In this document: positions 1 to 46,580 of the stretch, piece by piece
How positions within the stretch are numbered: the first letter of the stretch is position 1
Layout of the letters: each line of letters opens with the position of its first letter
Assembly (NCBI GenBank): GCA_947449835.1
Contig: CANFSZ010000019.1
Coordinates: 1-46,580 of the forward strand
Reading direction: 5' to 3'
DNA: 46,580 nucleotides
From: Opitutia bacterium
GTDB lineage: Bacteria > Verrucomicrobiota > Verrucomicrobiia > Opitutales > Opitutaceae
Program-made: the position numbers and the translations under genes
Notes under the pieces: generated by a model
Told to the model about the DNA's origin: nothing
Seen by the model: only the letters and a program-made list of their open reading frames with translations
The model's database searches: none

Positions 1-13
1 TCCCGGCCCAAAA

Positions 14-89
14 TGGTGGACCCTAACGGGTTCGAACCGTTGACCTCCTCAATGCCATTGAGGCGCTCTACCAACTGAGCTAAGAGCCC
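14..89 (-). tRNA. tRNA-Ala (anticodon GGC)
   Basis: On the minus strand the sequence folds as a complete cloverleaf of 76 nt. The 7-bp acceptor stem (GGGCTCT with AGGGTCC, two G-U pairs), D stem GCTC/GAGC, anticodon stem CCTCA/TGAGG and T stem AACGG/CCGTT are all visible. The anticodon loop is ATGGCAT, giving anticodon GGC and therefore alanine. CCA is encoded at 14-16. It lies just downstream of the M50 protease gene on the same strand, with about 90 bp between them. Confidence 0.95.
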
Positions 90-181
90 GATCGCTTGCG
101 CGAGGTTTGGAAAAATCAAAATTCATGGGCCGAACGCAAGGAGTTTTTTTAGAAAGTTTTTAAAATCTCCCAACCCGAGAG

Positions 182-952
182 CTAATCGGGGCGGATCACC
201 GGCGGCTCAGGGGGAGGTATCGCGTCGAATTGGGCCAGGGTTTCGCGCCAATGCGCCTCGATGAGCTCCCGGCGGAGCAGGGCGCGGTACTCCTTCTCGC
301 CCGCATAATAGATAAAGAGAAATAGGACGGCCGTTAGGTACGTTTCCCACCAAAACACCGCGAGCAAGGCGCCGATTACGGCGAGGATCTTGCCGACCGT
401 GGCGGCCCAAAACGTCGCGCGCAGGTAAGTTAACCGCGTGGCGAGCAAGGCGCGAAAGATGCGCCCGCCGTCCATCGGGAAGACGGGGACAAGATTGAAG
501 CAGCCCATCAGGAGATTCCAGTGGAGGAGCAGATGCGCGAAGCCGAGGGCGTCGGCCTCATAGCTCGAGAGCGACCAATGACTCGGCGACCCGACGACAC
601 ACCACAAGACGCCGGCGATGGCGAAGTTGACGGCTGGACCGGCGATCGTGATGAGCAATTCCTTCCGTGGCTCGCGCGGGATGGATTCAAATTCCGCCAT
701 GCCGCCGATCGGCATGAGCAAGATCCGCCGGACCCCGATCCCGAAATGCATGGCGGTAAATGAATGCCCGAGCTCGTGCAGTACCACGCAGGTGAAAAAA
801 GTCCCGAGTATAGCCACGCTCCACGCGGCGCCTTCGAGGCCCGCTTCGCGCCAGCCTTCCCAAGCGATATAAGCCAACAACAGCAAAAAACTCCCGTGCA
901 ACGTGAGTTGGATGCCGCGGATGCGGAACAAGTTTATTGACCAGCCAAGCAT
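182..952 (-). CDS. Site-2 protease family (M50) zinc metalloprotease
   Basis: A 256-residue integral membrane protease of the M50/site-2 protease family, which cleaves substrates within or next to the membrane. The zinc motif HELGH is at residues 59-63 inside a hydrophobic segment, and the third ligand region [12 protein letters not shown] at 153-164 matches the family NPxPxxDGG-type motif. Several hydrophobic stretches (about 20-32, 45-58, 102-120, 140-155, 180-205) fit a multi-pass protein. No PDZ or CBS domain is present, so this is a minimal SpoIVFB-like form. Its substrate cannot be read from the context. The gene is divergent from the response regulator that starts at 1026, with 73 bp between them. 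Confidence 0.88.
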
Positions 953-1025
953 GCGGGGTAATCAAAGCCCGCTTGCGGAAATCGCCAGCACCATCGCCCG
1001 AAACCTTCGGGTTCGCCACCGTCCC

Positions 1026-2540
1026 ATGTCCGACCACGCCGCAAAATCTCCGACCATTCTCGTCATCGATGACGATGCTGAAATCCGTTACTCGCTCACG
1101 CGCGTGCTCGGTTCCCGCCGTTACCAAGTGACGGAAGCGGCCAGCGGCGAACTCGGCATCGCGATGGTCAAGAAAGGCCCCGCGCCCGATCTCGTGTTTC
1201 TCGACGTGCGTATGAGCGGCATGAGCGGCATCGAAGCGTTGCAACACATCCGCTCCGCCAATCCTAAACAACTCGTCGTGCTCATGACGGCGTTTGGCAC
1301 AGCGCAGACAGCGATCGAGGCGATGAAATACGGCGCGTTCGACTATGTCATGAAGCCGTTCGACCCCGCCAAAGTCCTCGCGCTCGCCGAAAATGCCCTC
1401 AAGGCCCACGCCGACCTCCGCGCCGTCGGCGATTACAAACCCACGATCAATGCCGATGATTACCGCGAAGGCATCGTCGGCTCATCGCCGGTCATGCAGG
1501 ACGTGTTTAAAGTCATCGGCCAAGTCACAGCCAGCGATGTAAACGTCATGATCACCGGCGAGAGCGGCACGGGCAAAGAACTCGTCGCCCGCTCGATCTG
1601 GAAACATAGCCATCGCGCCGGCAAACCCTTCATCGCCGTCAACTGCGCCGCGATCCCCGACAACTTAATCGAGAGCGAACTCTTCGGTCACGAGAAAGGC
1701 TCCTTCACCGGCGCGACCGGACAACGCCTCGGGAAATTTGAACTCTGCGATGGCGGCACGATTTTCCTCGATGAGATCGGTGACATGGCGCTCGCGACGC
1801 AGACGAAAATCCTGCGCGTGCTCCAGCAAGGCGACATCCAGCGCGTCGGCGGCACCGAGACGATTCGCGTGGACGTCCGCATCTTGGCGGCGACGAACAA
1901 GGACCTCGAAAAAATGGTGAAGGCGAAAACCTTCCGCGAAGATCTTTATTACCGCCTCAACGTCGTGCGCATCCGCATGCCGGCGCTACGTGAGCGCGGC
2001 GATGACGTGCCGCAAATCGTGGATTTCTGCCTCCAGAATCTCGTCAAACAACGCAAAGCCCGCGTGAGCAAAGTCTCGCCCGAAGCCATGGCGATCCTCG
2101 TGCGCTACCGCTGGCCGGGCAACGTGCGCGAGTTGGAAAACGTGATCTACCGCAGCGCCGTGATCGCGCAAGGCGATGCGATTCTCGTCAAAAACCTGCC
2201 CAACGAAATCCTCGAAGCTGCCGGCGAGGGGAGTGGTTTACCGATTGAAACGACACCGACCTTGGACGCGGATCCGAGTGCATCGAATGAGTCGGCGCGA
2301 TCTGAAACGAATGCGCTGACGCTGGAACGCGCCTACGATTTTATCTTTGCGGAATTAGCCCGCAGTGGCGAACCGATGTTGGCGCAAGTCGAGACCGCGT
2401 TGCGCGCGCGCGCCGGGCAGGCCAGCGCCGGCAATGTGGCTCAAGCCGCGCGTTTACTTGGAACAGCTCCCGCGCCGACGGTCGTCGCCGGAACGGTCGC
2501 AGCACGCAAACGCACGACTCCCGCCAAGAAAAAGTCCTGA
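1026..2540 (+). CDS. NtrC-family sigma-54-dependent response regulator
   Basis: A 504-residue two-component regulator. An N-terminal receiver domain (about 10-125) has the phosphoacceptor Asp60 in FLDVRM and the conserved Lys110. A sigma-54 AAA+ ATPase domain (about 150-385) has Walker A GESGTGKE (178-185), the sigma-54 contact loop GSFTGA (225-230, usually GAFTGA) and Walker B IFLDE (246-250). The C-terminus should carry a Fis-type helix-turn-helix: helix 1 is recognisable as [10 protein letters not shown], but the expected recognition helix is replaced by an Ala/Pro/Lys-rich tail. DNA binding may therefore be weak or altered. The start at 1026 is preferred because the receiver domain begins directly after it; an upstream in-frame GTG at 903 would add 41 unlike residues. 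No histidine kinase is nearby. Confidence 0.88.
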
Positions 2541-2583
2541 CGTCGCCGATAACTCGGCTCGTCTCATTTTTATTATTAACCCC

Positions 2584-3561
2584 ATGAAATCATCCCTACG
2601 CTCACTGGGTCGCGCTTTGGCGTGTCTCGTTCTCGTTTCCATCGCCTCGAGTTTTGCCGCTGAAACGGCCGTGCCCAAAAAGAAAGTGCTCTTCTTCAGC
2701 AAGTCTTCGGGCTTCGAGCACGACGCGATCAAAACCTACGGCGAACCCAAGTTCGGCTACGCCTTCCCCGTGCTCAAAGCGCTCGGCGCGGAGAACAACA
2801 TCGAGTTCACCTTTTCCAAAGACGGCAGCTTGTTCACGCCGGAATACCTCGCGCAATTCGACGCCTACTTTTTCTACACCACAGGCGATCTGACGAAAAT
2901 GAAGAGCGACCCGCGCGGCGACAGCAACCCGCCGATGACGCCCGCCGGCAAAGCCGCGCTCCTCCAAGCTGTCACGAACGGCAAAGGCTTTCTTGGCATT
3001 CATAGCGCCACGGACTCGTTTCACTCCTTCGGCCGCAACGCCCACGTGCCCGAGCGTTTCCTCGACGACGGCGATCAGGCCGACGACTACGTCAAAATGA
3101 TCGGCGGCGAATTTATCCGCCACGGCGCCCAACAGACGTCGCGCCTCATCACCGCCGACGCAAAATTCCCCGGCATGGCGGCGATGCCCGCCGACTTCGC
3201 GCCGATCGAAGAATGGTATTCGTTGAAAAACTTCGCGCCCGATCTGCACGTGCTCTTGGTCCAAGACACCGCCGGCATGAAGGGCGCCGAGTATCAACGC
3301 CCACCGTATCCCTCGACGTGGGTGCGGATGCACGGCAAAGGCCGCGTGTTCTACACCAGCCTCGGCCACCGCGACGATATTTGGAATCATCCCGCCGTGC
3401 GCTCGTTGTTGGCCGGTGCGTTGAACTGGTCGCTGCGTCGGGTCGACGCCGACATCACGCCGAATCTGGCTAAAGTCGCTCCACAAGCGAACGTCTTGCC
3501 CGCTTACGAGGCCCCGCCGCCGCCGAAAGCAGCGCCAGTCGGTAAATCGGCGAAGAAGTAA
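2584..3561 (+). CDS. Secreted ThuA-domain protein
   Basis: A 325-residue protein with a Sec-type signal peptide (basic start, hydrophobic core about 8-20, Ala-rich cleavage region ending near SFAAE). The rest is one ThuA-like domain of the class-I glutamine amidotransferase-like fold: it opens with a KVLFFSKSSGFEHD strand-loop and contains GFLGIHSATD and GRVFYTSLGHRDDIW, typical of ThuA proteins. The family is named for trehalose utilisation, but biochemical roles are poorly defined; secreted versions are common in Verrucomicrobiota and Planctomycetota near carbohydrate enzymes. A terminator follows, so it is probably transcribed apart from the esterase downstream. The ATG at 2584 is chosen because it gives the signal peptide. 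Confidence 0.85.
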   Translation: MKSSLRSLGRALACLVLVSIASSFAAETAVPKKKVLFFSKSSGFEHDAIKTYGEPKFGYAFPVLKALGAENNIEFTFSKDGSLFTPEYLAQFDAYFFYTTGDLTKMKSDPRGDSNPPMTPAGKAALLQAVTNGKGFLGIHSATDSFHSFGRNAHVPERFLDDGDQADDYVKMIGGEFIRHGAQQTSRLITADAKFPGMAAMPADFAPIEEWYSLKNFAPDLHVLLVQDTAGMKGAEYQRPPYPSTWVRMHGKGRVFYTSLGHRDDIWNHPAVRSLLAGALNWSLRRVDADITPNLAKVAPQANVLPAYEAPPPPKAAPVGKSAKK

Positions 3562-3575
3562 TTTCACTTCAATTT

Positions 3576-3602
3576 AACGCCGGCTCACGACCGGCGTTTT
3601 TT
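3576..3602 (+). terminator. Rho-independent terminator after the ThuA gene
   Basis: A perfect 8-bp stem, AACGCCGG at 3576-3583 with CCGGCGTT at 3591-3598, has a 7-nt loop and is followed by a T run (3597-3602). It lies 14 bp after the ThuA stop codon and upstream of the next gene's ATG at 3642. Confidence 0.85.
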
Positions 3603-3641
3603 GTGCGTCTCGGTCACGATCTTAGTTTCACGTTACCCCTC

Positions 3642-5411
3642 ATGAAAACCCTGCTGCGTTTCACGTTCATTTTTACTCTATTCGGTATCGCCGCGCTGAC
3701 GCTTGACGCGGCCGACGATTACTTGCCTGGCCCCGATTCCAAGCCGCAACCCGGCGTGCCGCAGGGCGAGCTCATCAAGTTTGAGCATGCGAGCGCCAAG
3801 ATTTTTCCCGGCACCACGCGGGAAGTCACGATCTACGTGCCGCGCCAATACGACGGCTCCAAGCCCGCCTGCGTGTACGTGAACCAAGACGGCGTGCAAT
3901 GGAACGCGCCGACCGTCTTCGACAACCTCATCGCCCGCGGAGAAATTCCGGTATTGATCGGCGTGTTTGTGCGACCGGGCATCGTGAAAACGGCGGATGC
4001 GGCGCACGCGCTGGATCGCTTCAATCGCAGCTACGAATACGATGGCCTCGGTGACGCTTACGCGCGGTTTATTCTCGAAGAAGTGTTGCCCGCCGTCGAA
4101 GCGCGGAAAACTGCTGACGGTCGTGTGATTCGACTTTCGCGCGCCGGCAACGATCGCGCCATCGGCGGATCGAGCAGCGGCGCGATCGCGGCGTTCACCG
4201 CGGCGTGGGAGCGGCCGGATGCGTTTACCCGCGTGTTCAGTGCGATCGGCACCTACGTCGGACTGCGCGGTGGCGATCGTTATTCGACGCTAATCCGCAA
4301 GTACGAGCCCAAGACGCTGCGCGTGTTTCTGCAAGACGGCGCGAATGACAACAATATCTACGCGGGCGATTGGTGGATGGCGAATCAGTCGATGGAACGT
4401 TCGTTAGTTTTTTCTGGTTACGACGTGCGCCACGTCTGGGGCGAAGGCGCGCACAGCGGCAAACACGGCACGATGCTTTTCCCCGATGCGATCCGCTGGC
4501 TCTGGCAAGGTTGGCCTGAGCCCGTACGTAACGTCGCGCCGACGAAAAACACTACGCTCGCGACGCTCTTGATCGCGGGCGAAGGCTGGCAACTCGTCGG
4601 TGAAGGTTTTCAAAATACCGATGCGCCCGCGGTGAACGCGCGCGGCGAAGTTTTCTTCAACGACACCGGCCGCAACGTGACGCACCGGATCGGTCTCGAT
4701 GGCGCGTTGGCGGAGGTGAATGCCAACTGCGAGAAAGCCTCGGGCCAAGCCTTCGGGCCGGACGGGCGCCTGTTTTCCGTGTCGGGCACGATTCCTAATG
4801 TGCTCGCGCGCGAGACCGACGGACGCACGACGGTTTTGGCGCTGGGAAATCGCGGCAACGATGTCGTCGTCGCTCACAACGGAAACGTTTACTTCACGAA
4901 TTCCCCGATCGCGTCGTCGAACGAACCCAGCCGCGTTTGGCTTTTGCGCCCTGGTAGTCGTGAACCGCTCGAAGTTGACACGGGTTTGCGTTTCTCCAAC
5001 GGCATCGCGCTATCGCCGGATCAGACGTTGCTCTATGTTTCCGACTACCGCTCGCACTGGGTTTACAGTTATCAAATCCAACCCGATGGCACGCTCGCGC
5101 ACAAACAGCGCTATTACTGGCTGCACGAGCCCGACGGCGAGGATCAGAGTTTTGCCGACGGTCTGAAAGTGGATCGCGAGGGGCGACTCTATGTGGCGAC
5201 GCGGCTGGGGGTTCAAATCTGCGATCAGGCCGGTCGCGTGCAATGCATCTTTCCGACGCCCAACGGGCGTTGCTCCAATCTCGTTTTCGCTGGAGCCAAA
5301 TTCGATACGCTCTACGTGACGAGCGGCGATAAAGTTTTTAAACGCCGGCTCAACACGGTCGGCGTGAATGCTTGGGCGCCGCCGTTGAAACCAACCGCAC
5401 CGCGGCTCTGA
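3642..5411 (+). CDS. Secreted esterase fused to an SMP-30/gluconolactonase-like beta-propeller
   Basis: A 589-residue exported two-domain protein. After a signal peptide (about 1-24, ending LDAAD), residues about 45-300 form an alpha/beta-hydrolase of the enterochelin-esterase (Fes/COG2382) type: nucleophile elbow GGSSSG (175-180), acidic region LQDGANDN and a His in EGAHSGKHG (about 268-276). Residues about 315-585 form an SMP-30/gluconolactonase/LRE propeller with repeats such as FSNGIALSPDQTLLYVSDY and SFADGLKVDREGRLYVAT. The likely role is hydrolysis of an ester or lactone of a plant-derived sugar or phenolic in the periplasm, but the substrate is unknown. Start 3642 is chosen because it gives the signal peptide; a GTG at 3603 lies inside the terminator tail. 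Confidence 0.83.
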   Translation: MKTLLRFTFIFTLFGIAALTLDAADDYLPGPDSKPQPGVPQGELIKFEHASAKIFPGTTREVTIYVPRQYDGSKPACVYVNQDGVQWNAPTVFDNLIARGEIPVLIGVFVRPGIVKTADAAHALDRFNRSYEYDGLGDAYARFILEEVLPAVEARKTADGRVIRLSRAGNDRAIGGSSSGAIAAFTAAWERPDAFTRVFSAIGTYVGLRGGDRYSTLIRKYEPKTLRVFLQDGANDNNIYAGDWWMANQSMERSLVFSGYDVRHVWGEGAHSGKHGTMLFPDAIRWLWQGWPEPVRNVAPTKNTTLATLLIAGEGWQLVGEGFQNTDAPAVNARGEVFFNDTGRNVTHRIGLDGALAEVNANCEKASGQAFGPDGRLFSVSGTIPNVLARETDGRTTVLALGNRGNDVVVAHNGNVYFTNSPIASSNEPSRVWLLRPGSREPLEVDTGLRFSNGIALSPDQTLLYVSDYRSHWVYSYQIQPDGTLAHKQRYYWLHEPDGEDQSFADGLKVDREGRLYVATRLGVQICDQAGRVQCIFPTPNGRCSNLVFAGAKFDTLYVTSGDKVFKRRLNTVGVNAWAPPLKPTAPRL

Positions 5412-5414
5412 GCC

Positions 5415-6407
5415 TCAGCGATCGGCGAAACCGCGCGGCGATTTCTGGTGCCAGCGCCACGCGGTCGCGACGATGGATTCGATGTCGTTGAATTGGATCT
5501 TCCAGCCGAGTTCCTCGATGGCCTTGGCCGAATTCGCGTAGAGCGCGGGCGCGTCTCCGGCGCGGCGCGGTGCGAATGAGTGAGGGACTTTCAGGCCAGT
5601 GACGTTTTCCACGGCGCGGATGACCTGAAGCACCGACGTGGGTTTGCCGGTGCCGAGATTGTAAAACTGCGCGGCGCCCGGTTTCTCGAGTTTAGAAAAC
5701 ACTGCGATGTGCGCGCGGCTCAGATCGTCGACGTGGACGTAGTCACGCAGACACGTGCCGTCGGGCGTGTGATAATCGTTGCCGAAAACGTGCAGCGCGG
5801 CGCGTTGGCCCGTGGCGGCTTGGATCGCGAGCGGGATAAGATGCGATTCAGGAATATGATCTTCACCGATGGACGCGTCCTCGGCGGCACCGGCGGCATT
5901 GAAATAACGAAAGGCCGCAAAGCTGAGTCCGTGAGCGAGCGCGAGGGCTTTGAGGGCGTTCTCGATGTCGAGCTTGGTCTGGCCGTAAGGATTGATCGGC
6001 GCTTGCGGCATCGACTCGGTGATCGGCATGCCGGCGGGGACGCCATAGGTGGCGCAGGTGGAGGAAAAGACGAATTTCTTCACGCCTTGAACGTGCATCG
6101 CGCGCAGCAGCCCGAGCGTGGCGACAACGTTGTTGAAATAATATTTCAGCGGATCGGCAACGGATTCGCCTACATATGCGAACGCCGCGAAATGCATGAC
6201 CACCTCGATTTTTTCTCGGGCAAGAATCTCTCCGACAGTTTTTTCATCGCCCAGATCGGCGGCGTAGAACGGCACTTCGGGGGCGACGGCGCCGCGGTGA
6301 CCGAAGACTAAATTGTCGAGCACGACGGGCCGATGTCCTGCAATGAGCAGTTGGCGAACACAGTGACTGCCGATGTAGCCGGCGCCTCCAACGACGAGAA
6401 CGTTCAT
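5415..6407 (-). CDS. galE: UDP-glucose 4-epimerase
   Basis: A 330-residue short-chain dehydrogenase of the extended type that interconverts UDP-glucose and UDP-galactose. The NAD-binding motif GGAGYIGSH is at 7-15, the catalytic Ser region SSTCATYG at 115-122, and the YxxxK pair is Tyr141 and Lys145 in NPYGQTK. GalE signatures FRYFNAAGA and RDYVHVDDL are present. Length is normal for GalE. It is convergent with the esterase gene (3 bp between stops) and divergent from the ketosynthase. Its product feeds surface polysaccharide or galactose metabolism; no sugar-nucleotide genes flank it. Confidence 0.94.
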   Translation of the reverse strand: MNVLVVGGAGYIGSHCVRQLLIAGHRPVVLDNLVFGHRGAVAPEVPFYAADLGDEKTVGEILAREKIEVVMHFAAFAYVGESVADPLKYYFNNVVATLGLLRAMHVQGVKKFVFSSTCATYGVPAGMPITESMPQAPINPYGQTKLDIENALKALALAHGLSFAAFRYFNAAGAAEDASIGEDHIPESHLIPLAIQAATGQRAALHVFGNDYHTPDGTCLRDYVHVDDLSRAHIAVFSKLEKPGAAQFYNLGTGKPTSVLQVIRAVENVTGLKVPHSFAPRRAGDAPALYANSAKAIEELGWKIQFNDIESIVATAWRWHQKSPRGFADR

Positions 6408-6469
6408 AAGAATGGAGGGTTTTATTGCTTTCGCAGGCGGGATGGCTAGCGATTTCCTCTTACACCAGC

Positions 6470-7708
6470 ATGAAGCCCGCGCGTATCGTCATTACCGGAG
6501 TCGGTCTCACCGCCCCCAACGGCAATTCTCTCACCGAATTCCGGCAAAATCTGCTGCACGGCATCGCCGGCATCGAGCGCATGGAAATCCGCTACATGGG
6601 CACCCAGCTCGCGGGCGTTTGTCATTACGATCCGTTGAAGTACCAGAAGAAAAAAGAGCTCCGCGTAGGAACGCGGGCGGGCTCCATCTCGATTTACTGC
6701 GCGCGGGAGGCGTTGGCCGACAGTGGGGTTAATTTCGAAACGCTGCCCAAAGATCGCGTCGGCATTTACATCGGTTGCACCGAACACGGTAACGTAGAGA
6801 CCGAAAACGAAATCTACAACATCTCGAAATTTAACTACGACACGAAGTTCTGGTCGCACTATCATAATCCTCGCACCGTCGCCAATAACCCCGCCGGCGA
6901 AACCTCGCTCAATCTCGGCATCACGGGTCCGGCTTACACGATCGGCGCCGCCTGCGCCGCGGGCAACATGGGCCTGATTCACGCCGCGCAGATGTTGCGG
7001 CTCGGTGAAGTCGATTTTGCCCTCTGCGGCGGGATTAGCGAAAGCATTCACACCTTTGGCATTTTCGCGGGTTTCAAATCGCAGAACGCTCTCGCCCAAC
7101 ACGAGGACCCGCACAAAGCCTCGCGCCCCTTCGACAAAGCGCGCAACGGCATCGTCATTTCTGAGGGCGGCTGTTTGTACACGCTCGAACGCCTCGATGA
7201 CGCTCAAGCGCGCGGCGCCAAAATCTACGCCGAGATCGCCGGGTACCACGTCAACTCCGACGCCTCCGACTACGTGCTACCTAACCCCACGCGTCAGGCG
7301 GAGTGCATCCGCGCCGCCATCACGCGCGCCGGACTCAACCCACGCGATATCCACATCGTGAATACGCACGCGACGGCCACGCCCTTGGGCGATATTCAGG
7401 AATGCGAAGCGATCCGCGCGGTGTTTGGCGAGGGCTGCCCCGACACTTACATCAACAACACCAAGGGATACATCGGGCATTGCATGGGCGCCGCCGGGGC
7501 GCTCGAGCTCGCGGGCAATCTTCCTTCGTTCAACGACCTCACGGTGCATCCTTCGATCAATGTTGATGACCTTGATCCGGCCTGCGCGTTGCCCGGTCTG
7601 GTGCTCAATCAGCCGCGCACGGTTGCGAAAGTGGACACGATTCTCAATAATTCCTTCGGGATGCTCGGCATAAATTCCGCGTTGATTGTTAAACGCTTTG
7701 CCGCCTAA
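6470..7708 (+). CDS. Beta-ketoacyl-ACP synthase (KAS II/FabF-like)
   Basis: A 412-residue thiolase-fold condensing enzyme with the Cys-His-His triad: Cys162 in GAACAAGNMG, His300 in NTHATATPLGD and His337 in GYIGHCMGAAGALE, plus the conserved Lys332. It would extend an ACP-bound acyl chain with malonyl-ACP by decarboxylative condensation. It opens a + strand lipid locus and is followed 19 bp later by its likely ACP. The ATG at 6470 puts the start next to the first strand (RIVITGVGL), as usual for the family. A TTG at 6425 preceded by GGAGGG would add 15 residues and is a real alternative, since it is one of the few Shine-Dalgarno-like sites in the window. It is a second, pathway-dedicated KAS rather than clearly the housekeeping FabF. 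Confidence 0.9.
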   Translation: MKPARIVITGVGLTAPNGNSLTEFRQNLLHGIAGIERMEIRYMGTQLAGVCHYDPLKYQKKKELRVGTRAGSISIYCAREALADSGVNFETLPKDRVGIYIGCTEHGNVETENEIYNISKFNYDTKFWSHYHNPRTVANNPAGETSLNLGITGPAYTIGAACAAGNMGLIHAAQMLRLGEVDFALCGGISESIHTFGIFAGFKSQNALAQHEDPHKASRPFDKARNGIVISEGGCLYTLERLDDAQARGAKIYAEIAGYHVNSDASDYVLPNPTRQAECIRAAITRAGLNPRDIHIVNTHATATPLGDIQECEAIRAVFGEGCPDTYINNTKGYIGHCMGAAGALELAGNLPSFNDLTVHPSINVDDLDPACALPGLVLNQPRTVAKVDTILNNSFGMLGINSALIVKRFAA

Positions 7709-7727
7709 TCCCGAAATCTACCGCACC

Positions 7728-7991
7728 ATGACCAAAGACGAATGCAAACAAGTCGTACTCGACATCATCGCTGATATCGCGCCCGACGAAGACCTTTCGA
7801 ATGTTAAACCTGAAGTCCGCCTCCGCGATCAACTTCAGCTCGATAGCATGGATTTCCTCGATATCGTCATGGAGCTTCGCAAGCGTCACAGCATCGAAGT
7901 GCCCGAGGCCGATTACCAACACCTCGCCTCGCTCGACAGCTGCGCCGAGTACTTGACGCCCAAGTTCATCGCGCTCGCCGCCAAGGGCTGA
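7728..7991 (+). CDS. Acyl carrier protein
   Basis: An 87-residue acidic acyl carrier protein. The phosphopantetheine attachment Ser40 lies in LDSMDFLD, close to the DSLD motif of housekeeping ACP, with a hydrophobic helix II (IVMELRK) after it. It starts 19 bp after the ketosynthase and probably carries the growing chain for the enzymes of this locus. The sequence differs enough from typical AcpP (DSMD, longer C-terminal helix) to suggest a dedicated carrier. A strong terminator hairpin follows it. Confidence 0.9.
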   Translation: MTKDECKQVVLDIIADIAPDEDLSNVKPEVRLRDQLQLDSMDFLDIVMELRKRHSIEVPEADYQHLASLDSCAEYLTPKFIALAAKG

Positions 7992-8013
7992 TCGCCGATC
8001 CCTTTCCCCATTC

Positions 8014-8042
8014 AGGCCGGGAATCCCTTCCCGGCCTTTTCT
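8014..8042 (+). terminator. Intrinsic terminator or attenuator between the ACP and FAD-oxidoreductase genes
   Basis: A perfect 10-bp stem, AGGCCGGGAA at 8014-8023 with TTCCCGGCCT at 8028-8037, has a 4-nt loop and is followed by TTTTCTCT. It ends only about 18 bp before the ATG at 8060, so either the downstream genes have a promoter inside the ACP region or they depend on read-through. Confidence 0.8.
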
Positions 8043-8059
8043 CTGCCCACCCACCAAGC

Positions 8060-9490
8060 ATGAACACCCGCAACCACTACGATGTCGCGATCATCGGGGC
8101 GGGCATGTCGGGTCTGGCCGCGGGGATCCGTTTGGCTCACTTCGGAAAAAAAGTATGCATCTTCGAGCGCCACAACGCGACCGGCGGACTCAATAGTTTT
8201 TACAGTATCGGCGGGCGCAAATTCGACGTCGGCCTGCACGCCTTGACGAACTTTGTGCGGCCGGGTGTCAAAGGCACGCCGCTCACCAAACTGCTGCGCC
8301 AATTGCGCATCGACCGCGCCGAGTTTGCGCTCTGTGAGCAAAAACAATCCCGCGTCGCTTTCGGACCCAACGGCGAGACCTCGCTGCGTTTCACCAATGA
8401 TTTTGCAGTCTTTGAAAACGAGGTCGCGAGGCAGTTTCCCAAGGAGATCGATGGTTTCCGTGCGCTCGTCGCCGCGATCAAAACCTACGACGACGTCTCG
8501 CTGGAGGTCGCGCCCATCTCCGCTCGCGCCGTCGTGCGCACGTACATCAAAGACGCGTTGCTGGAAGACATGTTGTTTTGCCCGGTGATGTACTATGGCA
8601 GCGCGCAAGAGCACGACATGGAATTTGGGCAGTTCGTGATCATGTTTAAGGCGCTTTTTCTCGAGGGCTTTGCGCGGCCGTTTGACGGGGTGCGGGTGAT
8701 TCTGCGCGTGTTGCTGGAGAAATACCGCCAAGCTGGCGGTGAGCGGCGAATGAAATGCGGCGTGCGAAAGATTTTATCCCGCGAAGGTCGCGCGACCGCA
8801 TTAGTACTCGATTCCGGCGAAGAAATTACGGCCACGCACGTCATTTCATCCATCGGCGCACCGGAGACGGAACGCTTGATCGGGGTCGCCACCGATGCGG
8901 CGCCTCTCGAGGCCGGTCGGCTTTCGTTTGTGGAAACGATTTCGATTTTAAAGTGCCAGCCCGCGGCGCTCGGGTGGGGGAGTGACACGATTGTTTTTTT
9001 TAATGACTCCACGCGCTTCGATTATGCGTGCCCGGGGGAGGCGTTGGATGTGCGCAGTGGCGTCATTTGTATACCCAATAATTTTGATTTCGGCCCCGAT
9101 CGCCAACTCTCCGACGGAATTTTCCGGGTTACTTGTCTGGCGCGCTACGATCAATGGGCGCCGTTGGCCGAGGAAAGTTATCAAGCGCAGAAAATCCGTT
9201 GTTTCGATAACGTGCAGCGCAGCGCGCGTCGGTTCTTGCCGACCGTGAGTGACGCTGCGCTGTCGGAAGCTACGATCACGACGGACATGTTTACGCCGCG
9301 CACGATCACCAAATTCACGGGACACATCGGCGGGGCGATCTACGGCGCGCCGGTCAAACACCGCCAGGGTCGCACGCCATTGGAAAACGTTTATCTGTGT
9401 GGCACCGACCAAGGTTTTCTAGGAATTATCGGCGCGATGTTGAGCGGCATCTCGATGGCGAACTTTCACATCTTGCAAAAAAAATCATAA
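8060..9490 (+). CDS. CrtI/phytoene-desaturase-like FAD-dependent oxidoreductase (first of two)
   Basis: A 476-residue flavoprotein of the amine-oxidase/CrtI superfamily, which includes phytoene desaturases, carotenoid isomerases and retinol saturases. The Rossmann dinucleotide motif GAGMSG is at 13-18, followed by the acidic strand end FERH (35-38) and GGLNS. The C-terminal FAD-contact region YLCGTDQGFLGIIGAMLSG is typical. There is no signal peptide. Because it sits between an ACP and fatty-acid-type enzymes, an ACP-linked or free acyl/polyene substrate is more likely than a carotenoid; no crtB or other carotenoid gene is present. Desaturase, saturase and isomerase activities cannot be told apart by sequence alone. 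Confidence 0.85.
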   Translation: MNTRNHYDVAIIGAGMSGLAAGIRLAHFGKKVCIFERHNATGGLNSFYSIGGRKFDVGLHALTNFVRPGVKGTPLTKLLRQLRIDRAEFALCEQKQSRVAFGPNGETSLRFTNDFAVFENEVARQFPKEIDGFRALVAAIKTYDDVSLEVAPISARAVVRTYIKDALLEDMLFCPVMYYGSAQEHDMEFGQFVIMFKALFLEGFARPFDGVRVILRVLLEKYRQAGGERRMKCGVRKILSREGRATALVLDSGEEITATHVISSIGAPETERLIGVATDAAPLEAGRLSFVETISILKCQPAALGWGSDTIVFFNDSTRFDYACPGEALDVRSGVICIPNNFDFGPDRQLSDGIFRVTCLARYDQWAPLAEESYQAQKIRCFDNVQRSARRFLPTVSDAALSEATITTDMFTPRTITKFTGHIGGAIYGAPVKHRQGRTPLENVYLCGTDQGFLGIIGAMLSGISMANFHILQKKS

Positions 9491-9520
9491 CTGTATTCGG
9501 TGGGTATACCTCAATACCTC

Positions 9521-10378
9521 ATGAAGAACACCTATAGACTAATTTTAGTTTCGGCGCTTCTCGTAAGTCGCTTGTTGGCTTCGGATTTCCAAGATCGGCT
9601 GGGTCTTCAACTCTACAGTCTGCGCTCTCAAGCAAAAGAAAGCACCACGGGTGCGCTCGATCTCGCGCAATCTTACGGCGTAAAAGAAGTGGAAGTAGCG
9701 GGCACTGGTTCCTTGAAACCCGACGAATTCGTCGCCGAGTTAAAAAAGCGCGGCCTCATTCCGATCAGCGGACATTTTGGCTACGGACTTTTTGAAAAAG
9801 ACATCAACGCCGTCATCGCTGACGCTAAGGCCCTAGGGCTTAAGTACGTGGTCGTGCCGTATCCGCCCGTGAGCAAGACCAAGCCGTTTAGTGAGGAAAT
9901 GACCCACGCCATGGCCGCCAAATTTAACGAATGGGGCGCCGCCTGCAAAAAAGCCGGTTTGATGTTCGGCTACCATCCGCACGGCCTCGAGTTTCGCGCT
10001 ACGGCGGCTGGTAATGGTGAAACGATGTTCGACGTACTGGTTCGCGAGACTCAGCCGGACCTCGTCACCTTCCAGATGGACGTGTACTGGGTTTTCATCA
10101 CTGGAATCGATCCAGCGGCGCTTTTGGCCAAATATCCCAATCGCTTTTCGATGCTCCACATCAAGGACATGTTAAAGGATTTCCAACGCGGCACCCACAG
10201 CGGCGGCAGTCCCGCTACGGCCAAAGTTGCTGTCGGCGACGGACAAATCAATTGGAAGGAAGTACTCGGAGCCGCCCAAAAAATCGGCGTGAAACACTAT
10301 TTCCTCGAGGACGAGACGATGTTTCCGCTCCGCTCGATTCCTGAATCGTTCAAATATCTGCGCGGTCTCAAACTCTGA
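9521..10378 (+). CDS. Secreted sugar phosphate isomerase/epimerase-like TIM-barrel protein
   Basis: A 285-residue xylose-isomerase-like TIM barrel (AP endonuclease 2 fold) with a signal peptide (about 1-22, ending RLLAS). Likely metal and substrate residues are in [35 protein letters not shown] and the final FLEDE. Exported members of this family are frequent in Opitutaceae and Planctomycetes and act on sugars or keto-sugars; the substrate here is unknown. It is unexpected between two cytosolic CrtI-like flavoproteins, 30 bp after one and 40 bp before the other. ATG 9521 is chosen over an upstream GTG at 9500 because it starts the signal peptide. Confidence 0.83.
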
Positions 10379-10418
10379 GTTGCGCTTTGGCCAGACGGCG
10401 GCTCACCTTGGTCGCTCC

Positions 10419-11876
10419 ATGGCTTACGATTGGCTCAAAGGTGTCGCCGACGAGTACGATGTGATTGTGATCGGCAGCGGTTTAGGAGGCCTCACGGGTG
10501 CGAATGCACTCGCTAAGGCCGGCCACCGCGTGCTCTTGGTCGAGCATCATTATCAATTTGGCGGACTCGCCACCTGGTTCACACGAAAAGGCGGTCACAT
10601 TTTCGACATCTCGCTACACGGATTCCCTAGCGGCATGATCAAGTCCTGTCGCCGCTACTGGACGAAGGAAATTTCCGACGCTATCGTTCAATTAAAAGAC
10701 ATCCGTTTTGTGAATCCCCAGATGGATGTCTGGACGACGTTCACCCGCGAAGATTACACGCGCGTACTCGTCGACCAATTTAAACTGCAGCGCACTGAGG
10801 TTGAGGCGTTCTACGACTACCTGCGGGCGATGAATTATTACGACAACAACCCCGAGACGACGGGGCAGATGTTGAATCGCTTCTTTCCGGGCCGCCCCGA
10901 TGTGCACCGCTTGCTGATGGAGCCGATCTCGTACGCCAATGGCTCCAATTTCGATGACCCCGCGATCACCTTCGGGATTGTGTTCTCCAACTTTATGGGC
11001 GCGGGCGTTTACACGTTTCGCGGCGGTTCCGATGATCTGATCGAAAAAATGGTCGCCGAGCTCAAGAAAAACGGCGTCGAGCTGCGCAAAAAAGTCCTCG
11101 TCGATAAAATCTTGGTCGAAGAACGCGACGGCCAGAAAGTCGCGTGCGGCATCGTCGCCGGCAACGGCCGCGTCATTCGCGCCAAAGCGATCCTGTCCAA
11201 CGCCAACATCAAAAACACGATCTTCCGACTCGCAGGTGAGCAGAATTTTCCCGCGGATTTCGTGGAGCAAGCGCGCGCCGTCCGCATCAATTCCAGTTCT
11301 TGTCAGGTTTATTTTGGCATCCGCAAAGGCGAAAGCATCCCGCACATCGGCGACCTCGTTTTCACCTCCGCCGCGCCGCAGTATAGCAACGAGGAGCTCA
11401 CGCATTTCCATACCACGAGTCGGACGTTTTCGGTCTATTACCCCGATACGCGCCCCGGCTCCGATCGCTACACCGTCGTGGCTTCGCTCAACGGACTTTA
11501 TCCCGATTGGAAGTCCCTTTCCGAGGACGACTACGAAGCACATAAACTACGCATGATCGAAGAATCACTCGTGGCGCTGGAGAAATTCATTCCGGACGTG
11601 CGCGCTAAGATCGATTGGCAAGAAGCCGCCACACCGCGAACCATCGAACGCTACACCACGCATCTCAATGGCACGTCGTTTGGCACCAAGTTTGAAGGTC
11701 TGCCCGTTTCGATGCATCTCTCCGAAAAACTCCCGGGACTGTTCCACGCCGGAAGCGTAGGCATCATCATGTCCGGTTGGCTCGGTACGATTAACTACGG
11801 CATCATCACGGCTAACAAAGTGGACAAATATCTCTTCGCCCTTAAACAAGCTGCCCCGGCGTCGACTCCGGTCTGA
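10419..11876 (+). CDS. CrtI/phytoene-dehydrogenase-like FAD-dependent oxidoreductase (second of two)
   Basis: A 485-residue flavoprotein related in fold to the one at 8060. The FAD-binding motif GSGLGG is at 19-24, followed by [12 protein letters not shown]. An internal motif [17 protein letters not shown] matches the CrtI/carotenoid-isomerase group, where the GGxxxLxxxL element precedes the substrate domain. The C-terminus ([21 protein letters not shown]) is the FAD-proximal segment. No signal peptide or membrane segment is clear. It is followed after 5 bp by fabZ, so it is firmly in the fatty-acid part of the locus. The two flavoproteins probably perform successive or opposing redox steps on one acyl substrate; this is inference. 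Confidence 0.85.
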
Positions 11877-11881
11877 TTCCT

Positions 11882-12325
11882 ATGAGCCAAGTCACTGATC
11901 TCATTCCGCATCGTCCGCCCTTTCTCTTTGTTGACGAAATCGTCTCGGAAACCGCCGATGGCCTAATAGCAAAACGTACGCTGCGCGCTGACGAAGAATT
12001 TTACAAAGGTCATTATCCCGGCGCGCCGATAACGCCGGGCGTGTTGCTCTGCGAGGCGGTGTTTCAGACGGGCGCCTTGTATCTAGCTCGCCAAGCCGCA
12101 GGGCAGGGGACACCCGCCGGCGTGCCGCTCATGGCCAAAATCAGCGATGTGCGTTTTCGTAATCCCGTCTACCCCGGCGAAACCATCGTCATCGAAGTGA
12201 AGAAAAAAGAATCGCTCGGTGGTTTCACCATGATGAGCGGCAGCGTGAAAAGTGCCGAGAAGCGCGTGCTAACGGTTGACTTCACGGTTGCTTGGACGAC
12301 TCCCGCTGGTGCGCCCAAAGCATGA
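11882..12325 (+). CDS. fabZ: 3-hydroxyacyl-ACP dehydratase (FabZ family)
   Basis: A 147-residue hot-dog-fold dehydratase. The opening LIPHRPPFLFVDEI and the catalytic His44 in GHYPGAPITPG with Glu58 in LLCEAV match FabZ. It would remove water from 3-hydroxyacyl-ACP to give trans-2-enoyl-ACP. The stop codon overlaps the next gene's ATG (ATGA at 12322-12325), consistent with coupled translation with the enoyl reductase that would use its product. Confidence 0.92.
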   Translation: MSQVTDLIPHRPPFLFVDEIVSETADGLIAKRTLRADEEFYKGHYPGAPITPGVLLCEAVFQTGALYLARQAAGQGTPAGVPLMAKISDVRFRNPVYPGETIVIEVKKKESLGGFTMMSGSVKSAEKRVLTVDFTVAWTTPAGAPKA

Positions 12326-13143
12326 GCGATTTCCTCCAAGTCTCCGGCAAAACCTTTTTGGTCTTCGGCGTCGCCAATCGCAAAAGCGTCGCTTGGTTTA
12401 TCGCTAAGTCGCTCGAAGAGCAGGGCGCCAAGGTCCTTTACAGCGTGCGCTCAGAAATGCGGCGGCAGTCGCTCGCATCGTTGTTGAGCGGCAAATCGGT
12501 CTTCATCTGCGACGTAGAACAAGAAGGTGCGGCGAACCGACTCTCGGGCGAAATCGCCGCCGCCGGCCACAAGGTGCTACACGGAATTGTGCATTCGATC
12601 GCCTTCGCGAATTACAGCGAGGGCTTCAAAGCGTTTCACGAAACCAAACGAGCCGATTTCCTGCAAGCGACCGCGATCTCGGCATTTTCGCTCGTAGAAA
12701 TCGCCAACGCTTTCAAGCCGATGCTCGCGAAGAACGCCTCGGTGGTGACGATCGGGATTTCATCGTTGCTCGTGACGCCGGACAACTACGGCTACATGGG
12801 CCCGATCAAAGCTGCACTCGATTCTTGCACGCGGTTCCTCGCGAAATCCTTCAGCGCAGACAGTGAAGTGCGTTTTAACGTCGTCGGCGCCGGACCACTG
12901 AAAACCAGCGCGTCCGCCGGTATTCCCGGGTATTTAGAAAGCTACCTCTACGCTGAGAAACTGACGTTTCGAAAACGAAATCTTTCCACCGCAGAGATTG
13001 CAGACACTGCGATTTTTTTACTCAGCGAGCGCAGCAGCGGTATCAACGGTGCAACCCTCGTGGTGGACGCCGGACTCGGAAATAATTTCTTCGATAAAGA
13101 AATCATACGACTGGCGATGCGCATGGATTCAACCGCGTCATGA
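12322..13143 (+). CDS. Enoyl-ACP reductase-like SDR (FabI family)
   Basis: A 273-residue short-chain dehydrogenase with the FabI version of the active site, Tyr156-x6-Lys163 in NYGYMGPIK, the FabI cofactor-loop start FGVANRKSVAW and the substrate-loop GAGPLKTSASAGI. Numbering coincides with E. coli FabI at these residues. The other FabI tyrosine (Tyr146 in E. coli) is replaced by Ile, and the Ser after it has no obvious tyrosine partner. It may therefore be a FabI with altered substrate geometry or a related reductase. It overlaps fabZ upstream and the OleA-like gene downstream, each by an ATGA junction. Confidence 0.85.
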   Translation: MSDFLQVSGKTFLVFGVANRKSVAWFIAKSLEEQGAKVLYSVRSEMRRQSLASLLSGKSVFICDVEQEGAANRLSGEIAAAGHKVLHGIVHSIAFANYSEGFKAFHETKRADFLQATAISAFSLVEIANAFKPMLAKNASVVTIGISSLLVTPDNYGYMGPIKAALDSCTRFLAKSFSADSEVRFNVVGAGPLKTSASAGIPGYLESYLYAEKLTFRKRNLSTAEIADTAIFLLSERSSGINGATLVVDAGLGNNFFDKEIIRLAMRMDSTAS

Positions 13144-14171
13144 GATTTTCTAAAGTCCGCATCGAAGCCCTCGCCGTCGCGCTGCCAGAGGAGATTCTTT
13201 CTTCAGCCGCAATCGAGGAACAACTTAGGCCGCTGTACGAGCGCCTCAAATTGCCGTTCGGTCGGCTCGAGTTGATGACAGGGATTCGCGAGCGCCGCGT
13301 CTGGCCCCAGGCCACTCGGCCCTCTGATGCGAGCGCCGCAGCCGGGAAAGCCGTGCTCGCAGCCTCAAAACTAAAGCCAGAGCAGGTAGAACTTTTTATC
13401 CATGCCGCCGTATCGCGTGACATGCTGGAGCCGGCGACAGCTTCGTTTGCGCATCGGAAAATAGGCCTGCCAGCGACGGCTCAGATTTTTGATGTCTCCA
13501 ACGCTTGTCTTGGGTTTTTGAATTCTTTGACCATCGCTGCTTCCATGATTGAGAGCGGACAGATTCGCTGCGCCTTAGTCGTAGCGGGCGAACACGGTCG
13601 CCCGCTGGTCGAACAAACGTTGCGCACGTTGCGCGAAAAAAATCTCACGCGAAATGAGATCAAACCGTTTTTCGCTAATCTCACGATCGGCTCGGGCGCG
13701 GTGGGGGCGTTAATTTGTCATCAGGACCTCGCTCCAAACGGACACAAATTGCTGGGTGGGGTCGCTCGTGCCGCCACGCAACACAGCGATTTGTGTCAGG
13801 GCGATACCCATGGAGCAGAAGCGCTCGCGATGCAGACCGATTCGGAGCAATTACTCGTTGCTGGCGTCGAACTCGCTCGAGCTACGTGGGAAGATTTCAC
13901 CACTACCACCGGTCTAGGTGCTGACACGACGGATCGTTTTATCTGCCACCAAGTCGGCTCGGTGCATCGACGTAAATTGTACGAGACGCTGGGGCTTGAT
14001 GTGAGTAAGGATTTTTCCACATTTGAGACCTTGGGGAACATGGGCTCGGTATCTTTGCCGGCGACGCTCGCGCTGGCCGCCGAACAAGGCGCGTTAAAGG
14101 TAGGGGACCGCGTAGGTTTGCTGGGAATTGGCAGCGGTCTAAATTGTCTGATGCTTGCACTCGAATGGTAA
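13140..14171 (+). CDS. oleA: OleA-like thiolase (FabH-superfamily condensing enzyme)
   Basis: A 343-residue FabH-fold condensing enzyme. The triad is Cys123 in FDVSNACLGF, His269 in FICHQVG and Asn299 in LGNMGS. Beyond generic FabH, the motif SRDMLEPATAS (Glu97) corresponds to the glutamate that OleA supplies as its catalytic base, and the C-terminus GLLGIGSGLNC matches OleA proteins I recall from Xanthomonas. OleA joins two acyl-CoAs head-to-head by non-decarboxylative Claisen condensation to a 2-alkyl-3-keto acid. It is overlapped by FabI upstream and by the alpha/beta-hydrolase downstream, the order seen in oleABCD clusters. oleC and oleD are not in the window. The assignment is from recalled motifs rather than an alignment. 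Confidence 0.78.
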   Translation: MRFSKVRIEALAVALPEEILSSAAIEEQLRPLYERLKLPFGRLELMTGIRERRVWPQATRPSDASAAAGKAVLAASKLKPEQVELFIHAAVSRDMLEPATASFAHRKIGLPATAQIFDVSNACLGFLNSLTIAASMIESGQIRCALVVAGEHGRPLVEQTLRTLREKNLTRNEIKPFFANLTIGSGAVGALICHQDLAPNGHKLLGGVARAATQHSDLCQGDTHGAEALAMQTDSEQLLVAGVELARATWEDFTTTTGLGADTTDRFICHQVGSVHRRKLYETLGLDVSKDFSTFETLGNMGSVSLPATLALAAEQGALKVGDRVGLLGIGSGLNCLMLALEW

Positions 14172-15061
14172 CACCAGCGCCAATTATTCCCGCGTGGATT
14201 AAGAAGCTTTATCCCTTCACTCCGCAAAGTTTCATCACGCCAATGGGAGCGCGGATGAGTTACGTAGACGAAGGCCCACGGGCGGACGAAGCCGTGCTTA
14301 TGCTTCACGGCAATCCCACGTGGTCGTTTTTTTATCGCGACTTGATCCGCGATTTAGCGCCGACCTTGCGCTGCATTGCGCCGGATCATATCGGCATGGG
14401 TTTGTCCGATAAACCTGAGTCGTATGATTACACCTTAGCTCGTCGCATTGCGGATATCGAAGCGTTGATTCATTCACTCGGTCTCAAACGCGTCCATCTC
14501 GTGGTGCATGATTGGGGTGGGGCCATTGGGTTTGGTCTTGCGTCACGTCGGCCGGAATGGATCGGTAAAATTACCATTCTAAATACCGCCGCGTTTGTGT
14601 CCGATAAAATCCCTTGGCGTATTTCTCTCTGTCGGCTGCCTCTGCTTGGACCTCTTTTAGTTCGAGGATTAAATGCATTTGCTGGACCAGCCACTTGGAT
14701 GTCGCTGCATCAACGAAAACTTAGCCCCGACGAGAAGTGCGGATATTTAGCCCCTTACGGCAACTGGTCCGAACGCGTGGCCGTTAATGCATTTGTCCAA
14801 GATATTCCTTTGGAGTCTGACCACCCAAGTCGTGCGATCTTAGAACAGGTTGAAGATAGTTTACCTCAGTTTTCTCGTAACCCAAAATTGATTGTGTGGG
14901 GAGCCCACGATTTTTGTTTTAACGAACATTTTTTAACACGCTGGAAACATATCTTCCCCGAAGCTGATGTTTTTGAAATGAAAGACGCCGGTCATTACGT
15001 CCTTGATGACGGCGGGGAACTAGCGCGCTCCCGAATTGTGGCTTTTATCCAAAAAATTTAG
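14165..15061 (+). CDS. oleB: OleB-like alpha/beta-hydrolase (haloalkane-dehalogenase-like)
   Basis: A 298-residue alpha/beta-hydrolase. The oxyanion motif HGNPTW (48-53), nucleophile Asp116 in VHDWGGAIG and His in DAGHYVLDD place it in the haloalkane dehalogenase-like group that includes OleB, the beta-lactone decarboxylase of olefin biosynthesis. The ATG at 14165 overlaps the end of the OleA-like gene by 7 bp, so the two are probably co-translated. The substrate of OleB is made by OleC, which is absent here, so an ordinary esterase or dehalogenase role remains possible. GC content falls across this gene (one line near 14.9 kb is about 38 percent G+C) compared with the genes upstream. Confidence 0.75.
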   Translation: MVTPAPIIPAWIKKLYPFTPQSFITPMGARMSYVDEGPRADEAVLMLHGNPTWSFFYRDLIRDLAPTLRCIAPDHIGMGLSDKPESYDYTLARRIADIEALIHSLGLKRVHLVVHDWGGAIGFGLASRRPEWIGKITILNTAAFVSDKIPWRISLCRLPLLGPLLVRGLNAFAGPATWMSLHQRKLSPDEKCGYLAPYGNWSERVAVNAFVQDIPLESDHPSRAILEQVEDSLPQFSRNPKLIVWGAHDFCFNEHFLTRWKHIFPEADVFEMKDAGHYVLDDGGELARSRIVAFIQKI

Positions 15062-15234
15062 TGGCCACAGCTATTCGATACGTCCGGCCTCCATCTATTT
15101 CCATGGATGCTATCTAATTTGACCTAGGCTAGTTTGAATTAATTTATAATTAAACATAATATTTATTGTGCGATACAATTGAATGATTAAGTATATCAAT
15201 ATCAATTGATTGAGCACAGTACTCGATGGCCTGT
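15062..15234. other. AT-rich intergenic gap between convergent oleB-like and lepB genes
   Basis: These 173 bp are far richer in A+T than the rest of the window, especially 15117-15215. They include a 10-bp palindrome ATCAATTGAT near 15200 and several TTAATTTATAAT-like runs. I see no coding potential, no tRNA and no strong terminator hairpin. It may be a degenerate remnant or a poorly constrained spacer between convergent genes. Confidence 0.6.
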
Positions 15235-16533
15235 TCAACGCGCTATACCCCAACGGGCCGTAAAGGGATAATAAATTACTAAGGGCCGACCAACGGCATC
15301 TTTGAGCGGTACGAAACCCCAATAGCGACCATCTTGGCTGTTGCCGGAATTATCACCCATGGCGAAAAACCCATCCTTGGGGATAGTTAGTTTTTCACCA
15401 ACTTGAAGATATTTTGATCCATAACGCGGATCCGCGTTAAAATAACCACGGTAAAGACCAATTCGTTTCGCGTTGGCATCAAAGGCATCCGAGCCAGTTA
15501 TTGGGGCGCCGTTGCGAAAAATTCCAGGTTCTTTAATTTCGAGAATATCGCCAGGGACGCCAATTAATCGTTTAATGTAGTACTGGTCTTGCCCGATTCC
15601 AGCGATGTTGCCGGTACGAAAAACAAAGCCCTGCCCTGTCTTGGGTTGGACAAAATGAAAACTTAACCGATCTACGAAGAGTTGATCTCCAGTTAAGAGA
15701 TCGAAACGCAATAGCGCATCGCCGGCCTTAACGGTGCGTCCTAATGAAATCTGTCTCACGCTAGCATTCGCGCCGGTGCTAGGATCAACTTGGAGTAAAA
15801 ATTCGTGCCCTACGGCAGCCCGGACTAAACGCGGCCATTGGGTTGTAAACTCGTGTTCGCTGCCAAAATAGGTTTCAAATAACATCCGGTCAAAATCACC
15901 GAAATCCATAGGGACACGCAGCGTCGCCGGCGCACCATCAACATAAAACGTGTATTCTTTTACCTGCGTCGGAAATATGAACCAGCTCCTGTCGGGTTGA
16001 ATCGTGTAAGCCATGCGGCCGTTATTGAAAAACGGCGCGGTGACCTCGCCGCCGCGCAGCGCGATGGCTTCGAAGCGCTGTGCGCCATAGGCAAGAAACC
16101 GAAAGGCTTGGCCCAACTTGCCCGGAGGCTCGATTGAATTCGTGTGGTTTTCGCCCGTCATCCCGTAATAGGTCGGCCACATGGAGTTCGTCGGGATTTT
16201 GAACGGTTGGGCTACATAAGTGCGAATGCCCAAGATCACCAAGGCGGCGACGACGAAAAATTCGACGTTTTCAACGAGCGCGTTTTTCGGATAAACGGCT
16301 CCGCCCGCTTCACGCATGACCGCTTCGGCCTGTTCGATCCTTAACTTGAGCTTGGCGGCATCGAGCCGATGCTTGATGCCTTCACGCAGTGAATCGATTT
16401 GTTGGGTGAGTTTCCCGAGCTGCGCAGCGGGCAAGACGTCCCGGCGGAAATAGTAAATCTTCTCCGCCAGCTCTAGCCAGTTCGCGGCGTTCTCGAGCAT
16501 CTTTTTATCCTGCGACTGAAAAAAACCGAACAT
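15235..16533 (-). CDS. lepB: Signal peptidase I, long form
   Basis: A 432-residue signal peptidase I (S26), the membrane serine protease that removes Sec signal peptides. One transmembrane segment lies at about 88-105, followed by the catalytic Ser117 in TNSMWP. The catalytic Lys321 is in YYIKRLIGVPGD, and the box-E region GDNSGNSQDGRYWG is near the C-terminus. About 200 residues separate Ser and Lys, where E. coli LepB has about 55, so a large extra periplasmic segment is inserted. The N-terminal 87 residues are charged and partly coiled-coil-like (about 35-75). It is the last gene of the minus-strand fabD-lepA-lepB group, 12 bp after lepA. Confidence 0.9.
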   Translation of the reverse strand: MFGFFQSQDKKMLENAANWLELAEKIYYFRRDVLPAAQLGKLTQQIDSLREGIKHRLDAAKLKLRIEQAEAVMREAGGAVYPKNALVENVEFFVVAALVILGIRTYVAQPFKIPTNSMWPTYYGMTGENHTNSIEPPGKLGQAFRFLAYGAQRFEAIALRGGEVTAPFFNNGRMAYTIQPDRSWFIFPTQVKEYTFYVDGAPATLRVPMDFGDFDRMLFETYFGSEHEFTTQWPRLVRAAVGHEFLLQVDPSTGANASVRQISLGRTVKAGDALLRFDLLTGDQLFVDRLSFHFVQPKTGQGFVFRTGNIAGIGQDQYYIKRLIGVPGDILEIKEPGIFRNGAPITGSDAFDANAKRIGLYRGYFNADPRYGSKYLQVGEKLTIPKDGFFAMGDNSGNSQDGRYWGFVPLKDAVGRPLVIYYPFTARWGIAR

Positions 16534-16545
16534 GGCGGAGCGAGT

Positions 16546-18342
16546 TTAGTTATTCTGGAGCACCTTGATGAAGGCATCCGGTGGGATCGAAACTTTGCCG
16601 ATCTGTTTCATTTTCTTTTTACCCTCTTTTTGTTTGTCGAGGAGCTTGCGCTTGCGGCTGATGTCACCGCCGTAGCACTTCGCGGTGACGTCTTTGCGCA
16701 TTTCTTTCACGTTATCGCGCGCAATGATTTTGCCGCCGATCGCAGCCTGGATGGCGACTTTGAACATCTGGGGCGGGATGATTTCGGCGAGTTTTTCGCA
16801 AAGTTGGCGGCCCTTGGATTCGGCTTTATCGCGATGCACGATACACGCAAAGGCATCCACGGGATCGCCGTTAATCATGATGTCCATTTTCACGAGGTCG
16901 GAGGCCATGTAATCTCCGAGTTCATAATCCATGGAGCCGTAACCATGCGTTACGCTCTTCAGGCGATCGTTGAAATCGACGAGAATTTCGTTGAGCGGAA
17001 GCACGCAGCGTAGCATCACGCGATTCATGTCGAGCGTGTCGGTGTGCTCGCAGACGCCACGCTTTTCCATGATGATCGAAAGCATGTCGCCCATCGAATC
17101 GTTGGGGATGATGATCGACGCGCGAATCGTCGGCTCCCGGATTTCGAGAATCGTGCCAGGATCGGGCATGTTCACGGGATTATCCACGTCGATCTCTTCG
17201 CCGCCTTGTTTGACGATGTGATAAATGACGCTCGGGTACGTGGAGATGATTTCCACGTCATGCTCGCGGCGCACGCGCTCTTGGATGATTTCCATGTGGA
17301 GCAAACCGAGGAAACCGCAGCGAAAGCCGAAACCCAACGCGAGGGAGCTTTCCGAGGAATAAACGAAGGCCGCGTCGTTGAGTTGGAGACGACCGAGGCC
17401 GGCTTTCAATTTTTCGTAGTCGTCGCTTTCCAGCGGATAAAGCCCGCAAAATACCATGGGGCGCACCTCTTTATAACCCGGCAACATCTCGGTGGCGGGT
17501 CGCGCGGCGATGGTGATGGTGTCGCCGGTCTTCACCTCGGAAGGTGTTTTGATACTGGAAACGATGTAGCCGACATCGCCGGCGTTCAGCACCGCGCATT
17601 TCTCCATCTTCGGGGTGAAGATGCCGACTTCTTTCACTTCGGCTTTTTGGCCGGTGCTCATGAGCATCATCATGTCATGCGCTTTGATTGAGCCCGAGAA
17701 AACGCGTACGTACGCGATGCAGCCGCGGTACGCGTCGTAGAGGGAATCGAACACTAGAATTCTCGCCTGCGGATAATCGCTCCAACGCGGCGACGGTACG
17801 CGAGCGACGACGGCTTCAAGAATATCGACAATGCCAATACCGGATTTTCCGCTGGCGAGAATCGCTTCTTCGGCGGGAATCGTGAGAATGTCCTCCAGCT
17901 GGCGGGTGCACAATTCGAGATTGGCGCTCGGCAAATCGATTTTGTTGATAACCGGGATGATCTTGAGATTTTGGCCGAAGGCCAGATGGGCGTTGGCGAC
18001 GGTCTGAGCTTCGACCCCTTGGGCCGCGTCGATCAACAACACCGCGCCTTCACAGGCGGCGAGGCTGCGCGAAACTTCGTACGAGAAGTCCACGTGGCCG
18101 GGCGTGTCCATGAGGTTGAGTTTGTAATCCTGCCCATCTTTCGCGCGGTACGTCATCGTGACCGGGTGCGACTTGATCGTGATGCCTCGCTCTTTTTCGA
18201 GGTCCATCGAGTCCAGATGCTGCGCGGTCAGGACGCGTTGGGAAACGGTGTTGGTGTGCTCAAGCAGTCGGTCGGAAAGCGTGGTTTTGCCATGGTCGAC
18301 GTGGGCGATGATGCAGAAATTGCGGGTGTTTTTGGCAGACAT
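16546..18342 (-). CDS. lepA: Elongation factor 4 (ribosomal back-translocase)
   Basis: A 598-residue translational GTPase with the P-loop AHVDHGKTT near the N-terminus, switch-II DTPGHVDF and NKIDLPSA (G4), then the LepA-specific C-terminal domain ending KGKKKMKQIGKVSIPPDAFIKVL. Length matches EF4 from other bacteria. EF4 acts on stalled ribosomes. The start at 18342 (MSAKNT) fits the family; an ATG four codons upstream at 18354 overlaps the fabD stop and cannot be excluded. The gene lies between fabD and lepB on the same strand; the lepA-lepB pairing is a widely conserved arrangement. Confidence 0.96.
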   Translation of the reverse strand: MSAKNTRNFCIIAHVDHGKTTLSDRLLEHTNTVSQRVLTAQHLDSMDLEKERGITIKSHPVTMTYRAKDGQDYKLNLMDTPGHVDFSYEVSRSLAACEGAVLLIDAAQGVEAQTVANAHLAFGQNLKIIPVINKIDLPSANLELCTRQLEDILTIPAEEAILASGKSGIGIVDILEAVVARVPSPRWSDYPQARILVFDSLYDAYRGCIAYVRVFSGSIKAHDMMMLMSTGQKAEVKEVGIFTPKMEKCAVLNAGDVGYIVSSIKTPSEVKTGDTITIAARPATEMLPGYKEVRPMVFCGLYPLESDDYEKLKAGLGRLQLNDAAFVYSSESSLALGFGFRCGFLGLLHMEIIQERVRREHDVEIISTYPSVIYHIVKQGGEEIDVDNPVNMPDPGTILEIREPTIRASIIIPNDSMGDMLSIIMEKRGVCEHTDTLDMNRVMLRCVLPLNEILVDFNDRLKSVTHGYGSMDYELGDYMASDLVKMDIMINGDPVDAFACIVHRDKAESKGRQLCEKLAEIIPPQMFKVAIQAAIGGKIIARDNVKEMRKDVTAKCYGGDISRKRKLLDKQKEGKKKMKQIGKVSIPPDAFIKVLQNN

Positions 18343-18346
18343 CGGC

Positions 18347-19255
18347 TCAGGCATTAGAAAGGTCGGTGAATTCGCTGAAATTTTTTACAGACCAGGATTT
18401 TTCGGTGCGGCGGGCCAATCCAGCCAATACGCCTCCCGGTCCGAGTTCCCAAAATATGGTCGCTCCTGCCGCTGCGGCCTGGCGCATGCAATCTTCCCAA
18501 AGCACGGACGTGACGACTTGTTTCACCAAGGCTTTTTTGAGGGCCGCAGGATCAGCGATGGCTTGACCCGTAGTGTTGGTGAAAACCGTGAACTTCGGTG
18601 CGGTAAACGGCACGCTTTCGAGATATGCGGCAAACGCCACGCGCGCTGGCTCCATTAGGCGCGAGTGATAAGCGCCGGCTACGTTCAACGGGATGACTTT
18701 TTTCATGCCACGTTCTTTGGCGCCGGCTACCGCCGAGGCGATTTTGGTGGTTTCGCCGGAAATAATGATTTGGCCCGGGGCGTTGAAATTCGCTGCTTCG
18801 ACGTCGAAGTCGCGACAGAGTTCGGCCACGTGGACGCGTTCCTCCCCTATGACCGCCGCCATGGCGCCGGAGGTCTGCTCACAAGCCACTTGCATGAGTC
18901 GTCCGCGTTCGGCTACGATGCGTAATCCCGTCGTGAAATCGAAAACTCCGGCGGCGGCATAAGCCGTGACTTCACCCAGGCTCAGACCGAGGGCGAAGCT
19001 GATTTCGGAAGCTTTACCCTGTTCGCGCAGGGCCGCTAGCAAGGCCAGACCATGTACATAAAGCGCCGGTTGGCAGACTTTCGTGGGCGTAAGGGCGGCA
19101 TCGGGACCTTCGAAACTCACCTGCGTGAGATCCCAGCCTAAGATGCGATTTGCTTCATCGTAAAGCGTGCGCGCCGCGGGCGAACCCGCGTAAAGCGATT
19201 TACCCATGCCCGTTTTTTGAGCACCTTGCCCTGCGAATAATAATGCCAATCCCAT
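18347..19255 (-). CDS. fabD: Malonyl-CoA:ACP transacylase
   Basis: A 302-residue FabD that loads malonyl units onto ACP for fatty-acid synthesis. The motif GQGAQ is at 9-13 and the nucleophile Ser93 lies in GLSLGE. The residue before it is Leu where E. coli FabD has His (GHSLG). The second active-site His is in GAYHSRLMEPA, and Gln in the C-terminal WELGPGGVLAGL region is as expected. Start 19255 (MGLALL) puts the first strand at the N-terminus. It leads the fabD-lepA-lepB group and could supply malonyl-ACP to the nearby lipid locus as well as to general synthesis. Confidence 0.92.
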   Translation of the reverse strand: MGLALLFAGQGAQKTGMGKSLYAGSPAARTLYDEANRILGWDLTQVSFEGPDAALTPTKVCQPALYVHGLALLAALREQGKASEISFALGLSLGEVTAYAAAGVFDFTTGLRIVAERGRLMQVACEQTSGAMAAVIGEERVHVAELCRDFDVEAANFNAPGQIIISGETTKIASAVAGAKERGMKKVIPLNVAGAYHSRLMEPARVAFAAYLESVPFTAPKFTVFTNTTGQAIADPAALKKALVKQVVTSVLWEDCMRQAAAAGATIFWELGPGGVLAGLARRTEKSWSVKNFSEFTDLSNA

Positions 19256-19301
19256 GGTAGAAACCAACAAGACAAGCGCCCGACGGCAGTGAATCCAAGC
19301 C

Positions 19302-19517
19302 CTAAAAATATGGCATCGATGAGAACAACTGATCTTGAAAACTAATCGGTGCCATTTCCACCGTTATCAGAAGCCCGTCGATGCGCAAATGACCCGGTTT
19401 ATTGGATCTTATGATTACGTCACTCGCCCCACTTTCCACGTCGAGCTTGAATAGCGCATTTAAATTTTCATCTGATGGTGATTCGTAAACTAACCAACAA
19501 AAGCAATTTAGTAGCAA
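19302..19517 (-). pseudogene. PilT-like ATPase N-terminal remnant
   Basis: A 71-codon open stretch whose middle reads as the N-terminal domain of type IV pilus retraction ATPases: ALFKLDVESGASDV followed by KPGHLRIDG resembles the ASD...RIDG signature of PilT/PilU. The nucleotide-binding domain is absent, and the reading frame ends after about 20 unrelated residues. The upstream part (MLLNCFCW) is also unlike PilT. This looks like a fragment left after deletion, lying in the otherwise gene-free 325 bp between fabD and dapA. A real short protein is less likely. Confidence 0.5.
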
Positions 19518-19580
19518 TCACAAAACGCTTTGCAACCCGCCCGTCTCTCAAGTTTCTTGTAAGACAACGATAACACTTTC

Positions 19581-20468
19581 ATGAAAAAACGTCTTCTCAC
19601 CGGTACCATCACCGCACTCGTCACGCCCTTCCAGCAGGGCCAAATCGCCCATGGTGATTTAAAGCGGTTGATCGAACACCAGATTCGTGGAGGCATTGAT
19701 GGCTTGGTCCCTGTCGGCACGACGGGAGAATCACCGACGGTAAATCACGAGGAACACCTTGAAATCATCCAGGCCACCGTGGAGATGACGCGAGGGCGCG
19801 TGCCCGTCATTGCGGGAACCGGCTCTAATTCCACGCAGGAAGCGGTCGAACTCACACAGCAAGCCCACGCCGTTGGGGCTGATGCCATGCTCGTGGTGGC
19901 TCCATATTATAACAAACCAGGAGCGGAAGGGCTTTACCGGCATTTCTGCGCGGTCGCTGAGGCCACCGATAAACCCATCATTCTCTACTCCATCCCCGGA
20001 CGCTGCGGCATCGAGATCGGCATCCCCGTTGTGGAACGTCTACGCGCGAAATATAAACACGTGCGCTGGATCAAAGAAGCCGGTGGCAGCGTGGATCGTG
20101 TGGATCAACTCAAACACGCGCTCGGGGCCGACATAACTGTTCTCAGTGGCGATGACTCCCTCACCCTGCCCTTCATGGCTGTCGGCGCCGAGGGCGTGAT
20201 CAGTGTAGCCTCAAATCTTTACGCGCGCGACATCAGCACCATGGTGCGGCTCGCTTTGGCGGGCGATTTCACCAAGGCGCTCAAATCGCATCGTCGACTG
20301 TACCCGATGTTCAAAGCGATCTTCATCGAGTCCAATCCTAGCCCGATCAAATTTGCATTGGTGCGTGCGGGCATCATCCGCAGCGCTGAGGTCCGTTTAC
20401 CGCTAAGCGAAATCAGCAAAGAAAGTGCTCAGAAATTAACCCAAGTCTTGGCTGCCCTCGACCGGTAA
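19581..20468 (+). CDS. dapA: 4-hydroxy-tetrahydrodipicolinate synthase
   Basis: A 295-residue class I aldolase that condenses pyruvate with aspartate semialdehyde, the first committed step of lysine and diaminopimelate synthesis. The Schiff-base Lys165 is in IKEAGG, with Tyr136 and Arg141 in LYSIPGRCG and the GTTGES loop (46-51). Length is normal. dapB follows 8 bp downstream and ruvA after that, so the three are probably one transcript. Confidence 0.96.
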   Translation: MKKRLLTGTITALVTPFQQGQIAHGDLKRLIEHQIRGGIDGLVPVGTTGESPTVNHEEHLEIIQATVEMTRGRVPVIAGTGSNSTQEAVELTQQAHAVGADAMLVVAPYYNKPGAEGLYRHFCAVAEATDKPIILYSIPGRCGIEIGIPVVERLRAKYKHVRWIKEAGGSVDRVDQLKHALGADITVLSGDDSLTLPFMAVGAEGVISVASNLYARDISTMVRLALAGDFTKALKSHRRLYPMFKAIFIESNPSPIKFALVRAGIIRSAEVRLPLSEISKESAQKLTQVLAALDR

Positions 20469-20476
20469 AATCCACC

Positions 20477-21208
20477 ATGTCCATAAAAGTATTACTCAAT
20501 GGTTCGCGCGGGCGCATGGGCCAGGCCATCGCCGCGGCCGCATCTGATGCCGGTGTAACCCTCTGCGCGACCTTGGATGCAGGCGATGCGGTGGCTGATC
20601 ATATTGACGCCTGCGATGTTATCATCGACTTCAGCTCGCACCGAGCGACGGAGGCTTTACTCGAACTCGCCCTAGCGAACAAAAAACCAATCGTGATTGG
20701 CACCACGGGTCACTCCGCAGAAGAGAAAACGCGTTTGCTTGGCCTCGCTCAACAGGTGCCCTGCGTCTGGGCCGGAAATTTTTCCATTGGCGTCAATTTA
20801 CTTTTCGCACTCACGCGTCGAGCCTCCGCGATACTCGGCGCCGATTACGATATCGAGGTCGTAGAGATGCATCATCGCTTCAAGAAAGATGCTCCCAGTG
20901 GTACCGCGGCTCGCCTGCTTGAGATCATCATGGAGGAGCGCAAACTCTCGGCCGCGGCTTTACGTCACGGCCGCGAAGGCATCACGGGCGAGCGCACGCC
21001 GACGGAAATCGGAATTCACGCGCTCCGTGGCGGCGACGTGGTGGGCGATCACACGGTCATGTTTGCCGCCATGGGCGAACGCTTAGAGCTGACGCACAAG
21101 GCCAGCGATCGCGGCATTTTTGCCCGCGGATCTCTGCGCGCCGCCCAATGGCTCGTCGGTCGCAGAGCTGGACTCTACGACATGCAAGACGTGCTCGGCT
21201 TGAAGTAA
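20477..21208 (+). CDS. dapB: 4-hydroxy-tetrahydrodipicolinate reductase
   Basis: A 243-residue NAD(P)H-dependent reductase acting directly after DapA. The N-terminal motif GSRGRMGQAI, the IDFSSH and GTTGHS loops, GNFSIGVNLL and the catalytic EMHHRFKKDAPSGTA segment are all present. It is slightly shorter than E. coli DapB. It starts 8 bp after the dapA stop and forms a unit with it. Confidence 0.96.
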   Translation: MSIKVLLNGSRGRMGQAIAAAASDAGVTLCATLDAGDAVADHIDACDVIIDFSSHRATEALLELALANKKPIVIGTTGHSAEEKTRLLGLAQQVPCVWAGNFSIGVNLLFALTRRASAILGADYDIEVVEMHHRFKKDAPSGTAARLLEIIMEERKLSAAALRHGREGITGERTPTEIGIHALRGGDVVGDHTVMFAAMGERLELTHKASDRGIFARGSLRAAQWLVGRRAGLYDMQDVLGLK

Positions 21209-21234
21209 CCCAACGCTGCTGCGCTTACCTCATC

Positions 21235-21840
21235 GTGATCACCTCCATCAAAGGCACTCTAGTATCCGCCACTCCGCTCCACGCCATCGTTGAGCTGAAT
21301 GGTTTCGGCTACGAGGTTAACATCCCGCTCACCAGCGCGGAGAAACTTCCGGCGGCAGGCACCGAAGTTAAACTGCACACACACGTGATTTACCGGGAGG
21401 ACTCGCAGACGCTTTATGGTTTTGCGACCATCGCGGATCGCGATTTCTTCCGTCTCATGATCGACCATGTCACGGGAATCGGCCCAAAGAGTGCGCTCGG
21501 AATCATGAGCCGGCTTTCCGTGGAATCCTTAGAATCGGCGATTCGCAGTGGTGATATTGGCTTGTTGGCCAAATGCCCTGGCATTGGTAAAAAAACCGCC
21601 GAACGTCTGGTGGTTGAACTCAAGTCCAAGGTGGAACCTTCCAGCGGCGGAGCAAAAAATAGCACTCAATCTACTTCGACTTCCGGTGTTGGGCCCGTCA
21701 GCGCGCATCGTGATGCGATCTCCGCGTTGGTTGCCCTCGGCTACAAAGCACCCGATGCCGATGCTGCTATACGACAGGCCGCACTCGCTTTAGGCGCAGC
21801 AGCCTCGACCGAAGCTCTGATCAAAAAAGCGCTGAGCTAA
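21235..21840 (+). CDS. ruvA: Holliday junction branch migration protein RuvA
   Basis: A 201-residue RuvA with the opening ITSIKGTLVS, the helix-hairpin-helix DNA-binding segments LMIDHVTGIGPKSALGIMSRLS and LAKCPGIGKKTAERLVVELKSK, and the C-terminal domain III that contacts RuvB (AISALVALGY...). The start is GTG at 21235, the only start that gives the usual N-terminus; longer versions would overlap dapB in a different frame. It lies 26 bp after dapB. ruvB and ruvC are not in the window. Confidence 0.94.
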   Translation: MITSIKGTLVSATPLHAIVELNGFGYEVNIPLTSAEKLPAAGTEVKLHTHVIYREDSQTLYGFATIADRDFFRLMIDHVTGIGPKSALGIMSRLSVESLESAIRSGDIGLLAKCPGIGKKTAERLVVELKSKVEPSSGGAKNSTQSTSTSGVGPVSAHRDAISALVALGYKAPDADAAIRQAALALGAAASTEALIKKALS

Positions 21841-21872
21841 AGCGCCCCGCTCGTGCAACACTGAGCTCAGCG
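21830..21872. repeat. Inverted repeat between convergent ruvA and anti-sigma genes
   Basis: CGCTGAGCT at 21830-21838 is perfectly complementary to AGCTCAGCG at 21864-21872 across a 25-nt loop. It overlaps the ruvA stop region in a 34-bp convergent gap. There is no T run, so it may be a bidirectional hairpin terminator or an mRNA-end stabiliser, but this is weak. Confidence 0.4.
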
Positions 21873-21874
21873 AC

Positions 21875-22576
21875 TCAACGTTGAAACTGATGAGCCGCCT
21901 GCTCAAATCGAGCGTCAATCGGACGTCGGTTGCGGAGGTTGGTTTTATCAGGCGCAAGATTAGCCTTCTGGTCGAAGCGTAAATCTTCCGCCTGGACGCG
22001 AGGCATGGAGCTGACTTGAACGCCTTGCATCCATTCAAAACGAGCATCGTTGCGCTCAAGAGCGGTAGCTGCGTTTTGTGCAGTAATTGATCGAGGCGAG
22101 TAAGCAGCAAAAGCAGGCTTCAAATCGGCATTCCTCGCCGCGACTGAGACGGTACGCGGCAAATCGCGCGGCAAATCAGCGAGACTTGAAACCCGGGCAA
22201 ATTGTGCGCTCGCAATACTGGAGGTTTCAGGCGCAAGCGCGGCCAAATTGGCCGAGCCGTGTCCATTGCGCATGACCGCTACCACCGCAACACAGGCGGC
22301 TGCGGCACACGCAGCGACCGCGTAGAAGCCCAAGCTCCAACGCGGAGCGGGTTCCTCGAAGCGCACGACATTGGAATCTGCGGGTGCGGCAGCATTTTCG
22401 AGTGCGGACGTCTGAGCCAAGACCACACAGGCCTTCTGCATCTGGCAGTATTCCCGATAAATTTTGTAGCGCGCAGGATTACGGGTGACTTCCGCTTCCA
22501 GCCGGCGTGCGTCGACGGCGCTGATCTCGTGGTCGAGATAAAGATTAAGTAGTTCGATGAATTCGGCGTCGTTCAT
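21875..22576 (-). CDS. Anti-sigma factor-like membrane protein
   Basis: A 233-residue protein with an N-terminal cytoplasmic segment (FIELLNLYLDHEIS...EAEVTRNPARYK) that resembles zinc-less anti-sigma domains, one transmembrane helix at about 82-102, and an extracytoplasmic C-terminal part with no recognised domain. The canonical zinc motif HxxxCxxC is absent; only Cys44 and Cys50 are present. The ATG overlaps the sigma factor stop (ATGA at 22573-22576), so it most likely binds and restrains that sigma factor. The signal sensed is unknown. Confidence 0.72.
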   Translation of the reverse strand: MNDAEFIELLNLYLDHEISAVDARRLEAEVTRNPARYKIYREYCQMQKACVVLAQTSALENAAAPADSNVVRFEEPAPRWSLGFYAVAACAAAACVAVVAVMRNGHGSANLAALAPETSSIASAQFARVSSLADLPRDLPRTVSVAARNADLKPAFAAYSPRSITAQNAATALERNDARFEWMQGVQVSSMPRVQAEDLRFDQKANLAPDKTNLRNRRPIDARFEQAAHQFQR

Positions 22577-23175
22577 TTAAAATCCTCTCCTAGTTTTGAT
22601 TTCAGGCTATCGCGGGCGCGGGCGATGCGGCTTTTGACAGTACCTACAGAAATATTTAAAATCTCAGCAATCTCCTCGTAAGAAAGGTTTTTAATGTTTC
22701 GCAGCGTTAGAATTTCCCGATGTTTGGCGCTGATTTTTTCCATGCCACTGGCAATGCGCGCCACAAACTCGGTTGTTACCGTGATATCGTCGGGCGTCTC
22801 AACCTCGGCTGGAATTATATCGGCCAAGGTCGTCTCATTATCGGCGCTGAGTGGGGCATCGAAGGAGACGGATTTATCGCGCTTGCGGCGCCACCAATAC
22901 CAATAGCGATTACGAGCCAAATTGGTCGCGATCTGATAAAGCCACGTGGAGAACGCGGAATCACCCCGGAAATTTACGAGGCCGCGATGCGCGCGAATAA
23001 AAGCGTCTTGGGTGACTTCTTCGGCGTCTTGCTGATTACGGAGGAGTTGGTGCACCATCGCATAAATCCGATCCCAATAACGCGTGACCATTTCATCGAA
23101 TGCCGATTGGTCGCCATTTTTAAAGCGGGCTACCAAGGCATGATCCAGGGCAACTTCTTGAGCTTTTGAGGACAT
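22573..23175 (-). CDS. ECF RNA polymerase sigma factor (RpoE-like)
   Basis: A 200-residue ECF sigma factor with region 2 (about 25-95: DQSAFDEMVTRYWDRIY, DAEEVTQDAFIRAHRGL, FSTWLYQIATNLARNRYW) and region 4 (about 140-195: HREILTLRNIKNLSYEEIAEILNISVGTVKSRIARARDSLK). It is encoded with its putative anti-sigma factor through an ATGA overlap. The ATG at 23175 is chosen; longer open sequence upstream is the antisense of the tRNA-Lys gene and is not coding. This is one of two distinct ECF systems in the window. Confidence 0.93.
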   Translation of the reverse strand: MSSKAQEVALDHALVARFKNGDQSAFDEMVTRYWDRIYAMVHQLLRNQQDAEEVTQDAFIRAHRGLVNFRGDSAFSTWLYQIATNLARNRYWYWWRRKRDKSVSFDAPLSADNETTLADIIPAEVETPDDITVTTEFVARIASGMEKISAKHREILTLRNIKNLSYEEIAEILNISVGTVKSRIARARDSLKSKLGEDFK

Positions 23176-23348
23176 ACGTTCTGCCTCGTTCTGATGCGTG
23201 TACTGTTCGATTGTTCCCAATTTCTTTGGCTTAGTCTCTGCAGATAGCTCCTCGATTTGCTCGCGGTCAATCGAGACTGCAACGTCGCGGAGAAATTTCT
23301 TGCCAAGCCCAGCGCGCGCTACCCATTTTCCGCAGTTCCATCGGTCTA

Positions 23349-23423
23349 GGGCTGGTAGCTCAATGGTAGAGCAGCATCCTTTTAAGTTGTTGGTTCCGGG
23401 TTCGAATCCCGGCCAGCCCACCA
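23349..23423 (+). tRNA. tRNA-Lys (anticodon TTT)
   Basis: A 75-nt cloverleaf with acceptor stem GGGCTGG/CCAGCCC, D stem GCTC/GAGC, T stem CCGGG/CCCGG with loop TTCGAAT, and encoded CCA at 23421-23423. The anticodon loop CTTTTAA gives TTT, hence lysine. The anticodon stem GCATC/GTTGT contains one T-T mismatch and one G-T pair, slightly weaker than usual. It lies between the ECF sigma gene (divergent) and the Pal-like lipoprotein gene. Confidence 0.93.
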
Positions 23424-23577
23424 CCGGTGAGCATTATTTTAACTCTGGCGAACCTCGGGGGCGCGACTACGCGCAGAACGTCGGCATTATCAAAGACCAG
23501 AAATCTTTCTAAATTTCTTGCCGCGCCAAACGCTTGGGCCAATAGCTTTATCAGCTTAATTTATCTAAATCCACGCC

Positions 23578-24141
23578 ATGAAACTTGTTTCGAAGCATTT
23601 CCTCCTCCTCGCTCTCAGCGCGACCGTCGTTTTAAGCGGCTGCGCCAAGAAACCGGTACGTCCGGATCCTAGCTCCACGCTGATCGGTCCCAACACCGGC
23701 GGTAACATCAACCCGCAGGACGTCTCCACCACGGCGGACCAAAACTCCGGACTGCAACAACGTCTCGGCGATGGCGTCATTGACGATGGCCACACAATCC
23801 GCGGTTTGCTCGGAGCGGTCTATTTTGAATTTGATCGCTCGGACATCTCGAAACCTGACGAACGCGCTAAACTTAAAGCGGCCAAAGAATATTTAGAAAA
23901 AAACCCAGATCAGCGTCTTCTCCTCGAAGGTCACGCCGACTGGCGCGGTACTTCCGAATACAATCTTGGCCTGGGCGATCGCCGTGCCAACGCCGCCAAA
24001 AAATACCTCGAAACCCTCAAAGTCTCCGTCGATAAACTCGAAACGCTCTCCAAGGGCAGCGAGGAATCAAAGAAGAGCGGAACCGATGAAGAAATGAAGA
24101 AAGACCGCCGTGTCGAATTGGTGATCATCAAAAAGCAGTAA
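23578..24141 (+). CDS. pal: Peptidoglycan-associated lipoprotein (OmpA-like domain)
   Basis: A 187-residue outer-membrane lipoprotein. The signal peptide ends in lipobox LSGC with lipidated Cys22. The C-terminal OmpA/Pal domain (about 78-187) contains VYFEFDRSDI, the peptidoglycan-binding LLLEGHADWRGTSEYNLGLGDRRANAAKKYL and a basic RRVEL end. Pal links the outer membrane to peptidoglycan as part of the Tol-Pal system. The Asp/Lys-rich C-terminal end before RRVEL (EESKKSGTDEEMKKD) is usual. No tol genes are adjacent, so the symbol is by domain, not synteny. A terminator follows. Confidence 0.88.
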   Translation: MKLVSKHFLLLALSATVVLSGCAKKPVRPDPSSTLIGPNTGGNINPQDVSTTADQNSGLQQRLGDGVIDDGHTIRGLLGAVYFEFDRSDISKPDERAKLKAAKEYLEKNPDQRLLLEGHADWRGTSEYNLGLGDRRANAAKKYLETLKVSVDKLETLSKGSEESKKSGTDEEMKKDRRVELVIIKKQ

Positions 24142-24166
24142 TCGAGCTACCTTCGATCACTTTAAA

Positions 24167-24201
24167 GAAAAAGCCCCAGCTCTAGTAGCTGGGGCTTTTT
24201 T
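24167..24201 (+). terminator. Rho-independent terminator after the Pal gene
   Basis: An 11-bp perfect stem AAGCCCCAGCT (24171-24181) with AGCTGGGGCTT (24187-24197), 5-nt loop, A run before and T run to 24201. As the stem is symmetric with A and T flanks it may work for both the Pal gene and the convergent dipeptidase gene. Confidence 0.92.
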
Positions 24202-24241
24202 GTGCGAATACGCCGACGATCACGCACGGCTTGTGCGCGAA

Positions 24242-25618
24242 TCAACGCACGCCCGCTAAATCGGCGAAAATTCTCTCGGTTGTCTCGATGCCTTTCTTCA
24301 TGACGTCTAAATTAAAACTCTCGTTGGGCGCATGGAGATTATCCTCAGGCAGGAAGAGACCAAACATCACGGAATCTAAACCCGTCACGCGCTTGATGTC
24401 GGCGATGATTGGTACGCTGCCGCCTTCGCGCAGATAAAGCGGCGCACGCCCCCAAACTGCGCTGATCGCCGTGTCGGCAGCTTGGAAGGCACGCGCCAGC
24501 ACCGGAGATTGATCTTTCGGCGTGTTAGAACGTCCTGGCGGCACCACTACGTAAGGGTCGCCTTTGTGTTGATCGATGAACTCCAATTTCACCCCTTTTG
24601 GCGTGCGTGCACGGATCGCATCCATGACGAGTTTTTTGATTTTATCCGGCTGCTGATTCGGCACGAGGCGGCAGCTGATTTTGGCGAAGGCTTTGCTAGG
24701 GATGACGGTTTTTGTGCCTTCACCCTGATAACCGCCGCCGATGCCGTTGAATTCAAGCGTCGGTTGAAAACGCGCGGATTCAAACGGTGAAAAGCCCGGC
24801 GTGGTGTAAAAGGTATCGATGCCAAGGAACTCCGCATAAGCTTTTTCGTCGGCTCCGAGTTTTTTCAATTCATCGCGTTCCCACGGGTGGACATCGAGCA
24901 CGTCATCGTAGAAGCCGGGTACATTTACGCGGCCATCCGGCATATGTAGTGTGGCGATAATTTCCGCCAGAGCTTGAATCGGATTAAGTAATACGCCGCC
25001 GTGCAAACCCGAGTGCAGATCCCCTTTTGCACCTGTGATCTGTACGTCGAATAGAGTTAACCCACGCAGTCCGCAGGTGAGCACGACCTGGTGTTCGTTG
25101 GGCAAAGCGGTGTCCGACAGGTAAACGAAGTCGGCTTCGCCCAAACGATCTTTATATTTTTCCAGAAATTTCGGGAAACTGGGGCTGCCCATTTCCTCTT
25201 CGCCTTCGATGAGAAACGTGATGCGCAACGGGAGGTCGGGATGCTTTTCGAGCAGGCGCGCGATGGCGGTGATGTTGGTCATCAACGGTCCTTTGTTATC
25301 CGCCGCTCCACGGCCATAAATACGGTTGCCCCGCACAGTGGGTTCAAACGCTGGCGTCGTCCAAAGATTCAATGGATCGGCCGGTTGCACATCGTAGTGC
25401 CCATAGACGACGACATGCGGCCAAGCTGGGTTGGTGCCACGACTGGCTAGAATGATGGGGTGTAGGTCTGTCGAGACGACCTCAACGCTAAATCCCATCG
25501 AGCCGAGTAAGTCCGAGACGAAGTTCTGCGCCCCGCGCATGCCTTCGTGAAATTTGGAGTCGGCGGAAACCGAGGGATGACGAATGAATTCTTTGAGTTT
25601 TTCTACCGGGTCGAACAT
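24242..25618 (-). CDS. M20-family metallodipeptidase
   Basis: A 458-residue zinc aminoacylase/carboxypeptidase-clan dipeptidase. The metal-binding motif YGHYDVQPADP and the catalytic Glu pair in GEEEMGSP are present, as is the dimerisation-domain segment DLHSGLHGGVLLNP. It belongs to the CNDP-like M20 dipeptidases that release amino acids from dipeptides; the exact substrate is unknown. No signal peptide is visible, so it is probably cytosolic. The start at 25618 (MFDPVEKL) matches family N-termini. It follows purH on the same strand with 58 bp between. Confidence 0.88.
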   Translation of the reverse strand: MFDPVEKLKEFIRHPSVSADSKFHEGMRGAQNFVSDLLGSMGFSVEVVSTDLHPIILASRGTNPAWPHVVVYGHYDVQPADPLNLWTTPAFEPTVRGNRIYGRGAADNKGPLMTNITAIARLLEKHPDLPLRITFLIEGEEEMGSPSFPKFLEKYKDRLGEADFVYLSDTALPNEHQVVLTCGLRGLTLFDVQITGAKGDLHSGLHGGVLLNPIQALAEIIATLHMPDGRVNVPGFYDDVLDVHPWERDELKKLGADEKAYAEFLGIDTFYTTPGFSPFESARFQPTLEFNGIGGGYQGEGTKTVIPSKAFAKISCRLVPNQQPDKIKKLVMDAIRARTPKGVKLEFIDQHKGDPYVVVPPGRSNTPKDQSPVLARAFQAADTAISAVWGRAPLYLREGGSVPIIADIKRVTGLDSVMFGLFLPEDNLHAPNESFNLDVMKKGIETTERIFADLAGVR

Positions 25619-25676
25619 GCTGAGACGTTGGAGGCGATCCGCGCGGACCGCCAACCGGAAATCGTCGGACCTTCGA

Positions 25677-27233
25677 TTAATGCTTAAAATGACGTGAGCC
25701 GGTAAAGACCATGGCTAAACCACGGGCATCGGCCGCCGCGATCACCTCGGCATCACGGACAGAACCACCGGGTTGAATCGCGCACGTCGCCCCGGCTTCC
25801 GCCGCCGCGATCAAACCATCAGCGAACGGAAAAAGGGCTTCACTCGCCACGACCGAGCCGCGCAGATCCAGGCCCGCCTCGCTCGCTTTCCACACCGCGA
25901 TGCGCGAGCTATCGACTCGCGCCATCTGGCCGGCTCCGACGCCCAGGGTTTGTTCGCCGCGGCAGTAAACAATCGAGTTCGATTTGACGTGTTTGCCGAC
26001 TTTCCAGCCAAACAGCATGGCGCTCCATTCCTCGGCCGTGGGTTGACGCTGGGTCACAACCTTGAATTCACGCACGTTGCCGAGGGTGCGGTCTCGGTCT
26101 TGCACCAGCACGCCTCCGATCACCGAGCGTATTTCCTGCAACGCCTCCGCGCCCATCCCGGCCTTGGCAATCATGAGGCGCAGGTTTTTCTTTTTGGCAA
26201 AAATAGCGAGCGCCTCGACGGTGAACCGCGGGGCAATGATGACCTCGGTAAAAATCTCGGCAATCAACGTGGCGAGATCGGCCTCGAGCGTGCCGTTGAC
26301 GATGATGATGCCGCCAAAAGGGGCTTGCCGGTCCGTCGCGTAGGCTTTGTCCCAAGCCTCAAGCAGTGTATCCGCGCTGGCTACACCGCAGGGATTAGTG
26401 TGCTTCAAAATCGCGACGGTTGGGCGCTCAAACTCACCGATAAGGTAGGTGGCGGCGGTAATATCCAAAATATTATTGTAGCTCAACTCCTTGCCTTGGA
26501 GCTGTTCGTAATGCTCGTGAAAAGTGCCGTAGAGCGCCGCGTGTTGATGCGGGTTTTCGCCGTAGCGCAGGTTTTGCGCTTTTTTCCAGGAAAGTGAAAG
26601 CGTACCCGGCAGACCGCTCAAAGCCTCTAGGTCGGGGGTTTCGGCTTGAGCCGCCAAGTAACTCGCGATGGCCGCGTCGTAGCTTGCGGTACGCTGAAAC
26701 ACCTTGAGCGCGAGGCGACGGCGTAGGTCGTTGAGAGCTTCGCTCCCCTCGCCCGCGGTCAGCGCGGTCAGTACGCTGGTGTAATCATTCGGATCGCATA
26801 CGACGGTTACGCTCACGTGATTTTTGGCCGCGCTGCGCAACATGGAAGGCCCGCCGATATCGATGTTCTCGATGGCTTCCTCGAACTCGACATGCGGTTT
26901 GGCCACCGTGGCCTCAAAGGGATAAAGATTCACCACCACGAGATCGATCAGCTCGATCTGATTTTCACGCGCTTGGGCGAGGTGTTCCGGTTTATCGCGG
27001 CGGCAAAGAAGACCGCCGTGGATTTTGGGGTGAAGCGTCTTCACGCGTCCTTCCATGATTTCAGGAAACCCTGTGTGGTTGCCTACCTCAGTGACGGGCA
27101 GGCCTTTTTCCGCGAGCAATTTGGCGGTACCGCCGGTCGACAGGAGCGTGTAACCGTGCGTCCGCACCAGCGCCACCGCGAATTCTACCAGGCCCTGTTT
27201 GTCGCTGACGGAAAGAAGCGCGTATTTAGCCAT
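25677..27233 (-). CDS. purH: Bifunctional AICAR formyltransferase/IMP cyclohydrolase
   Basis: A 518-residue protein for the last two steps of purine synthesis. The N-terminal IMP cyclohydrolase domain (about 1-195: [41 protein letters not shown]) and the C-terminal transformylase ([34 protein letters not shown]) are complete. Length is normal. The start at 27233 (MAKYALL) is chosen; upstream in-frame sequence has no family similarity. The gene is divergent from the ApaG-domain gene. Confidence 0.97.
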
Positions 27234-27300
27234 GCTGCGTTTTTTGCGCAGGCCGACGATGCGCCGCAAGCCCGAAGCTGAGTTTTGTCCGCCGCAGCGC

Positions 27301-27723
27301 ATGCTTGCTCGTGGTGGGATTGTGCGTCAGTTATACATCGTGTCCTGCAGTTCCTACGAAATCCCCGGTCTCTCCGCTTCTCTTGATAAAATCACTTACC
27401 ATCACGGTGGTGTTAGTCTGCCCATGGAGAAGCCGCATGCGTTTGTTTATTTTGTGACGATTCACAACAGCTCCGAACACACGATCACCTTGCTCGGCCG
27501 CAAGTGGGTCTTGGAGCACGCTGACGGCTCCCACCTGGTGATCGAAGGCGATAAAATCATTGGCGAAACGCCACGCCTTGCCCCCGGTGAGCGCTTCTCC
27601 TACAACAGTTACCACGTGACTGGCTGTGAAGCTCGGGCCACAGGTTCTTTTCATGGGGTCGACGAAACCGGACGTAAAATTCACGTCGTGTTGCCGTCTT
27701 TCGAGCTCAAGATCCCGGCTTAA
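27301..27723 (+). CDS. apaG: ApaG-domain protein
   Basis: A 140-residue protein dominated by one ApaG (DUF525) beta-sandwich domain: FVYFVTIHNSSEHTITLLGRKWVL, then GETPRLAPGERFSYNSYH and SFELKIPA at the end. ApaG is linked to Co2+/Mg2+ resistance in E. coli, but its mechanism is unclear and the domain also occurs as a protein-interaction module. The start is uncertain: ATG 27301 is the most upstream candidate clear of the purH start, while internal GTG codons could give a slightly shorter protein. Confidence 0.82.
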   Translation: MLARGGIVRQLYIVSCSSYEIPGLSASLDKITYHHGGVSLPMEKPHAFVYFVTIHNSSEHTITLLGRKWVLEHADGSHLVIEGDKIIGETPRLAPGERFSYNSYHVTGCEARATGSFHGVDETGRKIHVVLPSFELKIPA

Positions 27724-27837
27724 ATCGGAGAACGCGCTCTTTTTCAGCGGCACTTGCTCCTGCGGCGCGAGGCACGCGGGCGAACTTGAAAATTCGTTCT
27801 CGTTCTCGCCGGCGATCTCGTGTTGGCTATTTCTTTC

Positions 27838-29196
27838 ATGAAGTTAACAGACCTCAACCGCGCGGGTGGCATCGGTGCCAATTCGATGTTCATCGAGCTC
27901 GGCGAACTCCGCATCGTCATCGACTGCGGCTTAAATCCTAAAGCAGTCGGCCGTGCCGCCTCTCCCGATCTTTCGCTGATTCGCGATAAGCCTCTCGATC
28001 TCATCATCATCACGCACTGTCACTTGGACCATATCGGCAGCTTGCCGGTCCTGATGCGCGAGCATCCCAACACCCCCGTGTTGATGACGACCTCCAGCCG
28101 CATGCTCATCGAGCGCATGCTCCACAATTCCGCCAACGTGATGATGCGCCAACGCGAAGAGGCCAACATCCCCGATTATCCACTTTTCACCCACGAAGAA
28201 ATCGATCGCTGCGGCAAACGCATGATCGGCTTGAATTTCAATCAAGCTAAACACTTCCGCGGCGCCAAAGACGAAATCGAAATCGTGTTCCATCCCGCCG
28301 GCCACGTCGCCGGCGCCGCCGCCGTCGAACTCGTCTACAAACACCGCGCCATCTTTTTTACCGGCGACGTCCTTTTCACCGATCAACGCACGCTCAAAGG
28401 CGCGCGCTTCCCCGCCGGTCATTTTGACACCGTCGTCACCGAAACCACGCGTGGCACCACCGAACGTCCGCTCGGCAAGAGTCGCTCCGAAGAAATGCTC
28501 CGCTTGGTAGCCAGCATCAACGACACCATCCAACGCGGCGGCTCCTTCCTCATTCCCGTTTTCGCGCTGGGTCGTATGCAGGAAGTCCTGACGATTATCC
28601 ACGACGCCCGCAAATTCGGTAAACTGGTCGACTTCCCCATTTTTGCCTCCGGTCTCGGGATGGACCTCGCCGATTATTTCGACGAAATCAGCCGAAAGAC
28701 CAAGCACGTCCAATTTAACCGCGGCATTATTAAAGATCTCAAAATCAAACCCACGCCACGCAAACTCGTGGCCGGTCAAGATCCGGGGCAAAACGCCTTG
28801 TACATCATTAGCTCTGGCATGCTGGTCGAGCGCACCCCCAGTTACACCCTAGCCTCCGGCCTTTTGGGCAATGCGCGCAACACCATTGGCTTCGTCGGCT
28901 ACTGCGACCCCGAAACGCCTGGCGGCGAACTCCTCGCCTCCGCCCCCGGTGACACCTTCCTCTTCAAAACCGCCAACGTTAAAACCAAAATTAAAGCCCG
29001 CGTGGAACGCTTCGAACTCAGCGGCCACGCCGATCGCGAAGAGCTTGTGCAATTCGCCGTCCAGACAGAAGCGCGCAGCGTCGTCCTTACCCACGGCGAC
29101 CCCGCCGCCCGCGCTTGGTTCATGACGCAGCTCAAAGCGCAGATGCCCAACAGCACCATTCTCGACCCCGTTCCGCTCCAAACCTATCAGGTTTAA
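27838..29196 (+). CDS. Metallo-beta-lactamase/beta-CASP RNA nuclease (CPSF73-like)
   Basis: A 452-residue MBL-fold enzyme with the zinc motif HCHLDH (60-65), a GHVAGAAA His, FTGDVLFTD Asp, and the beta-CASP insert with IPVFALGRMQEVLTII. The C-terminal motif SGHADREELVQF and VLTHGD match the metallo-dependent RNase group related to eukaryotic CPSF-73/Ysh1 and archaeal FttA-like proteins. It is probably an RNA endo- or exonuclease. It lacks the KH domains of the archaeal forms. The ATG at 27838 starts the first strand closely. A terminator follows. Confidence 0.88.
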   Translation: MKLTDLNRAGGIGANSMFIELGELRIVIDCGLNPKAVGRAASPDLSLIRDKPLDLIIITHCHLDHIGSLPVLMREHPNTPVLMTTSSRMLIERMLHNSANVMMRQREEANIPDYPLFTHEEIDRCGKRMIGLNFNQAKHFRGAKDEIEIVFHPAGHVAGAAAVELVYKHRAIFFTGDVLFTDQRTLKGARFPAGHFDTVVTETTRGTTERPLGKSRSEEMLRLVASINDTIQRGGSFLIPVFALGRMQEVLTIIHDARKFGKLVDFPIFASGLGMDLADYFDEISRKTKHVQFNRGIIKDLKIKPTPRKLVAGQDPGQNALYIISSGMLVERTPSYTLASGLLGNARNTIGFVGYCDPETPGGELLASAPGDTFLFKTANVKTKIKARVERFELSGHADREELVQFAVQTEARSVVLTHGDPAARAWFMTQLKAQMPNSTILDPVPLQTYQV

Positions 29197-29230
29197 GCCA
29201 ACGCGACGCTTCCGCATACCGCATCTCGCA

Positions 29231-29256
29231 AAAGCCGGCCGCAACGCCGGCTTTTT
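29231..29256 (+). terminator. Rho-independent terminator after the beta-CASP nuclease gene
   Basis: A 9-bp perfect stem AAAGCCGGC (29231-29239) with GCCGGCTTT (29246-29254), 6-nt loop and T run. It is in the convergent gap with the phosphatase gene and is nearly symmetric, so it may work in both directions. Confidence 0.88.
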
Positions 29257-29257
29257 G

Positions 29258-30055
29258 TTATCTCTGCACAAACTCCCGCAAACGTGCCGCCACGATGGGC
29301 CCACCGGCGATGTAAACGATCCGACCCATTTTCAGATCAAACGTCCGCATCGGTAATTGTGCGCCATTGATAAACGTCACCTCACCGCCGGCCGCCCGCA
29401 CCAGCGGAATCGCCGCCGCTAAATCCCAGATCTTCACATTGAAATCCACGCAGCCATCGAACAAGCCGGCCGCCACATAAGCCAGATGCAAGGTCGCGCT
29501 GCCCAGCCCGCGAATCTTAAATTGCGCGAGGACCGACTGCGTCGCCGGCAACCAAGCTGGATCGAATGGCCGATGAAATCCCACAATGCTTTCGCGATGA
29601 GGCGCCACATTAAGGACCGATACCACACGCTCGCCATCATGCATCCCAAATCCCGGACCACCGTGCATCAACACCCGCCGACTCAAATCATACACGACGC
29701 CGTAGATCGGCTCACCGCATTCACACAACGCCAATGAAATCGCGCAGTGCGGAATCCCGAGCGCAAAATTATTGGTCCCATCAATCGGGTCCAACACCCA
29801 AGAAAACGTCGAGCGCACGGGAATGGCCGCTCCCGACTCCGCCAATTCCTCGCTGAAAAACTGGTCATTAGGAAACTGCGCGGCCAACTCGCTAAAAATG
29901 TTTTCTGAGATGGCGACATCGACCGCCGTCACGCGCGTGCCGTCACTCTTCCAGCGACTTTCAGCCCGACCAAATTCGGCGTGCAACAAAGCCGTCTGCG
30001 CAGTGACCGCGCGTTTCGCCGCCTCAATCCGTTTCAAGATTTCATCGTTCGCCAT
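29258..30055 (-). CDS. Inositol-monophosphatase-family phosphatase
   Basis: A 265-residue Mg2+-dependent sugar phosphatase. The metal site is visible: SEEL, DPIDGTNNF (the family DPIDGT motif) and the C-terminal WDLAAAIPLVRAAGG. The family includes inositol monophosphatase, fructose-1,6-bisphosphatase-like and HisN-type histidinol phosphatases; the substrate cannot be set from sequence. No signal peptide. The start at 30055 (MANDEI) is preferred over one five codons upstream. It is last in a minus-strand run below dinB, with 97 bp between. Confidence 0.87.
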   Translation of the reverse strand: MANDEILKRIEAAKRAVTAQTALLHAEFGRAESRWKSDGTRVTAVDVAISENIFSELAAQFPNDQFFSEELAESGAAIPVRSTFSWVLDPIDGTNNFALGIPHCAISLALCECGEPIYGVVYDLSRRVLMHGGPGFGMHDGERVVSVLNVAPHRESIVGFHRPFDPAWLPATQSVLAQFKIRGLGSATLHLAYVAAGLFDGCVDFNVKIWDLAAAIPLVRAAGGEVTFINGAQLPMRTFDLKMGRIVYIAGGPIVAARLREFVQR

Positions 30056-30152
30056 CTCTGCACCAAACACACCAATAGCCCACAGACCAATTCATTTTGT
30101 GAATTCCTCTGTGAAACCTTATCGAGTCGCCCTCTTCGCCCACCGTGTCGGC

Positions 30153-31331
30153 CTAATCTCGCTTTCGGCCGCCCAATTGATGCCCGCGGGATACCCCTGC
30201 TGACGTTACGCCCCCATTTAAACGATCCAAAACTGCAGCTAGTTTCCGTCGTTTTTCATCACCTTGCGCAAACATCTCCAATTGCGCTCCACTCTCTTCA
30301 ACGCCCGAAAAACGCACGCTCACCAAACGCAACTTTCGTTGCTGATTCCACGCCTCGCGCAGAAGCGAACCCAAGAGCGGATAAAATGGGGCCTCCAGAT
30401 CACTCGCCTCTGTTAAACTTTTGGCCTGAGAGGTCTGCGTAAAATCTCCATAGCGCACCTTCACCGTCATCGTCCTGACGCGTTTCCCGTCAGCCCGCAC
30501 TTTCGGCAGCAATTCATCAATCATCCGTTTCGCGACACGCTCAATTTTAGAAAATTCACCGACATCCTCCGCAAACGTCTCCTGCTGCGAATAACTTTTT
30601 GCGTCCGGCGTGGTGGTTTCGACGGGACGATTGTCTTCCCCGCCAGCCATCGCCACCACCGCGGCCCAATCATTACCTAACGCTGCCTTCAATTCATGCT
30701 CACCTCGCCCACAAACATCACCGATAAGTTTCAACCCAAACTCAGCTAAAGCGGCCTCCGTCTTAGCTCCGATCCCCGGCAGTTTTCCTATGCTCAACGG
30801 CGCTAAAAAATCCCGCTCCGATCCCACCGGCACGACCACAAATCCCTGCGGCTTCCTCAGTTTGCTCGCGATCTGAGCTACTAGCTTGTTGGCCGCGATG
30901 CCCATTGAAACGGTGATCTCTAACTCGTCCCAAATTAACCGCTGTAACCTGCGCACCAAGTCCTCCACCTCGGCGGTGGTCTTGAGCGCACAAGGAGCCA
31001 GATCGAGATAACCTTCATCGATCGAGTTGCGTTGTACATATGGCGTGATCGATTCACACAGATCAAACATAGCCGCTGAAACTTGACCGTAGAGTCCGGT
31101 CGTATGCGGAATCATAATCAAATCGGGACACACGCGTAACGCCTGGCTCGTCGGCATCGGCGTATACACCCCGCAAGCTCGGGCTTCGTAACTGGCCGAG
31201 GAAATGATTCCTCGTTCTGTACCGCCTACGGCGCATTTTTTTCCGCGCAATTCCGGTCGCCGTGCCTGTTCACATCCCACGAAAAAAGCATCAGCGTCTA
31301 GATGAACAATAAATGGCAGCGCCGCTTTCAT
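30153..31331 (-). CDS. dinB: DNA polymerase IV (Y-family)
   Basis: A 392-residue translesion polymerase. Catalytic acidic residues are in HLDADAFFVG (Asp12) and SIDEGYLDL (Asp-Glu). The helix-hairpin-helix region LPGIGAKTEAALAEFGL and little-finger domain are present. SIDEG replaces the more common SIDEA. It lies downstream of the DUF3516 helicase on the same strand with a 79-bp gap, so co-transcription is possible but not shown. No LexA site was identified. Confidence 0.93.
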   Translation of the reverse strand: MKAALPFIVHLDADAFFVGCEQARRPELRGKKCAVGGTERGIISSASYEARACGVYTPMPTSQALRVCPDLIMIPHTTGLYGQVSAAMFDLCESITPYVQRNSIDEGYLDLAPCALKTTAEVEDLVRRLQRLIWDELEITVSMGIAANKLVAQIASKLRKPQGFVVVPVGSERDFLAPLSIGKLPGIGAKTEAALAEFGLKLIGDVCGRGEHELKAALGNDWAAVVAMAGGEDNRPVETTTPDAKSYSQQETFAEDVGEFSKIERVAKRMIDELLPKVRADGKRVRTMTVKVRYGDFTQTSQAKSLTEASDLEAPFYPLLGSLLREAWNQQRKLRLVSVRFSGVEESGAQLEMFAQGDEKRRKLAAVLDRLNGGVTSAGVSRGHQLGGRKRD

Positions 31332-31410
31332 CTTTGAATAAAGAACGCGTACGGAGTTTTACCCCAAGCGAATTCAAAAATCTTTGCAGTAAACATAACC
31401 CCAAAAAGTG

Positions 31411-33975
31411 TCACATAATAGGTGGCACTTCGCCCTGGGCACCCCCGATGGGACGCACGGTGATTAGACGCACCACAGGCCGGTTTTCAGTTCGCGATGC
31501 AGCCACCGAGACACCAAAAACGGCCTCCCAATCATTCGCTCCGTCGGCATCGACCAACACGTGCGCCACCTCCATCTCGCCAACACTTGCGGTGGCAATC
31601 TCACCCTCGCTCACGATGGCCCCAAAATGCGTGTGTTTCGTCGCTCGCCCCTCCGGATCTACCCGGAAACGACCCCGCGCCTCACCATACTGAGCAAACT
31701 CATTTCGGATCTTCTCGTGCTCTTCATCCCATGATAGCGCGCGCTGTAAAATCGATAAAATTTCCGTGCGAATGAGTCGCTTGAAGGCGGCCGCATCACG
31801 GGTAATATCGAAGCTCAACGGTCGCGCAGGTTTATCTGAGTTGCCATGATCGGGCGCGATCCAGTCGGGATTTCTCAAGCGTTCCCATTCCTCCAGTAAG
31901 CTCGCGTCCACGCCGCGGATTAACTCACGGAAGTACACTTCCATCTCGGCAACGTCTTCAGTTTTCGCGCTGTCGGGCACGGTTTGAGCGAGTACTTTCC
32001 AAACTTGGGTGAGGTGACGCAGCAAGAGCCCCTCCATACGTTCCAAGCCGTAATCTTTTACATAATCGGAAAACGAGCGGTAGCCTTCGAACATTTCACG
32101 AGCGATTGATTTCGGGCGCACGTTTTCGCTCTCGACCCACGGATGTGCGCCTGCGAAGGCGTTAAACGTAGCGTACAAAAATTCACGCAATGGTTTCACG
32201 TATTCTACTTCTTCGAGCTTCGCGATTCGCTCGTCGTATTCGACGCCCGCAGCTTTCATCTCCGCCATTTTTTCCGTCTTCAAGCGATCCACTTGCCGAC
32301 GTAATATCGCCTCCGGATCTTCCACGATGGCCTCACAAAGCGTAAGAACATCGAACGGATAATCTGGCGATTCGCGGTTCAACAGAGGCACCGTATCGAG
32401 CAGATATAAGGAAAGCGCCTGATGGAGGGAAAAATCGTTCTGCAGCTCGACGTTAACCCGTAATTTCCCACCGCTTCCGTCCCGTTCGGCGCGTGGAATA
32501 ACTTCCACGATTTTTCGCTCAATGAGAGCCCTGAATAATTGCCAAGCACGCGCACGGAGCGCGGGCTTGCGAGCGGCTGGCTCATGCGCATCGGCAATAA
32601 GCCGCTGCAAGGCCCGACAACCATCACCGGCGCGACTGAGCATGAGTAGCAACATTCCGTGCGAAAGAGCGAAGCGCGAGGTGAGTCCCTCCGGCGGGGC
32701 CGTCTGCAGGCGTTCAAAAGTTTTCGCGTCCCAGCCGACTGCTCCCTCGGGGGCGCGCGCCTTAATCAATTTGCGTAGTTTCTGGGGGTTGCCGGCTAGT
32801 TTTTCCTCGGCGCGTTTATTCTCAATCACATGCGCTGGCGCCTGCGCGATAACGTAACCGCGATCATCAAAACCGGCCCGGCCCGCCCGACCCGCGATTT
32901 GACGAAAATCCCGCACCGCCAACACCGCGGCTTTTTTCCCGTCATATTTCCAGAGCTGCGTGAACAGCACCGTGCGGATCGGCACGTTGATCCCAACTCC
33001 GAGCGTGTCGGTGCCACAGATCACTTTTAGCAGGCCTTTTTGCGCCAGCTGCTCCACCAGGATTTTATATTTGGGCAACAACCCCGCGTGATGCACGCCC
33101 ACGCCGTGCCGCAACCAGCGCTTCACTTCTTTGCCGTAGGGACTGTTAAACTTTACGCGCTCCAGCTCAGTCGCGATCGCAGACTTTTCGTCTTTTGAGC
33201 ACACGTCGAGGCTCATCAAATCCTGCGCCGCTTCGGCCGCATCGCGTTGCGTAAAATGCACCAAATATACTGGGGCGCGTTTTTGAATGAGCACTTCCGC
33301 CACCCGCTCAGTCAGCGGCGTCTCCGAATACTCAAAGGACAGAGGCACCGGCCGCCGCTCGCTCCGCACCGTCAAACTCGCCGCACCCGTCACGCGCGTT
33401 AACTCGCGTTCGAAAAACTCCGTCGCCCCCAGTGTAGCCGACATTAACAAAAAGCGAGCGCCCGTGAGCGTGAGCAAAGGCACCTGCCACGCCGTACCGC
33501 GTTCGACGTCCGAGTAGTAGTGAAACTCGTCCATAATCACCGCTTTCACCGCCGCGGCGCGCGGTCCGCCACCGAGCGCGATATTCGACAAGATTTCCGC
33601 CGTGCAACACAGCACCGGAGCGGCCACATTTACGCTCGCGTCGCCGGTCATCATGCCGACGTTTTCCGGACCGAAATCGCGGCACAGCGACAAAAATTTT
33701 TCATTCACCAGCGCCTTGATGGGACAGGTATAAACCGAGCGCTCGCCCGCACAAAGCGCCTTGAAATGCAGTGCGGCGGCAACCAGCGATTTTCCCGAGC
33801 CGGTCGGGGTGGCGAGAATCACATTTTTGCCATCAAACAACTCCAGAATCGCTTCCTCTTGTTCCGGATAAAGCGTGAGTCCTTTCGCGGAGGCTACCGC
33901 CAGAAATTTATCCATGACTGCATCCACGGTTGGCCGACCGGCCAACGGGGCCAGCAGAGGAATCGGCGACGTCAT
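31411..33975 (-). CDS. DUF3516-type superfamily 2 DEAD/DEAH helicase
   Basis: An 854-residue Ski2-like helicase. Motif [10 protein letters not shown] (about 45-53), motif II DEFH (DEFHYYSD), motif III SATL and motif [13 protein letters not shown] are all present. The region beyond about residue 500 matches the DUF3516 C-terminal extension known from actinobacterial helicases. It probably unwinds RNA or DNA, but no substrate is established. The start at 33975 (MTSPIPLL) leaves 46 bp before the trmO stop upstream. Together with dinB downstream it may have a role in repair, but this is only context. Confidence 0.88.
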
Positions 33976-34021
33976 GGCCGAACAACGCCGATTACGTGCA
34001 CACAAGACAAGCCTTGCGCAC

Positions 34022-34765
34022 TCACGGCGCGCCCAAGCGCTCCAGCGCGCACACTTCGACGCGATCGCCCTCGAGCAGACGCCACCGCACGTTCCACCCG
34101 GCCACGCTCATGCCGTAGAGACGCGAGGTGTCGTGTTGATAAGCGGGTTGATGGTTGTGCTGTAAAAGCTGCCGCACGAGCGCCAAAGTTGCCGAGCCGT
34201 TTTCCGGCGTCGTGTTGAGCACATGCAGCGAAAGCTCGGGTGGGATGATGACGTTTTCCGCCGCACGGGCCGCCGGCGCCGCTTGCGCCCAATCCGCGCG
34301 CGCTTCGACGGGCGCTTCGCACCAAGGCAAGTACGGTTTGACGTCAAAAACGGGTGTCCCATCCACCGCATCAATGCCGGCAACGCGCAACATCAAGGTC
34401 GGCGATTTCTCAACGGCGATCAAACGCACCAAGCTCAGACCAAGGCCGTTGGGCCGATTCGGCGAGCGTGACGCGAAGACACCGACGCGCTCGTTACCCC
34501 CCAGCCGCGGCGGACGCACCGTGGCTGCGCCCGCCCATGTGTCGTTATGATGAAACTGCGTGATGAGCCAAATATGCGAGAACGCCTCGAGCCCACGCAC
34601 AAATTCGTTCCGCGCAAACTCCGGCGCAAACACGACGAGCCCTTCCGCCTCCGGCACGAGCCCGCTCTGCCGCGGCACGCCAAATTTCTCCAAAAAAGGC
34701 GTACGCAGCGTTGCGACCGGTCGCAACGGTTGCGGTTTGCGCGAGGAATGAACATTAGCTGACAT
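34022..34765 (-). CDS. trmO: tRNA (N6-threonylcarbamoyladenosine37) methyltransferase TrmO
   Basis: A 247-residue SAM-dependent enzyme (TsaA/YaeB family) that methylates t6A37 in some tRNAs. Diagnostic segments are [38 protein letters not shown] and [14 protein letters not shown]. The ATG at 34765 follows the stop of a small upstream reading frame in a TGATG overlap. It is divergent from the DTW-domain gene, another tRNA-modification enzyme. Confidence 0.92.
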
Positions 34766-34890
34766 CAATCATAATCTTGTGGGCCGAATCGCTGGATCGC
34801 AACGTCGCACTCACTAGGACGCTGACGACCTCCGTTCTTAAAGAGCTCCGCATAGTTTTGAGTTAACGTGGCGCGCATTGACCCCGCCAC
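34765..34890 (-). CDS. Possible small leader ORF coupled to trmO
   Basis: A short frame, 41 codons from GTG 34890 or 37 from ATG 34878, ends in a TGATG overlap with the trmO start. The GTG version has GGAG 8 bp upstream, unusual for this window. The predicted peptide (contains LTQNYAELFK and FGPQDYD) has no similarity I recognise. It may be a translational leader, a small protein or the remnant of a larger gene whose frame continues upstream across the DTW start. Confidence 0.3.
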   Translation of the reverse strand: MAGSMRATLTQNYAELFKNGGRQRPSECDVAIQRFGPQDYD

Positions 34891-34917
34891 GAGACCGGCT
34901 CCAATCTCAAGCTCCGC

Positions 34918-35664
34918 ATGAGTCGCATCACTTGTTACCGTTGTTTTTGGCCGCAGTCTCTCTGCTGGTGCAGCTCGATCACGCCTATGCCGACGCGGAC
35001 GAAATTCGTCTACCTCATGCACCCTAAAGAATTCAAACATGAGAAGGCCGGGACGGGACGTCTCACGCATCTCTGTCTTGCGACCAGCGAGATTCACATG
35101 GGATTAACGTTCGACACCCATGAACTGGTCCAAGCGTTGATCGCGGATCCGGCCAATTTCCCGGTCTTGGTTTATCCCGGACCGACGGCGCGTAATCTCA
35201 CTACGGGAGCCTTGAGCGAGACCGATCTAGGCGGCCGAAGCCTCGTGCTTTTTCTGCTCGATGGCACCTGGAGCGGCGCTCGCAAAATGCTCCGACTGAG
35301 CCCGAGTCTGCAACGGCTGCCGCGCGTGATGTTCACCCCGTCCGCCCCCAGTCGCTTCATCATCAAACAACAACCGCAGGCCGGTTGTCTTTCCACTTTA
35401 GAGACCACGCACGAGTTGCTCGTAGCCCTGGAAAAGTCCGGCCTCGACGCGTATCCTCTCCCGGCTCAGTTACACGATCTTTTCGCGCGAATGCAGTCTT
35501 ACCAAATTCGCTGCGCATCCGACCCTGCCCTCGCGGGCTATCGCCGCCGCGCCTATCGCACCCCGGCGGAGCGCGTGCTTACGCCGATCCGCCGACGCTA
35601 CATTCCGACGCCTGTTGAAGCGCCGAGCCCGACAACCTCAGTGCCAACACCGTTAACAGTTTAA
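34918..35664 (+). CDS. DTW-domain tRNA-uridine aminocarboxypropyltransferase
   Basis: A 248-residue TapT/TuaA-type enzyme that transfers the aminocarboxypropyl group of SAM to uridine (acp3U) in tRNA. The N-terminal zinc-like cysteines are Cys6, Cys9, Cys16 and Cys18, and the family DTW motif appears as LLDGTW (near residue 120), followed by SGARKML. The core is of normal length, with an extended Pro/Thr-rich C-terminus of about 25 residues. It is divergent from trmO, so the two tRNA modifiers share a 150-bp control region. Confidence 0.86.
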   Translation: MSRITCYRCFWPQSLCWCSSITPMPTRTKFVYLMHPKEFKHEKAGTGRLTHLCLATSEIHMGLTFDTHELVQALIADPANFPVLVYPGPTARNLTTGALSETDLGGRSLVLFLLDGTWSGARKMLRLSPSLQRLPRVMFTPSAPSRFIIKQQPQAGCLSTLETTHELLVALEKSGLDAYPLPAQLHDLFARMQSYQIRCASDPALAGYRRRAYRTPAERVLTPIRRRYIPTPVEAPSPTTSVPTPLTV

Positions 35665-35719
35665 GCAAGTACACGCGTTTTCGCCTAGCCGTGGCCGTGG
35701 CTCTGCGCACGATGAGCGC

Positions 35720-38700
35720 ATGAGTTCCCCTACTGCTCAACGCTTCTTCTTCAGTCTCGCTGTAACACTCGGCCTGCTATTCCACGCCCTGGGCGCCGCC
35801 GAACGCGTTACCTTAAATTTCAATCCCGATTGGCGTTTCATCAAGGCCGATCCCTCCGGAGCGGCCGCCGTGGGCTTCGACGATTCCGCTTGGGCTACGG
35901 TTTCAGCGCCCCACACCTACAACGATACCGACACCTTCGACAATTGGTCGACCCCGGGCCATCGCGGCGAACAGATCCAGTGGAGCGGACGCACCTGGTA
36001 CCGGAAAACATTCACGCTTCCCGCCGCTAGCGCCGGTAAAAAAGTTTTTATCGAATTCGAGGCGGCGCGCCAGATCGCCGAAGTTTACGTCAATGGCCAA
36101 CTTCTCGGCGTGAGCAAATCCGGCTTCACCCCCTTCGGCTTTGATCTCACCCCTCACCTTCGTCCCGCCGGACAACCCAACGTCCTCGCCGTCATGTGCG
36201 ACAACCGTTTCATGAAGGATCCGCTTGATCCTTCGATCTCCGCGCAGGCCGCGACCAACGATAAAACCCACCCTAACCTCGCCAAACTGTCCGAGCAATT
36301 TAACGAATCCATCCCAGAAAATCTCTCGGACCTGCAAGCCGACCAGATCCCTTGGAACAACCCGCACTGGCATCCCGCGCACGGTGGACTTTACCGCAAT
36401 GTCCGCCTCCACCTCACCGACCCGCTGCACATTTCGCTCCCGCTTTACAGCTTTTTAGAAACGGCCGGACCCTACGCCTACGCCACCGAGATCACCGAAA
36501 AATCCGCGTTGATTGGCCTCGAAGTGCCCGCGCGCAATGAGCGCATGACCGCGGCCGAGGTCGAGCTCCACGCTGAAGTTTTCGACGCCGCCGGTCGCTC
36601 CGTTCTGAATTTTACGGATAAAAAATCCGTCGCCGCCGGCGCGTCCATCGAGTTCAAATTTTCTGCCCCATTGGTGCATCCTCGACTCTGGGAACCGGCC
36701 TATCCGCACGTTTACCGCGTCGTAGCCGCGCTTCGCGTTGCAGGTGAAACGATCGACACCAGCGAAATCCCCCTCGGCATCCGTCACGTCCGTTGGGACA
36801 CGGCTTCGGGTTTTTATATCAATGGCCAACACTTGAAACTCCACGGCTGGGGCCAGAAACCCACCAACGAATGGGCCGGCCTCGGCGCCGCGCTCCCGGA
36901 TTGGCTGCATTTTTATACGCTTGAGCTCATGCGTGCCGGCGGCGGCAACTTCGTCCGTTGGGGCCACGCGGCCGCAGGCCCGGCCCAAATTTCCGCCGGC
37001 GACCGTCTCGGTATTGTGGCGCTCCAACCCGGAGCCGATGGCGAGCACGACACGATTGGTGGTGCTTGGAAACTGCGCGCGAGCGTGTTCCGCGATGCGA
37101 TTATTTATTTCCGCAACAACCCCTCGATTCTTCTCTGGGAAGGCGGCAATCAGAAGATCACCCGAGCCCACGCCCAAGAACTACGCGGCTACATGGATAA
37201 ATACGACCCGCACGGAGGTCGCGCCTACACGCACCGGCGCGCCGATGCCATCACCGCGGAATTCATGGACGTCGGGGTCGGCACCGAGGGCGGACGTGAA
37301 ATTGCCCGTCTGCCCGTCGTCGAAGGCGAATACAACCGCGAAGAATCCCCGCGCCGCGTCTGGGATAATTTTTCGCCGCCCAACTTCGGCTACCCCGAGG
37401 CCAAGGGCCAAACTTACCAGCTCACCTCTGAACAATTCGCCGTCAACGAAGTCAGTCACTACGTGAAAAAACTCGGCGCCGCGAATCACGCTGGCGGCGG
37501 CAACTGGATTTTCTCCGACAGCACGAGTGGTGGTCGCGTCGCCGTCGAGGTCACGCGCAACAGCGGCGAAGTCGACGCCGTGCGTCTGCAGAAACCGGCT
37601 TTCGATGTAATGACTGCCATGTGGAGTGACACGCCCCAAGTTAAAATCATCGGCCATTGGACTTACCCTGCAGACACCAAGAAAATCATCTACGTCGCCT
37701 CGAACGCCTCCGACGTCGAACTCTTCCTCAACGGCCAATCCCTCGGTTTAGGCAAACGCTCGGACCGTTACCTCTTCACGTTTCCCGAAACCATATTTGC
37801 ACCCGGAGAACTCAAAGCTGTCGCCACGCACGATGGAAAAACTGTGGCTACCGACTCGAAACGCACCGCGGGCGCTGCCGTGGCCCTTCGCCTCACGGCC
37901 ATGAGCGCGCCAGGTGGTCTGCGCGCTGATGGCTCCGATATCGCCTTGATCGACGTCGAAGCGGTCGATGCTCAAGGCCAGCGCTGCCCCACGGCGCAGC
38001 CTCGAGTCGATTTTACCTTTAACGGCCCCGGCACCTGGCGCGGCGGCTACAACAGCGGCAAACTCGAGTCTACGAACAACCTCTTTCTCGATCTCGAAGC
38101 CGGCATCAATCGCGTCGCCGTCCGCGCCGGCCGCACGCCCGGCAAGCTCACCGTCACCGCCCGCAGCGCCGGCCTCGCTGCCGCTAGTGTTGAAATTAAT
38201 TCGGTCCTCTTCACGGGTGCCGCGCCCGACTCAGGTCGAGTAGCTCTTCCCGCTCAAGCGCCCGTCCGCACGATTAAGCCCAGCACCAACACTACCGTCA
38301 AAACGAGCGGCCCGATCATGCTCGGTAAATTTATCAAAACGTTGAACTACACCGCGCCCAACGCCGCGATTGTGCACGTCGAAGTCGACGCGCGTCCGGG
38401 CAAAAATGCTTACGTCAACGCCGAGACCCCATTCCCAGCGCTCCCGTCCGATCTCGTCGGGGCTGACTGGGTACAAGCCGATGACCGCGATTCAACTTAC
38501 AGCGCCGTTGATTTAATGGAAATCGCCGTGAGCGCCGATAGCACGGTGACCATCGCCCACGACGACCGCCTCCCTCGCCCCGCTTGGCTCACGAAACAAT
38601 TCAAGCCCACCGGCGCCAAAATCCTCGTCCTAGGCCAATCGCTAAGTCTCTTCGCCCGCCCGACCAAAAAAGACGCCAGCTTCACGCTTGGCGCGAACAC

Positions 38701-38767
38701 CGAAGACACCCGCATCAAGGAAGCAGCGATGTATATCGTCTTAGTAAACGGCAGCGCCGCGAAGTAA
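35720..38767 (+). CDS. Secreted glycoside hydrolase family 2 protein
   Basis: A 1015-residue exported protein. After a signal peptide (about 1-26) come the GH2 sugar-binding beta-sandwich (about 30-220: VTLNFNPDWRF, WYRKTFTLP, VYVNGQLLG), an Ig-like domain, the TIM barrel (about 345-570) and C-terminal Ig-like domains including a VELFLNGQSLG segment and an invasin-like part. The usual acid/base motif GNE is replaced by GNQ in LWEGGNQ (Gln478; Glu474 four residues before), while the nucleophile position EY is kept (Glu537 in EGEYN). It may use a different proton donor or have reduced activity. Probable substrate: beta-galactoside-type polysaccharide. Signal-peptide start at 35720. Confidence 0.85.
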   Translation: MSSPTAQRFFFSLAVTLGLLFHALGAAERVTLNFNPDWRFIKADPSGAAAVGFDDSAWATVSAPHTYNDTDTFDNWSTPGHRGEQIQWSGRTWYRKTFTLPAASAGKKVFIEFEAARQIAEVYVNGQLLGVSKSGFTPFGFDLTPHLRPAGQPNVLAVMCDNRFMKDPLDPSISAQAATNDKTHPNLAKLSEQFNESIPENLSDLQADQIPWNNPHWHPAHGGLYRNVRLHLTDPLHISLPLYSFLETAGPYAYATEITEKSALIGLEVPARNERMTAAEVELHAEVFDAAGRSVLNFTDKKSVAAGASIEFKFSAPLVHPRLWEPAYPHVYRVVAALRVAGETIDTSEIPLGIRHVRWDTASGFYINGQHLKLHGWGQKPTNEWAGLGAALPDWLHFYTLELMRAGGGNFVRWGHAAAGPAQISAGDRLGIVALQPGADGEHDTIGGAWKLRASVFRDAIIYFRNNPSILLWEGGNQKITRAHAQELRGYMDKYDPHGGRAYTHRRADAITAEFMDVGVGTEGGREIARLPVVEGEYNREESPRRVWDNFSPPNFGYPEAKGQTYQLTSEQFAVNEVSHYVKKLGAANHAGGGNWIFSDSTSGGRVAVEVTRNSGEVDAVRLQKPAFDVMTAMWSDTPQVKIIGHWTYPADTKKIIYVASNASDVELFLNGQSLGLGKRSDRYLFTFPETIFAPGELKAVATHDGKTVATDSKRTAGAAVALRLTAMSAPGGLRADGSDIALIDVEAVDAQGQRCPTAQPRVDFTFNGPGTWRGGYNSGKLESTNNLFLDLEAGINRVAVRAGRTPGKLTVTARSAGLAAASVEINSVLFTGAAPDSGRVALPAQAPVRTIKPSTNTTVKTSGPIMLGKFIKTLNYTAPNAAIVHVEVDARPGKNAYVNAETPFPALPSDLVGADWVQADDRDSTYSAVDLMEIAVSADSTVTIAHDDRLPRPAWLTKQFKPTGAKILVLGQSLSLFARPTKKDASFTLGANTEDTRIKEAAMYIVLVNGSAAK

Positions 38768-38776
38768 CTGCCCGTC

Positions 38777-41320
38777 TCAGCGCCACTCGTGCCGCGGATA
38801 GCGGCGCGAGAGCTCGGCTTTTACCTTCGGGTACATGTCGCGCCAGAAACTCGTTAGGTCGTCCGTCACTTGAATAGCGCGATGGTTGGGCGCAAGTACT
38901 TCAAATTTCACTGGCACGCGGCCGTGTCCGATGGTGAATTTCCCCTCGACGCCAAAAAGCTCCTGAATGCGCGCGCTCATAATCGGCGGGCCTTCTTTAT
39001 TATAAGTGAGTTTAGCTTTTCGGCCGTTACCCATCGTGAGTTTTTCCGGCAGATAATCGTCGAGCACGGCGAGTTGTTCTGCCGTGAGCCAATCGCGCAG
39101 CGCAGGCATCACCGCTTTTTCTTTCACGCCGCGCGCGCTCGTTTCACCAAAACAAATTTGCTCAATCAACGTGCCACGATCGGCGTCGGTCAAAACATTG
39201 ACCTCCAGCTCCGGAAACCATTCCGCGAGCCGATTCACGCGCACGATCCACTGCTCCACCGTCTCGTCCCAAGCGTCGATCGTGATGCGACCAGCGAGAA
39301 CTTCTTTTGTGAGTAGAGCGGCCGCTTCGTTCATCGGCACATCGTCGGAGTTGCCCTTGGCTTCTAAGACGAGATCACGAAAACGCTTCTCTTTCCGCGC
39401 GACCACGCGCTTCGCCTGTTCGTCGTAAAGGACGCCGCGCGCTTCGCCGTAATCATCAGGAAAAAGTTCTTTCAACCAAGGTTCTTCGATGGCTGTCGCG
39501 AGCGTAAGCAAGGTGTTCACCTCGCCGTCACCACGTCCTATTTCGCTGATTTCTGCCGCCACCAGTAACCGCGCTTGCTGAATCCCACTTTCACGGGCCA
39601 ACACGCCGCGGCGGCCGTGGACGAGTTCGACGCGCAGCGTGCCCGCGTCGAGCCGCTTGCCGAGTTGGTCGGAAAATCCGGCGAGCACACACTTTCGCAC
39701 CGCGACGGGATCAAGGCGGGCGTCGGTGACATCGAGCCCTTCCTTGCGGGCGATTTCCAAAAATTGTTCGTGGAGCGGGCCGACCGCGCGGGCGCCTTGC
39801 GCATGAATCCCCAGCCGGCGACAGGCATCGACGCTGTAATTATTTTTATCCGCGTAGCTCCACGCGCGCATGAGCAGAAAAAAATCGCTCTCGTGTTCTT
39901 CGCCGAGCAGATCTTCCCGCGCCTGTTCGACTTCTTTCGTGGAGCCGCGCAGTAAAAAATTACGTCCTTGCGTGAGCGCCGCCATTAGCGCGACGGGGCG
40001 CACACAACCGCGCTCCTGCGCCGCGAGCAACATACGCGCGTAACGCGGATGCAACGGGAAGCGCAGCATCTTGCGGCCCAGCTCGGTGATCGAGCGACTC
40101 AAGCCGGACAGCCCGCCCAAATCTGCGAGCAAGAGCTCCGCGCGTTCCAGCGCTCTTGCATCGGGCTTTTCCAGCCAAGGAAAGCCAAACACGTCGTCGA
40201 TGCCGCTCGACTTGAGCGTCAAGACGACTTCGGAGAGATCGAGACGTTTTACTTCCGGCAACTCTTGGAGCGAACGCGTGCCGTGTTCGCGTTCCGTCCA
40301 AAGCCGCACGCAAACGCCGGGCGCGGTACGGCCTGCACGGCCGGCGCGTTGGTCTGCGCTAGCTGCGGAAATTTTTTCGATGAGCAGCGTGTTGATGCCG
40401 CGATGCGGATCGAAGCGGGCCAGGCGCGCGAGGCCACAGTCGATCACGGCGGTTACTCCGTCGATGGTGAGCGAGGTTTCGGCGACGTTGGTGGAAACGA
40501 TGATTTTGCGCGCCGACGTTCGCGCCACCGCGCGGTCTTGCTGCTCGGGCGGCAACTCGCCGTGAAGCGGGAAAATGACAAAATCGCGTAGCCCGCGACC
40601 GTTTTGGATCGCCTGAAGGGTGCGGTTGATCTCGTAGGCGCCTGGCATGAACACGAGCATATCGCCCTCGGTGAGGCTCGCGACGCGTTCGCATTCGCGC
40701 GCAGCGACGTCCCATGCGGGCTCATGCTCGAAGTTTACGCTTTTCGGCAGATACTCGATCTTCACCGGGAAACTCCGGCCTTGCGACACCAGCACGTCGC
40801 ACGGCGCGAGGTAGTCGCGCAGCAAACCGGCGTCGAGCGTCGCCGACATCACAATGATTTTCAGATCCGGCCGCGTGGTGCGCTGTATCTGCAACGCCCG
40901 TGCGAGTGAGATGTCACCGTAAAGATGGCGCTCATGAAATTCGTCGAAGACGAGCGCGTTGATCCCCCGCAATTTCGCGTCAAACGACATCTGACGGAGC
41001 AAAATACCCTCGGTGACAAATCGCACACGGGTCTTCGCTGAGACCTTGGACTCGAGGCGAATCTGATAGCCGATGACGTCGCCCAGCGCGGTACCGACTT
41101 CTTCGGCGACGCGTCTCGCCAACATGCGCGCCGCGAGACGGCGCGGTTGCAGCACCACAACTTCGCCGCCGTCGAGGAAGCCGTGTTGGAGCAACATCTG
41201 CGGAATCTGCGTCGATTTACCCGAACCGGTGGGCGCCTGCACGATCAAGCGACCGCCAGCGCGCAGCGCGCTCACGACGGCAGATTCGAGTTCGTAGATG
41301 GGCAAAGCGGAAGGGCGCAT
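38777..41320 (-). CDS. hrpB: ATP-dependent helicase HrpB
   Basis: An 847-residue DEAH/DExH RNA helicase. Motif I APTGSGKSTQIPQ near residue 30, motif II DEFHERH, SATLD (motif III) and QRAGRAGRT (motif VI) are followed by the HA2 and HrpB C-terminal domains (LYDEQAKRVVARKEKRFRDL, LPEKLTMGNGRKAKLTYN). HrpB-type helicases are widespread in bacteria with no firmly assigned role. The start at 41320 (MRPSALPIY) begins the helicase core; longer forms lack similarity. It is convergent with the GH2 gene, 9 bp apart. Confidence 0.93.
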   Translation of the reverse strand: MRPSALPIYELESAVVSALRAGGRLIVQAPTGSGKSTQIPQMLLQHGFLDGGEVVVLQPRRLAARMLARRVAEEVGTALGDVIGYQIRLESKVSAKTRVRFVTEGILLRQMSFDAKLRGINALVFDEFHERHLYGDISLARALQIQRTTRPDLKIIVMSATLDAGLLRDYLAPCDVLVSQGRSFPVKIEYLPKSVNFEHEPAWDVAARECERVASLTEGDMLVFMPGAYEINRTLQAIQNGRGLRDFVIFPLHGELPPEQQDRAVARTSARKIIVSTNVAETSLTIDGVTAVIDCGLARLARFDPHRGINTLLIEKISAASADQRAGRAGRTAPGVCVRLWTEREHGTRSLQELPEVKRLDLSEVVLTLKSSGIDDVFGFPWLEKPDARALERAELLLADLGGLSGLSRSITELGRKMLRFPLHPRYARMLLAAQERGCVRPVALMAALTQGRNFLLRGSTKEVEQAREDLLGEEHESDFFLLMRAWSYADKNNYSVDACRRLGIHAQGARAVGPLHEQFLEIARKEGLDVTDARLDPVAVRKCVLAGFSDQLGKRLDAGTLRVELVHGRRGVLARESGIQQARLLVAAEISEIGRGDGEVNTLLTLATAIEEPWLKELFPDDYGEARGVLYDEQAKRVVARKEKRFRDLVLEAKGNSDDVPMNEAAALLTKEVLAGRITIDAWDETVEQWIVRVNRLAEWFPELEVNVLTDADRGTLIEQICFGETSARGVKEKAVMPALRDWLTAEQLAVLDDYLPEKLTMGNGRKAKLTYNKEGPPIMSARIQELFGVEGKFTIGHGRVPVKFEVLAPNHRAIQVTDDLTSFWRDMYPKVKAELSRRYPRHEWR

Positions 41321-41436
41321 GGCAGACGTAAGGAACCAGCGTTTACCGTGTCCGGAGCGAGGCAAGCCAACAGCGCGCGCCGCGCCGAGCCTTGCCAACG
41401 AGGGAGTCAACCCCACGCTTAACTCACCCCTATTTT

Positions 41437-42324
41437 ATGATGTTATCAAAAAGTCCCCGCGTCTGGTTTGGTTTTGGCATGCTGATTTTTTCCACCTCGC
41501 TCTTCGCCGCCTCGGCGGGTCCGGTGGTGCCACTTTGGGCCACGGCTGCGCCAGGAGCGCTAGGCGACAAACCTCAAGATATCCCCACGCTCACGTTATT
41601 CGCACCAGCTGGCGGCAAGGCCAACGGGGCTTCGTTGCTCGTCTTGCCTGGTGGCGGTTATGCCCATTTAGCCGACCACGAAGGCGCGGGGTACGCGGAG
41701 TGGTTTGCCGCGCAAGGCGTCACCTGCTATGTTTTGAAATATCGTCTCGGTTCGGCGGGTTATCGGCATCCAGCGATGCTGAACGACGCGGCGCGCGCGC
41801 TGCGTTTGATGCGTGTTTGGGCCAAACGTGATGGGCTCGATCCGGCGCGGATCGGTGTCATCGGTTCTTCGGCTGGCGGGCATTTAGCCTCGACCTTAGC
41901 GACGCATTTCGACGCTGGAAAACCCGAGGATGCCGATTTGGTTGAACGCGAGAGTTCGCGTCCTGACGTTGCGATTTTGTGCTATCCGGTGATCAGCTTC
42001 TTGGAATTCGGTCACGTAGGTTCGCGCAAAAATTTAATCGGCGAAAATCCCGATCTCGCGCTGGTGCGTTATCTATCCAGCGAGTTGCAGGTCACGGCGC
42101 AGACCACGCCCACGTTCATCTGGCACACAATGGAAGATAAAACAGTGCCGGTGGAAAACGCCCATCTCTTCGCGGCCGCGCTGCGGGCGGCGCACGTGCC
42201 CTACTCGCTCCATATTTATGAGAAGGGTGCCCACGGCCTCGGTCTCGGTCGCCCCGGCAAACCGGCTCCGCCTTGGGCCGAACAATGTCTTTATTGGCTG
42301 CGCGAGCGTAAGTTTCTGCTCTGA
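41437..42324 (+). CDS. Secreted alpha/beta-hydrolase (acetyl esterase/xylan esterase-like)
   Basis: A 295-residue exported esterase. The signal peptide (about 1-26) is followed by the oxyanion segment LPGGGY (usually HGGGY), nucleophile GSSAGGH, an Asp in HTMEDKTVP and a His in EKGAHGLG. It resembles the BD-FAE/acetylxylan esterase group (COG0657), which remove acetyl groups from polysaccharides. The HGGG motif has Pro in place of His. It is divergent from hrpB, with 116 bp between. ATG 41437 is chosen for the signal peptide; ATG 41440 would also serve. Confidence 0.86.
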   Translation: MMLSKSPRVWFGFGMLIFSTSLFAASAGPVVPLWATAAPGALGDKPQDIPTLTLFAPAGGKANGASLLVLPGGGYAHLADHEGAGYAEWFAAQGVTCYVLKYRLGSAGYRHPAMLNDAARALRLMRVWAKRDGLDPARIGVIGSSAGGHLASTLATHFDAGKPEDADLVERESSRPDVAILCYPVISFLEFGHVGSRKNLIGENPDLALVRYLSSELQVTAQTTPTFIWHTMEDKTVPVENAHLFAAALRAAHVPYSLHIYEKGAHGLGLGRPGKPAPPWAEQCLYWLRERKFLL

Positions 42325-42444
42325 TTTGATGGCCCGCGGGGGCCTATTAGTGTCTTTTCGGCTTCAAACCGCCTTCGGCCTTGCCTTCGGCGGAGCGCGA
42401 GAGCACGTTCTTCTTTTTTCCAAAGACCAGAACGACTCCGCGCT

Positions 42445-44259
42445 ATGAATCAGAACATCCGTAACATCGCTATTATTGCACACGTTGACCACGGCAAAAC
42501 TACGCTCGTGGACCAACTCCTTAAAGAAGGCGGCGTCTATCGCGCCAACCAAGCGGTGCAGGTGCGCGCCATGGACTCCATGGATCTCGAGAAAGAGAAG
42601 GGCATCACGATCAAGGCCAAGAACACCTCCGTTCACTGGCAGGGCAAGATCGTCAACATTCTCGACACCCCCGGCCACGCTGACTTCGGCGGCGAAGTCG
42701 AACGCGCCCTCCGCATGGTGGACGGCGTGCTCTTGGTCATCGATGCGTACGACGGCCCCCAAGCCCAGACCCGTTTCGTGCTCCGCAAAGCCCTCGCCCA
42801 CGGCCTCAAGGTCGTGATCGTGATCAACAAGATCGACCGCGACAACGCCGACCCGGCCAAGATGTATGACAAGGTTCTTGAGCTCCTCATGGAGCTCAAC
42901 GCGACCGAGGAACAGTTCGATGCTCCCGTCGTTTACGGCTCCGGCCGCGATGGCTACATGATGTACAAGCTCGGTGATGAGAAGAAGGATATGACCCCAC
43001 TCTTCCAGACGATCATCGACCACGTCCCGCCACCGTTCGCTAAGCCGGGCGACCCGTTCCATATGTTGGTTTCCAACATCGATTGGAGCGACTACGTCGG
43101 CCGTATCGCCGTCGGCAAGATCCTCGGTGGCACCGTGAAGGTCGGCGACCCCGTGTTCGTCGTCCGCACCACCGACCAGAAGCGCATCCGCGCCAAGATC
43201 ACCAAGATTTTTGAGTTCACCGGCCTCGGCCAGCGTGAAGTCGAGTCGGCCTTCGCCGGTAACATCATCGGTCTCGCCGGCTTCGAAGACGTCGACATCG
43301 GCGACACCCTCGCCGTGAACGAAGACGCCCATGCCCTACCCTTTACGCAGATTGATCCGCCGACGCTGGAGATGCAGTTCTCAGTCAACGACGGCCCACT
43401 CGTCGGCCAAGAAGGCAAGCTCGTAACCTCCCGTCAGCTGCGCGAGCGCCTGATGCGGGAGTTGAAGACCAACGTCTCTATCTACATCGAAGACGCCGAC
43501 AAAGCCGGCGTGTTCAACGTCAAGGCCCGCGGCGCCATGCAAGTCGCCGTCCTCGTCGAGACGATGCGCCGCGAAGGCTTCGAACTCGTCGTCTCTCGCC
43601 CGACCGTGATCGAGAAGATCGTCGACGGCGCTCGCCACGAACCCTACGAAACCGTATGGGTCGAAGTACCCGATGAGTGCGTCGGCTCCGTCATGCAAAA
43701 TCTCGCCAACCGCAAAGGTCTCCTCACGAACATGGAGAAGCTTTCGCACTCCACCATGATCGAGGCGACCATCACCACGCGCGGCCTGATCGGCATGGAA
43801 ATCGACGTGATCAACGCGACCAGCGGCCGCGGCATCACGAGCCATCTCTTTAAGGAATACGGCCCCTACGCGGGCGAGGTGCTCACCCGCATGACCGGCA
43901 CCCTCATCGCGACCGAAGCCGGCGAGACCACCACTTACGCCCTCCTCATGGTGCAGGAACGCGGCAAACTTTTCGTCGGTCCCGGCGAGCAGGTTTACGA
44001 AGGAATGATCGTTGGCGAGAATCCCCGCAACGAAGACATCGCCTGTAACGCCGTCCGCGAAAAGGCCCTCACGAATTTCCGTTCGCAGGGTTCCGGTGTC
44101 GCCACCGGCCTGATTCCGGCCGCCAAATTCAGCCTTGAGCGCGCGATCGAATACATCGCCGCCGACGAACTCCTCGAGGTTACCCCCAAGAGCCTCCGTC
44201 TTCGCAAACGCATTCTGAATAACGGCCTTCGCCAGAAGACCGCCAAATCCGGCAAGTAA
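42445..44259 (+). CDS. typA: Ribosome-associated GTPase TypA/BipA
   Basis: A 604-residue translational GTPase. P-loop AHVDHGKTTL, switch II DTPGHADF, NKIDRD (G4) and the TypA C-terminal domain (ESAFAGNIIGLAGFEDVDIGDTL, TSHLFKEYGPYAGEVLTRMTG) are complete; length matches BipA. It acts on the ribosome in assembly and stress responses. It is preceded by about 120 bp with no other gene and followed by a strong terminator, so it is probably monocistronic. Confidence 0.97.
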   Translation: MNQNIRNIAIIAHVDHGKTTLVDQLLKEGGVYRANQAVQVRAMDSMDLEKEKGITIKAKNTSVHWQGKIVNILDTPGHADFGGEVERALRMVDGVLLVIDAYDGPQAQTRFVLRKALAHGLKVVIVINKIDRDNADPAKMYDKVLELLMELNATEEQFDAPVVYGSGRDGYMMYKLGDEKKDMTPLFQTIIDHVPPPFAKPGDPFHMLVSNIDWSDYVGRIAVGKILGGTVKVGDPVFVVRTTDQKRIRAKITKIFEFTGLGQREVESAFAGNIIGLAGFEDVDIGDTLAVNEDAHALPFTQIDPPTLEMQFSVNDGPLVGQEGKLVTSRQLRERLMRELKTNVSIYIEDADKAGVFNVKARGAMQVAVLVETMRREGFELVVSRPTVIEKIVDGARHEPYETVWVEVPDECVGSVMQNLANRKGLLTNMEKLSHSTMIEATITTRGLIGMEIDVINATSGRGITSHLFKEYGPYAGEVLTRMTGTLIATEAGETTTYALLMVQERGKLFVGPGEQVYEGMIVGENPRNEDIACNAVREKALTNFRSQGSGVATGLIPAAKFSLERAIEYIAADELLEVTPKSLRLRKRILNNGLRQKTAKSGK

Positions 44260-44283
44260 GTTTAGCCTCAGAAAAAATCCTTC

Positions 44284-44320
44284 AACCCGCGGCTGCGATC
44301 AATCGCACCGCGGGTTTTTT
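44284..44320 (+). terminator. Rho-independent terminator after typA
   Basis: Outer stem AACCCGCGG (44284-44292) with CCGCGGGTT (44308-44316) is extended by an inner TGCGA/TCGCA stem after a one-base bulge; a T run follows to 44320. Confidence 0.9.
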
Positions 44321-44428
44321 GTGCCCAGATTTAATCACGTCTTCTGGTTTTGGGTTGAATAAAACTGTGGTTACTAAAAATAAAAATGCTGGAGTCAGCG
44401 TCGGCGCGACTCCACTTATACAGCACCC

Positions 44429-44971
44429 TTGCCCCCTGAGAACCCTGAGTCGTCCCGCTGGTTTGCCGAACATTTACAGCCGCATGAAGCCATGCTGCGC
44501 GCCTGGTTGCGCGGACAGTTTCCGCAGCGATCGGACTTTGATGACGTTATTCAGGAGTCTTTTATGCGCGTATTAGCCGCGCGGAAGGAACATGAAATCA
44601 CAACCCCGAAATCGTTTCTTTTCACGACAGCGCGCAATATTGTGCTCGGCCAAGTGCGCCACGAAAAAGTAGCGGGGAATTTTGCCTTAGCGGAATCAGC
44701 TCTCAACGGCATCTATGAAGAGAGCGCGGATGTGGCCCACGAAGTCGCCCGCGCCCAGGAACTCGAACTCTTGACCCACGCCATCCAGTCTCTTCCGACC
44801 CGCTGCCGCCAGATCATCACGCTGCGCCGCATCTATGGACTTTCTCAAAAGGAAGTCGCGGCTCAGCTAGGATTGGCCGAACACACCGTCGAAGCTCAGG
44901 CCTCGATTGGGCTCAAGAAATTGACCGAATATTTCGCGCAGTTCGAACGTCAGCGCCCGCTCGGACGATGA
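44429..44971 (+). CDS. FecI-like ECF sigma factor
   Basis: A 180-residue ECF sigma factor of the iron-citrate (FecI/ECF05-10) type. Region 2 contains DFDDVIQESFMRVLAARKEH and FLFTTARNIVLGQVRH; region 4 contains LPTRCRQIITLRRIYGLSQKEVAAQLGLAEHTVEAQASIGLKKL. The start is TTG at 44429 by default, as the only in-frame candidate giving full length; the next ATG (at HEAMLRAW) would cut region 2. The FecR gene follows in an ATGA overlap and a STN-domain receptor gene after that, the classic cell-surface signalling order. Confidence 0.88.
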   Translation: MPPENPESSRWFAEHLQPHEAMLRAWLRGQFPQRSDFDDVIQESFMRVLAARKEHEITTPKSFLFTTARNIVLGQVRHEKVAGNFALAESALNGIYEESADVAHEVARAQELELLTHAIQSLPTRCRQIITLRRIYGLSQKEVAAQLGLAEHTVEAQASIGLKKLTEYFAQFERQRPLGR

Positions 44972-46014
44972 ATTCGCCCTTAGATCATGATTCGGAGGCC
45001 GTAGCCACTGCGGCCGCGCATTGGGTCCTGCGCCATGACCGTGGACTGACGCCAGCTGAACAAGATGAATTTCTCCACTGGCTCACCAAAGATCCTCGTC
45101 ACCGTCTGCAATTCACTCAGCATCGCCAAAACTGGCAACGCCTTGAAGCGCTCGCCCACTGGCGACCCGAACATAGCGCTCGGCCCAATCCCGATTTGCT
45201 CGCCCCGCCGCGCAAACAACTCCTGCGTTTTGCGCCTAGACTGGCCTTGGCGGCCGCGGCGGTTATTCTGGCCGTTTTTATCTCAAAAAAACCGGCGACT
45301 GCGCCCGCGACTCTCTCCGTCGCAACAGGCGTCCCTCCGACCTCAAACCTCGTCACCCAGCGCAAACTCGAGGACGGAAGCATCGTAGAGTTGAACCAAG
45401 GAGCCGTCATGCGTGTGCATTTTACGAAGACGGAGCGACGCGTGAGTCTCGAACTAGGTGAAGCGCATTTTACCGTCACCAAAAACCCAGCGCGGCCATT
45501 TATTGTCACCGCGCGCGGCATGGATGTTTTTGCCGTAGGGACTGCATTTAACGTCCGCCTAGACCAAGTCGTGGTGGAAGTGCTCGTCACCGAGGGTCGC
45601 GTGCGCGTGAGCGAAACCTCAGACGAGTCCGAGCCGGCAAGTGTAGGTCTGGCGGACAAGGCCCCAGTCGTGCCGCTCTTGGAAGCCGGTCAACGCGCCG
45701 TGGTGTCACTCTTAGCCCAACCCGCCGCGCCCCAGATCGCCACACTAACTCCCGGCGAAATCGAGCGCGTGCTCGCCTGGCAACATCGACTGCTGGACTT
45801 CACGGCGGCCCCGATGTCCGAAGTGGTCGCAGCCTTTAATCGACGCAACCACACGCAATTGGTCTTGGTCGATCCCGAGCTCGCCGAAATTCGCATCAGC
45901 GCGACCTTCCGTTCGGATAATATCGAAGGCTTTGTCCGCCTTGTGGAAATGGGCTTTAGCACACGCGCCGAGCGTAACGGTGATAGCGAAATCAGGCTTC
46001 ACAAGGCCCGTTAA
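44968..46014 (+). CDS. FecR-family anti-sigma/sigma regulator
   Basis: A 348-residue inner-membrane protein. The N-terminal cytoplasmic domain (AAAHWVLRHDRGLTPAEQDEFLHWL) binds the sigma factor, a transmembrane helix lies at about 91-106, and the periplasmic FecR domain (about 115-230: RKLEDGSIVELNQGAVMRVHF, RRVSLELGEAHFTVTKNPARPFIV) follows. The C-terminal part (about 260-345) contains the STN-like segment PMSEVVAAFNRRNHTQLVLVD. It would transmit a signal from an outer-membrane receptor to the FecI-like sigma factor encoded just upstream (ATGA overlap). Confidence 0.9.
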   Translation: MNSPLDHDSEAVATAAAHWVLRHDRGLTPAEQDEFLHWLTKDPRHRLQFTQHRQNWQRLEALAHWRPEHSARPNPDLLAPPRKQLLRFAPRLALAAAAVILAVFISKKPATAPATLSVATGVPPTSNLVTQRKLEDGSIVELNQGAVMRVHFTKTERRVSLELGEAHFTVTKNPARPFIVTARGMDVFAVGTAFNVRLDQVVVEVLVTEGRVRVSETSDESEPASVGLADKAPVVPLLEAGQRAVVSLLAQPAAPQIATLTPGEIERVLAWQHRLLDFTAAPMSEVVAAFNRRNHTQLVLVDPELAEIRISATFRSDNIEGFVRLVEMGFSTRAERNGDSEIRLHKAR

Positions 46015-46141
46015 ATCTCACCTAGGCGGAGCGCGCCTTAAAATCGTGCGACGGATAAAATTAAATTTAACGGAAATACTCAATTGAAGCATCTGTGTTA
46101 GAGGTACCCGCCCCTATTGGACACGATGCCCTCCTCATTTC

Positions 46142-46580
46142 ATGCACCCAACCGGTGTTCTTACATTACCGTCTCGTCTCATGGGGAAGATTCTCGCGAT
46201 CATTCTTGTATTAACATGGCCCGTCGTGGCCATCGGCTCAGTCCAAACCACGGTAATCAAGTTCGATCTGCCCGAGGGAGAAGCGGCGGAGACCTTCAAG
46301 CAATTCAGCGTTCAAGCGAAACGAGAAATCTTATTTCCGGTCGCCGCCGTCACCGGCGTGACGACCAACGCCGTGCAGGGGCCGTTGTCCGTCCGCGATG
46401 CCCTCGCCCGCATGATATCTGATACCGGACTGAGCGTCGTCGAAGACGCCCAATCCGGTGCGATCATGATTTTTTTCGCCTCGCCACCCAAACCTCACCA
46501 TCTGGCTCAAACTCAAGCCACTCCTGCGACACCCATTTCCAAGCCCGATTCTACCAAACCTATGAAGCGAAAAACAGCCA
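46142..46580 (+). CDS. STN-domain (TonB-dependent) receptor, N-terminal part, cut by window edge
   Basis: An open frame that runs off the right edge. Starts at ATG 46142 or ATG 46181 are in frame; from 46181 it gives MGKILAIILVLTWPVVAIGS, a signal peptide, and then a secretin/TonB short N-terminal domain (about 24-92: FDLPEGEAAETFKQFSVQAK, PLSVRDALARMISDTGL). A Pro/Thr-rich linker follows. This is the usual N-terminus of FecA-type receptors that signal to FecR. The beta-barrel is outside the window, so the ligand is unknown; a secretin or other STN protein is a less likely alternative. Confidence 0.8.
   Translation, partial: MHPTGVLTLPSRLMGKILAIILVLTWPVVAIGSVQTTVIKFDLPEGEAAETFKQFSVQAKREILFPVAAVTGVTTNAVQGPLSVRDALARMISDTGLSVVEDAQSGAIMIFFASPPKPHHLAQTQATPATPISKPDSTKPMKRKTA

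Follow-up and report, generated by a model that had tools for sequence, protein, structure and literature searches.

A conserved verrucomicrobial locus of fatty acid synthase genes, two CrtI-like flavoproteins and OleA/OleB as a candidate source of polyunsaturated acyl-ACP

Genes of the locus and their families

We analysed a stretch of 46,580 nucleotides (the window; contig CANFSZ010000019.1 of the Opitutia bacterium assembly GCA_947449835.1). The ORF list and translations confirmed nine open reading frames on the + strand at 6425-15061, and Pfam and NCBIfam searches upheld the families given to them in an earlier note made from the sequence alone:

6425..7708, +, KS, a FabF-superfamily ketosynthase of its own subfamily (PF00109/PF02801; likely ATG at 6470)
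7686..7991, +, ACP, a non-canonical acyl carrier protein (PF00550; likely ATG at 7728)
8060..9490, +, PD1, a CrtI/CrtISO-like FAD flavoprotein (PF01593)
9500..10378, +, a xylose-isomerase-like TIM barrel protein, bystander (PF01261; few relatives have the gene)
10422..11876, +, PD2, a second CrtI/CrtISO-like flavoprotein (PF01593; the ORF opens at 10380)
11882..12325, +, a FabZ-like 3-hydroxyacyl-ACP dehydratase (PF07977)
12322..13143, +, a FabI-like enoyl-ACP reductase (PF13561)
13140..14171, +, OleA, the thiolase of head-to-head condensation (NF006720, above cut-off)
14165..15061, +, an OleB-like beta-lactone decarboxylase (alpha/beta hydrolase, haloalkane dehalogenase type)

The junctions were also as the note had described them, with four-base ATGA overlaps between fabZ and fabI (ATG at 12322, fabZ end at 12325) and between fabI and oleA (13140/13143), and an overlap of 7 bases from oleA into oleB (ATG at 14165, oleA end at 14171). 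The note had treated all nine genes as one lipid locus; eight of them (KS, ACP, PD1, PD2, FabZ, FabI-like, OleA and OleB) are a real functional set, but the ninth is a bystander. This TIM barrel gene was rejected as part of the system because it is no lipid gene and is rarely present in relatives: mapping of 36 further loci of the family showed it in three (L071, L086, L096), and it also lies at loci L145 and L196.

The KS scored 312 bits against TIGR03150 (cut-off 493.75) and the ACP 37 bits against the best AcpP model (cut-off 71). Because these scores fall below the family cut-offs, and because of the distribution described below, we regard the synthase as dedicated. Orthologs of the KS are 60-100% identical, and all other KS matches in the fetched loci lie at or below 38%. 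The Cys, two His and Lys of the KS and the Ser of the ACP are kept in all 80 aligned rows; conservation extends to the FabZ Glu (59/59) and His (57/59), the Tyr and Lys of the FabI-like protein (56/56) and the Asp and His of the OleB-like protein (43/43). No second KS, FabZ or FabI was found in 0.42 Mb of the genome (about 14%).

For both flavoproteins the top NCBIfam model was TIGR02730 (carotenoid isomerase), with 70.8 bits for PD1 and 111.4 bits for PD2 against a cut-off of 586.9, and neither protein reaches any equivalog cut-off for carotenoid desaturases or isomerases. Their structures were predicted with pLDDT values of 90.5 (PD1) and 86.1 (PD2). The top PDB match of PD1 by Foldseek was the gamma-carotenoid desaturase 4REP (TM 0.73), which is also the top match of PD2 (TM 0.72). 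Desaturases, led by 4REP and including 4DGK and 5MOG, make up the best solved folds together with amine oxidases, and no carotenoid isomerase is among the 50 PDB matches listed for the two proteins, whose identity to 4REP and 4DGK is 14-18%. In a tree that also included ten further CrtI-like proteins and eight anammox-class ones, and no characterised carotenoid enzyme, PD1 and PD2 each formed a well supported group of its own spanning several phyla. These separate groups, together with scores far below the carotenoid cut-offs, speak against the clustering with carotenoid enzymes that the earlier note had named as grounds for dismissing the locus. PD1 and PD2 thus share the fold and FAD domain of CrtI and CrtISO but are families of their own, and a carotenoid substrate is not implied. 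A plasmid search for PD2 returned 10 records, all distant, with identities of at most about 30%.

OleA scored 454.8 bits against NF006720 (cut-off 285), and its best PDB matches, 3row and its kin, are labelled 3-oxoacyl-[ACP] synthase III; we take these to be X. campestris OleA. The window's OleA also contains the motif EPxx[AS]x(14,18)DxxNACL given in the available part of PMC7158056, which also relays the verrucomicrobial olefin data of Sukovich 2010. Elsewhere in the genome, on another contig, lies an OleC (NF006754, 619.7 bits, above the cut-off of 478), adjoined by an OleD-like gene that scored 360 bits against NF042422, under its cut-off of 580. The genome as a whole therefore carries the members of the OleABCD pathway, but here in two places, with oleA and oleB linked by their overlap behind PD2 and fabZ-fabI.

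Distribution within Verrucomicrobiota and in other phyla

Among the 74 genomes of the window's order, PD1 is present in 71 (three with a divergent form) and PD2 in 70; neither was found in any of 310 other members of the class. PD1, PD2 and OleA tend to vanish together, kinship among genomes being ignored in the Fisher tests. One genome of the order (G103, 6 contigs) carries PD1 and PD2 and no OleA, and in several families KS-ACP-PD1 lies apart from PD2-FabZ-FabI-OleA-OleB. A PfaA above the TIGR02813 cut-off was found in none of 103 order genomes, a count that may miss weaker homologues, as the planctomycete Pfa-like PKS themselves score 319-547 bits; at E<=1e-100 the model matched in two of the 103 (G015 and G127, neither being the window's genome). 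The description of Lacunisphaera makes no mention of hydrocarbon, polyunsaturated, C31 or unsaturated fatty.

Genomes of Planctomycetota, Nitrospinota and deltaproteobacteria also show the arrangement KS-ACP-PD1, in many cases accompanied by PD2-FabZ-FabI, so that gene order, whose conservation the earlier note had proposed to check, is kept far beyond the strain, within the order and in other phyla. Two deltaproteobacterial clusters read KS-ACP-PD1-oleABCD-PD2-FabG-FabZ-FabI, with the entire oleABCD between PD1 and PD2. The lack of a ketoreductase that had been remarked on is correct for the window's locus, but FabG is present in five clusters of other phyla. OleA was above cut-off in 14 of the 16 PD genomes searched outside Verrucomicrobiota (18 at hand). 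Since the two exceptions (G459, G460), like G103, carry no OleA above cut-off, the acyl product may also serve other uses.

In planctomycetes, OleA was above cut-off in 82/82 PD2-positive genomes versus 87/116 PD2-negative ones. Ten PD2-negative loci, taken from among those with the higher OleA scores, were read, and in nine of them a giant ORF with KS matches stands directly before oleA. Three of these giant ORFs were scanned; all are PfaA-like with FabA-type dehydratase/isomerase domains, of which three stretches were seen in each of the two run against Pfam. In the OleA tree the PD2-negative planctomycete rows split from all PD-linked OleA with support of 100/100. In planctomycetes the PD set thus occupies the place where others have a Pfa-type synthase beside ole.

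A proposed route to polyunsaturated acyl-ACP

The earlier note had envisaged a dedicated route in which an acyl chain is built, remodelled and delivered to OleA, and this reading is supported by the conserved order across phyla and by the separate flavoprotein groups. The distribution, the joint loss, the cross-phylum clusters and the Pfa-like PKS before oleA in PD2-negative planctomycetes lead us further, to propose from sequence comparison that the locus encodes a Pfa-independent type II synthase supplying a polyunsaturated acyl-ACP to OleABCD (probability roughly 0.68). The KS, ACP, FabZ and FabI would lengthen the chain, with a ketoreductase supplied from elsewhere in the genome (in other phyla, by the FabG of the cluster), and PD1 and PD2 would set or preserve double bonds. 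In the most economical chemistry their part would be the one played in Pfa synthases by FabA-like domains, which dehydrate and isomerise: PD1 and PD2 would convert trans-2-enoyl-ACP to the cis-3 and cis-2 isomers on FAD without net redox change, like carotenoid isomerases. Alternating with reduction by FabI, these isomerisations would yield 4,7,10,13-hexadecatetraenoyl-ACP. OleA could then join two such chains, and OleD and OleC from the other contig would complete the reaction with OleB. The product is probably a C31 polyene, the expected compound being the C31:9 hentriacontanonaene or a near relative. A point against this scheme is that in some bacteria FabZ relatives are able to isomerise by themselves.

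A close parallel is the pairing of Pfa with OleABCD in Shewanella and Photobacterium, where a dedicated synthase with the activities of KS, ACP, dehydratase and reductase is likewise linked to ole genes. There, too, acyl-ACP is passed to OleA, which is reported to accept 16:4 from ACP in vivo, and a 31:8 ketone is reported for pfaABCDE combined with oleA (available text of PMC6463001). The window's locus differs in having separate type II proteins, with FabZ in place of the FabA-like domains and two CrtI-like flavoproteins, and lacks the giant multidomain protein. Counting against a Pfa-independent route, known C31:9 makers are tied to Pfa genes in the accessible part of a review (PMC4882568). 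The pfa-like type I clusters were described by Shulse and Allen 2011 (PMC3098273, in part).

We infer that PD1 and PD2 are enoyl-ACP isomerases rather than desaturases. A possible alternative, if on the doubtful side, leaves pathway and product class unchanged and makes them true desaturases that act stepwise on an ACP-bound saturated or monounsaturated chain with a quinone acceptor, like CrtI or plant PDS/ZDS. The fold agrees with this, desaturases being among their best solved relatives, and such a role has been proposed for the Kuenenia and Desulfotalea psychrophila flavoproteins (PMC2649909, in its available sections). A desaturase working on ordinary acyl-ACP would, however, leave the KS, FabZ and FabI of the locus superfluous, and the ole partner that replaces the PD set is a synthase with FabA-like domains. 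We consider it unlikely that OleA receives some other special chain (one that is monounsaturated, conjugated or saturated by a RetSat-like reduction, for instance) and no methylene-interrupted polyene is formed. Flavoproteins of this superfamily can also saturate, which would suit such a chain, but a Pfa-like synthase holds the same position beside ole. Polyenes, moreover, are reported from D. psychrophila and planctomycetes (PMC2649909, same sections). The chance that unrelated lipid genes merely lie adjacent is practically negligible; the split between KS-ACP-PD1 and the remaining genes in several families would fit it, but the same genes are grouped across phyla and lost jointly.

Tentatively, at somewhat short of even odds, we would go further and see here a second, unrelated type of PUFA synthase in bacteria: an oxygen-independent type II system in at least four phyla, with two carotenoid-fold FAD proteins as trans-2/cis-3 and trans-2/cis-2 enoyl-ACP isomerases, replacing Pfa beside oleABCD. 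The gene set would use small separate enzymes where other bacteria use a giant one and, should the isomerase reading hold, would offer a new enzymatic, oxygen-free way to cis double bonds, useful in producing PUFA and hydrocarbons. Both C31:8 and C31:9 are made by D. psychrophila, whose genome reportedly lacks PKS-type PUFA genes (PMC2649909, in part); a Pfa-less route to bacterial polyunsaturated hydrocarbons has been an open question since C31:9 was found there. The role of CrtI-like enzymes beside fatty acid synthase genes is still unproven, and the compact gene set makes it directly testable, being present in nearly the entire order and in many planctomycetes; Rhodopirellula and Pelagicoccus are among the named isolates that carry the set. 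Titles and abstract openings among the matches listed, subscription papers lying outside their scope, held no earlier description of the cluster.

Ladderane-type clusters and neighbouring genes

The parallel with ladderane synthesis drawn in the earlier note proved weak. Kuenenia has fatty acid synthase genes beside phytoene-desaturase-like genes, and Rattray 2009 proposed the FASII clusters of Kuenenia stuttgartiensis and D. psychrophila for anaerobic PUFA or ladderane synthesis (PMC2649909, available part). That adjacency is the likeness to the window's locus; judged by the published description, a difference is that ole genes lie inside the window's cluster and radical SAM genes are absent from it, a profile search having found none among the nine ORFs. 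In the class to which the Brocadia genome G464 belongs, a PD2 ortholog was found in 0/75 genomes; 55 hold relatives alone, at 25-29% identity, which form a separate tree group, and the KS neighbouring these flavoproteins are 28-38% identical. Because the anammox-class flavoproteins are so distant from PD2, we do not file the locus as a ladderane cluster, and membership of a type common to anammox bacteria is very improbable.

An analysis of recurrent neighbours over 103 loci added no lipid gene to the set. Of the unassigned neighbours, the most frequent, identified by eye alone, encode a sigma-54 regulator (19), an M50-type protease (13) and a 4-alpha-glucanotransferase (8), and are taken for shared neighbourhood. 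The 4-alpha-glucanotransferase gene occurs in several families of the window's order.

Gene content of the locus and its retention in Opitutales

The nine forward-strand reading frames that the earlier note had described at 6425-15061 are present, and Pfam and NCBIfam searches bear out the families assigned to them. Their order is ketosynthase (KS), acyl carrier protein (ACP), the CrtI/CrtISO-like FAD flavoprotein PD1, a TIM barrel protein, a second such flavoprotein (PD2), FabZ, a FabI-like reductase, OleA and an OleB-like hydrolase. Among the matches listed, OleA alone exceeded a curated NCBIfam cut-off (454.8 bits against 285). KS (312 bits, cut-off 493.75), ACP (37, cut-off 71), FabZ (99, cut-off 113) and FabI (174, cut-off 370) all scored under the housekeeping models, which would suit divergent paralogs. 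Positions that we take to be catalytic are kept across alignable stop-free segments, the window counted in: KS Cys, His, His and Lys and ACP Ser in 80/80 rows, FabZ His in 57/59 and Glu in 59/59, FabI Tyr and Lys in 56/56, OleA Cys and Glu in 54/54, and OleB Asp and His in 43/43. Another contig of the genome carries OleC (619.7 bits, cut-off 478) with an adjoining OleD-like gene. Judged by gene arrangement, the genome is Opitutaceae-like, since Opitutus- and Lacunisphaera-titled records (fetched loci L183, L192, L196, L201) share it. The TIM barrel gene is common to few relatives only (L071, L086, L096, L145, L196), and in L145 it precedes PD2 though PD1 sits elsewhere:

9500-10378, forward strand, gene for a xylose-isomerase-like TIM barrel protein, lying between the PD1 and PD2 genes

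Within a class sample of 384 genomes, PD1 was found at E 1e-20 in 71 of the 74 Opitutales and PD2 at E 1e-30 in 70, each in 0 of the 310 other members. Conservation of the gene order, on which the earlier note had let its reading depend, was borne out in the window's family, where 19 of 36 loci have the full KS-to-OleB order on one strand with gaps between matches of up to 2.3 kb. The others are broken by contig or region ends, have PD2-OleB elsewhere (for example L143-L146, L157), or have PD1 alone (L101, L103). The PD1 match falls in two segments with extra residues between in L101, L102 and L103 (genomes G069, G198, G246); KS and ACP are not near the split match in L101 and L103. L175, from another family, shares the window's gene order. 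The set is preceded there by galE and followed, one ORF further on, by lepB and lepA, so this arrangement may be ancestral. In the rest of the order the genes fall into two groups, KS-ACP-PD1 and PD2-FabZ-FabI-OleA-OleB, or are divided further. Three of the 71 PD1-positive genomes (G122, G169, G213), from one genus, have a divergent form, PD3, 32-33% identical to PD1, which replaces it after KS-ACP; G422 has PD3 without KS-ACP alongside a normal PD1. PD3 genes, 30-33% identical to PD1 in all, lie at:

L067, 6256-7641
L068, 6369-7745
L069, 6913-8289
L176, 3474-4871

In several reduced genomes of 0.8-1.4 Mb (for example G145, G193, G398, G410, G445) PD1, PD2 and OleA are all retained, suggestive of an important role in such cells. 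A Polynucleobacter meluiroseus-titled contig ends with a piece 68% identical to the window PD1 (L205, 9001-9288) and is perhaps a misbinned Opitutales contig.

Recurrence in other phyla

An alignment scan of named genomes with PD1 and PD3 gave at least 57 loci, 24 with PD1 at ≥40% identity over ≥350 residues, 17 of these outside Verrucomicrobiota by title. KS and ACP lie upstream of PD1 in 15 of the 17 among the matches listed, including Planctomycetota, Nitrospina and Desulfobulbaceae loci, which extends the conserved order beyond the phylum; L189 begins inside the cluster and L188 is without KS and ACP. Downstream, within the fetched stretch, are PD2 in 11, FabZ in 9 and FabI in 7. Identities to the window are 63-71% for KS, 54-70% for ACP, 42-53% for PD1, 53-59% for PD2, 33-46% for FabZ and 51-60% for FabI. 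Identity to the window KS is 60-100% across its orthologs and at most 38% for every other KS match in the fetched loci. L185 and L186 read KS-ACP-PD1-OleA-OleB-OleC-OleD-PD2-FabG-FabZ-FabI; FabG is also present in L191 (Nitrospina), L195 (Planctomycetota) and L197 (Desulfobulbaceae), and nine neighbouring ORFs scanned comprised five FabG (TIGR01830, 256-300 bits) and four unrelated proteins.

A 71-row flavoprotein tree (including 24 PD1, 25 PD2, eight anammox-class and ten other CrtI-like proteins, none of them a characterised carotenoid enzyme) recovered PD1 (100/98) and PD2 (100/100) each as one group spanning several phyla, with the eight anammox-class proteins apart from both; long branches were flagged, and the relation of PD1 to PD2 is unsure. 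The class of the Brocadia genome has a CrtI-like flavoprotein in 55/75 genomes, and its loci (L256-L261, L202, L203) place a FabF-type KS beside one; the KS is only 28-38% and the flavoprotein 25-29% identical to the window's.

Association of OleA with the PD genes or with Pfa-like synthases

From sequence comparison, we put at about two in three the probability that the locus supplies a polyunsaturated acyl chain to the Ole pathway. Among 103 Opitutales genomes, PD1 is absent from 20, PD2 from 20 and OleA from 21 (G447 assigned by elimination), and all three are missing from 15, including the single-contig G385 and G434, against about 0.8 expected if independent (pairwise Fisher p 4e-10, 4e-11 and 1e-9, kinship ignored). 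Fifteen further genomes lack one or two, most of them split over many contigs or smaller than 1.4 Mb; G103 (6 contigs) has PD1 and PD2 without OleA. Outside Verrucomicrobiota, OleA passed its cut-off in 14 of 16 PD1/PD2 genomes searched (of 18), the exceptions being G459 and G460, and in neither of two anammox-type genomes nor any of 14 controls. L197, from the Desulfobulbaceae MAG G460, has KS-ACP-PD1-PD2-FabG-FabZ yet no OleA over cut-off in the genome; its acyl product may serve another end.

Of 198 genomes from one planctomycete class, 82 carry PD2 and 169 carry OleA. Every PD2-positive genome has OleA, and all 29 OleA-negative genomes are without PD2 (Fisher p 4e-8, kinship ignored). At least 15 of these 82 genomes have the two genes within 12 kb of each other. 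Ten PD2-positive loci were examined, seven picked for closeness to OleA; these seven have OleA in the stretch and the other three do not. Among ten PD2-negative loci from the upper OleA score list, nine have a 2156-2378 aa ORF with internal KS matches directly before oleA, with oleBCD behind in seven; no such ORF was found there in L264. The three of these ORFs scanned with NCBIfam resemble Pfa, the giant multidomain polyunsaturated fatty acid synthase: their PfaA-like KS matches reached 319-547 bits (cut-off 1010), and a FabA-type dehydratase/isomerase scored above its cut-off. The two scanned with Pfam contain three FabA-like stretches each. The 49-row OleA tree splits off the ten PD2-negative planctomycete rows by a branch 1.12 long (100/100), with all PD-linked OleA (Opitutales, planctomycetes, deltaproteobacteria, Nitrospina) on the opposite side. 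Within Opitutales, a search at E 1e-100, which weak Pfa-like proteins would escape, gave a PKS in G015 and G127 only; their loci (L178 and L177) carry a large PfaA-like PKS frame (342 and 607 bits, under cut-off) besides PD genes.

Candidate chemistry of the flavoproteins

According to passages of work on Shewanella and Photobacterium, OleA takes 16:4 from the ACP of the Pfa synthase (PMC6463001), and two 16:4 n-3 chains are described as the presumed origin of C31:9 in part of another report (PMC4882568). D. psychrophila made C31:8 and C31:9; sections of that study state that it is without PKS-type PUFA genes and that its FAS clusters contain three phytoene-dehydrogenase-like genes (PMC2649909). 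Our literature search, with most subscription papers outside its reach, found no published description of the cluster.

Pfa-like proteins have FabA-like domains for isomerisation; in the PD cluster one finds FabZ together with two flavoproteins. As derived from the general Pfa scheme, building 4,7,10,13-16:4 by two-carbon steps takes isomerisation of two types along with full reduction at some steps. Since the best, though weak, NCBIfam match of both PD1 and PD2 is a carotenoid isomerase model, these points together lead us to propose that the two would act as enoyl isomerases during chain building, the job of the Pfa FabA-like domains. That they are desaturases instead seems about equally probable. 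Against isomerase action, the best solved fold for the predicted PD models is the desaturase 4REP (TM 0.72-0.73), after which come amine oxidases and further desaturases.
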